NCBI RefSeq assembly: GCF_000012325.1
Contig: NC_003910.7
Coordinates: forward strand, 4,402,001-4,466,000
DNA from: Colwellia psychrerythraea 34H
GTDB taxonomy: Bacteria; Pseudomonadota; Gammaproteobacteria; Enterobacterales; Alteromonadaceae
Length of the DNA: 64,000 nt
Reading direction: 5' to 3'
Shown piece after piece: positions 1 to 64,000 of this stretch. The notes under the pieces are model-generated. The model worked only from the letters and a program-made list of their open reading frames with translations, made no database searches and was not told where the DNA came from. Position numbers and translations under genes: made by a program. How positions within the stretch are numbered: position 1 is the first letter of the stretch; each line of letters begins with the position of its first letter.

Positions 1-50
1 CTTGTCACTTTTTTTTATAATAATACTTATATAACTTTAGTTTATTTTAT

Positions 51-1145
51 TTACATCAAACTTCTAAAAAACGTTACCAGCTCTTTTGCTTCTCGCTCAA
101 CTGAATAATGTTCTAAAACCCGCTCACGGCCATCACGCCCCATTTGCATTAGTTTCTCTTCATCAGCTAATAACAGCGACATTTTTTCGGTAACTGCGTC
201 TAAATCATTAATAGGCACAACGTAACCATCAACACCTTGACGCACAACTTCAGGCCAAGCACCCGCCTCGCTGGCCAATACTGCTGCACCACTACTCATA
301 GCTTCTAAAATAGTTAAACCGAAACCTTCATTTTCACTCAAGGCAACGACTAATGACAAACTGCTAAATATTTTAGGAATATCAGCAAAGTTTTGCTCCC
401 CAGCAAACACGATACGTTCAGTTAACCCAGCTTGGTCAATTTTACTTTGTAATTCATTGACAAAGCTTTCATTGCTCGAAGATATTGAGCCAACAATCAC
501 CGCTGTATAATCAGGTCTATCTTTTAATATGTCGATGCACGATTCAACAAATAGGTGCACCCCTTTCTGCTTACGGACTCGCCCTAATATAGCAATGCCC
601 TTTTTACCTTTAGCGCTATTTTCTGGAAGTAAACCAAGAGATTGCCACGCTTTACTTTTATCTGTTGCTGGCAGATAAATATCCGTTTTTACTCCATGGT
701 AAATAATAGCATCAGGTTTTCGGTGTAAATAACTTGCTGAGGCTTTACACATAGCAAGTACCGCATCCATTCTATCCGTTAGCCATAATGTAAAACCTGA
801 TCGATAACGCTGAGCTGCACTACTAAAAACAATTTTTAATTTAACGCGAAATACATATTTTAATAATAGAGCTTGGATCATCTCATCAACACGACGGGCA
901 TGAAAAATTCTAAACTTACCTTTAGGGAGTGGCTTTGTAGATAAATTCGCAACTTGCCAAAAGCTAATCGATAATGATTCATCAGGTAAATGATGCTTAC
1001 CCATCACTCGTAAATTGATCAAACTTTGCTCATGAGACAAAACTTGCAACATAGTTGATGTTACGCCAGAAAAATTAGAGTTTGAATTACCGATGATCAA
1101 TTCAATCTCTTGTTCATTGACGACATTTTTTTCTCTTTGAACCAT
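51..1145 (-). CDS. Glycosyltransferase family 4 (GT-B), probably LPS or surface glycan
   Basis: This is a 364-residue retaining GT-B glycosyltransferase that would move a sugar from a nucleotide donor onto a lipid-linked or LPS acceptor at the cytoplasmic side of the inner membrane. The donor-binding half is clear: a GRVRKQKG loop near residue 185 opens the second Rossmann domain, and ENEGFGLTILEAMSSG near residue 271 carries the E-x7-E pair of family GT4. I chose the ATG at 1145; the frame extends to a TTG at 1157 that adds four residues. It is transcribed divergently from a lipid A acyltransferase, which fits a role in the LPS core, but acceptor and sugar cannot be read from sequence. Confidence 0.85.
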   Translation of the reverse strand: MVQREKNVVNEQEIELIIGNSNSNFSGVTSTMLQVLSHEQSLINLRVMGKHHLPDESLSISFWQVANLSTKPLPKGKFRIFHARRVDEMIQALLLKYVFRVKLKIVFSSAAQRYRSGFTLWLTDRMDAVLAMCKASASYLHRKPDAIIYHGVKTDIYLPATDKSKAWQSLGLLPENSAKGKKGIAILGRVRKQKGVHLFVESCIDILKDRPDYTAVIVGSISSSNESFVNELQSKIDQAGLTERIVFAGEQNFADIPKIFSSLSLVVALSENEGFGLTILEAMSSGAAVLASEAGAWPEVVRQGVDGYVVPINDLDAVTEKMSLLLADEEKLMQMGRDGRERVLEHYSVEREAKELVTFFRSLM

Positions 1146-1275
1146 AGCGACCAGCAATTAATAGTATGTAAAATAATACTCACCATTCTACTTGAAAGCA
1201 GATAATAAGTTAATTGCCTATTTAAAAGTAACTTAGGTATAATCATGAACCTACATATTCCTCAGAGAGAACACT

Positions 1276-2214
1276 GTGAGTAGCAATAAAGTTTTACAGC
1301 CAGATTTTAAATTGTCTTTTTTATTACCCAAATATTGGCTTACATGGTTAGGCGTTTTTATTCTTTACACTATTTCATGGCTGCCTTTCAAACTTCAGCT
1401 GTTCATGGGACGTATGCTCGGCCGATTATTAATGAAAATTGGCTCCAAGCGTAAACACGTAGCCTTAACGAACCTTAGATTATGCTTTCCAGACAAAAGT
1501 GAAGATGAATTACAAATATTATTAAAGAAAAACTTTGAAAATACAGGCATTGCACTTTTTGAAACCGGCATGGGCTGGTGGTGGCCTGATTGGCGAGTAA
1601 AACGAAAGTTTAAAGTCAAAGGTTTAGAGCACCTTGAAAAAGCACGTAAAGAAGGCAATGGCGTTTTACTGCTTGCGATGCATTATTTAAGTGTCGAAAT
1701 GAATGCAAGAGGCGTTGGTTATGGCCACCCTATGGTTGTTTTTTATCGTCCTCATAATAATCAATTGATGGAGTTCTTTCAGTTCAGAGGTCGAGGTCGT
1801 TCGAATAAGTACATGTTAGGTAAGCGTGATGTAAAAGGCTTAATGAAAGCGCTAAGAGATGGCGAAGCATGTATTTACTTACCCGATCAAGACTATGGCA
1901 GAAATCGTAGTGTTTTTGTGCCGTTTTTTGGTGTTAAAGAGGCAGCAACGACAACGGGTACTTTAATCTTTGCTCGTCAAAAAAATGTAGAAACCATGAT
2001 GATTATCCCAGTAAGAAACGACGATGGCAGTGGCTATACGTTGGAAATCATGCCGCCATTAGAAAACTTTCCCACTCAAGATAATATTGCTGATGTCACT
2101 CGTATCAATCAAGAGTTGGAAAAAGCAATTTCACGAAAACCCGAACAATACATGTGGTTGCACAGACGTTTTAAAACGAGGCCAAATCCTGATGATGCTT
2201 CATTATATAAATAA
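1276..2214 (+). CDS. lpxL: Lipid A biosynthesis acyltransferase (LpxL/LpxM family)
   Basis: This 312-residue inner-membrane enzyme transfers an acyl chain from acyl-ACP onto Kdo2-lipid IVA to make a secondary acyl ester of lipid A. The family HX4E catalytic motif is visible as HYLSVE at residues 136-141, and YLPDQDYG at about 201-208 is the conserved second block. A hydrophobic segment at residues 20-45 is the usual membrane anchor. The start is GTG at 1276 with AGAGAGA just upstream. Length matches LpxL of E. coli (about 306). LpxL and LpxM are hard to separate by eye, so the symbol is tentative. Confidence 0.88.
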   Translation: MSSNKVLQPDFKLSFLLPKYWLTWLGVFILYTISWLPFKLQLFMGRMLGRLLMKIGSKRKHVALTNLRLCFPDKSEDELQILLKKNFENTGIALFETGMGWWWPDWRVKRKFKVKGLEHLEKARKEGNGVLLLAMHYLSVEMNARGVGYGHPMVVFYRPHNNQLMEFFQFRGRGRSNKYMLGKRDVKGLMKALRDGEACIYLPDQDYGRNRSVFVPFFGVKEAATTTGTLIFARQKNVETMMIIPVRNDDGSGYTLEIMPPLENFPTQDNIADVTRINQELEKAISRKPEQYMWLHRRFKTRPNPDDASLYK

Positions 2215-2390
2215 TGTTCAACGATACCTTTAGCGATAGAAAATAAAGAGAGTTTTCTTTAATATTCTAAAACTTAAAAGGTTAAAGTTTAAAGTTTACA
2301 TTGATAATTTGTATAAATATTTTTCTTTACGTAAAGTAAGCTAACCTTCACTATAATTCAGGTGATAATAACAAAGGTGTTGATTAACCG

Positions 2391-3089
2391 ATGAACTTTT
2401 GGCTGCGGAACATTATTTTAGGGCTTTTTCTTACGATATTGGCTTGGTTATTTTTTGCCAACCAGGACTTTTTACTTTCTCTCGATGGCTCTAATACGAA
2501 AGAAAACGCTATAAAAACGACTGAAACGGTTGTTGATTCAACGCCAAAAGAAGTGGAGGTTGAAAGTAAAACTAGCCTTTATCAGCAAGGGAGAAGCTCA
2601 GGCAATGCTGCGGCAGATGGTTTATCTAAGTTTTATGCAAACTTACATGGTGATATGGATGGCAAAGGTCCTAAAATTCGTAATAACATTGTTTATCTTC
2701 CTGACCCTAAAGGTGACTTAGCTAAGTTATTACAAGCAAGAGAAATGGTAGTTCGTCCATATAATAAAAATTGGCAAGGAAGTATTGAATCAAGACCCTT
2801 TAGAACAGGTGATACTTTAAACCAAAAGTTAGTAGAATATTCTGAAAAAGACGGTATTGATTTAATTTGGTGGTTAAACCGTGATTATGTCGTAAAAGAT
2901 CCGTTTCGAATTGAAAAAGATATTTTAAAAACCACTTTTCAAGTAGCAAAAGCCATTGAAGGACATTTTGAATCAGGCCTCTCTATTTTCTTTTGTTATC
3001 GTCAACGCGCGGTTGTAGTCATTAAGAGTGCTCCTCAACCTTTTTTAGATGAGGAGTGTATTTTACTTGCTAGTGAGAATCCTTATTAG
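2391..3089 (+). CDS. TcpQ-domain (pilus/secretin-associated) protein
   Basis: This 232-residue protein has an N-terminal membrane anchor (about residues 7-25), a linker, and a C-terminal domain from about residue 135. There the pattern FRTGDTLNQKL...GIDLIWWLNRDY resembles the TcpQ C-terminal domain (toxin-coregulated pilus biosynthesis protein Q). Proteins of that family sit in the periplasm and help secretin or pilus assembly. No pilus or secretin genes surround it, so its partner is unknown. A GC-rich hairpin with a T-run follows the stop codon. The family call is from pattern memory and moderately sure. Confidence 0.55.
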   Translation: MNFWLRNIILGLFLTILAWLFFANQDFLLSLDGSNTKENAIKTTETVVDSTPKEVEVESKTSLYQQGRSSGNAAADGLSKFYANLHGDMDGKGPKIRNNIVYLPDPKGDLAKLLQAREMVVRPYNKNWQGSIESRPFRTGDTLNQKLVEYSEKDGIDLIWWLNRDYVVKDPFRIEKDILKTTFQVAKAIEGHFESGLSIFFCYRQRAVVVIKSAPQPFLDEECILLASENPY

Positions 3090-3115
3090 CCTGGCTTATT
3101 AATCGTCCTTGATAT

Positions 3116-3145
3116 ACCGCCTGATTTAATCAACTAGGCGGTTTT
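3116..3145 (+). terminator. Rho-independent terminator after the TcpQ-domain gene
   Basis: ACCGCCT at 3116-3122 pairs with AGGCGGT at 3135-3141 and is followed by TTTT. The hairpin overlaps the last codons of the convergent glnE, so one piece of DNA both encodes the GlnE C-terminus and terminates the opposing transcript. Confidence 0.6.
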
Positions 3146-5984
3146 GCCAAATGTCTCCAATCGCTTTTTCACCAACTATGCTTTCCCTATTAATTAGTTG
3201 CCCCGCATTTTGCATAGTCGCTTGATGCCCTAAAGCCCTTAATTTTTGATACATATTACTTAGCTGTTGTTGTTCTGACTTTTCTAATAAGTCCAACTTC
3301 AGTAGGGTTTTAAAAATACCTAAATTATCACATACAAGCATCAACTCCCTATGCTGAGTAGCGTAGGCAAGTACTAAAAACTGAGCAAGAAATTCAATAT
3401 CAACCAAGCCACCTTTACCCTGCTTAATATCAAAGAGCGATTCACTTGATTTATCTAAATGGCTACGCATTTTTTCACGCATAGTAATAATATCGTTTTT
3501 AAGCTCGAGAAATACTCTTGGTTTTGATAAAACATCTTGCCTAATATTGATGTATTGTTGCTGAAGCTTCTCATTACCAAAAATCATTCGGGCTCTGACT
3601 AACGCTTGATGCTCCCATGTCCAAGCTTCTTCATGTTGATACTGAGCAAAAGTATTTAAATGTACAACCAATAAGCCGGAATTACCTGACGGCCTTAAAC
3701 GCATATCTAGTTCATATAATATGCCGCTATTCATGCGGGTGTTAAAAATATGCATAATACGCTGGGCTAACTTCACGTAAAACTGGCTGGCTGGTATGAC
3801 TTTACTGCCATCAGCCCTACCCGTTGTGTCTTCACTTGCCTCACTATGATGGACGAAGACTAAATCTAAGTCTGAGCTGTAACCTAACTCTACCCCGCCG
3901 GTTTTCCCGTAAGCAATAACACCAAAACCTTTTTCCTTTGCGCCATCTAAGCAAGAGGTTGGTATACCAAAGCGCTCACTAACTTGTTGCCATGCAAGGT
4001 TTATCACTTCTGATACAATGGCTTCAGCCAAGGACGTTAAGTGGTCACTGATTGTTGCTACCGGTAATACATCGGCAATTTCAGCGGCGGCAATGCGTAA
4101 TTGTTGAGATTGTTTAAACTGACGCAAAGCTTCCATTTGTGCTTCAAGGTCTTCTTCTGGAATTCTTAACATGCGCTCACGCAACTCGATGCCATAAGAT
4201 GACAATTGTGGTGGGTTGTGTAATAACTTGGGATCAATAAGTTCATCAAGTAAAATAGGATATTTAGCAATATAATCTGTCACCCAACTACTTGCTTGGC
4301 ATAAATGAATAAGTTGCTTTAACGCACCTTCATTTTCAAAAAGTAGTTCTAAATAAGCAGTACGTGTCACTATTTTGCTGAAGACTTGCAATACTCTTGC
4401 GATAACTTGCTCAGCCATTTCATTTTTTTGTAATCTACATAACAGTAATGGTATTAATTTATCTAACACCTGACGACCTCTGTTACCTAAACTGCGTTTG
4501 CTCGTATCCTCTCGAAAATCATGCAGTATTTGCCAAACTTTATCGCTTTCCCATGAATGTGCTTCTTGTTCTAACCAAGCAATAGACTCTTCATCACTCC
4601 AGCGGCTATGCCAAAGGGTTACCCAGTGTTCATCTGCAGCTTGATGGTTCGGACTATCAAGTCCGATAAGTTGGTCAAACTCTTGGTGAACACCATCCAT
4701 ATGTTTGGCTAATATAACTAAAAATTCAGGCCAGGTTTTAATAGCAAGTACGGTTAATAATCGCTGCTGATCAAGTTCATTATCGGGCAATGTTTGCGTT
4801 TGTTTATCAGCTAAAGCTTGAATGATATTTTCAACACGTCGTAAAAAACGGTAAGCATTTTCTAACACTTCTTTATTTGCAGCGTTAATTTCGCCTGAGT
4901 CGACAAGTTTTGGCAACACAATTAATAAACTGCGTTGTTGCAACTCTTTTACCCGCCCGCCTCTAATTAACTGAAAAACTTGCACGATAAATTCAATTTC
5001 GCGAATACCACCAGCACCAAGTTTAATATTATTAATTAATTGTTTACGACGAACCTCCTGCGCAATCATCATTTTCATGCGACGTAAACTATCGATGACG
5101 CTAAAATCGATGTAACGACGGTAAACAAAGGGTCTGAGCATGCTTGATAACTGCTCATGGTATTTAGACTCACCAATAACCCGTGCTTTCAACATGGCAT
5201 AACGTTCCCAATCGCGTCCCTGTTCTTGGTAGTAATCTTCCATTGCATTGAATGTCAGCACCAGTGGCCCACTATCACCAAAAGGACGTAATCGCATATC
5301 TACACGATAAACAAAACCATCACAGGTAACTTGATGTAATGAGGCAATAAGCTTTTGGGCTAAGCGGGTAAAAAATTGCTGGTTATCTATACTGCGGCGA
5401 CAGCCCTGGGTTTCTCCACTTTCGGGATAAGTGAAAATTAAATCTATATCGGAGGAAAAGTTTAATTCCTTGCCACCAAGTTTCCCCATGCCATAGACCA
5501 ATAAAGTCTGGTTTTCACCTTGTTCATTTGTCGGTGTACCCCACTTTTTCTGACAAAAATCAGTGAGCCACTGCAAACTAGCTAAAATAAGTTCGTCCGC
5601 TAATGAGGATAATCTTGCCAATGAAATATCTAGACTAATGCTAAAAATCAAGTCATCAAGCGCTATCTTAACCATGTGTTGTAAGCGAAATCGCCTAAGG
5701 ATTCGATGCAACTGAACTTCATCAGTACAAGGAGATAATTGTCCAGCCAAAAGACTTTTATAATCAGGTAATGCTTCTTCGTTAGGTTCTTGAAAAAGCT
5801 CAAGAACGAGTTCAGGTGCTTGTAAGGCACTGTTTAAGATGAAATCACTCAAGGTTATCGCTTGTTTAAACGCACTAAGCTGATCTTGTGTTAACTCATT
5901 ACAGGCATCTGCATGTTGATCACTAAATTGCTGCCAGCTGATTTTTTGTTGGTCGTGTAAAAGAGGAGAAAAAGATAACGTCAC
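3126..5984 (-). CDS. glnE: Bifunctional glutamine synthetase adenylyltransferase/deadenylase
   Basis: GlnE (952 residues, full length for the family) attaches AMP to glutamine synthetase when nitrogen is plentiful and removes it under nitrogen limitation, under PII control. Two nucleotidyltransferase domains are plain: GMGKLGGKELNFSSDIDLIF at about 165 (deadenylylase half) and a second copy with AYGKTGG and SSDLDLVF near 690 (adenylylase half). Each keeps the G-S-D-x-D metal-binding pattern. The linker carries the usual R-rich MRLRPFGDSG and MRLRPSGNSG segments. The gene stands alone, convergent with the TcpQ-domain gene and divergent from the lipoprotein gene at 6124. Confidence 0.97.
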   Translation of the reverse strand: MTLSFSPLLHDQQKISWQQFSDQHADACNELTQDQLSAFKQAITLSDFILNSALQAPELVLELFQEPNEEALPDYKSLLAGQLSPCTDEVQLHRILRRFRLQHMVKIALDDLIFSISLDISLARLSSLADELILASLQWLTDFCQKKWGTPTNEQGENQTLLVYGMGKLGGKELNFSSDIDLIFTYPESGETQGCRRSIDNQQFFTRLAQKLIASLHQVTCDGFVYRVDMRLRPFGDSGPLVLTFNAMEDYYQEQGRDWERYAMLKARVIGESKYHEQLSSMLRPFVYRRYIDFSVIDSLRRMKMMIAQEVRRKQLINNIKLGAGGIREIEFIVQVFQLIRGGRVKELQQRSLLIVLPKLVDSGEINAANKEVLENAYRFLRRVENIIQALADKQTQTLPDNELDQQRLLTVLAIKTWPEFLVILAKHMDGVHQEFDQLIGLDSPNHQAADEHWVTLWHSRWSDEESIAWLEQEAHSWESDKVWQILHDFREDTSKRSLGNRGRQVLDKLIPLLLCRLQKNEMAEQVIARVLQVFSKIVTRTAYLELLFENEGALKQLIHLCQASSWVTDYIAKYPILLDELIDPKLLHNPPQLSSYGIELRERMLRIPEEDLEAQMEALRQFKQSQQLRIAAAEIADVLPVATISDHLTSLAEAIVSEVINLAWQQVSERFGIPTSCLDGAKEKGFGVIAYGKTGGVELGYSSDLDLVFVHHSEASEDTTGRADGSKVIPASQFYVKLAQRIMHIFNTRMNSGILYELDMRLRPSGNSGLLVVHLNTFAQYQHEEAWTWEHQALVRARMIFGNEKLQQQYINIRQDVLSKPRVFLELKNDIITMREKMRSHLDKSSESLFDIKQGKGGLVDIEFLAQFLVLAYATQHRELMLVCDNLGIFKTLLKLDLLEKSEQQQLSNMYQKLRALGHQATMQNAGQLINRESIVGEKAIGDIWQNRLVD

Positions 5985-6016
5985 AAGAATTCCTTATATA
6001 AGCAAGCGTTGCTATA

Positions 6017-6029
6017 GACATAATATGTC
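6017..6029. promoter_or_regulatory. Candidate operator GACATAATATGTC (copy 1)
   Basis: This 13-bp near-perfect inverted repeat lies about 95 bp before the lipoprotein gene. The same 13-mer recurs at 10205-10217, and its reverse complement at 10241-10253, both upstream of the yjfI-pspA unit. A TTGACA -35-like hexamer (6044-6049) lies just downstream, so a bound protein would sit near the promoter. The identity of the regulator is not visible. Confidence 0.55.
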
Positions 6030-6123
6030 GTTAATGGTATTAATTGACACTTGTCTATGATTTGTCGCTAATATTAATTAACTATTACGATAACATAGCA
6101 TTTTTAAGGAGATGATGGCAGAA

Positions 6124-7101
6124 ATGCACTTACTAAAAACACCTTTTTTATTGCTCTTGATCATAATTACCACGCTTAGTTTAGTTGGCTGTGGTGATCC
6201 TGTAAAAGAGCAAATCGAACAGCAATTACCCATGACCGAGCAAAGAGTTGCTCAGTTAGGTGATGCTTTAAATAATGGTCAAGTTCGCAATGCCAGCTTA
6301 ATTAAAAAATATGCTGATACAGTAATGGTTAATAAGGCGAACTTAGCCCCCTTGATCAATGAGTTTCGTAAAGATGCTTCTACTGATGGCCCTATGTACA
6401 AATCGCTATTAGATAGGATTAATACAGCAAAAAATCAACCACAAATGTTTGAGTCTTCTCAGGCGCTTTATAATGAATTACTAAATATTTACCAAGCAGC
6501 AGATCCCGTACTTTATTCTGATGCATTGAGCGACCCGCTTAATGTATTGGCTGATATGTCTGATGGTCAACTGCCTCGTATTAATTCATTATCAAAATCG
6601 CAGAGTCAGCAAGCCAACAATGCTCAAGATTTCGGTACCGGTGAGCAATTAATTGGTAACCCCAGTTACGGTAACTGGCAAACAGGCAGCAATGGCATGT
6701 CTTTTTGGGCTTGGTATGGCATGTACTCAATGATGGGTGACATGTTTGGCCGACGTACCTCTTATAATGATTGGGGTAGACAGCGTAATTATAGCTACTA
6801 CAACGACTACGGCAGAACACGTTACAGTTCACCAAGCCAATTAAAGAAACAAACGTCGCTTGATACTCGCACTAAGAAGTCGTTCAGTAGTCGCGGGCAA
6901 AAATTTACCAGCCCGTATAGTAAAAATAGAGCGGGATCGTCAAGCTTATCAAGCCAAAGTAAAACAGCCCAAACGAGTGCTAATCGCTTTCGCACCAATA
7001 GTGTGAAGAAAAGCAATTATGCCAGTAAATCTAAAAGCAAAAATTCTAGTTTTAGAAACTCAAACACCAATACATCACGCGGTTTTAGACGCGGGAAGTA
7101 A
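6124..7101 (+). CDS. Lipoprotein of unknown function, basic Ser/Lys/Arg-rich tail
   Basis: This is a predicted outer- or inner-membrane lipoprotein of 325 residues. The signal peptide ends in the lipobox LVGC. The first half is helical and soluble; a Trp/Met/Tyr-rich patch (FWAWYGMYSMMGDMFG) lies in the middle; the last third is a disordered, strongly basic stretch rich in Ser, Lys, Asn and Arg. ATGs at 6112, 6115 and 6124 are possible; AAGGAG at 6106-6111 abuts the first two, so I prefer 6124. It opens a run of genes with DUF350, spermidine-synthase-like and PspA proteins, which suggests an envelope-stress role. I do not recognise a named family. Confidence 0.7.
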   Translation: MHLLKTPFLLLLIIITTLSLVGCGDPVKEQIEQQLPMTEQRVAQLGDALNNGQVRNASLIKKYADTVMVNKANLAPLINEFRKDASTDGPMYKSLLDRINTAKNQPQMFESSQALYNELLNIYQAADPVLYSDALSDPLNVLADMSDGQLPRINSLSKSQSQQANNAQDFGTGEQLIGNPSYGNWQTGSNGMSFWAWYGMYSMMGDMFGRRTSYNDWGRQRNYSYYNDYGRTRYSSPSQLKKQTSLDTRTKKSFSSRGQKFTSPYSKNRAGSSSLSSQSKTAQTSANRFRTNSVKKSNYASKSKSKNSSFRNSNTNTSRGFRRGK

Positions 7102-7132
7102 TGAATAAATAAAGAATAGGAACAGTCAAATT

Positions 7133-8035
7133 ATGAACTCATTCATCGAACTCACTGGTGTTAATCAAGACTTGCTCGTTTATTTGGCCATCGATGTTTC
7201 GATAGCCATATTATTATTAGGGGCTATGCGTTTCCTTTCAGGACTTAGTGCAAAGGTAAACAGTACTGATGAATTAGCCAAAGAAGATAACTTCGCTTTT
7301 GGCATCAGTGTTGCTGGTAGTGTATTAGCGCTAGGCATTGTTCTTACTGGTGCTATTACTGGCGAATCAGCAAGTAGCTATGCTATGGAAGCTATTGGTA
7401 TGCTGGCATACGGCGGTTATGGTTTAATACTGATTAAAGTAGGTCGTATTATCCATGATAAAATTGCACTGCAGCACTTAGATAAAAATGCACTGATAAT
7501 AGAGAAAAACTTAACTATAGGTATTATCGACGCCGCTGGTGCTATTGCAACAGCGATAATCATTCGTGCTGTATTACTGTGGGTAGACGGGCTCGATTTA
7601 AGTACATTCATTGCTATCACAAGTGGATTTATTGTTGCTCAAACCATGTTAGTCATAATTACTCGACTACGCGAACGACAGTATGCTAAAAACAACCAAG
7701 AAGATTGCTTACAAGAAGCGTTAAGTAATGGTCAACTTGCTTTAGCCATTCGTTATAGTGGCCAAGTCATTAGTACCGCTTTAGCGGTAACTGCTGCCAG
7801 TCACTTCCTAATTTATAGCCCTGAAACATTAGTCGTCAATTTACTCGGCTGGTTAGTTTTTGGTATCGGGATGACTTTACTTGTTGCTCTACTTTCTGCA
7901 ATAGCTAAGCGCATCGTGCTTTGGGGAATAAACCTAGTTGAAGAAGTTGATCAACAACATAATATCGGTGTTGCCAGTATTGAAATGGCAACCAGTATCG
8001 CTATAGCCTTAATATTAACGGCACTAATGGCCTAA
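7133..8035 (+). CDS. Membrane protein with two DUF350 repeats (YjfL-like)
   Basis: This 300-residue inner-membrane protein has about eight hydrophobic segments arranged as two similar halves, each resembling the DUF350 domain. E. coli YjfL has one such domain (about 130 residues), so this is a tandem duplication or fusion. It starts 31 bases after the lipoprotein gene and is probably co-transcribed with it. DUF350 proteins are repeatedly found beside PspA and polyamine-related genes; their biochemical activity is not established. Alternating small residues (GAITGES, GIIDAAGAIATA) suggest tightly packed helices. Confidence 0.78.
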   Translation: MNSFIELTGVNQDLLVYLAIDVSIAILLLGAMRFLSGLSAKVNSTDELAKEDNFAFGISVAGSVLALGIVLTGAITGESASSYAMEAIGMLAYGGYGLILIKVGRIIHDKIALQHLDKNALIIEKNLTIGIIDAAGAIATAIIIRAVLLWVDGLDLSTFIAITSGFIVAQTMLVIITRLRERQYAKNNQEDCLQEALSNGQLALAIRYSGQVISTALAVTAASHFLIYSPETLVVNLLGWLVFGIGMTLLVALLSAIAKRIVLWGINLVEEVDQQHNIGVASIEMATSIAIALILTALMA

Positions 8036-8043
8036 TAAAAGTG

Positions 8044-8310
8044 TTATACCTGTTATCATTCAAAGTGCGTGATTTCAGTGGGAGTTAAAAGTGTTTTAAG
8101 CAAGGCATTAATTTTAAACAATGGTTACTCTCTTGTTCAAATTAATAACGCCGCCCAAATCGCTTTTAGCCCCATCGAAGAAGCGTTTGAGCATCATCAC
8201 TACGTCGTTGCACCTTTTTGTAAGGGAATAAGCATTACTACAAAGGTGCGCCTTGTATTGAAATTGCTCAAGCACTCTGAAACAGGCATCTTGATTGGTA
8301 ACGGGTATAA
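8044..8310. repeat. MITE-like element, copy 1 (267 bp)
   Basis: This short non-autonomous element has imperfect terminal inverted repeats: TTATACCTGTTATC at the left end and, read inward from the right end, TTATACCCGTTACC. The core at 8098-8154 (AAGGCATTAATTTTAAACAA then TGGTTACTCTC) matches elements at 38886-39152 and 48385-48662. It lies between the DUF350 gene and the spermidine-synthase-like gene. An open frame of 95 codons across it is an accident of the repeat. Confidence 0.75.
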
Positions 8311-8416
8311 ACTCACCACCATAGTGCGCTCAGGTGCTGGTGGTGAGCATCATTAAACACTGCATAAACTTCATCTATCACTCTCCTTTTACCTTAATTA
8401 CTAGTCACTAATACCT

Positions 8417-10123
8417 ATGGCACAAAACACTTTACCTCAAAAGAAGTCTCACCTACTCGACGATATCTTACTTATTCTAACGATGGCTGTTCTAGCAGGC
8501 TGTGGGCTAATTTATGAGTATTTACTCTCTCATTACGCCGGTCGAGTGTTAGGCGTGATGGAAAGCACTATCTACACCATGATTGGCTTAATGATAGTGT
8601 CGATGGGACTTGGTGCTTTTGCTGCTCGAAAAGTACGTTGTGCTTTTAATGGTTTCGTATGGCTAGAACTTATTATTGCCTTACTGGGTAGCTCTGCCAT
8701 TTTGATCATTGGTGGTTTAATCGCTATTACGCAAATATTCCCGCAACTGATTGCAGATATGTTATCACTTCCGCCTGATATGAAACCTCAAGGTGGGCTT
8801 TTCAAGGATTTAAGTTGGCTAGCGTTTAATAGCCCTTATTTCTTTGGGGTATTACTCGGCTTTTTTATTGGTATGGAGATCCCATTAATTGCTCGCATTC
8901 GTGAGAGCATTCACCAGCAACACCTTGCCAATAATTTAGGCACTATTTATGGCGCAGATTATGTTGGTGCTGGTATTGGTGCGGCGATTTGGGTTGTTTT
9001 TTTACTGAGTTTAGACATTAGTAAAGCAGCAGCACTCACCGCAAGTTTAAACCTAATTGCCGGTGCTTTTTTTATTCTCCGTTATTGGCAACACCTTAAT
9101 TGGCGTAAAACCTTTGTTGCTTTACATTGTGCCTTAGCTTTAATTATAGTTTTAATGTTTAGTTATGGTAATCAATGGCTTAATCAAATGAATAGTCTGC
9201 TCTATCTTGATAAAGTGGTTCACACCGATAAAACTCGTTATCAACAGTTAACCTTTACCGAACGTCATATGGGTCTTGAGCAAGACAATATAATCAATTT
9301 CTATCTAAATGGTCGTTTACAGTTTTCATCTATTGATGAACATATTTATCATGATTACCTTGTTGCCCCTGTAATGGCAGGCTCTGCGCGACATGATAAG
9401 ATATTAATTATTGGCGGCGGTGACGGTTTAGCGTTAAGAGATGTTTTAAAATACAATCCAAAACACGTGACGCTAATTGATTTAGATAGTGAATTAATTG
9501 ATATTTTCAAACAACCAAAGAAGCAAGTAAACCCTCGCTTAGCGAGTCAAATTTTACAGTTAAATAAAAATAGTTTACAAGATGAACGAGTCACAATTTA
9601 TCGTGCTGATGCGTTTATTGCCATTAATCAATTGTTAGAGGATCGACAAACATTCGACGCAATTATTGTAGATTTACCAGACCCAAGTCATCCCGATCTT
9701 AACAAACTCTATTCGGTAAACTTTTATGCACGACTTAAGTTGTTGTTATCAGGTGATGGTTTAATTGCAATTCAATCAACTAGCCCTTATCACGCTAAAG
9801 ACTCTTTTATTGCTATTGGTAATACTTTAGCAGCAGCTAAGTTTTCCCATGTAGAGCAATATCACGATAATGTGCCCAGTTTTGGTGAATGGGGATGGAC
9901 CATTGCCTCTAAGAGTGGCGCTAGTCCGTTAACAAGATTAAACAAACTAACTAAGCTTCCAGTAGCGCATCAATGGTTAAACTTGGCTATATTAAAGGCT
10001 GCTTTCATTTTCCCTAATGATTTTTATCAGAACAAAGATAATATTGGTATTAACATTTTAGGCAGTCATACGATTTATCAATTACACCAAAGCGCTTGGC
10101 AAGATCAACAAGGCTTAAATTAA
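8417..10123 (+). CDS. Membrane-anchored spermidine synthase homologue (polyamine aminopropyltransferase)
   Basis: This 568-residue protein has about seven transmembrane helices in the first 240 residues and then a soluble spermidine-synthase fold. The SAM/dcSAM-binding motif IIGGGDGLALRDVLKY lies near residue 335, and VDLPDPSHPDLNKLYS near 420 carries the acidic residue of the active-site loop. Soluble homologues transfer aminopropyl groups to putrescine; the substrate here is unproven and could be another amine. No strong Shine-Dalgarno precedes the ATG, and the upstream gap is filled by a MITE. Its neighbours (DUF350, YjfI, PspA) match the known association of membrane polyamine synthases with PspA systems. 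Confidence 0.82.
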   Translation: MAQNTLPQKKSHLLDDILLILTMAVLAGCGLIYEYLLSHYAGRVLGVMESTIYTMIGLMIVSMGLGAFAARKVRCAFNGFVWLELIIALLGSSAILIIGGLIAITQIFPQLIADMLSLPPDMKPQGGLFKDLSWLAFNSPYFFGVLLGFFIGMEIPLIARIRESIHQQHLANNLGTIYGADYVGAGIGAAIWVVFLLSLDISKAAALTASLNLIAGAFFILRYWQHLNWRKTFVALHCALALIIVLMFSYGNQWLNQMNSLLYLDKVVHTDKTRYQQLTFTERHMGLEQDNIINFYLNGRLQFSSIDEHIYHDYLVAPVMAGSARHDKILIIGGGDGLALRDVLKYNPKHVTLIDLDSELIDIFKQPKKQVNPRLASQILQLNKNSLQDERVTIYRADAFIAINQLLEDRQTFDAIIVDLPDPSHPDLNKLYSVNFYARLKLLLSGDGLIAIQSTSPYHAKDSFIAIGNTLAAAKFSHVEQYHDNVPSFGEWGWTIASKSGASPLTRLNKLTKLPVAHQWLNLAILKAAFIFPNDFYQNKDNIGINILGSHTIYQLHQSAWQDQQGLN

Positions 10124-10204
10124 TCGATAATACCAAAATGTTTCGCAAAGACAATTGATACAAAGTAACTACAAAGAGTAACAATTAGTTTATAAAAACA
10201 CCTT

Positions 10205-10217
10205 GACATAATATGTC
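10205..10217. promoter_or_regulatory. Candidate operator GACATAATATGTC (copy 2)
   Basis: This is identical to the 13-mer at 6017-6029. It overlaps a TTGACA -35-like hexamer at 10204-10209, so binding would probably block the promoter of the yjfI-pspA unit. Confidence 0.6.
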
Positions 10218-10240
10218 AGGATGTTAAATTTAACTCAGAC

Positions 10241-10253
10241 GACATATTATGTC
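10241..10253. promoter_or_regulatory. Candidate operator GACATATTATGTC (copy 3)
   Basis: This is the reverse complement of copy 2, with centres 36 bp apart. It lies 40 bp before the YjfI start codon. Two sites in one leader suggest cooperative binding. Confidence 0.58.
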
Positions 10254-10292
10254 ATCTACTTTTTCACTAAAGAAAGGAAGGATAGGAAATAC

Positions 10293-10706
10293 ATGAATAT
10301 TCATACTATAGCCGATCACTTAAACAGCTTGGCAGATAATTCAGACACAGGAATGAGCTTTGATTGCCAACCAATATCTGGCGAAGTCGACGTCCTGCAA
10401 ATTAGCATTTCAGACCGTGAAGAGTTACCAATTTTTGTTTCGGTAACCGAAGACCAAATTATTTGCATCAGCTACTTATGGGGAGCAGAAGAAGTTAAAC
10501 CTGAATGTATTCATGCCATGCATGAGAGCATGTTAGAAATGAATATCCCTATGCCCTTATCATCATTTTCAAAAATTGGTGATAAATATGTAGTCTTTGG
10601 CGCTTTATCTATCAGTTCAAGCTTTTCAGATGTTGAGCATGAATTAGCAGTGTTAAGCAACAATGCTATAGAAGTGATTGATGATATGAGTGATTACTTA
10701 CTTTAG
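10293..10706 (+). CDS. yjfI: YjfI-like DUF2170 protein
   Basis: This 137-residue acidic cytoplasmic protein resembles E. coli YjfI (DUF2170, about 133 residues), the first gene of the yjfIJKLMC operon. The frame is open from 10221, but AGGAAGGATAGGA directly precedes the ATG at 10293, and the longer version would include the candidate operator at 10241. The family has no known enzymatic motif. It is followed 51 bases later by the PspA homologue. Function is unknown; the association with PspA implies a membrane-stress role. Confidence 0.75.
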   Translation: MNIHTIADHLNSLADNSDTGMSFDCQPISGEVDVLQISISDREELPIFVSVTEDQIICISYLWGAEEVKPECIHAMHESMLEMNIPMPLSSFSKIGDKYVVFGALSISSSFSDVEHELAVLSNNAIEVIDDMSDYLL

Positions 10707-10757
10707 TTAAATAACTAATTAAGCGTCACTTTGATTACCCCTAGTTAGGAGTTACTA

Positions 10758-11447
10758 ATGAGTATATTTAAAAAAATAATGACCGCAATACGTGGCGGTG
10801 CATCAGAAGCTGGTGAAGCTATCATTGATGCAAATGCAACCCGTATCTTTGAACAAGAAATACGTGATGCTGAAAATCACCTTACCAAAGCAAAACGTGA
10901 TTTAACAGGTGTTATGGCTGAGCAAATGTCAGCAAAACGTGAAGTTGATCGTTTAACCCGTGAAGTTTCAGAACACGAAGGTTATGCAACACAAGCACTC
11001 GAAAAAGGTGATGAAACACTAGCACTTGCTGTAGCAGAAAAAATTGCTACCTTAGAAGGTACCTTAGCCGATCAGCAACAAGCTCACGATAGTTTTAGTG
11101 GCAATGCTGAACGTTTGAAAGAGTTAGTTAAGAGAAGTGAGCGTCAAGTTGCCGAGCATAAACGTCAACTGTCTATGGTTAAAACCACTGAAAGTGTACA
11201 AAAAGCGACGTCAGCTATTACCGATAACTTTTCATCAAGCAATTCTAAGCTATTAAGTGCGAAAGATTCTTTAGAACGTATTAAAGCTAAGCAACAAAAG
11301 TTTGATGACAAAATGAAAGCGGGTGAGTTACTTGAATCTGAAAATTCGGATTCATCATTACAAGCGCAGTTAAAAGCCGCAGGTATTGGCTCACAAGACA
11401 ATAGCGCTAACTCAGTATTAGAGCGTTTAAAAGCTAAACAAAAGTAA
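10758..11447 (+). CDS. PspA/IM30 family membrane-remodelling protein (YjfJ-like)
   Basis: This 229-residue protein is almost entirely coiled coil, with the short amphipathic N-terminus (IFKKIMTAIRGGASEAGEAI) that PspA/Vipp1 proteins insert into stressed membranes. These proteins form ESCRT-III-like polymers that protect or repair the inner membrane. TAGGAG lies at good distance before the ATG. E. coli YjfJ is the equivalent in the yjf operon. No sigma-54 promoter or pspF gene is seen, so control differs from the classical psp operon. Confidence 0.88.
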   Translation: MSIFKKIMTAIRGGASEAGEAIIDANATRIFEQEIRDAENHLTKAKRDLTGVMAEQMSAKREVDRLTREVSEHEGYATQALEKGDETLALAVAEKIATLEGTLADQQQAHDSFSGNAERLKELVKRSERQVAEHKRQLSMVKTTESVQKATSAITDNFSSSNSKLLSAKDSLERIKAKQQKFDDKMKAGELLESENSDSSLQAQLKAAGIGSQDNSANSVLERLKAKQK

Positions 11448-11454
11448 CCTTACC

Positions 11455-11483
11455 TAAGCCAGTTAATTTATTTAACTGGCTTA
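11455..11483 (+). terminator. Weak terminator or attenuating hairpin after pspA
   Basis: TAAGCCAGTTAA pairs with TTAACTGGCTTA around a 5-base loop. Only a short T-rich stretch follows, so it may reduce rather than stop read-through into the DUF2491 gene. Confidence 0.45.
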
Positions 11484-11582
11484 CTTTGTAATGATTACTA
11501 AATAAATATGTTGTCTGAGCGGGACTTTATTCGTTCATTAGTTTTGTGTTAAATCAATATCCATCCTACTTCAGGTAACCTT

Positions 11583-12224
11583 ATGAGTTTTTTTAAAAAG
11601 ATATTTAATAAATCATCTAACGAACCAAGAAAATTAACAAATGTTAATCAATTACTGGTTGGTGATATTATTGTTTTGACAGATAGCTTTGCCTTACCTG
11701 AGTCCTTGCGTGGACAAGAGTTTCAAGTAAAAGCCGTTAATAGCTATGAATTTGAAGAAAAAGTGCAAACCGAATGGGCCTTAATAGGGACTAACGCACT
11801 AGAAATATTTTTATCACTCGAAGTGGATGATATTACCGAGCTCAAATTATCATTAAAAATTCAGCATGAAGATGTCGAAACCTTATTTGACTTAGACAGT
11901 TTTTCCGAAGTATTCGATGAACCAGGAGAGGCTTTTTTAGAAAAAAAGGCTGACTCCAATATCGCTGCCCTGTGGAGTAGCGAGCAATATCAACAAAGCG
12001 TGTTTGCTAAGGTTGGATTTTTTCACCGTAAAGATCACCGTAGTGAGAACCTCTCGGCTTATGAAGGAAAAGATAGCGGGGAGCAATTTGAATTATATAG
12101 CTTGTATAATGAAGATCAGAGTAAAGGCATTGATATTGAAGTATGGCAAGATGGCGATACTGAAGTGTGCTTAACTTTATTTAGGCCGCTTAGTGATATA
12201 ATTGATATGTATCCAGCAAGTTAA
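11583..12224 (+). CDS. yjfK: DUF2491 protein (YjfK-like)
   Basis: This 213-residue soluble acidic protein resembles E. coli YjfK (DUF2491, 219 residues), normally encoded next to the PspA homologue YjfJ. No catalytic motif is evident; the chain is mixed strand and helix with many Asp/Glu. It follows the PspA gene across a hairpin and is itself followed 12 bases later by a small unknown gene. The role is presumably in the same membrane-stress response. Confidence 0.7.
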   Translation: MSFFKKIFNKSSNEPRKLTNVNQLLVGDIIVLTDSFALPESLRGQEFQVKAVNSYEFEEKVQTEWALIGTNALEIFLSLEVDDITELKLSLKIQHEDVETLFDLDSFSEVFDEPGEAFLEKKADSNIAALWSSEQYQQSVFAKVGFFHRKDHRSENLSAYEGKDSGEQFELYSLYNEDQSKGIDIEVWQDGDTEVCLTLFRPLSDIIDMYPAS

Positions 12225-12236
12225 CCGGAAAGTATT

Positions 12237-12575
12237 ATGGCGAGAAAAATCCCCGATAAATGGCAATCCTCCGTGAAAGCGATAAAAGCGGTGCAGGTCG
12301 CTTTTGATATGGATGAAAAGATCCAACTGTCTATTCGTAAACAGGCACTTGATGCTGGTTTAAGTCCTTCGGATCAAATTCGTGATATTTTAGGCTTACC
12401 AATCAATAAAAGACCCAAGCGACCACGCTTAACTGTGAGTTTAGCTCCTAGTGACTATCAACTTCTCGCTGATAAATATCAACTACAAGCCGAAGATCAA
12501 CTAGAAATTAAGAAGAAACTTATGGATGATTTAATCGCTCATATTAATTCGTGCAACCGCGACGAAAAGGAATAG
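12237..12575 (+). CDS. Small basic protein of unknown function, last gene of the PspA cluster
   Basis: This 112-residue basic protein is rich in Lys and Arg. CGGAAAG precedes the ATG and it lies 12 bases after the DUF2491 gene, so co-translation is likely. The middle segment (SPSDQIRDILGLPINKRPKRPR) and the pattern of a short helix followed by a basic linker suggest a ribbon- or helix-type nucleic-acid-binding fold, but this is only a guess. It could be a regulator of the cluster. No family is recognised. Confidence 0.6.
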   Translation: MARKIPDKWQSSVKAIKAVQVAFDMDEKIQLSIRKQALDAGLSPSDQIRDILGLPINKRPKRPRLTVSLAPSDYQLLADKYQLQAEDQLEIKKKLMDDLIAHINSCNRDEKE

Positions 12576-12693
12576 TGATATCAATGTCTAATATCACTAG
12601 TTAAAATTCAAATATAACGGCTTTGTGAAAGTTTTTTTTTGTGCCATACTGCAATGAACATGAATAAACAATAACTTCACTTAGGATATCATT

Positions 12694-12951
12694 ATGTTAA
12701 AAAAAATTATCGCAGTATCTCTGGCGTTAGCCCTAACAGCTTGTGCCAACACTGATGCACTTGATGCAAATATCACTTCACTAACGAGTAAAGTTGATGC
12801 TTTATCAAGCCAAGTTGCAGATTTAGAGTCACAGCAACAATCTGTATCGGCTGATGTTAAAGCAGCAAAAGCAGCAGCTGAGCAAGCAGCAACTGATGCT
12901 AAAGCAGCAAATGAACGTATTGATAATGTTGTAGCTTCATATAAAAAATAG
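12694..12951 (+). CDS. Lpp/OprI-like alanine-zipper outer-membrane lipoprotein
   Basis: This is an 85-residue lipoprotein with signal peptide and lipobox LTAC (Cys18). The mature chain is one long Ala-rich heptad coiled coil ending in SYKK. In Lpp the C-terminal Lys is joined to meso-diaminopimelate of peptidoglycan, tethering the outer membrane. The terminal Lys is present here, and an L,D-transpeptidase of the right family lies directly opposite. TTAGGAT precedes the ATG. Expression is expected to be high. Confidence 0.85.
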   Translation: MLKKIIAVSLALALTACANTDALDANITSLTSKVDALSSQVADLESQQQSVSADVKAAKAAAEQAATDAKAANERIDNVVASYKK

Positions 12952-12970
12952 TTATTTTTGCTAGCTTATT

Positions 12971-13024
12971 TAGCAATAGACAATAAAAAAGCACCATATG
13001 GTGCTTTTTTATTGTCTATTGCTA
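12971..13024. terminator. Perfect 54-bp palindrome, bidirectional terminator
   Basis: Two 27-base arms are exact reverse complements meeting at GCACCAT/ATGGTGC, with A6 and T6 runs inside the arms. Read either way it gives a GC hairpin followed by T6, so it can terminate both the lipoprotein gene and the convergent L,D-transpeptidase gene. The absence of a loop and of any mismatch is unusual. Confidence 0.85.
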
Positions 13025-13060
13025 GAGTAGTTTATTAATAAAACAGGTTAACCTTTAAGG

Positions 13061-13972
13061 TTATTTAGCTAGTTCAACAACTAATCCGTGTGGTTTTTCA
13101 ATAACAGGTAGTAGTTGCTGCCAATATTCACGATTAGTACCAACAAATCGTTGCATCGCTTTAGTTAAAATAACATTGCCTTTAGTTGTCTCAAGATCTG
13201 ACAACTGTTGATGTATCTCTATTAATTGCTTATCACCATTTTCAAAAGACATTTTTACTGGTTGATTAACGACTCTCACTTTAGTATTTACCGGAACATT
13301 ATCAAAAAGCCATTTAATATCATCATCATACATTCGAATACAACCTGAGCTAGCGCGCATACCAATACCAAAACGCTTATTAGAACCATGAATTAGGTAT
13401 TCACTAGTGCCTAGTCGTAAGGCATATTTACCAAAAGGGTTGTTTGGTCCTGCGGGAACTACGTCAGGGAGGTACTCTCCATGCTCAGCAAAGTGACGCT
13501 TTTGCATTTCTTTGGTTGGACGCCAGTCGGGATCTTTTCTCTTTTCACCAATTACAGTGCTAGTTAACGGTGTAGACAAGCCCTGTCGACCGATACCTAC
13601 AGGAAAAACATGGACTTTATTTTCTTCGGGTGAATAGTAATATAAGCGTAATTCAGGCAGATTGATGACTATTCCTTTTCGTGAAATAAAGGGTAATAAC
13701 ATTTGATTTGGTATTACCACCTCGGTATCAACTTTAAGTAAAAAGGGGTCATGCTCGGGATTAGCCGCCAGTAATGCTAAAAAACCAACATCATATTGCT
13801 CAGCTAATTGCTGAAAGTAGTCTCCTTTAACTACAGTATGAATGATAGGTTCACCTATTAGACGCTTGTTCTCACTTTCTATTTCATACACAGTTGCCGT
13901 CGAAGGCTTAATAAATATCAGTGCGATAAAGAAGCTTAACGAAGTAACAAGGGATCTTTTATTTTTTATCAT
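13061..13972 (-). CDS. LysM-containing L,D-transpeptidase (ErfK/YbiS/YcfS/YnhG type)
   Basis: This periplasmic enzyme of 303 residues has a signal peptide (1-26), a LysM-like peptidoglycan-binding segment (about 44-92) and a YkuD catalytic domain. HGSN near residue 195 and SSGCIRM about 12 residues later give the His and nucleophilic Cys. Family members either cross-link peptidoglycan 3-3 or attach Lpp to it; the layout of LysM then YkuD is that of the Lpp-anchoring group. The Lpp-like gene sits just across the palindrome at 12971-13024, supporting that role. Confidence 0.9.
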   Translation of the reverse strand: MIKNKRSLVTSLSFFIALIFIKPSTATVYEIESENKRLIGEPIIHTVVKGDYFQQLAEQYDVGFLALLAANPEHDPFLLKVDTEVVIPNQMLLPFISRKGIVINLPELRLYYYSPEENKVHVFPVGIGRQGLSTPLTSTVIGEKRKDPDWRPTKEMQKRHFAEHGEYLPDVVPAGPNNPFGKYALRLGTSEYLIHGSNKRFGIGMRASSGCIRMYDDDIKWLFDNVPVNTKVRVVNQPVKMSFENGDKQLIEIHQQLSDLETTKGNVILTKAMQRFVGTNREYWQQLLPVIEKPHGLVVELAK

Positions 13973-13977
13973 GTTAT

Positions 13978-15585
13978 TTATGGCCAGTAAGGTTTCATTG
14001 TTAAGGCTTTTGCTCTGGACTGATCTAATGCCGTGATTAAATTTTCACTTTTATTGGTTAACCATTGCGTTAATTTATTTTCTTTTTTTGGTAGGTGCTT
14101 TAACTGTTGCAGTAATAAGCTCAACGATTGTAACTCAATAATACCCTGTTTAATATCTAACAAAGGCATGTTGAATCTCTTAACAATGTCACTCTCTGGC
14201 TCAGCGAACAAGCAACTAAACCAACTTGTAGTTAATAGTGCTCTAATCAATAGGCTATGTGCAGTTAAATATAACTCAATAGAGGTAGAATCTTGTGGTT
14301 TTTGCAATTTAACTAATTCATCACTTAGTGCTTTAGTGCTGTTGGTTAAGTGTTTAGTTGCAAATTCAACTAATGAGGAAGAGTTATCAATTTTAAGCGT
14401 CTCATCACTATTTCTTTTAAGTAATAAAGAAAGTAAGTCAACTTGCAGATTATTAAAGCGTTCACTATGCAATAGTTCTAAAACTTGCAACTCCCTTGGA
14501 TAACGGCTTTGACGTAATTGTAATTTTGTTATCAACTCTTGATTAATTAAGTTCTCTTTTTGATATGAGCTTTGTTTGTTGATTAGTAATTGAATATAAC
14601 GTGCATTTTCAACCCAATGAATCGTTCGGATAAAATAACTAAGCTCAGTGCGAAGTGCTTTTTCATCTGGAGATAATAGCTCATCAAACAACCAAAACCC
14701 TTGTCTAAGTAATATAAGCTGTTCACTTACTTTGCTGAGCATATTAAATGAAGGAACTTCCACATAACTATCAACACAGAGTTGCAGCTGGTTTAACGAA
14801 AACTCGATGCCATGAGTGAGAGCGTTATGGAGTGGTATTTTTTTGGGTAAATTAATCATTGAAAGCTCTATTTGCTCAACAATAGCGCTGTTATTAGGCG
14901 GCTTATTTTCAACATGAGAAGCTAATGTAAGGCTCTCATGATATAAAGCATAACCACGGGCTGCTTTTGTTAACTGTCCGGGTCGTAAAGCTAATTGACT
15001 AAATAACAGCTTAGTTAATCCTAATAACGCTTGAGAATCACCGCTGACGAACTCTAATTCAATTTCATATATACGCGGCTTTTTAACATAGTTTTGACAA
15101 GCAACTTCACCACAATCAAATGCAATCTCAATTTGAGCATCTTCGAAACTAACAAGCCAAGTATGACGGGTAAAATGGGTGGAAAATAGTTCGACAATCT
15201 GTTGCTGCAATAGATTAATATCGATATTAGGTTGAAAAATAATATCGGGAAATAGTGAAACAATAGGTTTAGCATCACCAATGTCGACATTATATTCGGG
15301 TCTTTGATGCAAACCTGCAATGATGGTGCCTGAGGTTTTTATCGTTTGTTCAAAACGTTTAGTTTCATCAAAACATTTTGTACCACGTGTACGTAAGGCA
15401 ATTCTATTTTTACGTAGTGTTAGGTCAGCAGTATCAAAGTAATGGTTACTCAACTGCTTCTCCTGATGAACGAAGGTGACGTCGTGTTCAGAGAGTAGTT
15501 GGCTTATAGTGGTTTTTATTTTCTCTGGTTTGGTCTGTTCATTGCTATCAAGCAATGAATATTTTAGTTCTATTTCTGTAACCAT
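13978..15585 (-). CDS. ygiF: CYTH-CHAD protein, inorganic triphosphatase (YgiF-like)
   Basis: This 535-residue protein has an N-terminal CYTH domain starting with the hallmark EIELK (EXEXK) at residues 4-8, followed by the acidic and basic residues of the tunnel fold, and a long helical CHAD domain from about residue 235. E. coli YgiF (433 residues) hydrolyses inorganic triphosphate. CHAD domains bind polyphosphate through conserved His and basic residues, but few His are seen here, so that function may be weakened. It is five bases upstream of the L,D-transpeptidase gene on the same strand, hence probably co-transcribed. Confidence 0.85.
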   Translation of the reverse strand: MVTEIELKYSLLDSNEQTKPEKIKTTISQLLSEHDVTFVHQEKQLSNHYFDTADLTLRKNRIALRTRGTKCFDETKRFEQTIKTSGTIIAGLHQRPEYNVDIGDAKPIVSLFPDIIFQPNIDINLLQQQIVELFSTHFTRHTWLVSFEDAQIEIAFDCGEVACQNYVKKPRIYEIELEFVSGDSQALLGLTKLLFSQLALRPGQLTKAARGYALYHESLTLASHVENKPPNNSAIVEQIELSMINLPKKIPLHNALTHGIEFSLNQLQLCVDSYVEVPSFNMLSKVSEQLILLRQGFWLFDELLSPDEKALRTELSYFIRTIHWVENARYIQLLINKQSSYQKENLINQELITKLQLRQSRYPRELQVLELLHSERFNNLQVDLLSLLLKRNSDETLKIDNSSSLVEFATKHLTNSTKALSDELVKLQKPQDSTSIELYLTAHSLLIRALLTTSWFSCLFAEPESDIVKRFNMPLLDIKQGIIELQSLSLLLQQLKHLPKKENKLTQWLTNKSENLITALDQSRAKALTMKPYWP

Positions 15586-15887
15586 TATGCCCTAATTTAA
15601 GTGTTTACTTATCACTTAACAAGCATACCGTTAGTACATCAATATGCCAATAGCGAGTTCCCCATTATTTGTTGCAAACTTATATAGAATGCGACCTAAC
15701 CTAAGTAAAACTTAATAGAATGTAACGAAACTTATTGATTAACTTAGTTATCAATCATCGAAAAAGTAAACTTACTCAAGGCTTGAGTTAACTTTTGTAG
15801 GTAATGAAGTCATTCTTAGCTTGCCATCAAAGCAGCAAACACATAATATCTTGTCTTCTTTGACTTATTTACTACATTGGTTTTTCT
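15586..15887. promoter_or_regulatory. Divergent intergenic region, CYTH-CHAD / SH3 protein
   Basis: About 300 bp of AT-rich DNA separate two divergent genes. It should hold both promoters. I see an imperfect palindrome TTGATTAACTTAGTTATCAA at about 15733-15752 and no coding potential. Confidence 0.4.
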
Positions 15888-16493
15888 ATGAATAACGTTA
15901 TTAACGTCATAGCATTTCTTGCTATAACTTTAGCTAGCTCGCTTTTTATCTCTGCTCAGGCTGCAGAAAACAATTACAAGCAGGGCTATATCTCTGATGA
16001 ATTATTCATATATATGCATACAGGACCAGGTAAGCAGTTTAGAATTTTGGGTACTATCATTGCGGGTTCAAAAGTTAAAATTACCGGCGCGGTAGACGGT
16101 GGTTATAGTGAGATCATAGATAATAAAGATCGAACTGCATGGGTTGAAAATAAATATGTAACCACTCAACCAGGTCTACGTTTTGTTGTTGCCGAACTTA
16201 ATGGAAAAATAGCTAATAGTAGTGATTATAGTAGCCAGCTTGACGGTGAAGTAAACGAGCTCAAGAGTAAAGTTAACTTATTAACTAATGATAAGAAAAA
16301 GCTTTCTGCAGAACTTAAAAAATTGACTACTACATTGGAAAAAACTCAAGCTAAAATTAAAGATCAAGATACCAATATTAAGAAACAATGGTTTTTCAAT
16401 GGCGCTCTAGTGTTAGGCGTAGGTTTGATTTTAGGCTTGATTTTACCGCGTTTCTTCGCTCGCCGCCGTGGTGCGATGGATAGTTGGTCATAA
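15888..16493 (+). CDS. ygiM: Periplasmic SH3-domain protein with C-terminal anchor (YgiM-like)
   Basis: This 201-residue protein has a signal peptide (about 1-25), a bacterial SH3 domain (about 30-100, with YMHTGPGKQFRILGTI), a coiled coil (about 110-165) and one C-terminal transmembrane helix followed by RFFARRRG. The same architecture defines the TIGR04211 SH3 family that includes E. coli YgiM. Function is unknown. ygiM is often linked to the CYTH-CHAD triphosphatase gene, as here where they are divergent. Confidence 0.85.
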   Translation: MNNVINVIAFLAITLASSLFISAQAAENNYKQGYISDELFIYMHTGPGKQFRILGTIIAGSKVKITGAVDGGYSEIIDNKDRTAWVENKYVTTQPGLRFVVAELNGKIANSSDYSSQLDGEVNELKSKVNLLTNDKKKLSAELKKLTTTLEKTQAKIKDQDTNIKKQWFFNGALVLGVGLILGLILPRFFARRRGAMDSWS

Positions 16494-16940
16494 ATTGATA
16501 AATTTATAGGTAACACTTAGTACCTCAGATCTCAGTTTGAGGTACTAATAGAAAATCAACTAATCCGTTAACACTTTCTATTTTGCTAAATTAAAATATT
16601 GAAAAGCGACATCACTTGCTGCGACCTTACTGAAATTCTGCTTAAATCAGTTTATTATTAATACCCGAATATTCACCTACGCTAGTGCTTTAAGTTCCCT
16701 TCTAGGCACTAAAAGTGACTTAATAGACCTGTTAATCTTTCGTAGGTCTTCTTTGGACTTAGGTACTAAATACTTGTTATCGACAGTAATGCATCAAGTA
16801 GAGTTATTCAAAGCTCAAAGAGTCTAGACTTACAGTGGCTTAATAAACTGTAAATGATTGCTTAAACCCCAGCTAAGATGAACTCTATTAACATCTCACA
16901 ACTTTAATAACCCAAGATATCGGCGAATAAAGATCACATA
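16494..16940. other. Noncoding intergenic region with a hairpin
   Basis: About 450 bp contain no convincing gene on either strand. A perfect 10-bp stem, TAGTACCTCA with TGAGGTACTA, at 16518-16547 follows the SH3 gene and may act as a transcript end, though no T-run follows. The rest is plain AT-rich DNA. Confidence 0.5.
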
Positions 16941-17825
16941 TTAAATTGACGTTTCAACTTTTATCCACTCACTAGGTACTATGCCCATTGAGTCAGTATA
17001 ATGAATCCATTTATTAGGACTAATCACTATTTTATTAGGGTTAGCATTTAACCATGCTCCCCACCAACTAAAACTGCTGTTAGCAATAATATTATGTGTA
17101 CACAAACTCATTAGGTGCATGTCTTGAAAAGACTGTTCGCCGGAATTCCAATCAACAAACCGTACTTTCTCAACATTTATATTTGCTCGACACCAGGTAA
17201 TATCATCCGAAAAAATAACAAATAGTGGCTTCTCTACTAAGCCTTCAATTTCTTTAATCGCATTCTGATAATAAGGTAAATCACATATGCCACCCAAAGC
17301 TTTATGTTTTAAATAATCGCCTCGTCGTATATGTACCGCAACTGTTTCATGCTCAGAGATTTCCTGATGCAGCGCTAAACTCTTAGGTTCAGTAAACTCT
17401 GGAAAGGTAAGTTTTTCTCTAATCTCACTGGCAATCGAATTAAAGTATTGTGGGTTTTGCCATGAGCCACGGTAATAAATAGAAGTGTCTTTAGTACCTA
17501 AATCAACTTCTTGATAAGAGAAATGCAAATGTTTTTTCTCTTTAATATATGTACGTGGAATAAATGGCGTATATTTTTTTATTTCTTTGAGTAACTTAGT
17601 GAAAATATTTTTAGTGCTTTGCACCGCAAGCTTTTCTTCTGCAGAACAATAGTTTTCATTTAAATTAAAAATACGCTCTAGCTCATAACCATTATGCAGT
17701 TCATAACTCGCCATATCATGAATATCTAGCTTAGTCGTTTCATTAAATTTATGTTTAACTGCCAAATAAAATGCATATTGAAACAACTGGTTACCAAAAC
17801 CACCACACACTCTTACTACCTTCAT
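16941..17825 (-). CDS. GT11 alpha-1,2-fucosyl/colitosyl-type glycosyltransferase
   Basis: This is a 294-residue glycosyltransferase of family GT11. The GDP-binding motif HIRRGDYL lies at about residue 165, the N-terminal GGFGNQLFQYAF block at residues 8-19, and SSFSWWGAWLN near the C-terminus; all three are standard for alpha-1,2-fucosyltransferases. The family uses GDP-L-fucose or the related GDP-colitose, and gmd and fcl lie directly opposite, so the donor is made next door. It is divergent from gmd. Which of the two sugars is used cannot be settled by eye. Confidence 0.88.
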   Translation of the reverse strand: MKVVRVCGGFGNQLFQYAFYLAVKHKFNETTKLDIHDMASYELHNGYELERIFNLNENYCSAEEKLAVQSTKNIFTKLLKEIKKYTPFIPRTYIKEKKHLHFSYQEVDLGTKDTSIYYRGSWQNPQYFNSIASEIREKLTFPEFTEPKSLALHQEISEHETVAVHIRRGDYLKHKALGGICDLPYYQNAIKEIEGLVEKPLFVIFSDDITWCRANINVEKVRFVDWNSGEQSFQDMHLMSLCTHNIIANSSFSWWGAWLNANPNKIVISPNKWIHYTDSMGIVPSEWIKVETSI

Positions 17826-18010
17826 ACGCTAAACTGCCTAGTTATGATTTACATATAGCCGTATATTAGCAGCCATTACTATTACTACAAAGTGAAGACC
17901 TATTTTATTGACACTTATCGCACAATAAAACCAAGATTTACCCTGTAATTATCGTTATAATCAGTAAAAATCACTTGATATAAATTCCCCCCTCTTCAAG
18001 GAACGTTAAC

Positions 18011-19135
18011 ATGACAACAAAGAAAGTGGCTCTAATTACCGGTATTACTGGACAAGATGGTTCATATTTAGCGGAGCTTTTATTAGAAAAAGGTTATGAG
18101 GTACATGGTATTAAACGTCGTTCATCTTCATTAAATACCGAGCGAATTGATCATATATATCAAGATAATCATGAAAAGAATCAAAAATTTTTCCTTCATT
18201 ATGGTGATTTAACCGACTCATCAAACTTAACCCGTATATTAAAAGATGTTCAACCTGATGAAGTCTACAATTTAGGTGCTCAATCTCACGTCGCTGTATC
18301 ATTCGAATGCCCCGAATATACTGCCGATGTTGATGCCATTGGTACCTTGCGACTACTTGAAGCTATTAGATTTTTAGGCCTAGAAAAGAAGACTAAATTT
18401 TATCAAGCCTCTACTTCCGAGTTATATGGTGAAGTGCAAGAAATACCACAATCAGAAACGACGCCCTTTCATCCTCGCTCCCCTTATGCTGTTGCCAAAA
18501 TGTATGCTTACTGGATAGTGGTAAATTATCGTGAGTCTTATGGCATGTATGCCTGTAACGGTATTTTGTTTAACCATGAATCTCCTCGTCGTGGTGAAAC
18601 GTTTGTGACCAGAAAGATTACTCGCGCGATTGCCAATATTGCTCAAGGTTTAGAGTCATGTTTATACTTAGGTAATATGGATGCATTACGTGATTGGGGA
18701 CATGCAAAAGATTATGTGCGAATGCAATGGATGATGTTACAACAAGAACATCCTGATGATTTTGTTATTGCCACAGGTAAGCAAATTAGTGTTCGTGAAT
18801 TTGTAACTTTGTCAGCACTTGAAGCAGGTATAGAGCTAACGTTTAGTGGTGAAGGTTTAGATGAAGTAGCACGAGTAACTAAAATTATCGGAGATAACGC
18901 CCCAGCATTAAGCGTTGGAGATATCATGGTTAAAGTTGACCCACGATATTTCCGCCCTGCTGAAGTTGAAACTCTGTTAGGTGATCCATCTAAAGCGAAA
19001 GAAAAACTAGGCTGGGTACCACAAATTACAGTGGAAGAAATGTGTAGTGAAATGGTCGCTAACGATCTCAGTAAAGCAAAACAACACGCCATTTTAAAAG
19101 CACATGGCTACCAAAATTCGACTAGCGTAGAATAA
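18011..19135 (+). CDS. gmd: GDP-mannose 4,6-dehydratase
   Basis: This 374-residue short-chain dehydrogenase converts GDP-D-mannose to GDP-4-keto-6-deoxy-D-mannose, the branch point for GDP-fucose, colitose and perosamine. The NADP-binding [15 protein letters not shown] is at residues 9-23 and the catalytic [12 protein letters not shown] (YxxxK) is near residue 160. Length equals E. coli Gmd (373). It leads a tight operon, with fcl 13 bases later. Confidence 0.97.
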
Positions 19136-19148
19136 CGCAAGGACATCA

Positions 19149-20090
19149 ATGAAAATTTTATTAACTGGTGCTAATGGCATGGTCGGCAAGAATATCCTTG
19201 AACTTGCCAGTAAGCATCAACATACTTTTCTTACTCCAAGTAGCAAAGTACTAAATTTACTCGATGCAGCTTCAACACAAGCATATTTAGTTGAACATAA
19301 ACCCGACATGATTATTCATGCTGCAGGTGTTGTTGGTGGTATTCAGGCCAATATGGCGCATCCCGTCAAATTTTTAGTTGATAACATGCAGATGGGACTA
19401 AATATCCTTAACTCGGCTAAAAATTGTGGCATAAAGCAATTTTTAAATTTAAGCAGCTCATGCATGTATCCTCGAGATGCTTTAAATCCGTTATCCGAAG
19501 AATTAATTCTTAAAGGCGAATTAGAACCTACCAACGAAGGTTATGCATTAGCAAAAATTGCCTCAACCCGTTTATGTGAATACATCAGCCACGAAGAACC
19601 AGAATTATTATATAAGACCATTATTCCTTGTAATTTATATGGCCGTCATGACAAGTTTTCTCCTCATAACTCCCATATGATCCCTGCCGTTATTCGAAAG
19701 GTTATTGATGCAAAGCAAAAAGATTTAACTGAAATAGATATTTGGGGCGATGGTAAAGCAAGGCGTGAATTTATGTATGCCGGCGATTTGGCTGATTTTA
19801 TTTTTTACGCTATAGCAAACTTTTCCCGTATGCCACAAAACCTTAACGTAGGGTTAGGCGAAGATTTCACAATTAATGATTATTATCAACGTATTGCAGA
19901 GATTATTGGCTTTTCAGGTACCTTTAAACATGATTTAACTAAACCTGTCGGTATGAAGCAAAAATTAATAGATGATAACAAACTTAATGCCTTTGGCTGG
20001 TCTTACAAAACGGACTTAACAGAAGGCCTAAAGAATACAGTGCAGTTTTTTTTAAGTGAACAAAATTTAAGTGAGCAAGCTAATGACTAA
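19149..20090 (+). CDS. fcl: GDP-L-fucose synthase / GDP-colitose synthase family
   Basis: This 313-residue epimerase-reductase of the Fcl/WcaG family would convert GDP-4-keto-6-deoxymannose to GDP-L-fucose; the close homologue ColC acts on the 3-deoxy intermediate to give GDP-colitose. GANGMVGKN at 7-15 binds NADP, SSSCMYP and YALAKIA carry the Ser-Tyr-Lys set. The C-terminal end overlaps the next start codon by eight bases. The symbol reflects the family; ColC-like activity is equally possible because the next gene looks like a 3-dehydratase. Confidence 0.9.
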   Translation: MKILLTGANGMVGKNILELASKHQHTFLTPSSKVLNLLDAASTQAYLVEHKPDMIIHAAGVVGGIQANMAHPVKFLVDNMQMGLNILNSAKNCGIKQFLNLSSSCMYPRDALNPLSEELILKGELEPTNEGYALAKIASTRLCEYISHEEPELLYKTIIPCNLYGRHDKFSPHNSHMIPAVIRKVIDAKQKDLTEIDIWGDGKARREFMYAGDLADFIFYAIANFSRMPQNLNVGLGEDFTINDYYQRIAEIIGFSGTFKHDLTKPVGMKQKLIDDNKLNAFGWSYKTDLTEGLKNTVQFFLSEQNLSEQAND

Positions 20091-21255
20091 TTATTCTCTG
20101 GCAAGCAGTACATGGGATGAGCGTGAATTTGGCGCAATTCAAAAAGTAATAGATTCAGACATGTTTACTATGGGTAAGCACGTTGCACAATACGAAAAAA
20201 ACTTTGCTGATTTTTTCGGTTCAAAATATTCAGTTATGGTGAGTTCTGGCTCTACCGCTAACTTATTAATGATAGCCTCACTATTTTTTACTAAGAATCC
20301 TGCGCTTAAATTACAACGTGGTGACGAAATTATTGTCCCCGTAGTTTCATGGTCAACTACTTATTTCCCACTACAACAATATGGGCTAAAAGTTAAGTTT
20401 GTCGATATTGACCGCAAAACACTCAATATCGACTTAGAAAAACTAGCAGCAGCAATTACTGACAAAACTAAAGCGATACTGTCGGTAAACTTACTCGGTA
20501 ATCCAAATGACTACGCCAAAATGAATGATATTATTGGCGACCGCGACATTTTTATTCTCGAAGATAACTGTGAGTCTATGGGCGCCACGATAGCGGGTAA
20601 ACAAGCAGGGACTTTTGGAGTTATGGGCACATTTAGCTCATTTTTTTCGCATCATATCGCCACGATGGAAGGTGGTTGTATTGTTACTGATGACGAAGAG
20701 CTTTATCATATATTACTCTGTATTCGTGCTCATGGATGGACCAGAAACTTACCTAAATTTAATAAAGTGAGTGGTGAAAAAAGTGATGATCCCTTTGAAG
20801 AGTCATTCAAATTTATGTTACCCGGTTACAATGCTAGGCCTTTAGAAATGAGTGGTGCATTAGGTATTGAACAGCTTAAAAAACTACCTAGTTTTATTGA
20901 TATCCGACAAAAAAATGCACGTTTATTTCAAGACTTGTTTGCTAATCATGCCTACATAGAAATTCAACAAGAAATCGGCAAAAGTAGTTGGTTTGGTTTT
21001 TCTTTAGTGCTGAAAGAAAATGCACCGTACAGCCGAGCAGAATTAGTAAAATTATTAACTGAAAATGGTATTGAATGCCGTCCCATTGTAACGGGAAATT
21101 TTCTAAAGAATACTCAGGTTCTAGAGTATTTTGATTATGAAGTGTCAGGCACCGTAGAAGTAGCAGAATATATCGACCAACATGGTTTATTTGTTGGTAA
21201 TCATCAAAATGATATTGAAAAAGAAATTAAACTGCTCGCTAAGGTATTGTTATAA
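20083..21255 (+). CDS. DegT/DnrJ-family PLP enzyme with His in place of Lys, probable sugar 3-dehydratase (ColD/RfbH type)
   Basis: This 390-residue PLP enzyme has the aminotransferase fold I family layout (SSGSTANLL, EDNCESMGA, GYNARPLEMSGALGIEQL). At the place where aminotransferases have the Schiff-base Lys it reads FFSHHIATMEGG, so a His replaces the Lys. That swap marks the 3-dehydratases ColD (GDP-colitose) and RfbH (CDP sugars), which remove the C3 hydroxyl. With gmd and fcl beside it, the most likely product pathway is GDP-colitose. The ATG at 20083 overlaps fcl and is preferred over the GTG at 20071. Confidence 0.82.
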   Translation: MTNYSLASSTWDEREFGAIQKVIDSDMFTMGKHVAQYEKNFADFFGSKYSVMVSSGSTANLLMIASLFFTKNPALKLQRGDEIIVPVVSWSTTYFPLQQYGLKVKFVDIDRKTLNIDLEKLAAAITDKTKAILSVNLLGNPNDYAKMNDIIGDRDIFILEDNCESMGATIAGKQAGTFGVMGTFSSFFSHHIATMEGGCIVTDDEELYHILLCIRAHGWTRNLPKFNKVSGEKSDDPFEESFKFMLPGYNARPLEMSGALGIEQLKKLPSFIDIRQKNARLFQDLFANHAYIEIQQEIGKSSWFGFSLVLKENAPYSRAELVKLLTENGIECRPIVTGNFLKNTQVLEYFDYEVSGTVEVAEYIDQHGLFVGNHQNDIEKEIKLLAKVLL

Positions 21256-21388
21256 AATTATGACTAACTTTAAATATCATCAGACAATAGCGTGGTAATA
21301 CACATACGCTTCAATCAATCCTATACAGATGATTTGTCGAATAGCTGAAGCTTTTATCGGCTTAAATTTAAGGTTAACAAGGAAATAA

Positions 21389-22483
21389 ATGAAAATTTTA
21401 ATCATTCCAAATCGTGGCCGCTCATATAACGCAGTTCGTCCAGAAGCTGAGTGTTACATTGCCTTAGCTGAAGCTGGGCATGACGTTACCGTAATATCTA
21501 GTGGTACTAATGCTTATATTGATAGATACAAAAAGTCCAAAGTTAAGTTTATTGAGTTGAAAACACTTAAAAAGCATAGCTGGGCTGTAATCAAACAAAT
21601 TCGTCAATATATCAAAGCCAATAACATAGATATTGTTTACGCTACTGAATCAAAGGGCATTCCCAATGCCGCTTTTGCTTGTATAGGAACCAAGGCCAAA
21701 TTGGTCGTTTATCGTGGTACCTCTGGCGGGATGTATAAAACGGATCCTAGTAATTACTTATGCATGTTACATCCACGTATTAACGGAGTTATTGGTGTTT
21801 CAAGCGCAGTTTCAGCTAATGTTAGAGAAAAAGTAAGAGGCGCAATTAAAGCTAACGTTGAAACTATATATAAAGGCCACGATCTAAGTTGGTATAAAGA
21901 AGATGCTGCTGATTTAGTCAGCTTGGGCAGTAATAAAAAGTATTTCAACATACTGTGTGTCGGAAGCCCTAGACATCATAAGGGCACTCACATATTGCTT
22001 GATGCAGCCAAAGAGCTCAATGATATAGAAGATTTACGCATTATTTTAGTGGGTGATAATTTAGATAAGCAGGCTTTTATTGATCAAATCAATAATTCAG
22101 GTATGAGCGAACATATTTTACAACCAGGCTTTAGAAGTGATGTGCCCGCTATAGCTAAAGCATGTGACTTGCTGATACTACCTTCACTAAGTAAAGAAGG
22201 TTTAACACGGACAGTATTAGAGTCTCTATCAAATGGAACACCTGTTGTTTCATCAGCCAATGATGGTGTAGTAGAAACTATAGAAAATGGCTTTAATGGT
22301 TACCTCGTGCCTATTGGTGATGTACAAGCTATGGCGGATAAAATTAGAATGCTTTATAACGATAGAGTGTTGCTAGAAAAGTTATCTAATCATGCTCAAG
22401 ATATTATTAAAGACAAAATGTCACACCACAAAACGGTGACACATATGGAAGCTTATTTTGAGAAAATAATAGCTCAAAACTAA
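21389..22483 (+). CDS. Glycosyltransferase family 4 (GT-B)
   Basis: This is a 364-residue GT-B enzyme. Its CVGSPRHHKGTH loop (about residue 190) opens the C-terminal Rossmann fold, and PSLSKEGLTRTVLESLSNG (about 270) carries the E-x7-E pair of GT4. It likely adds one sugar of the polysaccharide built by the neighbouring genes. It lies 133 bases after the DegT-family gene and is followed by a strong hairpin. Donor and acceptor are unknown. Confidence 0.85.
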   Translation: MKILIIPNRGRSYNAVRPEAECYIALAEAGHDVTVISSGTNAYIDRYKKSKVKFIELKTLKKHSWAVIKQIRQYIKANNIDIVYATESKGIPNAAFACIGTKAKLVVYRGTSGGMYKTDPSNYLCMLHPRINGVIGVSSAVSANVREKVRGAIKANVETIYKGHDLSWYKEDAADLVSLGSNKKYFNILCVGSPRHHKGTHILLDAAKELNDIEDLRIILVGDNLDKQAFIDQINNSGMSEHILQPGFRSDVPAIAKACDLLILPSLSKEGLTRTVLESLSNGTPVVSSANDGVVETIENGFNGYLVPIGDVQAMADKIRMLYNDRVLLEKLSNHAQDIIKDKMSHHKTVTHMEAYFEKIIAQN

Positions 22484-22519
22484 GTCATTTAGCCTTAAAG
22501 ATTAAAGCTGTTATAAAAC

Positions 22520-22550
22520 AAAGGGGATGATAAACATCCCCTTTAACTTT
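22520..22550 (+). terminator. Rho-independent terminator after the GT4 gene
   Basis: AAAGGGGATG (22520-22529) pairs with CATCCCCTTT (22535-22544) around a 5-base loop, followed by a T-rich tail. It ends the gmd-fcl-GT operon. Confidence 0.75.
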
Positions 22551-22592
22551 CTTTTAAATATGATAACCAGATTAAACTAAGTCAGGAATAAT

Positions 22593-22800
22593 CTATACTT
22601 GATAAAAATCGCGATACCAATTGACAACATTATCAACACCTTGACTAACACTCATAGCAGGTTTGTAGCCTGTAGTATTAAAAAGATCATCCACATCGGC
22701 ATTAAGTTTTGTTTAGCTTTAATACCAATAGAGTCTTCCAATGATTCAATAAACTCAGTCAATTTGACTGGATTATCATTACCAATATTATAGAGCTATC
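22593..22800 (-). pseudogene. Remnant of UDP-glucuronate 4-epimerase (CapI/GalE-like) C-terminus
   Basis: Read on the minus strand this piece gives LYNIGNDNPVKLTEFIESLE and then, in another frame, ADVDDLFNTTGYKPAMSV followed by QGVDNVVNWYRDFYQV and a TAG stop. That is the C-terminal end of UDP-glucuronate 4-epimerases, which normally have a PGDV-containing loop between the two pieces. Here the loop is missing and the frame is shifted, and nothing upstream encodes the NAD-binding domain. So it is a decayed 3' fragment, with the antisense frame at 22599-22793 being its shadow. Confidence 0.8.
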
Positions 22801-22805
22801 TTATC

Positions 22806-23106
22806 TTCCTCTTTATCAAAATAAATATCTCAATTCTACCGCGCTAGTAATTTAGATTCACACATGTGTAATTATCTTATTATGTCACTGTTTTGTTAAC
22901 AAAGTTAAAATGTTAGTGACACACCGCCTTAATTACAGCTTATACGAATGTATTTAGTAAAAGAGATGACATAGAGAAATTATGAAAGATAAAATCAAAG
23001 TTTACTCTTGTTATTAATTAGTAAAACAAACCTAAAATTAGAATACCCATGCTAGTAATTACATCCTTTGCTAGGTAAAATGCTTCCTTTCGCCTAACGT
23101 CTAACA
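22806..23106. other. Noncoding region upstream of the Wzi-like gene, with an inverted repeat
   Basis: No gene is seen. TGTCACT at 22883-22889 and AGTGACA at 22915-22921 form an inverted repeat with a TGTTAAC-rich centre, a possible operator. The region presumably contains the promoter for the downstream genes. Confidence 0.4.
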
Positions 23107-24576
23107 GTGAATTTTAACTTGTTAAATTTATTTAAAATTTTATATTTGGTTATCACAACCTTTACTATAGTAATACTATGTAGCGTGAACACTTATGCCA
23201 AGGGGCCATCTCCCTACCTACCATTGCAAATGGAGCCTTTAATCGAGCTTGAGTTACAACGTTTAGCGACCGTAGCAAAGCTGCCTTTATTAACAAAACC
23301 TTATCATGCTGCAACTGTAAATCGCTATTTGAAAACAATCGTAGATAGCCATCCAACCTTGTATCGTCGTATTAATACTTATTTAAAACGTTATAAAAAA
23401 ACGGCTGCACTAACCCATGCTTCAGTACAATTAAACTATGCAAATCAAGAGAATATTGTTTTACCAAATCAGCGAGGTCAAATGGCTGATGCCAATTACC
23501 AAGCCAGTTTTAGTAGCTTTTGGCAAGCAAACCAATATGTGATCATCAATGCTGGCGCCATATATTACGAAAACGGTGATTACCTTAGAAACAATAGTTT
23601 TATTTCTATTGGTGCTGATGTTTTTCAAGTTGATATCGGTTATCGAGAGCACTGGCTTTCGCCATTTCAAGAAAGTTCAGTACTTCTATCTACACAAGCA
23701 AAACCACCATTAAGCGTGACTATTAGCAACCCAAACTTACTTACCGATTTTAATATAAAATATGAAATATCTATTGGCTTACTAGATGAGCAAACAGATA
23801 TCAAATTTGACACAGAAAAGCCGCCCGTTTCTGGAGAGCCCGCATTACTTACCATGCATTTAAGCGCACAACCCTTCGATTGGTGGACAATAGGTTTTAA
23901 TCGTACTTTTGTTTTTGCTGGCGGTGAAGATAGTCTTTCTTTGGGCGATATTTGGAATGCAATCATAGACCCTGTGAATAGTGATAACTGTGGTGGTGAC
24001 GGTACAGATTTACAAGACTGCAGCGAAGAGTTTGGTAACCAAATAGCTTCTGTTAGCAACAAATTTGATCTTAATTGGTTTGATGTTCCTTTTAGTTTTT
24101 ATTATGAATATGCTGGTGAAGATACTTCCGGACATAAGAACTATAAACTTGGTAACCTAGCTAATAGTTTTGGTTTATTTCTGCCTTATATTGGTGATTC
24201 ACTATCAATGAATATGGAATTTACTACATTCCAATCTGAATGGTACACTCATCATATTTATGGTGAGGGCTATTCAAATGATAGTGTTGTGATGGGTCAT
24301 TGGTGGGGCAGTATGAAAGACCCTAAAGACAAAGTTGGTGGTGAAGCTGGAAGTATTCGATTTGATTGGCAAAACAGTGGTGACTCTCAAATATCATTTC
24401 TATATCGCACTGCTAACTTTAACCAATCAAGTTTTGCTGATTACCAGCAATCACATGAATTAGAAATGAAGTATCACAAAGTAATTGACACAAATTTCTT
24501 AACTCTGAAGTTATATTTAGGTAGAAGTAATTTAGGTGATAATTTTGTACAAACTGGCATCTCATATACTTGGTAA
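23107..24576 (+). CDS. Wzi-like capsule assembly outer-membrane beta-barrel
   Basis: This 489-residue protein has an N-terminal signal (about 1-31, ending SVNTYAKG), a short helical segment with PLIELELQRLATVAKLPLL, and then alternating amphipathic strands to a terminal Trp (SYTW), as for an outer-membrane barrel. It matches the Wzi capsule-assembly family in length and in the helical N-terminus. Wzi binds capsular polysaccharide at the cell surface. The start is GTG at 23107; no good Shine-Dalgarno is seen and a TTG fifteen bases later is the alternative. It lies within the polysaccharide locus. Confidence 0.75.
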   Translation: MNFNLLNLFKILYLVITTFTIVILCSVNTYAKGPSPYLPLQMEPLIELELQRLATVAKLPLLTKPYHAATVNRYLKTIVDSHPTLYRRINTYLKRYKKTAALTHASVQLNYANQENIVLPNQRGQMADANYQASFSSFWQANQYVIINAGAIYYENGDYLRNNSFISIGADVFQVDIGYREHWLSPFQESSVLLSTQAKPPLSVTISNPNLLTDFNIKYEISIGLLDEQTDIKFDTEKPPVSGEPALLTMHLSAQPFDWWTIGFNRTFVFAGGEDSLSLGDIWNAIIDPVNSDNCGGDGTDLQDCSEEFGNQIASVSNKFDLNWFDVPFSFYYEYAGEDTSGHKNYKLGNLANSFGLFLPYIGDSLSMNMEFTTFQSEWYTHHIYGEGYSNDSVVMGHWWGSMKDPKDKVGGEAGSIRFDWQNSGDSQISFLYRTANFNQSSFADYQQSHELEMKYHKVIDTNFLTLKLYLGRSNLGDNFVQTGISYTW

Positions 24577-24607
24577 TTTAAAGTTAACACGTTAGGAGTA
24601 AACAATA

Positions 24608-25003
24608 ATGAGGGTTATAACCTTTGGCACTTATGATATTTTTCATGTTGGCCATGTGAATATTATTGAACGAGCAAGACTGCACGGTGATCATCTTATC
24701 GTTGGTGTTTCTTCTGATAAATTAAATATTGCCAAAAAAGGACGGCCACCTATTTACTGTGAAGACGATCGTCAACACATAATTCGTTCTATGCGCTGCG
24801 TTGATGAGGTTTTTTTAGAAGAGTCATTAGAGCTCAAAGCTGATTACATTAAATATTATAATGCAGACATATTAGTCATGGGTGATGATTGGCAAGGTAA
24901 ATTTGACCATTTAAAAGATATCTGTCAGGTAATTTATTTACCTCGTACCCCTTCAGTTTCGACTACAGAAATTATTGAAGTCGTTAAAACTAAGCGTCTA
25001 TAA
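24608..25003 (+). CDS. tagD: Glycerol-3-phosphate cytidylyltransferase
   Basis: This 131-residue enzyme makes CDP-glycerol from CTP and glycerol 3-phosphate. The nucleotidyltransferase HxGH motif is HVGH at residues 14-17 within GTYDIFHVGHVNIIERA, and the C-terminal PSVSTTEIIE supplies the family's ISTT-type motif. Length equals B. subtilis TagD (129). TAGGAG precedes the ATG. The next gene is a CDP-glycerol-type transferase, so the pair would add glycerol phosphate to a glycan. Confidence 0.9.
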   Translation: MRVITFGTYDIFHVGHVNIIERARLHGDHLIVGVSSDKLNIAKKGRPPIYCEDDRQHIIRSMRCVDEVFLEESLELKADYIKYYNADILVMGDDWQGKFDHLKDICQVIYLPRTPSVSTTEIIEVVKTKRL

Positions 25004-25021
25004 CTTAATTAGAGCCCACTT

Positions 25022-26065
25022 ATGACAGCCAAACGTTATTTATTTTATATCGCTCATAACTATTCTTTTGAAATATTAAGACCCTTACAACAAGTAATTT
25101 GGGCAAATGGTGATGAGGTAAAATGGTTAGCTATTGGCCAAGAAGTCAATCTCAGCTACTTTCAAAGTAATGAATCTGTATTGAGATCTATTGATGACGC
25201 TAGAGCTTACAATCCCGATGCTAGCTTCGCGCCGGGGAATGAAATCCCAAGTTTCATTCCTGGTTTAAAAGTTCAAATTTTTCATGGCCTTGAATGGAAG
25301 AAAAAAGGTCACTTTGTTATTCGAGGTTTTTTTGACCTATATTGTACTCATGGTCCAGCAACCACAAGCCGCTTCAATACATTAGCTCAAGAACATGGCT
25401 TTTTCGATGTAGTTGAAACTGCTTGGCCAAAGCTTGATTATTTATTCACATCACCTTCGATGCCAATTAAAGATAATTTGCACGCTCAAGAAAAAAAAAT
25501 CATTCTGTATGCGCCAACTTTCTCCCCTACATTAACTTCAGCCCCTGCATTATTTGATGAAATAAAACGTTTAAGTGAGCAAAAAAATTATCATTGGTTA
25601 ATTAAGTTTCATCCTAAAATGGCAACACAATGGCTCAAGCAATATAAAACCTTAATAAAAGACAACGTTCAAATTATCGAAACATCAAGCATAAATGAAT
25701 TATTACAAACTGCTGATATTATGGTCTCCGATACTTCATCAGTTATTGGCGAGTTTTCGTTACTCAATAAAGTGACCGTAAGTTTAAATAATAAAGAGCC
25801 TGGTGATTACCTAGTCAATATTCAGACAGCAGGTCAACTTGAACCAGCAATTGAGCAAGCACTCAACCCAAGTAAGGAATTGAAGACAGCAATTAAGGCA
25901 TATGCTGACGATCTTCACCCATATCAAGATGGCCAGGCTGCTCAGCGTATTTTATCAGCGACAGAGAATATTTTAATACATGGTAAACAAGCGAAGAAGA
26001 ATAAACCATTAAATCTTTTTCGGAATTTAAAACAAAGAAAAAAACTCAAATACTGGACTATTTAA
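25022..26065 (+). CDS. CDP-glycerol glycerophosphotransferase family protein (TagB/TagF-like)
   Basis: This 347-residue protein matches the transferase domain of teichoic acid enzymes. IKFHPKM near residue 195 and MVSDTSSVIGEFSLLNK near 235 are the conserved His and Asp-Ser-Ser blocks that bind CDP-glycerol. In Gram-positives these build poly(glycerol phosphate); in Gram-negatives single homologues decorate capsules or O-antigens. The basic C-terminal tail (KQAKKNKPLNLFRNLKQRKK) probably attaches it to the membrane. It starts 18 bases after tagD. Confidence 0.85.
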   Translation: MTAKRYLFYIAHNYSFEILRPLQQVIWANGDEVKWLAIGQEVNLSYFQSNESVLRSIDDARAYNPDASFAPGNEIPSFIPGLKVQIFHGLEWKKKGHFVIRGFFDLYCTHGPATTSRFNTLAQEHGFFDVVETAWPKLDYLFTSPSMPIKDNLHAQEKKIILYAPTFSPTLTSAPALFDEIKRLSEQKNYHWLIKFHPKMATQWLKQYKTLIKDNVQIIETSSINELLQTADIMVSDTSSVIGEFSLLNKVTVSLNNKEPGDYLVNIQTAGQLEPAIEQALNPSKELKTAIKAYADDLHPYQDGQAAQRILSATENILIHGKQAKKNKPLNLFRNLKQRKKLKYWTI

Positions 26066-26119
26066 ATGAGTTATAGCAGTACATATAACTAATCCGTCTA
26101 GCGATAAAATATTTTTCAT

Positions 26120-26149
26120 TTGACATAGTTAGAGTATCTGCGCTATTAA
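26120..26149 (+). promoter_or_regulatory. Predicted leu operon promoter
   Basis: TTGACA at 26120-26125 and TATTAA at 26144-26149 are separated by 18 bases. Transcription would begin about 77 bases before the leader peptide. Confidence 0.6.
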
Positions 26150-26232
26150 TAGTACATTGAATAGTTTTCGCTTAAAAAGAATATTTATTAGCTTTTTTCG
26201 TATTTTTACACAAAGGCTAGAAATAGATTAAA

Positions 26233-26304
26233 ATGACTCACATGACCAAATTGATTAAGCACATTAAAAACAACCTCCTCCTCGCACTCATCGTGCGCGG
26301 CTAG
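26233..26304 (+). CDS. leuL: leu operon leader peptide
   Basis: This 23-codon frame encodes MTHMTKLIKHIKNNLLLALI followed by VRG and stop. It has three consecutive CTC leucine codons and a fourth two codons later, with one TTG earlier. It is followed by a Rho-independent terminator before leuA, the classical attenuation arrangement: scarce leucyl-tRNA stalls the ribosome here and prevents terminator formation. It is too short for ordinary gene finders. Confidence 0.9.
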   Translation: MTHMTKLIKHIKNNLLLALIVRG

Positions 26305-26360
26305 GTTTTGTTGCTTCTTCAAAAGTTTAAATATTGAGAACTAAGTAGAAATAAAATAAA

Positions 26361-26388
26361 ACCCGCGCTAACAATCGCGGGTTTTTTT
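26361..26388 (+). terminator. leu attenuator
   Basis: ACCCGCG (26361-26367) pairs with CGCGGGT (26375-26381), followed by T7. It lies between leuL and leuA, so it is the leucine-responsive attenuator rather than an operon end. Confidence 0.9.
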
Positions 26389-26458
26389 ATGTCCGCAGTT
26401 AGGTTAGTCGTGAATAAGTATGAATGCAGACATCAGCAAAGATTTTAAAGGATAAAAA

Positions 26459-28039
26459 ATGAGCAACCCACAAATTAATAATGACCAAGTTATAATTTTT
26501 GACACTACTTTACGTGATGGTGAGCAAGCATTAAATGCCAGCTTATCGGTACATGAAAAACTTCAAATTGCCTTAGCAATTGAACGCTTAGGGGTAGACG
26601 TAATGGAAGTCGGTTTTCCGGTTTCTTCTCCTGGCGATTTTGAATCAGTACAGCAAATTGCCCGCACAATAAAAAATGCTCGTGTTTGTGGTTTAGCGCG
26701 CGCAGTAGAAGCAGATATTGATGCCTGTGCAGAAGCGTTAAAAGTTGCGGACCAATTTCGTATCCATACCTTTATTTCAACCTCTGATGTGCACGTACAG
26801 CAAAAACTAAAAAAAGAATTTAGTGATGTAGAAGCAATGGCAATTCACGCGGTTAAGCATGCAAGAAAGTACACTGATGACGTCGAGTTCTCTTGTGAGG
26901 ATGCAGGCCGTACGCCAATTGATAATTTATGTCGCATGGTAGAAGGTGCTATTAAAGCCGGCGCCACCACAGTCAATATTCCCGATACAGTCGGCTACAC
27001 CCTACCCTTCGAATTTCAAGGCATCATAACTGACTTGTTTAATCGTGTACCTAATATTGACCAAGCGATAATCTCTGTCCATTGTCATAATGACTTAGGT
27101 TTAGCTGTCGCTAACTCTATGGCTGCAGTTCAAGCTGGAGCACGTCAAATTGAATGTACTATCAATGGTATTGGTGAACGTGCGGGTAACTGTTCGTTAG
27201 AAGAAGTCGCCATGATCATGCAAACACGTCAAGCATTGTTAGGTGTAAAAACCAATATCAATCACCAAGAAATAGCACGTGTGTCTAAGTTAGTCAGCAC
27301 AGTATGTAATATGCCTGTACAATTAAATAAAGCCATTGTTGGCGGTAATGCGTTTAGCCATTCATCAGGTATTCATCAAGATGGCATGTTAAAAGCTAGT
27401 AATACGTACGAGATCATGACACCTGAAAGTGTCGGTATCGCCAAAACTAAATTAAACCTAACCTCTCGCAGTGGCCGTCATGTCATAAAACACCGCATGG
27501 AAAGTTTAGGTTACCAAGAAAGTGATTATGAAATTGAAGAATTATATGCTGACTTTTTAACATTGGCAGATAAAAAAGGTCAAGTATTTGATGATGACTT
27601 AGAGGCGTTAGTGTTTAAGTTACAGCAAAAAGATTTACAAGATTTTTTCCAGTTAGACACGATTAATGTGCAATGTGGTGATGGCGAGTTTTCTACCGCT
27701 AGCATCAAGCTCATCTCTGGTGAAGTAACAGGTGATAAAGAGAATAGCAAGACACATGCTGCTACAGGTAACGGTCCTGTTGATGCGCTGTATCAAGCAA
27801 TTAAGCAAAGTGTTGATATAGAATTTGAAGTCAGTGATTACAAAATATCTAATAAAGGCTCAGGTGAAGATGGTTTAGGCCAAGCCGATTTAATAATCAT
27901 TTGGCAAGGTAGAAATTTCCACGGCTATGGTTTAGAAACTGATGTAATTGAAGCATCAGGACAAGCATTAATTAATGCACTAAACAGCATCCATAGAGCG
28001 ATGACTATTGCTGATTTGAAATCCGCAAAACAAGCTTAA
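26459..28039 (+). CDS. leuA: 2-isopropylmalate synthase
   Basis: LeuA (526 residues) condenses 2-oxoisovalerate with acetyl-CoA, the first committed step to leucine. [16 protein letters not shown] at about 15-30 and [13 protein letters not shown] at about 205-217 are the metal and substrate motifs of the DRE-TIM barrel. The C-terminal 150 residues form the LeuA regulatory domain for leucine feedback. Length matches E. coli LeuA (523). It is the first structural gene of leuABCD, 74 bases before leuB. Confidence 0.98.
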
Positions 28040-28100
28040 TCGCCGAAAAAATTAAAATTAGCAGTAGCGAATCAATCGCTGAAAAGTTTCTAAAATATAA

Positions 28101-29201
<1,101 letters not shown>

Positions 29202-29202
29202 G

Positions 29203-30618
29203 ATGACAACTTCTACCCCGCAAACCATGTATGAAAAATTATGGCAAACCCACTTAGTTGAAGCAACGAAGGGGGAAACACCATTACTGTATGTTGACCG
29301 TCATCTAATTCATGAAGTGACCTCACCACAAGCTTTTGCAAATTTACGTTTTCATAACCGCCCAGTTCGTCATCCTGAACGTACTATTGCGACCATGGAT
29401 CATAATATTTCAACGCGTTCGATTAAAATTGATGCCGCTGGTGAAGGCGCTGCCAACCAATTACGCGCATTAGCAATAAACTGTAAAGACTTTGGTATCG
29501 AACTTTTTGACATGGGTCATAAAAACCAGGGTATAGCACATGTTATTGGGCCTGAACTAGGGTTGACATTGCCAGGTACTATTATTGTTTGTGGTGACTC
29601 ACATACCGCTACTCATGGCGCTTTTGGTGCTCTTGCTTTTGGTATTGGTACCTCTGAAGTAGAACATGTTTTTGCAACGCAGACTTTACGTCAAAACAAA
29701 GCAAAAACAATGAAGATTGAAGTTAAAGGCCATGTCGGTGCCGGTATTAGTGCAAAAGATATTATCTTAGCTATTATCGGGAAAACCGGTAGTGCTGGTG
29801 CAACAGGTTATGTGGTTGAGTACTGTGGCGAAGCTATCGAAGCGCTAAGTATGGAAGAGCGCATGACGGTTTGTAACATGAGTATCGAATTTGGCGCAAA
29901 AGCAGGTTTAATAGCACCGGATCAAACTACCTTTGATTATGTTGAAGGTAAAGAGTACGCACCAAAAGGTGAAGTATTTGAACAAGCAGTTGTTGATTGG
30001 AAAAACCTAAAATCTGATGCTGATGCACAATTTGATGCGGTATTAACGTTAGATGCCAAAGACATTAAGGCGCAAGTTACTTGGGGTACAAATCCAGGGC
30101 AAGTTATCAGTGTCGACGGTACTGTGCCTTCTCCAGAAGACTTTAGTGACCCGGTTGAAAAAGAGTCTTGTGTTAGTGCGCTTAACTATATGGGCTTAAC
30201 TGCAGGCACCAAGATGACTGATATTCATGTGAATAAGGTGTTTATTGGTTCTTGTACTAACTCACGTATTGAAGATTTACGTGCCGCTGCCGGTGTTGTT
30301 CAAAAATATGAAGGTCAGCAAGTAGTCAAAACTATTGATGCCATCATAGTTCCTGGTTCATATCGCGTTAAAGAGCAGGCTGAAAGTGAAGGTTTAGACA
30401 AAATATTCACCGATGCAGGTTTTGAATGGCGTTTACCTGGTTGCTCAATGTGTTTGGGCATGAATGACGATGTCCTTGAAGAAGGTGACCGTTGTGCATC
30501 AACCAGTAACCGTAACTTTGAAGGTCGTCAAGGCCGTGGTAGTCGTACTCACTTAGTTAGCCCTGAAATGGCAGCCGCTGCAGCTATTACTGGTCACTTC
30601 GTTGATTTAAACGCCTAA
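29203..30618 (+). CDS. leuC: 3-isopropylmalate dehydratase large subunit
   Basis: LeuC (471 residues) carries the [4Fe-4S] cluster of isopropylmalate isomerase. [11 protein letters not shown] near residue 345 and [10 protein letters not shown] near 408 supply the three cluster cysteines. The frame is open upstream into leuB, but the ATG at 29203 gives the standard N-terminus [14 protein letters not shown] and is clearly right. It works as a heterodimer with the next gene product. Confidence 0.98.
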
Positions 30619-30647
30619 TAGCCTATAACCTTACTGAGAAATATAAA

Positions 30648-31244
30648 ATGGAAAAATTTAACACACATACAGGTTTGGTTGTGCCATTAGATGTTGCAAA
30701 CGTCGATACGGATCAAATCATCCCTAAGCAGTTTTTACAAAAAACTGAACGCGTAGGTTTTGGCGTGCATTTATTTCACGATAGTCGCTACTTAGATCAT
30801 GATGGCACGCAGGAAAATCCTGATTTTGTCATCAACAAGCCAGAATATAAAGGCGCTAGTATTTTATTAGCCGGTGAAAACTTTGGCTGTGGTTCAAGTC
30901 GTGAACATGCACCTTGGGCACTACAAGAATATGGCTTTAAAGTCATCATAGCATCAAGTTTTGCTGATATTTTTTATGGTAACTGTATCAACGTTGGCCT
31001 GTTACCGATTAAGTTGACTGAAGCTGAAATTGAGCAGTTATTCAAATTATCTCCTAACGCCCAACTAACGCTGACTGTTGATTTACCAAATAATGTTGTA
31101 ACTTGTGGCGAATTATCTTTTAAGTTTAGCTTGAATGAATTTCAACAATATAGTTTAGAAAATGGTGTTGATAGTGTCGGTTGGACGTTAAATAAACTTG
31201 ATACCATCAAAGCCTTTGAAGAGAAAATGCCTGCGTGGCAATAA
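30648..31244 (+). CDS. leuD: 3-isopropylmalate dehydratase small subunit
   Basis: LeuD (198 residues; E. coli 201) forms the swivelling domain of isopropylmalate isomerase with Leu[14 protein letters not shown] at about 19-31 and the substrate loop [15 protein letters not shown] near 78 are intact. A strong terminator follows, so the operon ends here. Confidence 0.97.
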
Positions 31245-31277
31245 ACTCTGTTTGTATAATGACAAAATAAAATAATT

Positions 31278-31319
31278 AAAAAAGCCCCGATCAGTGACAA
31301 CTTATCGGGGCTTTTTTTT
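31278..31319. terminator. Bidirectional terminator between leuD and the GspA-GspB gene
   Basis: GCCCCGAT (31284-31291) pairs with ATCGGGGC (31304-31311), flanked by A6 on the left and T8 on the right. Either strand gives hairpin plus T-run, serving both convergent genes. Confidence 0.88.
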
Positions 31320-31358
31320 CTTTTCAGCAACGATGTCACTTAACTGAAATAGCTAAGG

Positions 31359-33050
31359 CTACCAATTTGTAAGCGCCGGTAAACTGAATTTTTCACCTTG
31401 AAAAGAGAGAATGACTTGTTGAGGTAATATTTTCTCAACTATCAAATTATCACCTATGTAGTCACCTTCATAACGATCTCGACCATTAACCTTTATCCAA
31501 CCCTGACCGTCAGAAGCATAAATGTGCTGTTCAAACTCTAAACTTGGTAAAGCATTTTGTAGCTGTTGTGGCATTTGAGTGAGTGGCCTAACAGAAATCT
31601 CTTCATTAGGGTTGATAAACGACTCATAAGCATTACTGCTGTTTTCTAAACGATTATCACCTGACTGTTCTCTAGGTGAGTCTCCTACGTTAGTTTCATC
31701 TATTGCGGCTTGAAATCGGGCTAATAAATCACTAGAAACACCTTCAACTTCAGTAACTTTATAATTAGTATCCTGCTTATTTTCATGAGGCAAGTCATTC
31801 TTTTCACCGCTAACTAGCAGAGTTTCTTCCCTAATAGGCTCATAAATTTTATTTTCAATTACCTGTGAATTATTCGATTTGCGCTCGGCTTCGATCTTGC
31901 TCAATTTTTTAACGCTAACAAGTGCGGTATTTGGCGATGAATTGTCTATTCTAGTTTTAGGTGTTTTGTTATTGATATCGGCTCTAGCTTGCTCTGATTG
32001 AACCTTACCCTCATCTGACAGCAGTTTTTGTTCACTATTTTCGACAACCTTTGCCAATTCAGTACCGTTTAGATGTTCTTCGGTGCTGATTACATTTTCT
32101 TGATTACTCATTTCCACGACATCTTTAACGGGTGTTTGTCCCCACCAAAAGCCAGCTAAAGTAAAGAAAGCAGCGATGCTTAAAACAGTAGAAAACAGCA
32201 TGACACCATTATAATTAACTCGCCCCTGCTTGCGGGTTACGTCTTCTCCTAATGCACGGTCTGCTGCTGCAACAACCGTTTTTTTATTAACAACACTATC
32301 ATTTTGGTTATACGCCAACATCAATGCGCTATGACACAGTAAGTTAATCAATCTTGGCACACCTTGAGACAATTGATGAATCTTAGTTAACGCACCTTTA
32401 TCAAAGAGTGGTCTTGCGCAATCTGCGACCGTTAAACGATGCTGAATATATTGGCTTAGCTCGTTTTTTGTTAACGGCATTAAATGATATCTAGCCGTTA
32501 TTCGTTGTGCTAATTGGCGTAAATCACGCCGTTGCAATAATTGCTGTAATTCAGGCTGACCTATTAGAATTACCTGTAACAACTTTTTAGTATTGGTTTC
32601 TAAGTTGGTAAGTAAACGCAATTGCTCTAACACTTCGGGCTGTAAATGCTGAGCTTCATCAATAATCAATAATGTATTGATATCATTTTCATGGTTTTTC
32701 AGCAGTTTTTCAGAAATTTTATCGGTTAAGGTTTTTAAACTAGCACCTGTTTTTCGGTAACGAATTTTTAATTGATCACATAAAGTGGCGAGTAACTCTT
32801 GGCAAGACAAGGTCGGGTTAAGAATAAAAGCAGCTTGTGTGTTTTGTGGTAACTGCTCCATTAAACAACGGCTAATTGTGGTTTTCCCCGTTCCTACTTC
32901 TCCGGTTAATAATGCGAAACCACCCACCTCACCTAATCCATAAGTTAAATGTGTCAATGCTTCCCTGTGCCTTTCACTCATAAATAAATATTTAGGATCT
33001 GGGGAAATTGAAAAAGGTAGTTCACTTAATGAGAAAAAATTGCGGTACAT
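31359..33050 (-). CDS. GspA-GspB fusion: AAA ATPase (ExeA-like) with C-terminal GspB domain
   Basis: This 563-residue protein combines two type II secretion assembly factors. Residues 1-270 are the ExeA/GspA ATPase: Walker A GEVGTGKTT at about 42 and Walker B LLIIDEAQHL near 128. One transmembrane helix lies near 283-302, followed by a long charged disordered linker. The last 65 residues (LEFEQHIYASDGQGWIKVNG...RDRYEGDYIGDNLIVEKI) match the GspB periplasmic domain. In Aeromonas, ExeA and ExeB are separate and help the secretin multimerise through peptidoglycan. The preferred start is the ATG at 33050 (MYRNFFSL); a TTG lies 15 bases upstream. Confidence 0.85.
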   Translation of the reverse strand: MYRNFFSLSELPFSISPDPKYLFMSERHREALTHLTYGLGEVGGFALLTGEVGTGKTTISRCLMEQLPQNTQAAFILNPTLSCQELLATLCDQLKIRYRKTGASLKTLTDKISEKLLKNHENDINTLLIIDEAQHLQPEVLEQLRLLTNLETNTKKLLQVILIGQPELQQLLQRRDLRQLAQRITARYHLMPLTKNELSQYIQHRLTVADCARPLFDKGALTKIHQLSQGVPRLINLLCHSALMLAYNQNDSVVNKKTVVAAADRALGEDVTRKQGRVNYNGVMLFSTVLSIAAFFTLAGFWWGQTPVKDVVEMSNQENVISTEEHLNGTELAKVVENSEQKLLSDEGKVQSEQARADINNKTPKTRIDNSSPNTALVSVKKLSKIEAERKSNNSQVIENKIYEPIREETLLVSGEKNDLPHENKQDTNYKVTEVEGVSSDLLARFQAAIDETNVGDSPREQSGDNRLENSSNAYESFINPNEEISVRPLTQMPQQLQNALPSLEFEQHIYASDGQGWIKVNGRDRYEGDYIGDNLIVEKILPQQVILSFQGEKFSLPALTNW

Positions 33051-33153
33051 GGTATGTCTGGGCAAGAAAAATAAGGTACAAAATTAACCGCTTGCTTGAA
33101 GGATGTCAAAGAGTAACTAAATTTAGAGCAATTGCGTAACATTTAATTGCAAA

Positions 33154-33168
33154 TAATAACAATTATCA
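33154..33168. promoter_or_regulatory. Fur box upstream of TonB-dependent receptor
   Basis: TAATAACAATTATCA matches the 7-1-7 Fur inverted repeat TGATAATnATTATCA at 12 of 14 positions. It lies 49 bp before the receptor start, so iron repression is expected. Confidence 0.7.
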
Positions 33169-33216
33169 TTAAGATGTAGTTAATTAATTACTATCAATAA
33201 TACTTAGAAGGAATAC

Positions 33217-35382
33217 ATGGTGTTAAAAACATCCTTTACTCTATTGGCACTTATTATCAGCGGCCAAGCACTCAGCCAAGAAAATAAATCAGAACCAAAT
33301 CAGACCCAACAAAAGTCTAAAGAACAAGACATTGAGCGAATTATCGTTACCGGTAGTCGTATTGCAGAAAATATAGATGAAGTACCTGCTTCAATAACCA
33401 TAATCACCCAAAAGCAAATTGCCGCACAGCTAAAAGTTTCCTCAGAAATTCAAAGCTTATTAGCGAACCTTGTCCCTGGCATGGCACCAAGTACAGGTTC
33501 ATCGAGTAATTCAGGGCAAACGCTTCGAGGGCGTTCTCCATTAGTGATGATTGACGGTGTACCGCAATCTACACCATTACGTAATGGCTCATTAGGTATC
33601 AGAACACTCGACGCCAGCGTCATTGAACGTATTGAAGTAATTAAAGGTGCCACTTCCATTTATGGTAATGGTGCTGCAGGCGGTATCATTAATTACATCA
33701 CTAAAAAAGCGAATAGTGATAAAGCACTAAGCGGCCATGCCAGTATCTCTAGTCGCTTTAGTGCCGTGGAAACAGAAGATTCAATAGGTCAGCGTTATGA
33801 AGCTGGTATCAATGGAGAGATAAATAACTTCGATTATGTTCTCAATGCCAGCTACGAAGAAAATGGCTTACAACGCGATGCTGACGGCGATATTTTAGGT
33901 TTGAAATACGGTCTATCTGATGCGGTGATGCAAGATTACTTTGCTAAAGTGGGTTATCATTTTGACGATGAAAAATCATTACAGTTCACTTATAACTATT
34001 ATGAATCGAAGCAAGATGTCGATTTAATCGATCAAGTTGGCAATATTAATACCGGCGAAAAAACGCAAGCTATACCTGTACCCGAAGGCCAAACTGTCTT
34101 AGGTGAACCGCAGGGCCCAAGCAACCATAATATGATGCTTAAATATGTTGATGATGAAGTATTCAAACAAACACAGTTGATGGTCGACCTTTACAGCCAA
34201 GAAGTAGACAATACTTTCTTTTACTCGCCAGTACTCGCTAATCCTGATGCTGGTTATGCCGGCGGACAATCATTAATAAATTCAGATAAAAAGGGTCTAC
34301 GGGTAACATTTAATACACTGGTTGATTTCAGTTTTGATAATGGTGACTCACTTGAAGCCACCTTCATTTACGGCATAGATGCCCTTAATGATGTCACTTC
34401 TCAATCTATGGTGGATGGCAGAGTTTGGGTACCAGAAATGGATATGGAAAACCTCGCCGGTTTCTTGCAAACCAAGTTAATTTATAATAATGACCTTGTT
34501 ATTAAGTTAGGTATCAGACAAGAAGATATTGATTTAACGGTAAATGATTACAGTACGCTTAAGTTATGTAAGAGTGCTGAACAATGCTCTGTTCCCGTCG
34601 ACGTCACTGGAGATACCTTAAATTATAAAGCGACCACCTACAATATTGGAATCAAATATAATGCGCTGCCATTATTTAGTCCTTTTGTTAGTTACTCACA
34701 AGGCGCTGATATTTCTGATACCGGTCGATTATTACGAACAGCAACAGTAACCGATATTTCACTTATTCGTACTGAAGCTTCAATCATCGATAATTATGAA
34801 TTAGGTTTCAGTTCTGATTTTGAACAAGTGCATTTTGAATTTGCGACTTATTTTAGTACCTCTGAGCTAGGAACAACCAATAAATTTAATGCAACTACGG
34901 GTGTCTATATGCCAGTACGCGCACCACAAGAAATCTATGGCTACGAAGCGTTGATTAATTATAACATTAACGATGCTTGGGCCGTAAATGCTACCTATAG
35001 TTGGGTAGAAGGCAAAAATACTGAAGCTGACGTTTATTTAGGAGCAAAGCAGATCAGTCCACCTAAAGCGACAGTAAATGTAAACTGGAATCCTAATAGC
35101 GATATCAGCGTAGCGATCAATTATTTATATGTTGGCGATCGTAAACGCTTTGAACAGGTTGATGGCAAATTTGTGGGTGATCAAGGCCCTATTGATAGCT
35201 ATCAGGTTGTTAATCTAAGCGGTAATTATAATTTCGCGAGCGATTGGTCAGCATTTATTGGCGTTGAAAATTTATTTAACCAAGATTACTACCCGACAAA
35301 ATCACAAGGTTACACCTACGGTGGTTACAACATCAAAGGTTTAGGAACCACAGTGAATATGGGCGTTAATTATCAATTCTAA
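33217..35382 (+). CDS. TonB-dependent siderophore receptor
   Basis: This 721-residue outer-membrane receptor has a signal peptide (about 1-20), a TonB-box-like ERIIVTG near 42-48, a plug domain with QTLRGRSPLVMIDGVPQS and the RIEVIKGATSIYGNGAAGG segment, and a 22-strand barrel ending in F (NYQF). The plug resembles receptors for hydroxycarboxylate siderophores (aerobactin, rhizobactin, vibrioferrin group) more than catecholate ones, but that is a weak inference. A Fur box precedes it. No siderophore synthesis or ABC genes are adjacent, so it may take up foreign siderophores. Confidence 0.88.
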   Translation: MVLKTSFTLLALIISGQALSQENKSEPNQTQQKSKEQDIERIIVTGSRIAENIDEVPASITIITQKQIAAQLKVSSEIQSLLANLVPGMAPSTGSSSNSGQTLRGRSPLVMIDGVPQSTPLRNGSLGIRTLDASVIERIEVIKGATSIYGNGAAGGIINYITKKANSDKALSGHASISSRFSAVETEDSIGQRYEAGINGEINNFDYVLNASYEENGLQRDADGDILGLKYGLSDAVMQDYFAKVGYHFDDEKSLQFTYNYYESKQDVDLIDQVGNINTGEKTQAIPVPEGQTVLGEPQGPSNHNMMLKYVDDEVFKQTQLMVDLYSQEVDNTFFYSPVLANPDAGYAGGQSLINSDKKGLRVTFNTLVDFSFDNGDSLEATFIYGIDALNDVTSQSMVDGRVWVPEMDMENLAGFLQTKLIYNNDLVIKLGIRQEDIDLTVNDYSTLKLCKSAEQCSVPVDVTGDTLNYKATTYNIGIKYNALPLFSPFVSYSQGADISDTGRLLRTATVTDISLIRTEASIIDNYELGFSSDFEQVHFEFATYFSTSELGTTNKFNATTGVYMPVRAPQEIYGYEALINYNINDAWAVNATYSWVEGKNTEADVYLGAKQISPPKATVNVNWNPNSDISVAINYLYVGDRKRFEQVDGKFVGDQGPIDSYQVVNLSGNYNFASDWSAFIGVENLFNQDYYPTKSQGYTYGGYNIKGLGTTVNMGVNYQF

Positions 35383-35394
35383 ACACCTATGATT

Positions 35395-35429
35395 TTTGGC
35401 AAAGCAGCAATTTCTGCTGCTTTGCCAAA
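35395..35429 (+). terminator. Hairpin after the TonB receptor gene
   Basis: TTTGGCAAAGCAGCA and TGCTGCTTTGCCAAA form a perfect 15-bp stem with a 5-base loop. No T-run follows, so it may protect the transcript end or act as a Rho-assisted stop. Confidence 0.55.
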
Positions 35430-35500
35430 CGGACAATCTCTGAACTTATGCTTATCTTATGATACACTTTATTTAACATTCTCTTCATTTTGGTCGTACT

Positions 35501-36838
35501 TTGTTAACCAGCAAACCTGAAATTAAAAATAGCGAACTTAACAGTTACTTAGTCGGTGGTGCGGTACGCGACAAGTTACTCAATCGCCCAATAAAAGATG
35601 AAGATTATTTAGTCGTTGGTGCCAGTATTGAGCAAATGATAAAGCTTGGTTATCATCAAGTAGGCAAAGATTTCCCTGTTTTTTTACACCCCAAAACAAA
35701 AGCGGAATATGCCTTAGCCCGTACCGAACGTAAACAAGGTCAAGGTTATACTGGTTTTAGCTGCTACTTCGCCCCAGATGTTACTATTGAACAAGACTTA
35801 CTTAGACGCGATCTCACCGTTAATGCCATGGCAATGGACCACAACGGTAAAATAATTGATCCCTACAACGGCCAAAACGATCTTAACGATCGTATATTAC
35901 GCCATGTCAGTGATGCATTTATTGAAGATCCTCTACGTGTTCTTCGCGTCGCACGTTTTGCCGCACGTTATCATAAGTATGGTTTTACCATTGCCGATGA
36001 AACGCTTACTTTAATGCAAGAAATAAGTGCTAGTGGCGAGCTAAAATGTTTAACGCCTGAGCGAGTATGGCAAGAAATGCAATTAAGCTTGGCTGACGGT
36101 GGTGCTAATTCTGACACTAATTCAGGTAACCCTGAAGTCTTCTTTGAAGTACTACAGCAATGTAATGCCTTAGAAGAATTATGGCCTGAACTGGCCGTTT
36201 TGTGGGGCATTCCAAACCCCGCGCTTTGGCATCCTGAAATATGCAGTGGCATACATACCATGATGGTATTACAACAAGCGGTGTTGTTAACACAAGCCAT
36301 ACCTGATGAGCACAGTGACCATAGAACTGCAGTACGTTTTGCTGCCTTATGCCACGATTTAGGTAAGGGTGTTACCTCTGATAAATTATGGCCTAGCCAC
36401 AAAGGACATGAAACGTCGGGTTTACCCTTAGTTGAGCGAATCTGTGGACAGCTGAAAGTACCTTCACATTACAAACAACTTGCTTTGAAAGTGTGTGAAT
36501 TTCATTTACATTGTCATAAAGCTTTTGAACTTAAAGCCAGCACCTTATTGAAAATGTTTAACCAGCTCGATATTTGGCGCAAACCAGAAGAATTTGATTT
36601 ATTTTTAATGGCGTGTAAATCTGACTTTTTAGGTCGTTTAGGTTTTGAAAACCGTGCCTATCCACAAGAGCAATATCTACAAGCAGCAGTCAAAGCAGCT
36701 AGAAAAGTAACAGCCCAACCCTTTTTAGAAAAAGGCTTACAGGGTCTTGCTATAAAAGAAGCAATGGCAAAAGAAAGGCTCAGCGTTATTGCAAATATTA
36801 AAGCCGATTTCGCGCATTTAAACCCTACACCGCAATAA
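35501..36838 (+). CDS. cca: CCA-adding multifunctional tRNA nucleotidyltransferase
   Basis: Cca (445 residues) adds or repairs the 3' CCA of tRNAs. The N-terminal YLVGGAVRDKLL, metal-binding DED and LLRRDLTVNAMA are the class II nucleotidyltransferase signatures. A C-terminal HD domain (CHDLGKG near 286) gives the phosphohydrolase activity of the long gammaproteobacterial form. The only fitting start is TTG at 35501; no ATG exists before Met48 and there is no clear Shine-Dalgarno, so translation may be weak. Confidence 0.93.
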   Translation: MLTSKPEIKNSELNSYLVGGAVRDKLLNRPIKDEDYLVVGASIEQMIKLGYHQVGKDFPVFLHPKTKAEYALARTERKQGQGYTGFSCYFAPDVTIEQDLLRRDLTVNAMAMDHNGKIIDPYNGQNDLNDRILRHVSDAFIEDPLRVLRVARFAARYHKYGFTIADETLTLMQEISASGELKCLTPERVWQEMQLSLADGGANSDTNSGNPEVFFEVLQQCNALEELWPELAVLWGIPNPALWHPEICSGIHTMMVLQQAVLLTQAIPDEHSDHRTAVRFAALCHDLGKGVTSDKLWPSHKGHETSGLPLVERICGQLKVPSHYKQLALKVCEFHLHCHKAFELKASTLLKMFNQLDIWRKPEEFDLFLMACKSDFLGRLGFENRAYPQEQYLQAAVKAARKVTAQPFLEKGLQGLAIKEAMAKERLSVIANIKADFAHLNPTPQ

Positions 36839-37080
36839 AGAAAATACGCCTTTCAATTTAAAATCCTGTGTTGTTTAGTGAGAATATTCGCTAAATAGCC
36901 TTATAAAAATGGTGAAATACAGCTATAACAACCAAACAGTCTGTATAAAATACAAGCAACAATTTATTGCAAGACATTTACAAACGACAACAACTTATTA
37001 GCACCACTTTAACTATCATATTTACATCAAATCAGGGTCTGGTTTGGGTAATACCAAGTTAACTAAGCAAGGTGATTAAT

Positions 37081-37656
37081 ATGACAATGCAAATAGCGTC
37101 TTCAAATAACTCAACAGCAACGTTCACCATTCAAGCTATTAAGCCTAGTTGGCCTCAACCAGAGCCAAGACCAGACTTTACTGGTGTTTTAACACCTGAA
37201 CAAAAGAACACGATACAGCAAGGTGCTGATGACAAAATAGCTGAGCAAGTTGAAAATGTGAAATCAAATTACCAAACAGCCAAAGACATTGATTTGATGC
37301 AGTCATACTATCAACAACAGCAGAAACTTTTTGATGTCTACTTACAAACAAGTACCGATGGCGATGCTGCAGCAACTACGACTCAATTGGGTGAAAATAG
37401 CAGTGCGGTATCAGCATTAACAACTACTTATGCTGAATTATATCAATTACACCAAACAGTAAAAGAAGGTGTAGGTCAATTACCGAGAGTTAGCGCAGCT
37501 TATGAAGGGATTGACACATTACCAGCAAGTTCAGTTACCCGCACCAATGAAGCTATCAACAGTGCAGCTAGTCAACCATTGGTCAATAAACAACTTGATG
37601 CTTACAACAGCCTTATGATGCCAAGTACGTCTTCTTATGTGCACCTTAGTGCTTAG
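37081..37656 (+). CDS. Hypothetical protein, Gln/Ala/Thr-rich
   Basis: This 191-residue soluble protein has no signal peptide and no recognised domain. It is helical, rich in Gln, Ala, Ser and Thr, with a Pro-rich N-terminal segment (KPSWPQPEPRPDF). The ATG at 37081 is preceded by AAGGTGA, so it is preferred over the GTG at 37072. Composition resembles extracytoplasmic or flagellar/secreted helical proteins, but that is only an impression. It stands alone between cca and a convergent alkB-like gene. Confidence 0.6.
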   Translation: MTMQIASSNNSTATFTIQAIKPSWPQPEPRPDFTGVLTPEQKNTIQQGADDKIAEQVENVKSNYQTAKDIDLMQSYYQQQQKLFDVYLQTSTDGDAAATTTQLGENSSAVSALTTTYAELYQLHQTVKEGVGQLPRVSAAYEGIDTLPASSVTRTNEAINSAASQPLVNKQLDAYNSLMMPSTSSYVHLSA

Positions 37657-37696
37657 CTATCTGCTACATGAAATTTAGCACTTAAAGAACAAAGGT

Positions 37697-38329
37697 TTAC
37701 TTAAGTTCCGGTTTATCTATGGTTCTAAAGGTGAGGTTTATCCTGGGTTCAGAGACTTTTTTTGTCGGAGGCAAGCGATGTAACCAATGCTGCTGCGTAG
37801 TGCCTTTCATCACTAACAAACTGCCTGGTTTAAGCTGTAAGGCAACAACTTCTTTTGAACATTTATGCTTAAAAGCAAACTTTCGCTCCACGCCAAAGCT
37901 TAATGAAGCAATAGCACCTTGTTCTTTTAAATCTGCTTCACCATCACTGTGCCATGCCATGCCCTCTTCACCTGAATGATAAAGGTTTAACAAACACGAG
38001 TTATAGGTTTCATGACTATGCTGTTCAACTAGTTTTTTGAGTGTAAGTAACTCTTCAGTAAACGGGATCGAATATCTGGTCACGCCAGAATAACTATAGG
38101 CAAAAGGTTTACCGTCAATCGTATCTGCGCACCAAGCGACTTTTCTTTTCGTTTCGATGATCTTACCAAACACTAAGGCTTGATCGTTACGCCATGCAAT
38201 AGTGTTAAATAATCGCTCAAAGTAATAACTGCTCTCACTAAGAGGCATGATTTCGCCATAGTAATTAACCACACCATCATTTGGCAAAATGTTAATCGGC
38301 TCATCGAGCAAAGAAGAAAATAAGTCCAT
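37697..38329 (-). CDS. AlkB-like 2OG-Fe(II) dioxygenase
   Basis: This 210-residue oxygenase would repair alkylated bases by oxidative demethylation. The iron ligands are visible as WHSDGE (HxD) near 128 and the distal His in QHWLHRLP near 179, followed by RINLTFR with the 2-oxoglutarate-binding arginines. The sequence is closer to the eukaryotic ALKBH2/3-like bacterial group than to E. coli AlkB. Single gene. Confidence 0.88.
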   Translation of the reverse strand: MDLFSSLLDEPINILPNDGVVNYYGEIMPLSESSYYFERLFNTIAWRNDQALVFGKIIETKRKVAWCADTIDGKPFAYSYSGVTRYSIPFTEELLTLKKLVEQHSHETYNSCLLNLYHSGEEGMAWHSDGEADLKEQGAIASLSFGVERKFAFKHKCSKEVVALQLKPGSLLVMKGTTQQHWLHRLPPTKKVSEPRINLTFRTIDKPELK

Positions 38330-38363
38330 GATTAAATAAAATAATCTTAACGTAAGTTAACGA

Positions 38364-38777
38364 TTATCTACTGCCCCAAGGATTAGCTGAAGTTGCAGCT
38401 GCAGCACGCTCACGCGTTTTCTTAGCTTGTTTAATTCTTAACTCTTCAGCATCGTCAAGACTTAGTTCTTTCGGTGGTCTTTGCTCTAACCCTGATGGCA
38501 CAATACGGTCACGTGGTGGCAATTCAAAGTTTGCATCGTCCGCCTTAGGTAAGCTGTTATATTGATACATATAAAAAGCTTCAACCTTTTCTTGCGCCCA
38601 CTGGGTTTTCTTCAAAAACTTTAAACTCGATTCAATACTGGCATTTTGCTTAAAACAATTTAAGTTCATGTAAGCGGCTAAAATTTCAAAACCGTAATGG
38701 TCAACTAAGGTTGTTAATACAGTTTCAAGGCTAGTGCCATGTAGTGGGTTATTCTTATAAATGTCTTTATTGGTCAT
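38364..38777 (-). CDS. VF530-family small protein
   Basis: This is a 137-residue protein whose first 75 residues (KNNPLHGTSLETVLTTLVDH then YGFEILAAYMNLNCF) match the VF530 family, a small helical fold proposed to bind DNA. The tail is charged and ends in NPWGSR. The ATG at 38777 has AGGAA upstream and gives the family N-terminus MTNKDIYKNN; the longer frame to 38840 is not supported. It lies 34 bases upstream of the AlkB-like gene on the same strand. Confidence 0.8.
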   Translation of the reverse strand: MTNKDIYKNNPLHGTSLETVLTTLVDHYGFEILAAYMNLNCFKQNASIESSLKFLKKTQWAQEKVEAFYMYQYNSLPKADDANFELPPRDRIVPSGLEQRPPKELSLDDAEELRIKQAKKTRERAAAATSANPWGSR

Positions 38778-38885
38778 TATTATTCCTAAACGGCCTAAAG
38801 TGGCAACTGTACTATGAGTTGACAGCAGCGAATGAACCAATTATACCACTTGCTAGAGTGATGTCATGGTTAATCCCTTTTAATA

Positions 38886-39152
38886 TATACCCAAGTGAAT
38901 TCAAAATGCGGGTTTCAGTTGGCATTAGAAACGTCTTTAGGCAAGGCATTGATTGAAGAGAATGGTTATTCCCTTATCAAAACCAATAACGAAGCATAAA
39001 ACATTTCTAAACCAACCCTACGGGGACAACGAAGAAAACCATCTACTTCGTTGCATCCTTTTTTAAGAAAACAACCATTAACAAAAAGATGCGTCTTGTA
39101 TATGGCTCACTCTGTTGTCCTGAAATCCGCTGTTTGAGTTCATTTGGGTATA
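38886..39152. repeat. MITE-like element, copy 2 (267 bp)
   Basis: The terminal inverted repeats are TATACCCAAGTGAATTC at the left end and, read inward from the right end, TATACCCAAATGAACTC. The core at 38939-38995 (GGCAAGGCATTGATTGAAGA then GAATGGTTATTCCCTTATC) matches copies 1 and 3. Length equals copy 1. It contains no complete gene. Confidence 0.85.
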
Positions 39153-39154
39153 AA

Positions 39155-39200
39155 CAAAAAAGCCCCTTGTTTACTTTCTCAAGTAAGACAAGGGGCTTGT
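39155..39200 (-). terminator. Terminator of the NirT-like multihaem gene
   Basis: On the minus strand AAGCCCCTTGTCTTACTT pairs with AAGTAAACAAGGGGCTT and is followed by TTTTTGTTT. It lies 50 bases after the stop codon at 39249. Confidence 0.85.
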
Positions 39201-39248
39201 ATTTAACTACTTTAGTTACCAAAGTAACTAAGTCATCATTAAATTGAT

Positions 39249-41060
39249 TTACTGCTTAGTAGCATTAAGTTCTGCATCAGCATTATCAAGTGCTAGTTTA
39301 TAACCAAATGAAACATGGTGATAACGTGCGCTTGAATAATCGTCATGTATTGCAAAGCCAAAGTTATATACTTTACCTGTTTCAATACTCACATCACCCG
39401 CTTTGTCAGATTTAAGCTTACGCTTAACAACTACCGACCAAGTACCATTTTTAAGTGAAGCTTCAACAGCTGCGCCAACGCCTTTATGCATGTCGCGTTC
39501 TGCTAAAATCTGACCATCTTCTACTTCTTTGGTGCCTGATTTATAGCGAATAACATCCATAAATTGATTAGACTTTTGTGCCGCATCAATGTCGCTTTGA
39601 TCTTTAAGTTTATCCCAACCACCTAGCGCTTTACCGCCACGTCCTTTAAGCTCTAACTTAGTACGCGATTCTTTAAGATACTTAGTAACACCTGTACCTG
39701 AACCCGTATCGAACTTAAGACGCTTAGCTAAATCACTACCTTTCAATGTATCAGCATCTGGTGCAAACGGCATAGAGTTAGCATCGGCATGACACGTACC
39801 CCAACAGCCTGCTCTATCTGCGTATTCAACATCATCAGTTGCTAGCATAAAGGCTAATTTCATTGGGTTTTCTGGGTCCATTTTACCGCCATCAACAAAT
39901 GGAACAGCTGCATGTTCACCATCAGCCCAACTAAATCTCAAATATAGATTTTCAGCATCGTACGTTGAATCAATCGTTACATCGATATGGCCACGTTTTC
40001 CAGGGATAACATTAGGTTCTAGTTTCTTCTCACTTTCACCAGTAACGATATTGTTACCAATATCCGCAATCTCTTCACCATGACATTCAATACAACGGTC
40101 GCCTTTAGTAAAGGCACGTTTACCACCATGCTTACGACCTAGGATCCATTCAATAGACGCTGTACCAGGATAGAAAACACCAATATCTTTCGAGCTTGCT
40201 TTGCCCCAATCAACATTAATATTACTTGCACTAGGTGCAGCACTTACAGACCCTTTCGATGATTTACTTGTAGTCGCTTTGCTAGAACCAGCATTAGCTA
40301 ATGCTTCTTCAACAGCAGAGGCTATTTTCTGTTCAGTTTTTGCTTTTTCAGCCATTTTTTCTTCTTTGACTTTCGCAGCAGCTGCAGCTTCTTTCGCTTC
40401 TACACGTGCTAAACCTTCGCGATAAGCTTGTGGTACTTCACGAATATAGTCTGGATTTGGCGCTTCTAGCTTTTCTAATTCTTCATCAGAAAGCTTGTCA
40501 CGTACGTTATGATGCGCAATACCTTTATGGCAATCGATACAGGTTTGTCCTGTTTCAAAAGCATTTAAATGTTGTTTACGTGCACGTGGCTTTTGGAATT
40601 CAGGATTCATAGATTCAAAATTGTGACAGTTACGACACTCTCTCGAGTCAGTTGATTTCATGGCATGCCAAACACTTTGCGCTAATTCAAATCTGTGCTC
40701 ATTAAATTTTTCTTTGGTATCAAGCTTGCCTGTTAACCAAGAAAAAACTTCTTTTGACGCTTGAATTTTACGAACGACTTTATGTATCCAAGGTTTAGGA
40801 ACGTGACAGTCAGGACAGCCAGCTCTTACGCCGGTACGGTTAGAAAAATGTATTGATGGTTTATATTCTTGGTAAACGTTGGCTTCCATTTCGTGACAAC
40901 CGATACAAAACTCGGTGGTATTCGTTGCTTCCATGGCAGTATTGAAACCACCCCAGAAGACAATACCTACGATAAAGAAGATAACAGCGCCTGAGACAGT
41001 AGTGCCGAGGATTAATCGGCGTGACCAAAAACTTGGTTTTAAGAAAGTGTTATTTGCCAT
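39249..41060 (-). CDS. NapC/NirT-type multihaem cytochrome fused to an ethylbenzene-dehydrogenase-like haem domain
   Basis: This 603-residue membrane cytochrome has an N-terminal anchor (about 15-37), then four CxxCH sites (CIGCH, CPDCH, CRNCH, CIDCH within residues 52-180) as in NapC/NirT quinol oxidases. An Ala/Lys-rich linker (about 210-275) leads to a second part with CIECH near 325 and CWGTCH (a CX3CH-like variant) near 425. The C-terminal half resembles the ethylbenzene dehydrogenase/DMSO-reductase-type haem-binding domain (FGFAIHDDYSSARYHHVSFG near the end). It likely passes electrons from quinol towards periplasmic nitrite reduction. It lies next to nirS but has its own terminator. 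Confidence 0.82.
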   Translation of the reverse strand: MANNTFLKPSFWSRRLILGTTVSGAVIFFIVGIVFWGGFNTAMEATNTTEFCIGCHEMEANVYQEYKPSIHFSNRTGVRAGCPDCHVPKPWIHKVVRKIQASKEVFSWLTGKLDTKEKFNEHRFELAQSVWHAMKSTDSRECRNCHNFESMNPEFQKPRARKQHLNAFETGQTCIDCHKGIAHHNVRDKLSDEELEKLEAPNPDYIREVPQAYREGLARVEAKEAAAAAKVKEEKMAEKAKTEQKIASAVEEALANAGSSKATTSKSSKGSVSAAPSASNINVDWGKASSKDIGVFYPGTASIEWILGRKHGGKRAFTKGDRCIECHGEEIADIGNNIVTGESEKKLEPNVIPGKRGHIDVTIDSTYDAENLYLRFSWADGEHAAVPFVDGGKMDPENPMKLAFMLATDDVEYADRAGCWGTCHADANSMPFAPDADTLKGSDLAKRLKFDTGSGTGVTKYLKESRTKLELKGRGGKALGGWDKLKDQSDIDAAQKSNQFMDVIRYKSGTKEVEDGQILAERDMHKGVGAAVEASLKNGTWSVVVKRKLKSDKAGDVSIETGKVYNFGFAIHDDYSSARYHHVSFGYKLALDNADAELNATKQ

Positions 41061-41280
41061 AATTGACTCTTGAATTGACTCTTAATAAGTTCAGCTCTCT
41101 TCCCATTAACAATAAAGTTGAGGGAAATTATTATCCATTGCCTTCCTATTCATTTAAACAAGGAAGTCACAATGCTTATAAGGCGTAGTAATAATTTTAA
41201 GGTAATTATTACAACCCTTTTTATTTTCACTTATTTACTTACTTATCAACCATGATCTGTATAACAAGTTAAATGAAAAT

Positions 41281-41308
41281 AAAAAGGGCATGGCATCAGC
41301 CATGCCCT
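41281..41308 (-). terminator. Terminator of nirS
   Basis: AGGGCATGGC and GCCATGCCCT form a 10-bp stem with loop TGAT on the minus strand, followed by TTTTTATTTT. nirS is therefore probably a single-gene transcript. Confidence 0.85.
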
Positions 41309-41351
41309 ATTCATATTTAGTAACGCTTACCTATAAAGGTAAGATAATTAC

Positions 41352-42980
41352 CTAAGTCTTATGGTTCATACGGTTATGAACGTTAAACTTACCAGTAGGC
41401 GTTGTTAAGCCTTTAATGCGGTGTAACTCTTTAAGAGTTTTTGCATCATAAACAACAATTTCACCTGTTGGGTTTTTAGCATCTTTACGGTTCCAAACTG
41501 AAACCCAAACTTCAGAGCCATCGTTGTTAAATTCCATGTGTAAAGCCGCTTTACCTGGCTCAGTTGTTACACGGATAGTTTTAACAATTTCATGAGTATC
41601 TTTATCAAATACTTGCACTGACTGTTGAACTTCTGGTTCAGGGTGCTTAAGTTGATCAGCCCAAACGTATTGTGAAGTTTCGTGAGTACGGATAAATGCA
41701 CCAGCACCATCTGTTTCAACTTCATAACAAAGTTTCCACGCTTCTGCAGGGTGACCGATTGGATCGTTACCCCATACAGATACAAGTCCCATACCTAAAT
41801 GAGTTGTACCGCCAACAGGGCCACATTTTTTATCAATCCAGTTAGCGCCTGGACCAGGATGTGGAAGGCTTTCAACATCGATAATCGCTTCTAACTTACG
41901 TTCTACAGTATCAACAACAACCATTTGGTTTGAAGCATTTGCTGCTATTTGGAAGTAACGACCTGATGGGTCAAAGAAACCATCATGTAAAAATTCAGAA
42001 GAAGCAATCGAAGTAATGGTTAAGTTCTCTAAGTCGGTATAATCAACTTGTAACATTTGACCAGTTTCTTTAACAGCAACGATGAATGAAGACGTTAGCG
42101 GCGAAGTGTAAATTGCAGCTACACGTGCTTCATTGATGAATTCACCTTTAGTATTGTAACCACGAGTAGAGACAACTTTAAGTGGGTTTAACGTTACAGC
42201 ATCCATAATAACGAAATGCGCAGGCCAGTAACCACCAGCAATTACGTATTTTCCGTCACCAGAAACAGCGATATCACGAGCGTCATAAGCCATTTTAGTT
42301 TCAGCAACTAACATTTTGTCAGGTGTTTGCCATAAATCGATTTTGTTAACTTTACCGTCACGACCAATGGTGTACCAAAAACGACCAACATCTTTTGCAT
42401 GGTCAACTTTATGATGCTCAGTACCTTTGATTACATGTACTGCGTAACCTGTATCGATATGAGTGATGATTTTTTTAGTATCGCCATCGATGATTGCCGC
42501 AGTACCTGCGTCACGTTCGATAACAACAAAGAAGTTTTTCCAGTTTAAACCGTGCATTGGTTTAGTTGGGTAATCCTTCGGAGCAACATATTCTTTAGTA
42601 TGTGAACGCATTTGCTCTAAAGACATTTCTGGTGGAACAGGTGGTTCCATTTGAATGAACGTTGCCATGTTGGCAATTTCTTTCTTAGTGAACAAATCAT
42701 CAAAGTTGTTCATGCCGCCTTCAGTACCTAAAGCGATAATTTTCTCTAGACGCTTTTGGCCTTTTTTCATTGTGCTTTTTGGCTCTAAGTTTTTGCCTGT
42801 AGCGCCTTTACGCAAAGTACCATGACAACCAGCACAGCGTTGGAAGTATTGTAGTTTTGCTTTTTCATAATCAGCTTCAGCTAAAGTTGGTTCTGCCGCT
42901 GATACTGACATACTAACACCAGTAGCAGCCATACCTATTGCAAGTCCAAGTGCTGAAAGACCATATTTTACTGTTTTCAT
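41352..42980 (-). CDS. nirS: Cytochrome cd1 nitrite reductase
   Basis: NirS (542 residues) reduces nitrite to nitric oxide in the periplasm. A signal peptide (about 1-28) is followed by a c-type haem domain with CAGCH near residue 50 and an eight-bladed d1 propeller. Active-site histidines are visible in FLHDGFFD and GTTHLGMG, and the d1 axial His in GYAVHVIK. The haem d1 genes lie across the hemerythrin gene. Two FNR/DNR boxes sit in the upstream region. No NO reductase gene is in this window. Confidence 0.97.
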   Translation of the reverse strand: MKTVKYGLSALGLAIGMAATGVSMSVSAAEPTLAEADYEKAKLQYFQRCAGCHGTLRKGATGKNLEPKSTMKKGQKRLEKIIALGTEGGMNNFDDLFTKKEIANMATFIQMEPPVPPEMSLEQMRSHTKEYVAPKDYPTKPMHGLNWKNFFVVIERDAGTAAIIDGDTKKIITHIDTGYAVHVIKGTEHHKVDHAKDVGRFWYTIGRDGKVNKIDLWQTPDKMLVAETKMAYDARDIAVSGDGKYVIAGGYWPAHFVIMDAVTLNPLKVVSTRGYNTKGEFINEARVAAIYTSPLTSSFIVAVKETGQMLQVDYTDLENLTITSIASSEFLHDGFFDPSGRYFQIAANASNQMVVVDTVERKLEAIIDVESLPHPGPGANWIDKKCGPVGGTTHLGMGLVSVWGNDPIGHPAEAWKLCYEVETDGAGAFIRTHETSQYVWADQLKHPEPEVQQSVQVFDKDTHEIVKTIRVTTEPGKAALHMEFNNDGSEVWVSVWNRKDAKNPTGEIVVYDAKTLKELHRIKGLTTPTGKFNVHNRMNHKT

Positions 42981-43208
42981 TGGGTACTCTCCAGATATTA
43001 AAAATTATATTTTTGTTTAACTTGTTAGTCGTTTTTATTTAGTAGATCGGAACTATTAAGAACCAATCGACTGAAATCCTGATAAAAAAGGCATCTTCAG
43101 GAAATTTTGTTTACTCATAATTTGTAAATAATGTGTAAAACGTTGATGCGTCATTTATGTAACGAAATATTACTATCAGCACTATCAGCTATATCCACTT
43201 TTGAAAAT

Positions 43209-43222
43209 GTGATTCAGATCAA
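43209..43222. promoter_or_regulatory. FNR/DNR-type box (nirS side)
   Basis: GTGATTCAGATCAA matches TTGATnnnnATCAA at 9 of 10 positions. On the minus strand a GATAGT -10-like hexamer at 43181-43186 would place the site at about -41.5 for nirS, the class II activator position. Confidence 0.6.
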
Positions 43223-43257
43223 GTTTAAAAAAAAATAACTTTTAATGAATACACAAG

Positions 43258-43271
43258 TTGATCAAGGTCAA
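43258..43271. promoter_or_regulatory. FNR/DNR-type box (hemerythrin side)
   Basis: TTGATCAAGGTCAA matches TTGATnnnnATCAA at 9 of 10 positions. A TTATAA -10-like hexamer at 43288-43293 puts it near -40 for the hemerythrin gene. Confidence 0.6.
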
Positions 43272-43379
43272 TAAATTGCGCATTGAATTATAAAAAAACT
43301 ACTTGTTCATCAGTATTAAGCGCTACTATTCAGTCAACGTTACTAATCATTTAACCATATTTTTTTTAGGGGTATTTTC

Positions 43380-43946
43380 ATGGAGAATCGCACTAAGTCA
43401 TTTATTTATGCGGCTATCATCGGCTTAATTATTGTTGCCATCTTTTTAGGTTTCTTATCAAGTATGGCGAACCCCATTTCTTGGATTCTCATTGCAGTAT
43501 TATTACTCATTCCTGTTCTTTACAAGAAAAAGTCTAATCCAAAGCAAGTACAATGGCGCGAAGAGTACAGCGTTGGTATTGCACATATAGATGATGATCA
43601 TAAAAAACTAATTAGTTTATTAAATAATTTCAGTATCGCTTATGACTACGCCATGAGTGAGTCGTTTGAAAAAGAAGCATTAAACGAATTAATTAGCTAT
43701 ACCAAGTATCATTTTGAGCGTGAAGAAAAGATGATGGAAGACAACGATTATCCTGATTTAATCGCTCATAAAGCGCAGCATAAAGTGATGATTGAGCAAG
43801 TTGAAAAATTTGTACAGCTTTACAATGACAAAGGCCATGATGCACTTGAAGAAATTGCTAGCTTCTTAACTGATTGGTTAATAAATCATATAAATGGTAC
43901 TGATAAACAGTATTCTGCACACTTACATAGTAAAGGTATCCATTAA
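43380..43946 (+). CDS. Membrane-anchored bacteriohemerythrin (paralogue 1)
   Basis: This 188-residue protein has two N-terminal transmembrane helices (about 8-27 and 33-47), then a hemerythrin domain with di-iron ligands in HIDDDH, YHFEREEKMM, HKAQH and WLINHINGTD. Such proteins bind O2, and some bind NO. It is divergent from nirS and shares a regulatory region with FNR/DNR boxes, suggesting a role in O2 or NO handling during nitrite respiration. A close paralogue lies at 60164-60742. Confidence 0.88.
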   Translation: MENRTKSFIYAAIIGLIIVAIFLGFLSSMANPISWILIAVLLLIPVLYKKKSNPKQVQWREEYSVGIAHIDDDHKKLISLLNNFSIAYDYAMSESFEKEALNELISYTKYHFEREEKMMEDNDYPDLIAHKAQHKVMIEQVEKFVQLYNDKGHDALEEIASFLTDWLINHINGTDKQYSAHLHSKGIH

Positions 43947-43980
43947 CACTTAATCACACGCCTTTCACAGACGAACACAA

Positions 43981-44009
43981 AAAAGAGCTTCCTAGAAGCT
44001 CTTTTTTTT
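43981..44009 (+). terminator. Terminator of the hemerythrin gene
   Basis: AAAAGAGCTTC pairs with GAAGCTCTTTT around CTA, followed by T-run. It separates the hemerythrin gene from the nirC operon. Confidence 0.9.
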
Positions 44010-44182
44010 GATAAATACCAAATCAACGGAATGAGTTCAAATTCAGTAAAAATTAGTATACATCCACTTTACCTCTCTATTTAAGGGAGCAACCCTTAAT
44101 AAAAATATGAACCTCAATCATGAATTGCACAGGTATCCTGAAAATCGAATTTTGAAGTATCATGGGTATAATTCCGCATAAA

Positions 44183-44196
44183 GTGATTTAAATCAA
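44183..44196. promoter_or_regulatory. FNR/DNR-type box upstream of nirC
   Basis: GTGATTTAAATCAA matches TTGATnnnnATCAA at 9 of 10 positions. It lies about 100 bp before nirC with TATGAT/TAAAGT -10-like sequence 25-30 bp downstream, as for an activator of the haem d1 operon. The rest of the 350-bp gap (43947-44297) has no gene. Confidence 0.6.
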
Positions 44197-44297
44197 AAAA
44201 GCCTCGCACTTCATCAGTAAAGTATGATCTTTGACAAAAAACTAATTCCCTAAGCGTTATAAGGTTAAGACAACTTAAAAAGCACAGTGGAAATAAA

Positions 44298-44669
44298 ATG
44301 AGTTCTATCAAAATCACCTTAAGCGGCTTAGCTCTCGCTACTCATTTATTAAGCCTTACCTTTGTTACAGCTGCTGTTGCAGCTAACGATATCACCAGTG
44401 AAAAAGAGTTATCTAAAGCACGCAAAGATCAACTTACTCATATCGTTAAACAAGATTGTGGCTCTTGCCATGGTATGACCTTAAAAGGGGGGTTAGGCCC
44501 CGCGTTATTACCCGAAAATCTTGAAGGAAAATCAGTACCGTTTTTACAGCATACTATTTTATATGGCCGAACTGGTACGGCAATGCCGCCATGGAAGCCA
44601 CTATTAACTGAGCAAGAAGCATTGTGGATTTCTCAACAATTAAAAGCGGGAAAAGTAGCTAAACAATAA
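44298..44669 (+). CDS. nirC: NirC-type c-type cytochrome
   Basis: This 123-residue periplasmic monohaem cytochrome has a signal peptide (about 1-31) and one haem site CGSCH near residue 54, followed by LGPALLPENL, a run shared with the N-terminal domain of NirN in this window. A Met-containing AMPPWKPLL near 95 offers the sixth ligand. In Pseudomonas NirC serves in haem d1 maturation and electron transfer to NirS. It heads the haem d1 operon; nirF follows. Confidence 0.85.
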   Translation: MSSIKITLSGLALATHLLSLTFVTAAVAANDITSEKELSKARKDQLTHIVKQDCGSCHGMTLKGGLGPALLPENLEGKSVPFLQHTILYGRTGTAMPPWKPLLTEQEALWISQQLKAGKVAKQ

Positions 44670-44790
44670 ATCAACTATGTAATAGCTAATGCAATGTATT
44701 AAAAAATAATACTCAAAACCAAAAACACTTTTACCAAATATAACAGCAAAGACTTTTAGCACTAATAAAAGCACCATGAAAGGATAACTG

Positions 44791-46032
44791 ATGAACACAT
44801 CTTTATTAAAACTAGCGAGCATTGCAATACTGTCTAGCGTGATTGCCGCTTGCGCTAGTCAAACGTCTAATGAAACAGCTCAAACACCACTTCGCGCAAC
44901 AGGGGATATGGGGGTTGTTATTGAACGCGCCACTGGCCAAGTGCAAATTGTTAACCATACCCATCAAGAAGTGTTAGCAGAAATCGATGGTCTAGGTGAT
45001 TTATCTCACGCTTCTATTGTTTATTCACGTGACCAACGCTACGCCTATGTTTTTGGCCGTGATGGTGGTTTAACTAAAATAGATATTCTTAAAGACAAAA
45101 TTGCTAAACGCGTAATGCAGTCAGGTAATAGCATTGGCGGGGCAATTAGCCAAGATGGTAAATTAGTTGCCGTTTCAAACTACACACCTGGCGGCGTAAA
45201 AGTATTTAATAGTGAAACTCTTGAATTGGTTGCCACAATCGACAGCTCTATTTTAACCACTAAACCAAAAAATAAAGATGGTAGTCCTGTACGTTCTAAA
45301 GTAGTTGGCTTAGTGGATGCGCCAAACAACAAATTTGTTTTTAGCTTATTTGATAGTCATGAAATTTGGATTGCCGACTTCTCAACGATTGAGCAAGATA
45401 AAACGCCTAAATTAACCAAGTTTACGGATATTGGCCTATTTCCTTATGACGCCTTAATTAGCCCTGATGGTCGCTATTATATAGCAGGTTTATTTGGTGA
45501 AGACGGCATGGCGCTCGTTGACTTATGGCATATAGAAAAAGGTGTTAAACGCATTTTACCCAATTACGGTAAAGGCCAACAGAAATTACCCGTGTACAAG
45601 ATGCCGCATTTAGAAGGTTGGGCAATCGCTGGCGACTACGCTTTTATGCCTGCAGTGGGTCGACATGAAGTCTTAGTAGTAAACACTAAAACATGGGAAC
45701 AAGTAACTGCAATACCTGCGCATAGCCAACCAATATTTGTTATGGCGCAGCCTGATAACCGACAAATATGGGTTAACTTTGCCCACCCTGACAACAACAC
45801 CATTCAGATATTTAATACCGAAACTTTTGAGCTAGTAAAAACCTTAACGCCTGGTCCTGCTGTTTTGCATATGGAATTTACGCCACGTGGTGAACACGTA
45901 TGGATGTCAGTACGCGATAGCAATGAAATTCAGATATACGACACCAAAACTCAAACGTTACAAAAAACACTCAAATCATCAAGCCCGAGCGGTATTTTCT
46001 TTACCAGTCGCGCACACCAAATAGGCTTATAA
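44791..46032 (+). CDS. nirF: Haem d1 biosynthesis protein NirF
   Basis: NirF (413 residues) is a d1-propeller protein acting at a late step of haem d1 synthesis in the periplasm. The N-terminal lipobox VIAAC near Cys21 makes it a lipoprotein, as described for other NirF proteins. SHASIVYSRDQRY near 75 contains the conserved His. It ends three bases before nirDL, so they are translationally linked. Confidence 0.93.
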   Translation: MNTSLLKLASIAILSSVIAACASQTSNETAQTPLRATGDMGVVIERATGQVQIVNHTHQEVLAEIDGLGDLSHASIVYSRDQRYAYVFGRDGGLTKIDILKDKIAKRVMQSGNSIGGAISQDGKLVAVSNYTPGGVKVFNSETLELVATIDSSILTTKPKNKDGSPVRSKVVGLVDAPNNKFVFSLFDSHEIWIADFSTIEQDKTPKLTKFTDIGLFPYDALISPDGRYYIAGLFGEDGMALVDLWHIEKGVKRILPNYGKGQQKLPVYKMPHLEGWAIAGDYAFMPAVGRHEVLVVNTKTWEQVTAIPAHSQPIFVMAQPDNRQIWVNFAHPDNNTIQIFNTETFELVKTLTPGPAVLHMEFTPRGEHVWMSVRDSNEIQIYDTKTQTLQKTLKSSSPSGIFFTSRAHQIGL

Positions 46033-46034
46033 TC

Positions 46035-47153
46035 ATGACTAAAGAAACCGCAACCATTAGTCAATTACAGCAAGACATTATTAATAATAGCCAAAAGGGT
46101 TTTCCACTTACCAGCCAGCCTTATAAAACGATTGCTGAGCAGCTGGCTGACGTTAATATCGTTACGAATGAGTTGGAAGTATTTCAAGCCATTGATGATC
46201 TAAACAGCCAAGAAGTGCTATCACGTGTTGGACCAGTATTTGATCATAAAAAAGCAGGCGCTAGCACATTAGCTGCCCTTGCTGTGCCAGCAAAAGACCT
46301 CGATAAAATTGCCGGCATTGTTAACCAATTTGACCAAGTGAATCATAACTACGGCAGAGAGCATGTTTATAATTTATGGTTTGTAGTAACAGCCAGCGAT
46401 ATGGTGGCACTCAATAGCACCATAGTAAACATTGAATTACTCACAGGTTTACCTGTTTTAGTCTTACCCATGGAAGCCTCCTATCATATTGATCTAGCGT
46501 TCAGTATCAATGTTACTGGCATAGAAAGCCCTACTTCCAATCAAGAAAATAGACCTGTTACTTTTGATAATAATGACACAACCAGCTTAACTGACATTGA
46601 AAAAACAGCCTTACGTCGAGCTATTGAGAAAGGCTTACCAACGCATTTATTCCCTTACCAAGCCATTGCCCAGCAACTCGCGTTATCTGAGCAACAAGTG
46701 CTTATGCAAATTTCGCTTTGGCAAGAAGAAGGTTTGATCCGTCGCTTTGGCTTAGTCATTAAGCACAGAAAGTTAGGCTATGACGCCAATGCCATGGTTG
46801 TTTGGAATATTCCGAATGAAAACATGGATGCCATTGCCCTGAAATTAGCAAAGTGTGCTCCGGTATCACTATGTTACCAGCGCCCTCGACGCCTACCTGA
46901 TTGGCCTTATAACTTGTTCTGCATGATTCATGGCACGGATAGAAGCTTAGTTTTACAGCAAATAAGCCAAATCACCGAGCAGCTTGGCCTTGAGTCTATT
47001 GAAAAAGATGTGCTGTTTAGCTTCAAAGCTTATAAACAACATGGTGCTCGTTATTTTAAAACAAACAGCAAGAAGGCGAAAACCAACAATATAAGTGCGG
47101 GTAAAACAGAAAATAACAACGACATGAAAAAACAAGGACAAGCCCATGGATAA
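46035..47153 (+). CDS. nirDL: Siroheme decarboxylase, NirD-NirL fusion
   Basis: This 372-residue protein contains two AsnC/Lrp-like domains in one chain. The first (about 1-165) carries NHNYGREHVYNLWFV, the NirD/G-type motif. The second (about 190-345) carries RRFGLVIKHRKLGYDANAM and CYQRPRRLPDWPYNLF, the NirL/H-type motif. Together with NirG and NirH it decarboxylates siroheme to 12,18-didecarboxysiroheme. The DNA-binding use of the fold is lost. It overlaps nirG by eight bases. The acidic/basic tail after 345 is a low-complexity extension. Confidence 0.93.
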   Translation: MTKETATISQLQQDIINNSQKGFPLTSQPYKTIAEQLADVNIVTNELEVFQAIDDLNSQEVLSRVGPVFDHKKAGASTLAALAVPAKDLDKIAGIVNQFDQVNHNYGREHVYNLWFVVTASDMVALNSTIVNIELLTGLPVLVLPMEASYHIDLAFSINVTGIESPTSNQENRPVTFDNNDTTSLTDIEKTALRRAIEKGLPTHLFPYQAIAQQLALSEQQVLMQISLWQEEGLIRRFGLVIKHRKLGYDANAMVVWNIPNENMDAIALKLAKCAPVSLCYQRPRRLPDWPYNLFCMIHGTDRSLVLQQISQITEQLGLESIEKDVLFSFKAYKQHGARYFKTNSKKAKTNNISAGKTENNNDMKKQGQAHG

Positions 47154-47658
47154 TAGCAGCAGTCCACTTAAGACCGAAAGTATAAGCAAAAGCCGAAAAT
47201 GCCAAACTGTTGAACTTTCTGCGCTAGAGAAACAATTAATCAACCTACTACAGCATGGCTTACCTGTTTGTGAGCGCCCTTTTGCACAAATTGCCGAAGA
47301 AATATCAAGTACAGAACAAGCCGTAATTGAATGCTTAACAAAATTGCGCAGTGAAAAAGTACTAACCCGTTTTGGCCCCATGTTTGATGCAGCTAGTCTA
47401 GGTGGCGCTTTTACCCTAGCAGCTTTAGCAGTACCTGAAGCTGATTTTGACTTTGTTACCGAGCAAGTGAATAGTTTTGAGCAAATAGCCCATAATTACC
47501 GCCGAGATCATGATTTTAATATGTGGTTTGTTATCGCCACTGAGTCGGCTGAAGAAATTGAGCAAGTAGTACAAGCCATTGAAATAAAAACCGGTTTAAA
47601 GGTGCTCAACGTACCGAAACTAAAAGAGTTCTATGTGAGTTTATACCTACCAGTATAA
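47146..47658 (+). CDS. nirG: Siroheme decarboxylase subunit NirG
   Basis: This 170-residue NirD/G-type subunit has TRFGPMFDAASLGGAFTLAA and the HNYRRDHDFNMWFV motif near 120, typical of that half of the complex. The N-terminal 25 residues are charged and probably disordered. It overlaps the end of nirDL, and nirH follows 90 bases later. Confidence 0.92.
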   Translation: MDNSSSPLKTESISKSRKCQTVELSALEKQLINLLQHGLPVCERPFAQIAEEISSTEQAVIECLTKLRSEKVLTRFGPMFDAASLGGAFTLAALAVPEADFDFVTEQVNSFEQIAHNYRRDHDFNMWFVIATESAEEIEQVVQAIEIKTGLKVLNVPKLKEFYVSLYLPV

Positions 47659-47747
47659 CTACCCGTTTAATCGATTACTCGTTAAAAAATAGCAGCGAAG
47701 CTTGTTAATTACTGAGTCCAAACGCCACATACAAAAGAGTTTACATT

Positions 47748-48299
47748 ATGTCTACAGTCACTCAAGAAAAAATAACGCAAGAAAAACTTAGCGATCAAGA
47801 AAGACAATACATTTTATTAACCCAAAATGGTTTGCCTATTATTCAGGAGCCTTATCACGCGATTGCAGAGCAAATGAACCTTAGTGTTGAGCAAGTACTT
47901 AGCCTGACCAAAAGCATGCAGGAACGTGGCATTATCAGACGCATTGCCGCTGTACCTAATCACTATAAATTAGGTTATCAATTTAACGGAATGACCGTAT
48001 GGGATATTGATGATGAGCAAGCTGAAAAATTTGGCGATGCTGTTGGCCGATTACCTTTTGTTAGTCATTGTTATTTAAGACCACGCTTTTTACCTGACTG
48101 GAATTACAACTTATTCGCCATGGTGCATGGAAAAACAGAAGAATCAATAGCCAAGTATCGGGGCCAGATCAAAGAATTGTTAAAAGAGGTCTTGGTCACC
48201 CGCAACCATGATTCAAGTCAAGACATTATTACCAAAAGTAATGATATGTTAACCAGCACAGCAATACTGAAAAAAACAGGTTTGCGATTAAAAAAGTAA
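47748..48299 (+). CDS. nirH: Siroheme decarboxylase subunit NirH
   Basis: This 183-residue NirH/L-type subunit has IIRRIAAVPNHYKLGYQFNG and CYLRPRFLPDWNYNLF, the conserved motifs of that half. It pairs with NirG. The C-terminal extension (about 145-183) is unusual in length. A MITE begins 85 bases after its stop codon and separates it from nirJ. Confidence 0.92.
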   Translation: MSTVTQEKITQEKLSDQERQYILLTQNGLPIIQEPYHAIAEQMNLSVEQVLSLTKSMQERGIIRRIAAVPNHYKLGYQFNGMTVWDIDDEQAEKFGDAVGRLPFVSHCYLRPRFLPDWNYNLFAMVHGKTEESIAKYRGQIKELLKEVLVTRNHDSSQDIITKSNDMLTSTAILKKTGLRLKK

Positions 48300-48384
48300 T
48301 AGTAGCGTAATACCAAAGGTATAACTGACTTATAACCAGATTACATTAATCGTATAAAGAGCAACGCCGAAAAACAAGGTATGT

Positions 48385-48662
48385 AATACCAAGCCTATTA
48401 AGTTATTTCCCGCTCAGCGAGAATTAAAAGGTTTAGAGGCAAGGCTTTAATTAAAGATAATGGTTATTCCCTTATCAAAATAAATAACGCTGTATATAAG
48501 TCTTTGCCTTTTATAGGTACTCGCCCTTCGGGAGCTTATTAGCAAACTGATAACATCGCAAAATTGGTGAAATATAGAATAACTATATTTAATCAATTTC
48601 ACTTATTCTAAGCTCGCTAATAGTAGCTCTGAGCTGGGAATAAATTTAATAGAATTGGTATA
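48385..48662. repeat. MITE-like element, copy 3 (278 bp)
   Basis: Long terminal inverted repeats: AATACCAAGCCTATTAAG at the left and, inward from the right end, TATACCAATTCTATTAAA, followed on both by similar CCCgCTCAGCGAG/CCCaGCTCAGAGC. The core at 48437-48493 matches copies 1 and 2. It ends five bases before the nirJ ATG. Confidence 0.85.
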
Positions 48663-48667
48663 ATATT

Positions 48668-49900
48668 ATGTTTAGAATTTCACAATTATTAAAAACACTT
48701 CATGACGACATGGCTGAACTTAAGCCTGTTAAAGCATCACGTAAAATGAAGGGTCCTGTGGTTATATGGAACCTGATCCGTCGTTGCAACTTGCAATGTA
48801 AGCACTGTTATTCAACCTCTCTTGATATCGACTTTAAAGACGAACTATCAACTGAACAAGTTAAAACCACGATAGATGATTTAAAAGTTGCTCATGTACC
48901 CGTATTAATTTTGTCAGGTGGCGAGCCTTTATTACGCCCTGATATCTATGAAATTACTGAATACGCTAAGCAAAAAGGTTTTTACCTTGCACTGTCTACC
49001 AATGGCACTTTAATTAATGAAGACAACATTGAAGCCATTAAAGCCGCAGAATATCAATATGTTGGTATCAGCATTGATGGCTTAGAAGAGTTCCACGATG
49101 AATTCCGTCGTCAAAAAGGCAGTTTTAAAACCTCAATGCATGCCATTAAGTTATGTAAAGATGCCGGTATTAAAGTAGGTATGCGTTTATGTTTAACGCG
49201 CGAAAACTTCAAAGACTTACCTGCCATGTTGAATTTAATGGAAGAAAATAGCGTTGATAAATTCTATTTATCTCACCTTAACTATTCAGGCCGTGGCAAA
49301 CGCACCGCTGAAAATGACGCCATGTTCAAAATGACTAAAGACGCTATGGAGCTTCTTTATGAACGCGCTTGGACACATATTAACCAAGGCATAGAAACTG
49401 ATTTTGTTACCGGCAACAATGATGCAGATGGTCCATTTTTATTACAATGGGCAAGCAAACAATTTGCTGAAGAGTATCCAGAAGCTATTGCTAATTTAAA
49501 GCAACGTTTAATCAATTGGGGCGGTAATTCTAGTGGTATTAACGTAGCTAACATTGATAACACCGGCACAATTCACCCTGATACTTACTGGTGGAATCAC
49601 CCTATCGGCAATGTAACCACTGAAAAATTCTCTGATGTTTGGCGTGATACTCAAGACCCGTTAATGTTAGGTTTTAGACAAACACCACGCCCAGTAAAAG
49701 GACGTTGTGCAAGTTGTGAACACTTAGCTATTTGTGGTGGTAATACGCGAACGCGTGCTTTCGCTCAATCGGGTGATGCTTGGGCTGAAGATCCTGGCTG
49801 TTATCTAGATGACGATGAAATTGGTTTTATCCCGTCGCCATCAAAGTTTGCCGACGAGTTAACTAACACAGAAAATCCGATTCAATTTGTTGAAGTCTAA
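48668..49900 (+). CDS. nirJ: Radical SAM haem d1 biosynthesis protein NirJ
   Basis: NirJ (410 residues) is a radical SAM enzyme that replaces the propionates of didecarboxysiroheme by oxo groups. The CX3CX2C cluster motif is CNLQCKHC near residue 41-48, and a C-terminal cluster region is seen in GRCASCEHLAICGGN. The start MFRISQLL is the family N-terminus, so the ATG at 48668 is correct even though no Shine-Dalgarno lies upstream; the leader is the end of a MITE. It remains in the nir order nirH-nirJ-nirE. Confidence 0.95.
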   Translation: MFRISQLLKTLHDDMAELKPVKASRKMKGPVVIWNLIRRCNLQCKHCYSTSLDIDFKDELSTEQVKTTIDDLKVAHVPVLILSGGEPLLRPDIYEITEYAKQKGFYLALSTNGTLINEDNIEAIKAAEYQYVGISIDGLEEFHDEFRRQKGSFKTSMHAIKLCKDAGIKVGMRLCLTRENFKDLPAMLNLMEENSVDKFYLSHLNYSGRGKRTAENDAMFKMTKDAMELLYERAWTHINQGIETDFVTGNNDADGPFLLQWASKQFAEEYPEAIANLKQRLINWGGNSSGINVANIDNTGTIHPDTYWWNHPIGNVTTEKFSDVWRDTQDPLMLGFRQTPRPVKGRCASCEHLAICGGNTRTRAFAQSGDAWAEDPGCYLDDDEIGFIPSPSKFADELTNTENPIQFVEV

Positions 49901-50037
49901 CCGTAGTAAGTACACTAATTATTAAAGAAAACTTAGCAACACGTAGCTAACTAATTCTTAATGATACAAAACTAAAGAAACTAATTAAGCAACCGAGCCT
50001 GTCCTGAAAATAGGCTCAAGTGCAATAAGGCGAGAGC

Positions 50038-50916
50038 ATGAATACACCATCAGCAAATCAACCAAACAGCCTAATCTCAGCAGATAACGATAAAATATCA
50101 GCGAGAGGGAAATCAGTATTAAATCAAGGCGAAGTTGCCCTAGTTGGCTCTGGCCCTGGTGATGCTGAATTACTAACTATTCGTGCAATGCGCTTTATTG
50201 AGCAAGCTGAAATCGCAATTTATGACCGATTAGTAAGTGATGAAATATTAGCGCTATTGCCTGATAATTGTGAACGATTTTACGTGGGTAAAGAGCAAGC
50301 TAAACATTGTGTACCACAAGATAAAATTAACGAAATTTTAGTACACGAAGCGCGCTTAGGTAAAAGAGTATTACGCCTGAAAGGTGGCGACCCGTTCATT
50401 TTTGGTCGTGGTGGTGAAGAAGCAGAATACATGTTGCAACATGGTGTAAGTTGTCATATTTGCCCAGGTATTACCGCCGCTTCTGGCTGTACAACGTATG
50501 CAGGTATTCCGTTAACACATCGCGGTGTTGCACAAGGTTGTACATTTATTACTGGTCATATTCAAAACAATGGTCAGCTTAATTTGCCATGGCAGAGTTT
50601 ATGTTGTCCAACCCAAACGGTTGTGTTTTACATGGGCATTAATACCTTATCTAAAATTGCAGAAAAACTTGTTGAGCATGGCCGAGATATTAATACGCCA
50701 GCGGCATTAATTCGCAAAGGCACACAGCCTGAACAAAAAACCTATCGCGGTACTATCGGTAACTTGGCGGAGCTTGTTGAAAAACACAACATTACCCCAC
50801 CAACACTTATTGTTATTGGTGATGTAGTAAATCAGCTAACTGAACAACAATTAAAAACCCCTGGTTTTTTAGATGCTAATGACTATGTTCAACCACAAGC
50901 AATTAAAATAGCTTAA
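50038..50916 (+). CDS. nirE: Uroporphyrinogen-III C-methyltransferase (NirE)
   Basis: This 292-residue SAM-dependent enzyme methylates uroporphyrinogen III at C2 and C7 to precorrin-2, the first step to siroheme and haem d1. VGSGPGDAELLTIRA near 37, LKGGDPFIFGRGGEE near 115 and PGITAASG near 142 are SUMT signatures. No CysG-type dehydrogenase domain is attached. The position between nirJ and nirN supports the NirE role rather than CobA of B12 synthesis. Confidence 0.9.
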   Translation: MNTPSANQPNSLISADNDKISARGKSVLNQGEVALVGSGPGDAELLTIRAMRFIEQAEIAIYDRLVSDEILALLPDNCERFYVGKEQAKHCVPQDKINEILVHEARLGKRVLRLKGGDPFIFGRGGEEAEYMLQHGVSCHICPGITAASGCTTYAGIPLTHRGVAQGCTFITGHIQNNGQLNLPWQSLCCPTQTVVFYMGINTLSKIAEKLVEHGRDINTPAALIRKGTQPEQKTYRGTIGNLAELVEKHNITPPTLIVIGDVVNQLTEQQLKTPGFLDANDYVQPQAIKIA

Positions 50917-50945
50917 GTAAGACTAAATAACTGCCAGCTAACAGT

Positions 50946-51180
50946 CGTCATTTCCGAGGTTACTAATCGGACGTGGCATGGATGCTACTTAGTAGACACA
51001 GACGGTACAGGAAGTACCTTATTAGGTAATGCGGGAGTAATTATCCTGCGTCCATAGCTTGAAAAACTGGATCCTCGATTAAGATACTACGAGCATGACA
51101 ATTGGAAAGTTTGGAAGATAGCTTAACTCGACCAGCCTTCCCGCCGTCATCTCCGAAGTGCCTGATCGGAGATCCATTGG
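50946..51180. repeat. Composite hairpin repeat between nirE and nirN
   Basis: Two related units, GTCATTTCCGAGGTTACTAA at the left (50946-50982) and GTCATCTCCGAAGTGCCTGA at the right (51144-51180), each fold through CCGA/TCGG, and the right one as ATCTCCGA/TCGGAGAT. Between them are further short inverted pairs (GGTAC/GTACC, ATGGATGC/GCGTCCAT). The form recalls the GTCATTCCCGC hairpin elements of other bacteria. There is no coding potential. Confidence 0.6.
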
Positions 51181-51208
51181 CTAAATATCAAGAAAACAAG
51201 GTTACCCC

Positions 51209-52837
51209 ATGACTAAACATCCTTTTCTAATGTCGATTTCTATCGCCCTTTTATGTGTTTTTTTTGCCGTCAATACTGCCAACGCAGCGCCAGCCAAAAA
51301 GACCACAATGTCAGCAGCAGAGAAAGTTGCAGCCAAAAAACTTTATCAAGACAATTGTCAAAGCTGTCATGGCGTTGATCGATTAGGCGCTATGGGGCCT
51401 GCATTATTACCAGAAAATCTTGCCCGTTTTCGCAAAAACAAAGCAATTAAGGTTATCAATACCGGTCGTGCTGCCACGCAAATGCCCGCTTTCAATAAAA
51501 CGTTGACTGAGTCTGAAATTACCAGCTTAGCAAACTATATATATACGCCATCAAAAGCCTCACTTAGCTGGACCGTTGCTGATATTAACGCCTCAAAAGT
51601 ACAACATTTTGACCAAAGTAAATTACCCAATGAAGCACAATTTGACGCTGATTTAATGAATTTATTTATTGTTGTTGAGTTAGGTGACCACAGTGCCACC
51701 TTATTGAACGGCGATACCTTTGAACGCTTAGATCGCTTTAAAACTCGCTTTGCTTTACATGGTGGGCCAAAATATTCACCTGACGGTCGCTTTGTATTTT
51801 TTGCCTCGCGCGATGGTTGGATCAGTAAATACGATATTTACAATCGCAAAACCGTCAGTGAAGTTCGCGCTGCGATTAATACACGCAACATCGCTATCTC
51901 AAATGACGGTCAGTATCTAATTGTTGGTAATTACTTGCCCAACAATGTTGTGATACTCAATACCGCTGACCTATCCCCCCTTAAAGTGATTAACGCCAAA
52001 GACAGTAACGGCAATAGCTCACGCGTCAGCGCCGTTTATAATGCACCACCACGCCACAGCTTTATCGTCGCCTTAAAAGACGTAAAAGAAGTCTGGGAAA
52101 TTCCTTACAGTGATGAGGGTGGCGTTGAAGTATATAAAGGTTGGGCACATGACTATAGAGTAGAAGCGAAAGCGGAAGGTTGGAAGGCCGACTTATCTAA
52201 AAAAAGTGAGCAATTCCCAGTTCGCCGTATAAAAACCGACGATTACTTGAATGACTTTTTCTTCGACCCTGATTACATTAACTTAATTGGTACTGCGCGT
52301 AATAGTCACAATGGCCAAGTAATTAACCTAGACACTAAAAAGAAAATTGCCTCTATCGGTTTAACTGGTATGCCACATTTAGGCTCAGGTATAACCTGGA
52401 ATTATCAAGGTAAAGAAGTATTTGCTTCCCCCAATATCAAAGAAGGTAAAATTACCGTTATCGATATGGAGAACTGGAACATCATTAAAGAGATTAAAAC
52501 TGAAGGCCCAGGTTTCTTTATGCGCAGCCACAGCAAGTCACGTTATGCATGGACCGACGTCTTTTTTGGCCCGAACAATGACAAAGTACATGTTATTGAC
52601 AAGAGTACATTGAAAATAGTGAAGACCTTATCACCATCACCGGGTAAAAATGCCGCTCATGTTGAGTTTACTAAAGATGGTAAATTCGTACTGTTAAGCG
52701 TGTGGGATATGGAGGGTGAACTCATTGTGTACGATGCCCAAACATTGGAAATAGTAAAACGTATGCCGATGAAAAAACCGTCAGGTAAATACAATGTTTA
52801 CAACAAAATTAATTATGAACGAGGCACAAGTCATTAA
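51209..52837 (+). CDS. nirN: NirN, haem d1 cytochrome cd1-like dehydrogenase
   Basis: NirN (542 residues) is a NirS paralogue that dehydrogenates dihydro-haem d1 to haem d1 in the periplasm. A signal peptide (about 1-26) is followed by a single-haem domain with CQSCH near 50 and LGAMGPALLPENL, then a d1 propeller (from about 130) with KYSPDGRFVFFASRDGW. The cytochrome domain resembles NirC. It ends the haem d1 cluster and a terminator follows. Confidence 0.92.
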   Translation: MTKHPFLMSISIALLCVFFAVNTANAAPAKKTTMSAAEKVAAKKLYQDNCQSCHGVDRLGAMGPALLPENLARFRKNKAIKVINTGRAATQMPAFNKTLTESEITSLANYIYTPSKASLSWTVADINASKVQHFDQSKLPNEAQFDADLMNLFIVVELGDHSATLLNGDTFERLDRFKTRFALHGGPKYSPDGRFVFFASRDGWISKYDIYNRKTVSEVRAAINTRNIAISNDGQYLIVGNYLPNNVVILNTADLSPLKVINAKDSNGNSSRVSAVYNAPPRHSFIVALKDVKEVWEIPYSDEGGVEVYKGWAHDYRVEAKAEGWKADLSKKSEQFPVRRIKTDDYLNDFFFDPDYINLIGTARNSHNGQVINLDTKKKIASIGLTGMPHLGSGITWNYQGKEVFASPNIKEGKITVIDMENWNIIKEIKTEGPGFFMRSHSKSRYAWTDVFFGPNNDKVHVIDKSTLKIVKTLSPSPGKNAAHVEFTKDGKFVLLSVWDMEGELIVYDAQTLEIVKRMPMKKPSGKYNVYNKINYERGTSH

Positions 52838-52872
52838 TATCACCTAGCCCAGAAAATAACGTACTATTTAAC

Positions 52873-52904
52873 AGCCTGTGACATCAAATGTTACGGGCTT
52901 TTTT
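52873..52904 (+). terminator. Terminator of the haem d1 cluster
   Basis: AGCCTGTGACAT pairs with ATGTTACGGGCT (two G-T wobbles) around CAA, followed by T6. Confidence 0.85.
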
Positions 52905-53105
52905 ATGCCGACTAAACATTCCATAGTCGGTAGGCCTTGTGTAATGTTATTGGAGATATTGTTACTATATTGAAATTAATTTGCTATTAGCTGGTTCTTA
53001 ATTAGCTAAGCTTTATAATATTAAAGCTTAGTCATCATGGGCTGATAAACGATCACTAAATAATCTATTAACCATCACTAAAACATAAATAAAGGCTATC
53101 CATTC

Positions 53106-53966
53106 ATGTTATCAACTTTTTTTAAAGCAAAACCTGTCATTGATGAAGAAAGTAAAGAATGGATTTTTGATACCTTTGCTTGGTGTATGGATCAACTTGA
53201 TGGCGACTTTTTCAAAAATAACAGTGAATTGATATTACCTAACAATAACTTTTATCCGGGTAGTGCAAGCAGTATAGAAGCAATGGCAGATAAGATATTC
53301 TCTAATACCCTAAATTATACTGGCATGACGTCTTGGCCACTAAAACTGATCTCAGCTGATAATTTCACCCAAAAGCCTATGCCTCAATTATCTTTTGAAT
53401 CAAGGCTACGTGGTGAGAATGCTAAGGTAAGTACTAAAGTCGCTTCGAATGTAAGCTCTACTATCAGTTATAAAGTAGAAGGTGAAGCACTAGTATCTTC
53501 AATACCACCAAAAATACCTACGATAGACATTGCTTTTCACTCAAGTCAGCTTAATCAACCGCAAGATTTAATCGCCTATCTAGTACAAGTACAGGCCGGT
53601 ATTTTAGTTAACCAGCACGGAATACTTCCCCCTGGTGGTAAAGACGTATTGCCTCAAACAATAGATTTAGTCGCTTGTTTTATGGGTTTTGGTGTTATCT
53701 TTGCTAATACAGCTTACCAATTTAAAGGCGGATGTGGCTCTTGTAACAATCAAAACCTTAACCGACAAGCTGCGCTACCTGAGTTAGAAACGGTTTACGC
53801 TTTGGCATTATTTTGCGTGATAAAAGGGATTGATATTAAGCCGGTAAAGAAAGCGCTAAAATCTCATCTTACTAAGCCATTTCGCCAAGCTCACAAAGAA
53901 ATTTCATTGTATTTACAACAGCCCAGTAATCCTATTCATGCTCGACTAATCGCTACTAACGGTTAA
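53106..53966 (+). CDS. Unknown protein with a CxxC motif
   Basis: This 286-residue soluble protein has no signal peptide. The N-terminal half has acidic and aromatic residues (WIFDTFAWCMDQLDGDFF), the C-terminal half a hydrophobic helix pair and the motif FKGGCGSCNNQN near residue 205, which could bind a metal or be redox active. No family is recognised. It is a single gene, transcribed away from the nir cluster, with an AT-rich leader. Confidence 0.65.
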   Translation: MLSTFFKAKPVIDEESKEWIFDTFAWCMDQLDGDFFKNNSELILPNNNFYPGSASSIEAMADKIFSNTLNYTGMTSWPLKLISADNFTQKPMPQLSFESRLRGENAKVSTKVASNVSSTISYKVEGEALVSSIPPKIPTIDIAFHSSQLNQPQDLIAYLVQVQAGILVNQHGILPPGGKDVLPQTIDLVACFMGFGVIFANTAYQFKGGCGSCNNQNLNRQAALPELETVYALALFCVIKGIDIKPVKKALKSHLTKPFRQAHKEISLYLQQPSNPIHARLIATNG

Positions 53967-54001
53967 TGCTAGCAAGCTTGCTTTATTAATCTATGCTTTG
54001 C

Positions 54002-55030
54002 TTATTCTATATTTTTACATTGGTGTATATTGTTTAATAAATCACCTTGATATTCGCTAGATTCATTTATAAGGGCTAAAGAGGTAATCCCCATTGGCTC
54101 GGCAAGTGTTTCAACCAACTGGTTATATAAGCTAACGCTAATCGGTTTAATTTGGTCGAGTTTACTTAGCAACTCATCTTGCTCTTGTGCAGACAATTTA
54201 TTACCCTTAGATGCCTTATGTGCTTTTTCTAACCAAAAAAGATAAGCATGTCTCACTTCACTTTCACTGACTAAGGTGAGTCTACTGATACGGTAATGTA
54301 ACCTGTCATATAGCATAGGCTCATCGCTTAATATCGACAATCTAAGCAACTGTAATCCTGCAACAATTTGACCTGAACGTCTTGAAATTTTCTGTGATAG
54401 TTGTAAAGCATTTACCAAGTACTCTTTGGCCAACGTATAATTACCTTGTTTAAGAGCCATTATTCCTAAAGTATTATAAATAGCGCTTATTAATACTTCA
54501 GAATTTTGCTGTTTAGCTAATTGCAAAGCTTGGGCATACGTTGTTTTAGCCTGACTATATTTATTAAGGGAACTTAAGCTACTTCCTTTGCTAATCAATA
54601 AACTTATTTTTTGTTTGCCGTTTTTAATCGGTTGTTCAAGTCCACAATTAAATAGCAAAATAGATTCATTGGGATGCCCAGTTCGGCGCAAAAATATACC
54701 TAAGCTACTTAACAAAGAAACAAATTTATCTGTTTTTTTCTCTAGCTCAGGATAAGAGAGCATTACTTTTACCGTTTTTTCAACCTGGTTTAAATCATTT
54801 AGCGCAATAGAAGCTCTTAATAGATTTTGATGCCAGGATAATTGATCATTGATAGTCAGCTGGCCAATATTAGCAAGGTGTTTTTTAAGTATTCTTGATG
54901 AAACGGAAGGTTGTATTCTTAAGTAGTCTTTTGCTTCAGCTAGCTTACTCAATAAACTTTCTGATGCAGTCTCTGCACTTACAGAATGAATAATAAAAGT
55001 AATCATTATAAAGATCAGTAATCTAAGCAT
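54002..55030 (-). CDS. Secreted TPR-repeat protein
   Basis: This 342-residue protein has a signal peptide (MLRLLIFIMITFIIHSVSA) and a superhelix of tetratricopeptide-like repeats, clearest in YNTLGIMALKQGNYTLAKEY near residue 185. It would mediate protein contacts in the periplasm. The ATG at 55030 is preferred over a TTG at 55039. No enzymatic domain is attached; resemblance to the sensor half of TPR diguanylate cyclases is possible but no GGDEF follows. Confidence 0.7.
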   Translation of the reverse strand: MLRLLIFIMITFIIHSVSAETASESLLSKLAEAKDYLRIQPSVSSRILKKHLANIGQLTINDQLSWHQNLLRASIALNDLNQVEKTVKVMLSYPELEKKTDKFVSLLSSLGIFLRRTGHPNESILLFNCGLEQPIKNGKQKISLLISKGSSLSSLNKYSQAKTTYAQALQLAKQQNSEVLISAIYNTLGIMALKQGNYTLAKEYLVNALQLSQKISRRSGQIVAGLQLLRLSILSDEPMLYDRLHYRISRLTLVSESEVRHAYLFWLEKAHKASKGNKLSAQEQDELLSKLDQIKPISVSLYNQLVETLAEPMGITSLALINESSEYQGDLLNNIHQCKNIE

Positions 55031-55039
55031 AACATCCAA

Positions 55040-55433
55040 TATTGATTGAGTATCTTCAATGATATAAATTGGCTTGTAGTCTAAGTAAACCGCTTAGAAA
55101 TTTTTATAAAATTCTAAAGTGCCTAAAATACAGTAAAAATTATAGCACCTCTTCCTCCTTTATCTAGAAAGTCGGTTAAATTCCCTCCTAACATCCTCCT
55201 TCCGCACAATAAACTAAGGTATCCAACCTAAAGTGATACCATGAAAATACTCGATAACATAAAGTTATTCCATCTAATTCATCGCAGCTTGTCCTGCAAA
55301 TCTTTCATCTAATTCGAAACACATTTAACAGTTTGAATTCAGTGATGTTTGATGTAAATTAGCAGTTGAAATAGTCGCTAGGATAACTCTGGCAACGACA
55401 CAACAACTAGCAATTCACTTAAGTGGAGTTAAT
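55040..55433. other. Intergenic region upstream of divergent genes
   Basis: About 390 bp with no gene on either strand. It should contain the promoters of the TPR gene and of the membrane protein gene. I see no clear operator or hairpin. Confidence 0.4.
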
Positions 55434-55889
55434 GTGAAACGACAAACTGGCGTTGTATTTTTAGTGCTAGCAGCCCTAGTTGCGATAGGAACAGCTGCTG
55501 CACATTTATCTTGCATCTATTTAGGCCCAAAGTGCTATGTAGCTCAAATGGCTCCCCCGCAAATTGTAGAGTCAGCGATTAATGGTACCTATTTAGCACC
55601 AATAGGCACAGTATTTGCTTCGGGGATTTTTGTTGTTTTAGGACTCTATGCCCTATCTGGTGCTGGCTTTACGGGGAAATTGATAGATAAACTGCCACTC
55701 GTAAACTATGCAATATATGCCATAGCAACGCTTTGCATCATTCGTGGTCTATTACCATTACAACTATGGCTTCGTCACCCCGAAAAAGTAAATGATACTG
55801 TTTTTTATGTCGGTATTGTTTGGCTAATGACTGGCTTGCTGTATTTAGTTGGTTATCGAATATGCTCCACTAAGCCAACCTCAATTTGA
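55434..55889 (+). CDS. Four-helix membrane protein of unknown function
   Basis: This 151-residue protein has four hydrophobic segments (about 8-25, 55-75, 90-108, 122-142). The first loop contains LSCIYLGPKCY with two Cys. The start is GTG at 55434 with AAGTGGAG upstream. It lies 14 bases before a UbiA-family prenyltransferase gene, so the two are probably co-transcribed. Function is not recognised. Confidence 0.7.
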   Translation: MKRQTGVVFLVLAALVAIGTAAAHLSCIYLGPKCYVAQMAPPQIVESAINGTYLAPIGTVFASGIFVVLGLYALSGAGFTGKLIDKLPLVNYAIYAIATLCIIRGLLPLQLWLRHPEKVNDTVFYVGIVWLMTGLLYLVGYRICSTKPTSI

Positions 55890-55903
55890 TAAAGTAGAAA
55901 ATA

Positions 55904-56791
55904 ATGATAAAGACTATATTACAAACAATGCGCCCATCTTTCCTAGTATTAACACTAGCCTGTGTATTTTTAGGACTTTCCACGTCATTAGCTACAGGTG
56001 TATCGATAGATAAAGTAGTATTTATCCTTATCTTCATTGGTGCAATGTCTGCTCATATCAGTGTAAATATGCTAAATGAGTATCATGATTTCAAAAGTGG
56101 TTTAGATTTTAAAACCATTAAAACCCCTTTTAGTGGTGGTAGTGGTGCGCTACCTAATAACCCTAAAGTTGCGAATTTAGTATTGTTGTTTGGGCTATTA
56201 ACATTGTTTATCACCATGGCAATTGGCATATATTTTATTAGCACTATTGGCGCGACAATTTTGCCGATTGGGCTAGTGGGACTGGTGATTATTGTCACCT
56301 ATACCCAATGGCTAAATCGTATGCCGCGATTATGTTTAATTGCCCCCGGTATGGGATTTGGACTGTTAATGGTTGTTGGTACGCATATCGTTTTAACATT
56401 GGACTATTCATTACTGGTTTGGCTAGTATCGTTGATACCATTTCTTCTGATCAATAACCTACTTTTGTTAAATCAATATCCGGATATGAAAGCTGATGCC
56501 AGTGTCGGTCGTAAAACCTTTCCGTTAGCTTTTGGTATTAAGCGCAGTAATCAAGTTTATGGGGTATTTATGTTACTAACTTATTCATTAATTTTACTGT
56601 ATGTAGTGATGGGTATACTGCCAAACATGGGATTGATTGCGTTAGTTCCAATGCCGCTATCCGTTTTTGCATGGATTGGAGCGATTAAACACAAAGAGAA
56701 CATCGGGGACTTTCAGCAACACTTAGGCGCGAATGTAGCAGCAACCATAATAACGCCATTTTTATTAGGACTATCAATACTGATTGGTTGA
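55904..56791 (+). CDS. UbiA-family prenyltransferase (MenA-like)
   Basis: This 295-residue membrane enzyme has about eight helices and both Asp-rich motifs that bind prenyl diphosphate via Mg2+: NMLNEYHDFKSGLD near 50-63 and NQYPDMKADASVGR near 193-206. Family members prenylate quinone precursors. The layout resembles MenA, but with only the unknown membrane protein beside it I do not assign a substrate. A 15-bp inverted repeat (56810-56846) follows. Confidence 0.8.
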   Translation: MIKTILQTMRPSFLVLTLACVFLGLSTSLATGVSIDKVVFILIFIGAMSAHISVNMLNEYHDFKSGLDFKTIKTPFSGGSGALPNNPKVANLVLLFGLLTLFITMAIGIYFISTIGATILPIGLVGLVIIVTYTQWLNRMPRLCLIAPGMGFGLLMVVGTHIVLTLDYSLLVWLVSLIPFLLINNLLLLNQYPDMKADASVGRKTFPLAFGIKRSNQVYGVFMLLTYSLILLYVVMGILPNMGLIALVPMPLSVFAWIGAIKHKENIGDFQQHLGANVAATIITPFLLGLSILIG

Positions 56792-56809
56792 TGGTTGATG
56801 GTTGATTAA

Positions 56810-56846
56810 AGTAGAGCAAAATATTTCAGTGTATTTTGCTCTACTT
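56810..56846. terminator. Hairpin between convergent UbiA and DUF885 genes
   Basis: AAGTAGAGCAAAATA and TATTTTGCTCTACTT form a perfect 15-bp stem with a 7-base loop. There is no long T-run, but the AT-rich stem may still terminate both transcripts. Confidence 0.55.
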
Positions 56847-56884
56847 AACAACAAAGTGATACTCCGCTTTGTTCGTACTAATTT

Positions 56885-58711
56885 TTACTTAGATGATTTA
56901 TCAGCAATATATTGATCAACTAAACGGGTTAAAATATCTAAAGGGACAGCACCGTTTTTCAAAACTACATCATGAAAATCTCGTAAATCAAACTTATCAC
57001 CTAAACTGGCTTTAGCTTTCTTACGTAACTCTAGGATTTTCATCAAACCTATTTTATAAGACGTGGCTTGTCCCGGCATAACGATGTAGCGCTCAATTTC
57101 TGAAACTACATCACTATGTGCCATACCTGTATTAGCGACCATGTAATCAATCGCTTCTTGTCTAGTCCAACGTTTATGATGAATACCGGTATCAACCACT
57201 AAACGTACCGCACGAAATAATTCAGCTTGTAAGCGACCTATATTGTCAAAAGGATCATCTTGAAAGCCTAAATCCCAAGCTAAACGCTCAGTATATAACG
57301 CCCAACCTTCTGTATAAGCGGTAAAGGGTGATATCCGACGGAATAAAGGCATACCTTCTAACTCCATCGCAATAGCTATTTGAAAGTGATGACCTGGAAT
57401 ACCTTCGTGATAAGCAAGGGTTCTCATGCTGTATTTCGGTGTTGCTTTAATATCGTATAAATTAGCAAAGAACATACCCGGTCGACTGCCATCAATCGAT
57501 GGTTGCTGATAATAGGCTCCTGGAGCCGTTTTTTCTTTGAACTCAGGGATTCTCCGCACCTTCATGCTCGCCTTTGGACGAATTCGAAAAGCCGACTCTA
57601 AACCCGCATTAATTTCATCAAGAATGGTTTGATAATCCGTTAATATTTGTTCTCTACCCGCTTTGGTATCAGGGTAATAGAATTCATCTTGAGCAGCTAA
57701 GGTTTCAATTGCTGCAGTGAATCCTTGGCTAACGTCATAGTTTTCTTTTTCTAAAATGGTCAAAATGTCTAACTGAATTCGATCAACTTCATGTAGACCG
57801 ATATTATGAATTTCACCTGCGCTGTAATCGGTAGTAGTGAAAAACTTAAGCGCTTGAGCATAAACTTTATCACCATCAGGTAGCTTCCAAATGCCATCAT
57901 CGGTAGTAGATTTATCAGCGACTTGATTAAAATAATCTATAAGCAATTGATAAGCAGGATGTACCGAAGCAATAATTTCCTCTTTAGCTAAGTTTAATAA
58001 TCTAGTTTGCTCTGCAGGAGAAATATCTTCAGCATCGGATAACTTCGCTTTTAATGATGAATAGAGAATATTTTCTTCAGCAGGCTTAGCTACAAACGCT
58101 GTCATTTCTTCAAGAACACGGTCAATAACAAAACGAGGAGGTAAAATGCCTTTTTCTTCCCGTAATTTTAAACCTTCAAGATTTTGGGAGAACTTAACTT
58201 TTACTTTATTAAGTCGAGCAATATAGTTCTCGGCATCACCAACTGAATTGACCTGATGTTGAGCATCCATAAAACTAGGGTAACCATTTTGAATACCAAA
58301 CAACTGGTTCACTGGATAATTGTGATATCGGTATGGTTCAGAGACTAATAAGATATCCAATAAATACATGGCTATTTCTTTAGATAAAAGCTGCGATTCA
58401 TCTAAGTCACTATCATCATAGGTAAGCAGTGTTTCTTTTACTTTTTTCATTTCAGCAAAAAGAGCATCGGTCTTTTCTGGGCGATCATCATCAAGCTCAG
58501 CGTTATGTCCGGTAATGCCGATAGACTCCAAGAAACCCAATGAAGTCAGCGTTTCCGGACTTTCAAATGCTTGTTGTAAAACAGTTCTATCAAGAAATGA
58601 ACGTAACATAAAAGGTTTTTCGGCGTACCATTCGTGTGATGCAAATGCACCCCCTAGTACTATGACAGACAATAGGGAGAGTCCTATCCATTTAAAAATT
58701 GATTTAACCAT
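56885..58711 (-). CDS. DUF885 family protein, putative metallopeptidase-like
   Basis: This 608-residue protein has an N-terminal signal or anchor (about 10-27) and the DUF885 signature YHEGIPGHHFQ near residue 430, followed by a downstream acidic cluster (FTAYTEGWALYTERL). The His/Glu arrangement resembles gluzincin peptidases, and some relatives are carboxypeptidases, but the substrate is unknown. GGAAATC precedes the ATG. Single gene. Confidence 0.85.
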   Translation of the reverse strand: MVKSIFKWIGLSLLSVIVLGGAFASHEWYAEKPFMLRSFLDRTVLQQAFESPETLTSLGFLESIGITGHNAELDDDRPEKTDALFAEMKKVKETLLTYDDSDLDESQLLSKEIAMYLLDILLVSEPYRYHNYPVNQLFGIQNGYPSFMDAQHQVNSVGDAENYIARLNKVKVKFSQNLEGLKLREEKGILPPRFVIDRVLEEMTAFVAKPAEENILYSSLKAKLSDAEDISPAEQTRLLNLAKEEIIASVHPAYQLLIDYFNQVADKSTTDDGIWKLPDGDKVYAQALKFFTTTDYSAGEIHNIGLHEVDRIQLDILTILEKENYDVSQGFTAAIETLAAQDEFYYPDTKAGREQILTDYQTILDEINAGLESAFRIRPKASMKVRRIPEFKEKTAPGAYYQQPSIDGSRPGMFFANLYDIKATPKYSMRTLAYHEGIPGHHFQIAIAMELEGMPLFRRISPFTAYTEGWALYTERLAWDLGFQDDPFDNIGRLQAELFRAVRLVVDTGIHHKRWTRQEAIDYMVANTGMAHSDVVSEIERYIVMPGQATSYKIGLMKILELRKKAKASLGDKFDLRDFHDVVLKNGAVPLDILTRLVDQYIADKSSK

Positions 58712-58866
58712 GTGATTTCCTTATCTATTATTTTACAGCTGGCTTATCCTAAACCTCAATAGTAGGGTACTTCAAGAGCTAATCAGGGAAACTTACAATT
58801 GGTAACAAATGAACTATATGGATATTTTGGGACGAATCTATGGGTTAGAGTACAAATTAGTACTCG

Positions 58867-59742
58867 TTAGCGTTTCCAAAGTACGTTGATTAACGCACCT
58901 ACCATGATAAACCCACCGCCCATAATGGTAGTGGCCATAGGAACTTCACTAAAGTATGCCCAGCCAATAAAGACTGAAAACAGCACTTGCACATAGGCAT
59001 ACGCGGTTGCTTTGTTAGCATCGGCACTATGGAGTGCCTTGGTTAAGCCCACCTGCCCTACTTGAGTGAATATGCCCACTAAAACCAGTAACCCGGTCGC
59101 CGCTAGACTTGGCACAACAAAATCACTGCCTAACATGACTACTGAAATAGGAAGGGCAACCAGAGGGAAGTAAAAAATAATGACCGAGCTGTCGTCAGTT
59201 TTTGTCAGTTTTTTGATAATGACATAAGCAACAGCGCTACCAAATGCTCCCATTACAGCCGCGCCAATACTAATCCATGGATAATGTATGGCATTGTCTA
59301 ATTGCAAATTCGGTTGAATAATTATGAATAAGCCAAGTAAGCTGATGGCGATACAAGCGATGGTTGAGCGCTGTATGGTTTCTTTCAAAAAAAACACCGC
59401 CAACACTGCGGTAAATACAGGATGCAAATATTGTAATACGGTCGCTTCTGCTAAGGGTAAAGTTGTTACGGCATAGTAAACAAACATCAGAGCAAATGAA
59501 CCGACAGTACCGCGTGCAATCAATAGCGCTTTATTATGGCCCCATAGGGATATCTTTTTACGTTTTATATCAGCGTAACTAATAATGCCCGAGACAATGG
59601 CTCTTGCTGCAACAATTTCCAGGACTGGAATACCTAAGCCGCTAACTTCTTTTACACAAGCCGCCATTAGGGCAAAGCCTAACGCCGAGATCAACATATA
59701 CCAAACGCTCATTGGCACTGAATTTTTTATGGTTGTGAACAT
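58867..59742 (-). CDS. DMT superfamily (EamA) transporter
   Basis: This 291-residue protein has ten hydrophobic helices in two EamA halves. The conserved LPLAEATVLQYLHPVFTAVL near residue 95 ends the first half. Members export metabolites such as amino acids or take up small solutes; the substrate is unknown. Single gene. Confidence 0.88.
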   Translation of the reverse strand: MFTTIKNSVPMSVWYMLISALGFALMAACVKEVSGLGIPVLEIVAARAIVSGIISYADIKRKKISLWGHNKALLIARGTVGSFALMFVYYAVTTLPLAEATVLQYLHPVFTAVLAVFFLKETIQRSTIACIAISLLGLFIIIQPNLQLDNAIHYPWISIGAAVMGAFGSAVAYVIIKKLTKTDDSSVIIFYFPLVALPISVVMLGSDFVVPSLAATGLLVLVGIFTQVGQVGLTKALHSADANKATAYAYVQVLFSVFIGWAYFSEVPMATTIMGGGFIMVGALINVLWKR

Positions 59743-60061
59743 TTACAGTTGTACTCGAATAAAGAAGAAAGAAAGTTATATCAAACGGATTAGTTCGGTG
59801 ATTGGGCGCTATTCTATCTCATTTAGTGTCGATGCGAACTAGCTTGGTCAGATTATTACTCAGGGTTTTGTTATCTGTGTTTGGTATTTGCGTCCCTACG
59901 TTAAGCCGAAAAAAGTCTGCCTGGAAAATTGATAGTGCATTGATAGAAGAAGACATATCGAAAAGGTGTTCTAAATGAGCTTTAGAACTAGCTTTAAAAT
60001 AGCTATAAAACAATGAGATAGATCAACAAAAATAACAAAATAAAGTTAATGCATCGTAAAT

Positions 60062-60075
60062 TTGACTCATATCAA
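60062..60075. promoter_or_regulatory. FNR/DNR-type box upstream of hemerythrin 2
   Basis: TTGACTCATATCAA matches TTGATnnnnATCAA at 9 of 10 positions and lies about 90 bp before the GTG start. The rest of the 59743-60163 gap shows no gene. Confidence 0.5.
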
Positions 60076-60163
60076 CAAAAGTGTCGGTTAAATGCAAAAA
60101 GTCCTTATTAAAGAGTAGAGTAGCAGCTCTATTCAATTCCCTATTATCTTTAAGGTTACTATC

Positions 60164-60742
60164 GTGATTGTTAATAATCGTGTTAAGTCTGTTAGCTTTA
60201 TCATTATTTCTATTCTCATATTGTTGTCGGTTATTCTCAGTTTTTTGACTAACCCTGTTAGTCCAACACCTTGGGTGTTAATCGCAGCATTGTGCATGAT
60301 GCCGCTGATAAAACAGAAACACATCAAGCAAATTAAATGGAGCAAAGAGTACAGCATAGGTATTGAGTATATTGATCAAGACCATAAGAAGCTGTTGCAC
60401 TTATTAAACCAATTTAGTATCGCTTTCGATTATGCCCAGTGTGAAGAGTTTGAACGTGAAGCCTTAGAAGAGTTAGTAAGCTATACCAAGTATCACTTTA
60501 AGCGCGAAGAAAAGTTAATGGAAGATTATGGCTACCCTGGATTGGCTGAACATCAAGAAGAACATCAAGCCATGATTGATAAAGTTGAAGAGTATGTCGC
60601 CATTTATAACATTGAAGGTCATGATTCACTGAAACAAGTAACTAATTTACTCACCTACTGGCTAATTAACCACATCCAAGAGTCTGATACCCAATATCGT
60701 GATTATCTAGTTGAGCTAGGTGCTGACGAGTTTGATGTTTAG
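60164..60742 (+). CDS. Membrane-anchored bacteriohemerythrin (paralogue 2)
   Basis: This 192-residue protein has two N-terminal transmembrane helices, then a hemerythrin domain with ligands in YIDQDH, YHFKREEKLM, HQEEH and WLINHIQESD. It is closely similar over its whole length to the protein at 43380-43946, pointing to a duplication. The start is GTG at 60164, with AAGG upstream. The first His of the classical seven is replaced by Tyr in GIEYIDQDH where paralogue 1 has GIAHIDDDH, which may alter the iron site. Confidence 0.88.
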   Translation: MIVNNRVKSVSFIIISILILLSVILSFLTNPVSPTPWVLIAALCMMPLIKQKHIKQIKWSKEYSIGIEYIDQDHKKLLHLLNQFSIAFDYAQCEEFEREALEELVSYTKYHFKREEKLMEDYGYPGLAEHQEEHQAMIDKVEEYVAIYNIEGHDSLKQVTNLLTYWLINHIQESDTQYRDYLVELGADEFDV

Positions 60743-60802
60743 TATTTTTTCTGATTTATATTTTCTGTACTCTACTTTCTTTGTCCCTCTCAACTTAGTT
60801 GA

Positions 60803-60860
60803 AGATAAACACTAAAAAACTACGTCGAAATCTTTGAGGATTTAGGCGTAGCTTGTTTTT
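60803..60860. terminator. Bidirectional terminator between hemerythrin 2 and recQ
   Basis: CTACGTCGAAATC pairs with GATTTAGGCGTAG (one wobble, one mismatch). A-runs on the left and T-runs on the right let it work on both strands. Confidence 0.7.
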
Positions 60861-60872
60861 ATTAGCACATAT

Positions 60873-62945
60873 TTACTTGCTTAAACTGGCCAGTTTTTCA
60901 AGTATAGCTTGGTATCGTTGCTGTTCGCACACGCCAAAGCCAGATAATTGTCTTACTTTATTGCGACCAAACAATGGCACTGACATACCAGCAAAAAATC
61001 GGCAAAAACTTTCAATCGATAATGGCTGATTTATTTTTCCGCTAAGTCGTTCAGCCAATTCCGTCATGCCCTGCTTTAAGGCTTCATCACTCGGCCATGG
61101 GATCTGAGCTTGAGAATGCTCAAGTACTGCCACTTGACCACGACAAACACTACAGTGACCACATTGTGGGACTGTTCCTGAATTGCGAGCTGAATCGAGA
61201 CTATTATTATCGGAGCTATTACCGTCAAACCTTTTATCATCGAAACTAGTATCATCAAAGTAGCGCGCCAAATTTACCGTTAAACAAGTATCGAGCTGGA
61301 AAAAACGTACTAAAGTGGCGATACGTTTAATTTCTTTTTCTTCATTATCTTTAAAATAATTACTGAGTGTTTGGCACAAACTAGGATCTGCCAATTCATT
61401 CAGCTTTATATTAAATACCTCAGTCATACCTTTAGTTTCAAGCACTATCAATTGTTGTTCTTGTAGGTATTCAAGAGCGGCTATAACACGATTACGTTCA
61501 ATACTTTGATCTTGCAGTAAAGTATCAAAATTCAAACTACCCCAGACTTTTTTAAAGTCTGTAGCATTAAAGATACGTTGTAAAAAGTCTTTACGTTGAT
61601 CATTAAAACTATTGATAATTTCAGCTTTAGGTTTTAATAGTTTAATTTTAAAGTCAGCAAAGTAAGCATAAAGTGGTTCAATCACGCCCGCTAACTCTAA
61701 CTGTACTAATAGGGTTTTTAGCGGAAGTTGTTTAATATTAACAGCATTAGACAACTGCAATATTTGTAACTCCCACTTTCCTTCAGACCGATTGTCACTT
61801 ATGCCTACGTGAGTGCTTGTTATTACCTCTGATTTTATTGTATTTAATAACATTTCAATGCCGGTAAACTCAGGTGTATCTCCGTAAACAAAGTTTTCAA
61901 CGGTATTTAAGCCATCAAGATTAGCTAAGGTAAAACACTGCGAAGGCAGCCCATCTCGCCCTGCTCGTCCTATTTCTTGGCTGTAGTTTTCTATAGACTT
62001 TGGCAAGTCATAATGAATAACAAAACGTATATTACTTTTATCAATGCCCATACCAAAGGCAATAGTCGCGACAATAACCTGTATTTTACCTGCCATAAAG
62101 TCTTGTTGAATTTGACTGCGCGTATCACTGTCAAAACCAGCATGGTAAGCACAAGCATTGATGCCTTGCTGTTTTAAATATTGCGCGACTGTTTCAGCTG
62201 AATGTTGCAAGGTAACATAAACAATACCAGCACCTTGTTGAGCAGAAATGATTTGCTCAAGTTGCTTGTTTTTATGCGCTTGCGTAACAGGTAGCACACT
62301 TAAATCAAGGTTAGATCGATAAAAGCCTGTTTGCACAATATGTTCATCTCGAATAGCAAACTTAGCTGCCATATCTTGTTTTACTTTACGCGTTGCCGTC
62401 GCGGTAAGTAACAACACTAATGAAATATTCAACGCTTGGCAATAACTCGGTAGCTTTAAATAATCGGGTCTAAAATTATGCCCCCACTCAGAAATACAAT
62501 GCGCTTCATCAACCACCAGCATAGAAACAGGTACAGATTCAATAAACTGTCTAAAGCGTTCATTCTTAAAACGCTCAACTGACACCATTAATACTTTAAT
62601 ATCGCCATCGCGCACACCTGCCATGACGGTTTGTGCTTCGTTGCCTTTTAAGGTCGAATCAATACTTGCCGCCTTAATACCTTTGCTTGCAAGAAACGAC
62701 AATTGATCTTTCATCAAAGCTAATAAAGGCGATACCACTAAGGTTAAATGCGGTAAATGCAGTGCAGTTAACTGATAACATAACGACTTACCCGAGCCTG
62801 TCGGGAATATAGACAAACTTGATTGGCCTTTAAGCAATTGCGTAATGGTCTGCTCTTGCCCGGGGCGAAAGCCATCGAAGCCAAAGGTCTCGAGAAGTGA
62901 TGCTTTAAGACATTCTTTATGAGAGTAATCTTGTGGGTTATTCAT
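60873..62945 (-). CDS. RecQ-family ATP-dependent DNA helicase
   Basis: This 690-residue 3'-5' DNA helicase has Walker A FPTGSGKSLCYQ near 52, the DEAH box VVDEAHCISEWGH near 145 and motif VI QEIGRAGRDG near 325. The RecQ zinc domain is present as TCLTV and CGHCSVC, with an acidic Asp/Ser/Asn-rich insert (about 565-595) between them. There is no obvious HRDC domain. It starts three bases after the selO stop, so the two are an operon. I do not call it recQ itself because the C-terminal half differs from the E. coli enzyme. Confidence 0.9.
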   Translation of the reverse strand: MNNPQDYSHKECLKASLLETFGFDGFRPGQEQTITQLLKGQSSLSIFPTGSGKSLCYQLTALHLPHLTLVVSPLLALMKDQLSFLASKGIKAASIDSTLKGNEAQTVMAGVRDGDIKVLMVSVERFKNERFRQFIESVPVSMLVVDEAHCISEWGHNFRPDYLKLPSYCQALNISLVLLLTATATRKVKQDMAAKFAIRDEHIVQTGFYRSNLDLSVLPVTQAHKNKQLEQIISAQQGAGIVYVTLQHSAETVAQYLKQQGINACAYHAGFDSDTRSQIQQDFMAGKIQVIVATIAFGMGIDKSNIRFVIHYDLPKSIENYSQEIGRAGRDGLPSQCFTLANLDGLNTVENFVYGDTPEFTGIEMLLNTIKSEVITSTHVGISDNRSEGKWELQILQLSNAVNIKQLPLKTLLVQLELAGVIEPLYAYFADFKIKLLKPKAEIINSFNDQRKDFLQRIFNATDFKKVWGSLNFDTLLQDQSIERNRVIAALEYLQEQQLIVLETKGMTEVFNIKLNELADPSLCQTLSNYFKDNEEKEIKRIATLVRFFQLDTCLTVNLARYFDDTSFDDKRFDGNSSDNNSLDSARNSGTVPQCGHCSVCRGQVAVLEHSQAQIPWPSDEALKQGMTELAERLSGKINQPLSIESFCRFFAGMSVPLFGRNKVRQLSGFGVCEQQRYQAILEKLASLSK

Positions 62946-62948
62946 AAT

Positions 62949-64000
62949 TTAAGTACCGCAAAAGGTATGATAATCTTTATCACCATCGACAGGGGCATCT
63001 TGATAGTTTTTAGTCTCAGCTATTTCGGTATAAGGCTGTCGCAATACCGCCAAGAATTTATTTAGCGCAGTTAAGTCACCTGTTTCTTGGCAACTATCTA
63101 AGAAGGCTTCAACATGATGGTTTCTTGGAATAACAATCGGGTTATTGCTCACCATTAGCGTATGAGCAGACGATTTAAATGACTCAATTCGACTATTCCA
63201 ATGAGGTAACCATTCATTAAGCACATCAGTTAACGGCTCTTCAGTAGTATTATCGTTAAGTGAATCAGTTAATGCCGTGAACGTTTGCGTGTAATCTAAT
63301 TTTTGTTCTTTCATAAGTGTAATCAAATCATTGATCAGCTTACCATCACCTTCCGCCGGTTCATCGATACCTATTTTAGCGGCCATCATTGTCAAATAAC
63401 CTTGCTGAAGGTCTTGATGAAATTGAGTTAATAATGGTTCAATTTTTTCTACTGCATCATCTTCATCGCTATCAACTAACGGTAATAATGTTTCAGCTAA
63501 CCGAGTCATATTCCACTGCATAATGCTTATCTGTTTACCAAAAGCATAACGACTATTACGATCAATTGAGCTAAAGACAGTCTCTGGATGATAAGCATTC
63601 ATCATAGCACAAGGGCCGTAATCTATGGTTTCACCTGAAATAGTCGTATTGTCTGTATTCATTACACCATGAATAAAACCAACTCTTAACCATGAAAGCA
63701 CTAAAGGAATTTGCTTTGATAAAACAGCAGAGAAAAATTCAAGCACTTGTTGGCTGCTAATTACATTGTCAGCTTTAAGGGCATCACTATTGTCACTCGA
63801 ATTTTCTGATGAGTTAGCTATTAACTCGGGAAAGTGACGATTGATGGCATAATTTGTTAACTTTTTAAGCGAGTCTGTATCACCACGCGCAGCAAAATAT
63901 TGGAAAGTTCCAACTCTTATATGACTTGCTGCTATACGCGTAACAACGGCACCATCATAAGGCCGCTCGCGATAAACATTTTCACCGGTAGTGACCACGG
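62949..64000 (-). CDS. selO: SelO/YdiU protein adenylyltransferase (C-terminal part, cut by window edge)
   Basis: The visible 350 residues are the C-terminal two thirds of SelO, a pseudokinase that transfers AMP to Ser/Thr/Tyr of redox proteins. [20 protein letters not shown] and [16 protein letters not shown] near the top are family motifs. The last residues FCGT place a Cys third from the end, where eukaryotic SelO has selenocysteine. The gene continues beyond 64000. Confidence 0.92.

Follow-up and report, generated by a model that had tools for sequence, protein, structure and literature searches.

A conserved 13-bp palindrome as predicted operator of a putative ribbon-helix-helix protein encoded in a PspA membrane-stress cluster of Colwellia psychrerythraea 34H

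PspA is widespread, yet for many PspA operons we know of no controlling regulator. In Escherichia coli, a PspA-centred membrane-stress response is governed by PspF and sigma-54 (PMC10948618), and in Bacillus subtilis the Sigma-W regulon unites pspA, yuaF-yuaG(floT)-yuaI and yqeZ-yqfA-yqfB under one regulator (PMC3498285). The bac operon of Pseudomonas aeruginosa encodes a DUF2170 protein together with a PspA homologue, with BacA being proposed to control its own operon negatively; a putative sigma-54 site is cited for this system, and the word 'ribbon' is absent from the main text of the article (PMC10948618). Finally, a YjfI-PspA-spermidine synthase-DUF350-DUF4178 operon has been described by Ravi et al. 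(2024, PMC11237479), who name YjfI as CesT/Tir-like, describe the lipoprotein of such a cluster and report that the final gene of the operon encodes in some cases a ribbon-helix-helix (RHH) transcription factor, whereas neither an operator nor a promoter anatomy nor a regulon was encountered there. Genes of these kinds also occur in the 64-kb stretch of DNA from Colwellia psychrerythraea 34H analysed here (in the following, the window), where an operator can be predicted and traced to other promoters. In contrast to the E. coli Psp system, the promoters here are sigma-70-like and carry palindromes, and yjfI is not preceded by a strict sigma-54-like site, which also distinguishes the locus from the bac operon. 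Unlike with Sigma-W, an alternative sigma factor, control would be exerted by an RHH protein and its operator, and only some genes are common to the two sets. Hence, the operon and its RHH gene are already known (PMC11237479), whereas the literature searched, which reached into few subscription journals, yielded no description of the operator, the promoter layout or the regulon. Within literature text, GACATAATATGTC was only encountered in an unrelated plant paper and its opposite strand nowhere.

The first gene of one of the two units, encoding a lipoprotein (6112..7101, plus strand) without Pfam family above cut-off, is followed by genes for a YjfL-type membrane protein (DUF350; 7133..8035, plus strand; PF03994, E 2e-31) and, after a 95-aa ORF (8069-8356) showing neither a Pfam nor a convincing NCBIfam match, a membrane-anchored spermidine-synthase-like protein (8417..10123, plus strand; PF01564, E 1.8e-33; NF002956, E 8.9e-183). 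The pspA unit, likewise on the plus strand, comprises yjfI (DUF2170; 10293..10706; PF09938, E 3.2e-39), pspA of the YjfJ type (10758..11447; PF04012, E 6.7e-40), a DUF4178-like gene (11583..12224; PF13785, E 9.3e-4, under the family cut-off and with nothing useful from NCBIfam) and, starting 12 bases after the latter and being last in the unit, the gene for a predicted RHH protein of 112 aa (12237-12575), which is proposed from co-occurrence and a structure model to be the palindrome-binding regulator. Thus, lipoprotein, DUF350, spermidine synthase, YjfI, PspA and, under cut-off, DUF4178 genes are all present in the window, and the full gene order with the RHH gene last is shared by 75 of 80 named relatives, that is, the best 80 of 369, belonging mostly to Colwellia and Thalassotalea. 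Besides, a small Lpp-like lipoprotein (12694-12951; PF04728, E 4.3e-17) is encoded 3' of the RHH gene.

The palindrome GACATAATATGTC, a 13-mer composed of the half-site GACAT, three A/T bases and ATGTC and symmetric except for its central A/T, occurs at 6017-6029 and 10205-10217 on the plus strand and, read on the minus strand, at 10241-10253. These three copies in both orientations had been predicted originally, together with the lack of any other full copy in the window; the scan recovered all three and gave no further match in the 64 kb even at up to two mismatches. As the 13-mer is AT-rich and the GC content of the window is 38%, chance palindromes or parts of, for example, terminators have to be considered, and the original prediction had itself named commonness at random genome positions as what would speak against it. 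However, equally many matches were obtained in only one of 100 shuffles, and the 34H genome (a single contig of 5,373,180 bases, 5.37 Mb) contains five exact copies versus 0.10-0.19 expected per strand from Markov models of the window composition, counts which already argue against chance. A reversed control pattern is completely absent from this genome as exact copy and, with one mismatch allowed, is found twice versus nine (forward) and eight (reverse) hits of the palindrome. The two additional exact copies, at 3161135 and 3161163 and hence 28 bp apart, are located outside the window directly 5' of a 223-aa YidC/Oxa1-type ORF (yidC2; PF02096, E 1.3e-26). With these copies before yidC2 and more targets in relatives, a regulon limited to the lipoprotein and yjfI-pspA units was rejected; the original prediction was right about the three copies and understated their reach, which extends to promoters far outside the cluster. 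A weak candidate operator, GACATAAAATGTC, lies 5' of a carbonic anhydrase gene (PF00484, L009), and another site, inside a 471-aa ORF of 34H, is probably there by chance.

Upstream of yjfI-pspA, a sigma-70 promoter is predicted at 10203..10230 (plus strand), with TTGACA as -35 element (10203-10208), a 16-bp spacer and TAAATT as -10 element (10225-10230). The palindrome at 10205..10217 (predicted operator O1) overlaps this TTGACA, as the original prediction had stated for one copy, and the predicted operator O2 (10241..10253) is situated 36 bp from O1 just 3' of the predicted transcription start. With O1 on the -35 element and O2 after the start, the layout suits repression. The lipoprotein-DUF350 promoter is predicted at 6015..6043 (plus strand; -35 TAGACA at 6015-6020, 17-bp spacer, -10 TATTAA at 6038-6043), and here the operator copy at 6017..6029 overlaps TAGACA. 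Among the named loci, exactly two GACATWWWATGTC sites precede yjfI in 78 of 80; they are spaced by 35-37 bp in 77 and flank a conserved sigma-70-like -10 element, and the first one contains TTGACA in all 78. A single GACATWWWATGTC site precedes the lipoprotein gene at 75 of the 80 loci. The sites are consequently kept in relatives, the lack of which would have counted against them, and an operator shared by both units, as originally proposed, is supported. At a site spacing of 36, TAAATT follows TTGACA after 16 bp in 47 of 49 distinct regions, and at a spacing of 35, TAAATT or TACATT is present in 22 of 24. The consensus upstream of the lipoprotein gene in the named relatives (75 distinct regions) reads TAGACATA.TATGTC and then TG.TAtTAaT (capitals, at least 90%; small letters, at least 60%).

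When scanning the 300 bases 5' of the gene with a strict pattern representing the sigma-54 consensus, no such site was detected for either yjfI or the lipoprotein gene of the window, nor before yjfI in any of the 80 named relatives, all of which possess the RHH gene. Sigma-54 control of yjfI-pspA was therefore rejected. This agrees with the original view that no sigma-54 promoter is visible, while the sigma-70-like promoters with palindromes support its suggestion of a regulator other than PspF/sigma-54, to which it had given no name. The strict site was also missing before yjfI in 20 of 20 genomes devoid of the RHH gene, so that its absence does not separate the two groups. As judged by eye, where the RHH gene is absent, the yjfI leaders (nine loci between L378 and L393) often have in common a different motif similar to GTGACGTATAATTTACA, situated 5' of a TTGAC promoter, and this motif perhaps belongs to another regulator.

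RHH proteins bind short operators over promoters. In the cluster, the RHH protein is the only one resembling a DNA-binding protein, with no other DNA-binding gene recognised by Pfam and NCBIfam searches. Top structural matches of its modelled residues 17-55 are Arc, CopG, NikA and ArtA, and the fold of this segment is accordingly predicted to be like that of known RHH proteins, whereas the C-terminal half matched mixed DNA-binding folds, leaving a second RHH unit in the chain at a perhaps. In contrast to Arc, CopG and NikA, the protein has a 112-aa chain, a second half of unsettled fold and chromosomal membrane-stress targets. A first structure model (alignment A1; pLDDT 65) was uninformative, searching solved structures by sequence gave nothing useful, no Pfam family matched and the sole NCBIfam row was an ABC-transporter model far under its cut-off. 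Among 32 relatives of the protein, Pfam matches were weak, with NikA-like in 11 (best E 0.0031), RHH_1 in one (0.027) and FitA-like RHH in one (0.13), and unrelated families scored equally well (EAD7, 0.0015, four members; phage RB18 ORF43, 0.0028, six members). The UniRef name of one relative (P0032) starts with 'Ribbon-helix-helix protein CopG', and most of the remaining names shown read 'hypothetical protein'. Some genomes of family f7 carry a second, divergent RHH homologue without yjfI detected nearby (L217, L218), and at two other loci (L208, L211) the gene after the RHH gene resembles an ion channel, as judged by eye.

The distribution of palindrome and RHH gene was compared across genomes. 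In the family (118 genomes), 54 genomes have an RHH homologue and 56 carry GACATAWTATGTC; the palindrome is present in all 54 with the RHH gene (315 sites) versus two of 64 without it (three sites, two in G026 and one in G117), and the reversed control yields three sites in the 118 genomes. DUF2170 is encoded in 93 of these genomes, including all 54 with the RHH gene, and of the other 39 only G117 has a site; this comparison is not a clean control because YjfI in the latter group is a distant subtype, as seen in the 20 genomes inspected, where GACATNNNATGTC is absent from the 300 bases 5' of yjfI. In the order (384 genomes), 114 have the RHH gene and 112 the exact palindrome, with both in 90, corresponding to 90 of 114 versus 22 of 270 without the RHH gene (28 sites in those 22), and the reversed control of the exact palindrome occurs in eight of 384. 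Most genomes with RHH gene and without exact palindrome (22 of 24) belong to family f11. The three yjfI leaders inspected from f11 show a pair of sites with altered A/T centre, the first copy being imperfect in one half and the second reading GACATTAAATGTC or GACATTTAATGTC, and two leaders from f7 contain GACATTTTATGTC twice. With a paired-site pattern composed after these leaders had been seen, 100 of 114 genomes with the RHH gene were positive versus one of 270 without (101 of 384 in all), and the reversed pattern was found in none of the 384. These counts include pairs irrespective of their position relative to yjfI, with G139, for example, having its pair 5' of a PspA gene located on a different contig. 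In the sole exception, G222, yjfI and the pair are on a 4,394-bp contig ending before the expected RHH position, and the RHH gene may have been cut off, as the contig ends soon after yjfI.

In the class (369 genomes), the RHH protein is encoded in 13. At the 11 loci besides G000 and G001, which lie outside the order, at least one exact copy precedes yjfI in six, decayed copies were seen by eye in three and no yjfI was detected nearby in two; the distance between neighbouring copies is 15-18 bp, and L355 has a third copy 31 bp further. Two palindrome-bearing regions have a GC content of 63 and 67%. With the palindrome standing in such GC-rich DNA and the paired pattern so unevenly distributed, an origin of the copies by chance or as terminator parts has a vanishingly small probability. 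Palindrome and RHH gene are strongly linked, though the association is correlational and comes from related genomes. The binder cannot be named from co-occurrence by itself, and a regulator encoded elsewhere might bind the palindrome, with the RHH gene merely co-travelling with the cluster, a scenario to which the other YjfI/PspA subtype of the 20 inspected genomes lends some room. It is nevertheless quite improbable: even where other cluster genes were undetected (L212, L213, L357), the RHH gene follows yjfI closely, also in GC-rich regions (L356, L357), at all four of these loci the palindrome or a one-mismatch copy is still located 5' of yjfI, and the cluster has no other recognised DNA-binding gene.

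Binding by the cluster's own RHH protein is thus the preferred reading, and its regulon would extend well beyond the cluster. Targets were collected from 161 site groups in 49 genomes (34 from the family and 15 from outside, four of the latter, G118, G131, G192 and G232, being sampled at the cluster only), and the tallies represent a sample, as regions were chosen around known sites. Automatic assignment succeeded for 119 of the 161 groups (83 of 109 in the family, 36 of 52 outside). Judged by eye, the 26 unassigned family groups included five that looked SPFH/HflK-C-like (only L106 of these being domain-scanned), four resembling small secreted proteins and one resembling the lipoprotein unit, and three of the remaining ones sit in G117 and G026, the genomes without RHH gene; two of the 16 unassigned groups outside the family (L220) are yjfI and lipoprotein promoters. 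Besides yjfI and lipoprotein genes, sampled family targets are NhaA, NfeD, small secreted protein, YqiJ-like, HtpX, YidC2, other PspA, alpha-type carbonic anhydrase, SPFH and Yip1 genes, and outside the family HtpX (10 of 15 sampled genomes), NfeD, YqiJ-like, NhaA, SPFH, AIM24 and PspA genes. The YqiJ-like class combines YqiJ-domain proteins (L085, L320) with a commoner type lacking a Pfam match (L098). At L082, the gene after NfeD encodes an SPFH protein (PF01145), and at L085, YqiJ is followed by a gene with a flotillin FloT match under cut-off (E 1.7e-13). In four f7 genomes (L366-L369), a site pair precedes a PspA-like gene that lies apart from the yjfI cluster.

The position of the sites at these promoters bears on the sign of regulation. 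At NfeD promoters, in four of eight shown (L305, L307, L331, L335), the operator ends 21 bp before TATAGT and is centred near -40, the usual position of an activator. The RHH protein might hence bind the palindrome and activate, or activate some promoters and repress others. Either reading is unlikely, since sites on the -35 element and start of yjfI-pspA, on the -35 element of the lipoprotein promoter and at the expected -10 place of HtpX promoters suit occlusion. In the latter, the site lies 3' of a CTTGAA element in eight of 11 shown (L304, L308, L318, L321, L327, L333, L338, L340). CTTGAA is typical of heat-shock sigma promoters, and dual control of HtpX by heat-shock sigma and operator is possible. 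Repression is the better-supported sign, with the NfeD promoters leaving room for activation.

The sequence shows the sites, how they are conserved, how they associate with the RHH gene and which genes follow them; from this we infer binding and repression, and consider it probable that the 13-bp palindrome is the operator of the cluster's RHH protein, which would be an autoregulated repressor governing a membrane-integrity regulon. In the absence of stress, it would repress by occlusion, with O1 covering the -35 element of yjfI-pspA and O2 lying just past the start, and would also cover the -35 element of the lipoprotein-DUF350 promoter. As its gene lies within the unit it represses, the protein would cap its own level. 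Membrane damage might free it, perhaps via a partner, for example YjfI or PspA; a partner is proposed because a sensor domain would hardly fit into a chain of 112 aa. The PspA-PspF pair provides the model for this partner role, and by analogy YjfI or PspA perhaps acts in signalling; signal, partner and stoichiometry are conjectural. In 34H, the RHH protein would also control the second YidC-type insertase and, in relatives, HtpX, NfeD/SPFH, YqiJ-like, NhaA and other PspA genes. The fuller picture, a self-limiting repressor with perhaps two RHH units per chain, governing in many Gammaproteobacteria a broad regulon of PspA, flotillin/NfeD, HtpX, spare YidC and ion/pH homeostasis functions and switched by YjfI and PspA as membrane-damage sensor, is tentative, and we regard it as possible rather than probable.

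With a defined predicted operator and a candidate regulator in one operon, the response is testable at once. Moreover, the recurring targets provide a functional list for the uncharacterised YjfI, DUF4178, DUF350 and small secreted proteins. If the proposed regulation holds true, NhaA, HtpX and flotillin-type genes would be tied to PspA in one response, and the site, being present before other membrane-care genes in related marine bacteria, may mark a wider membrane-stress response.
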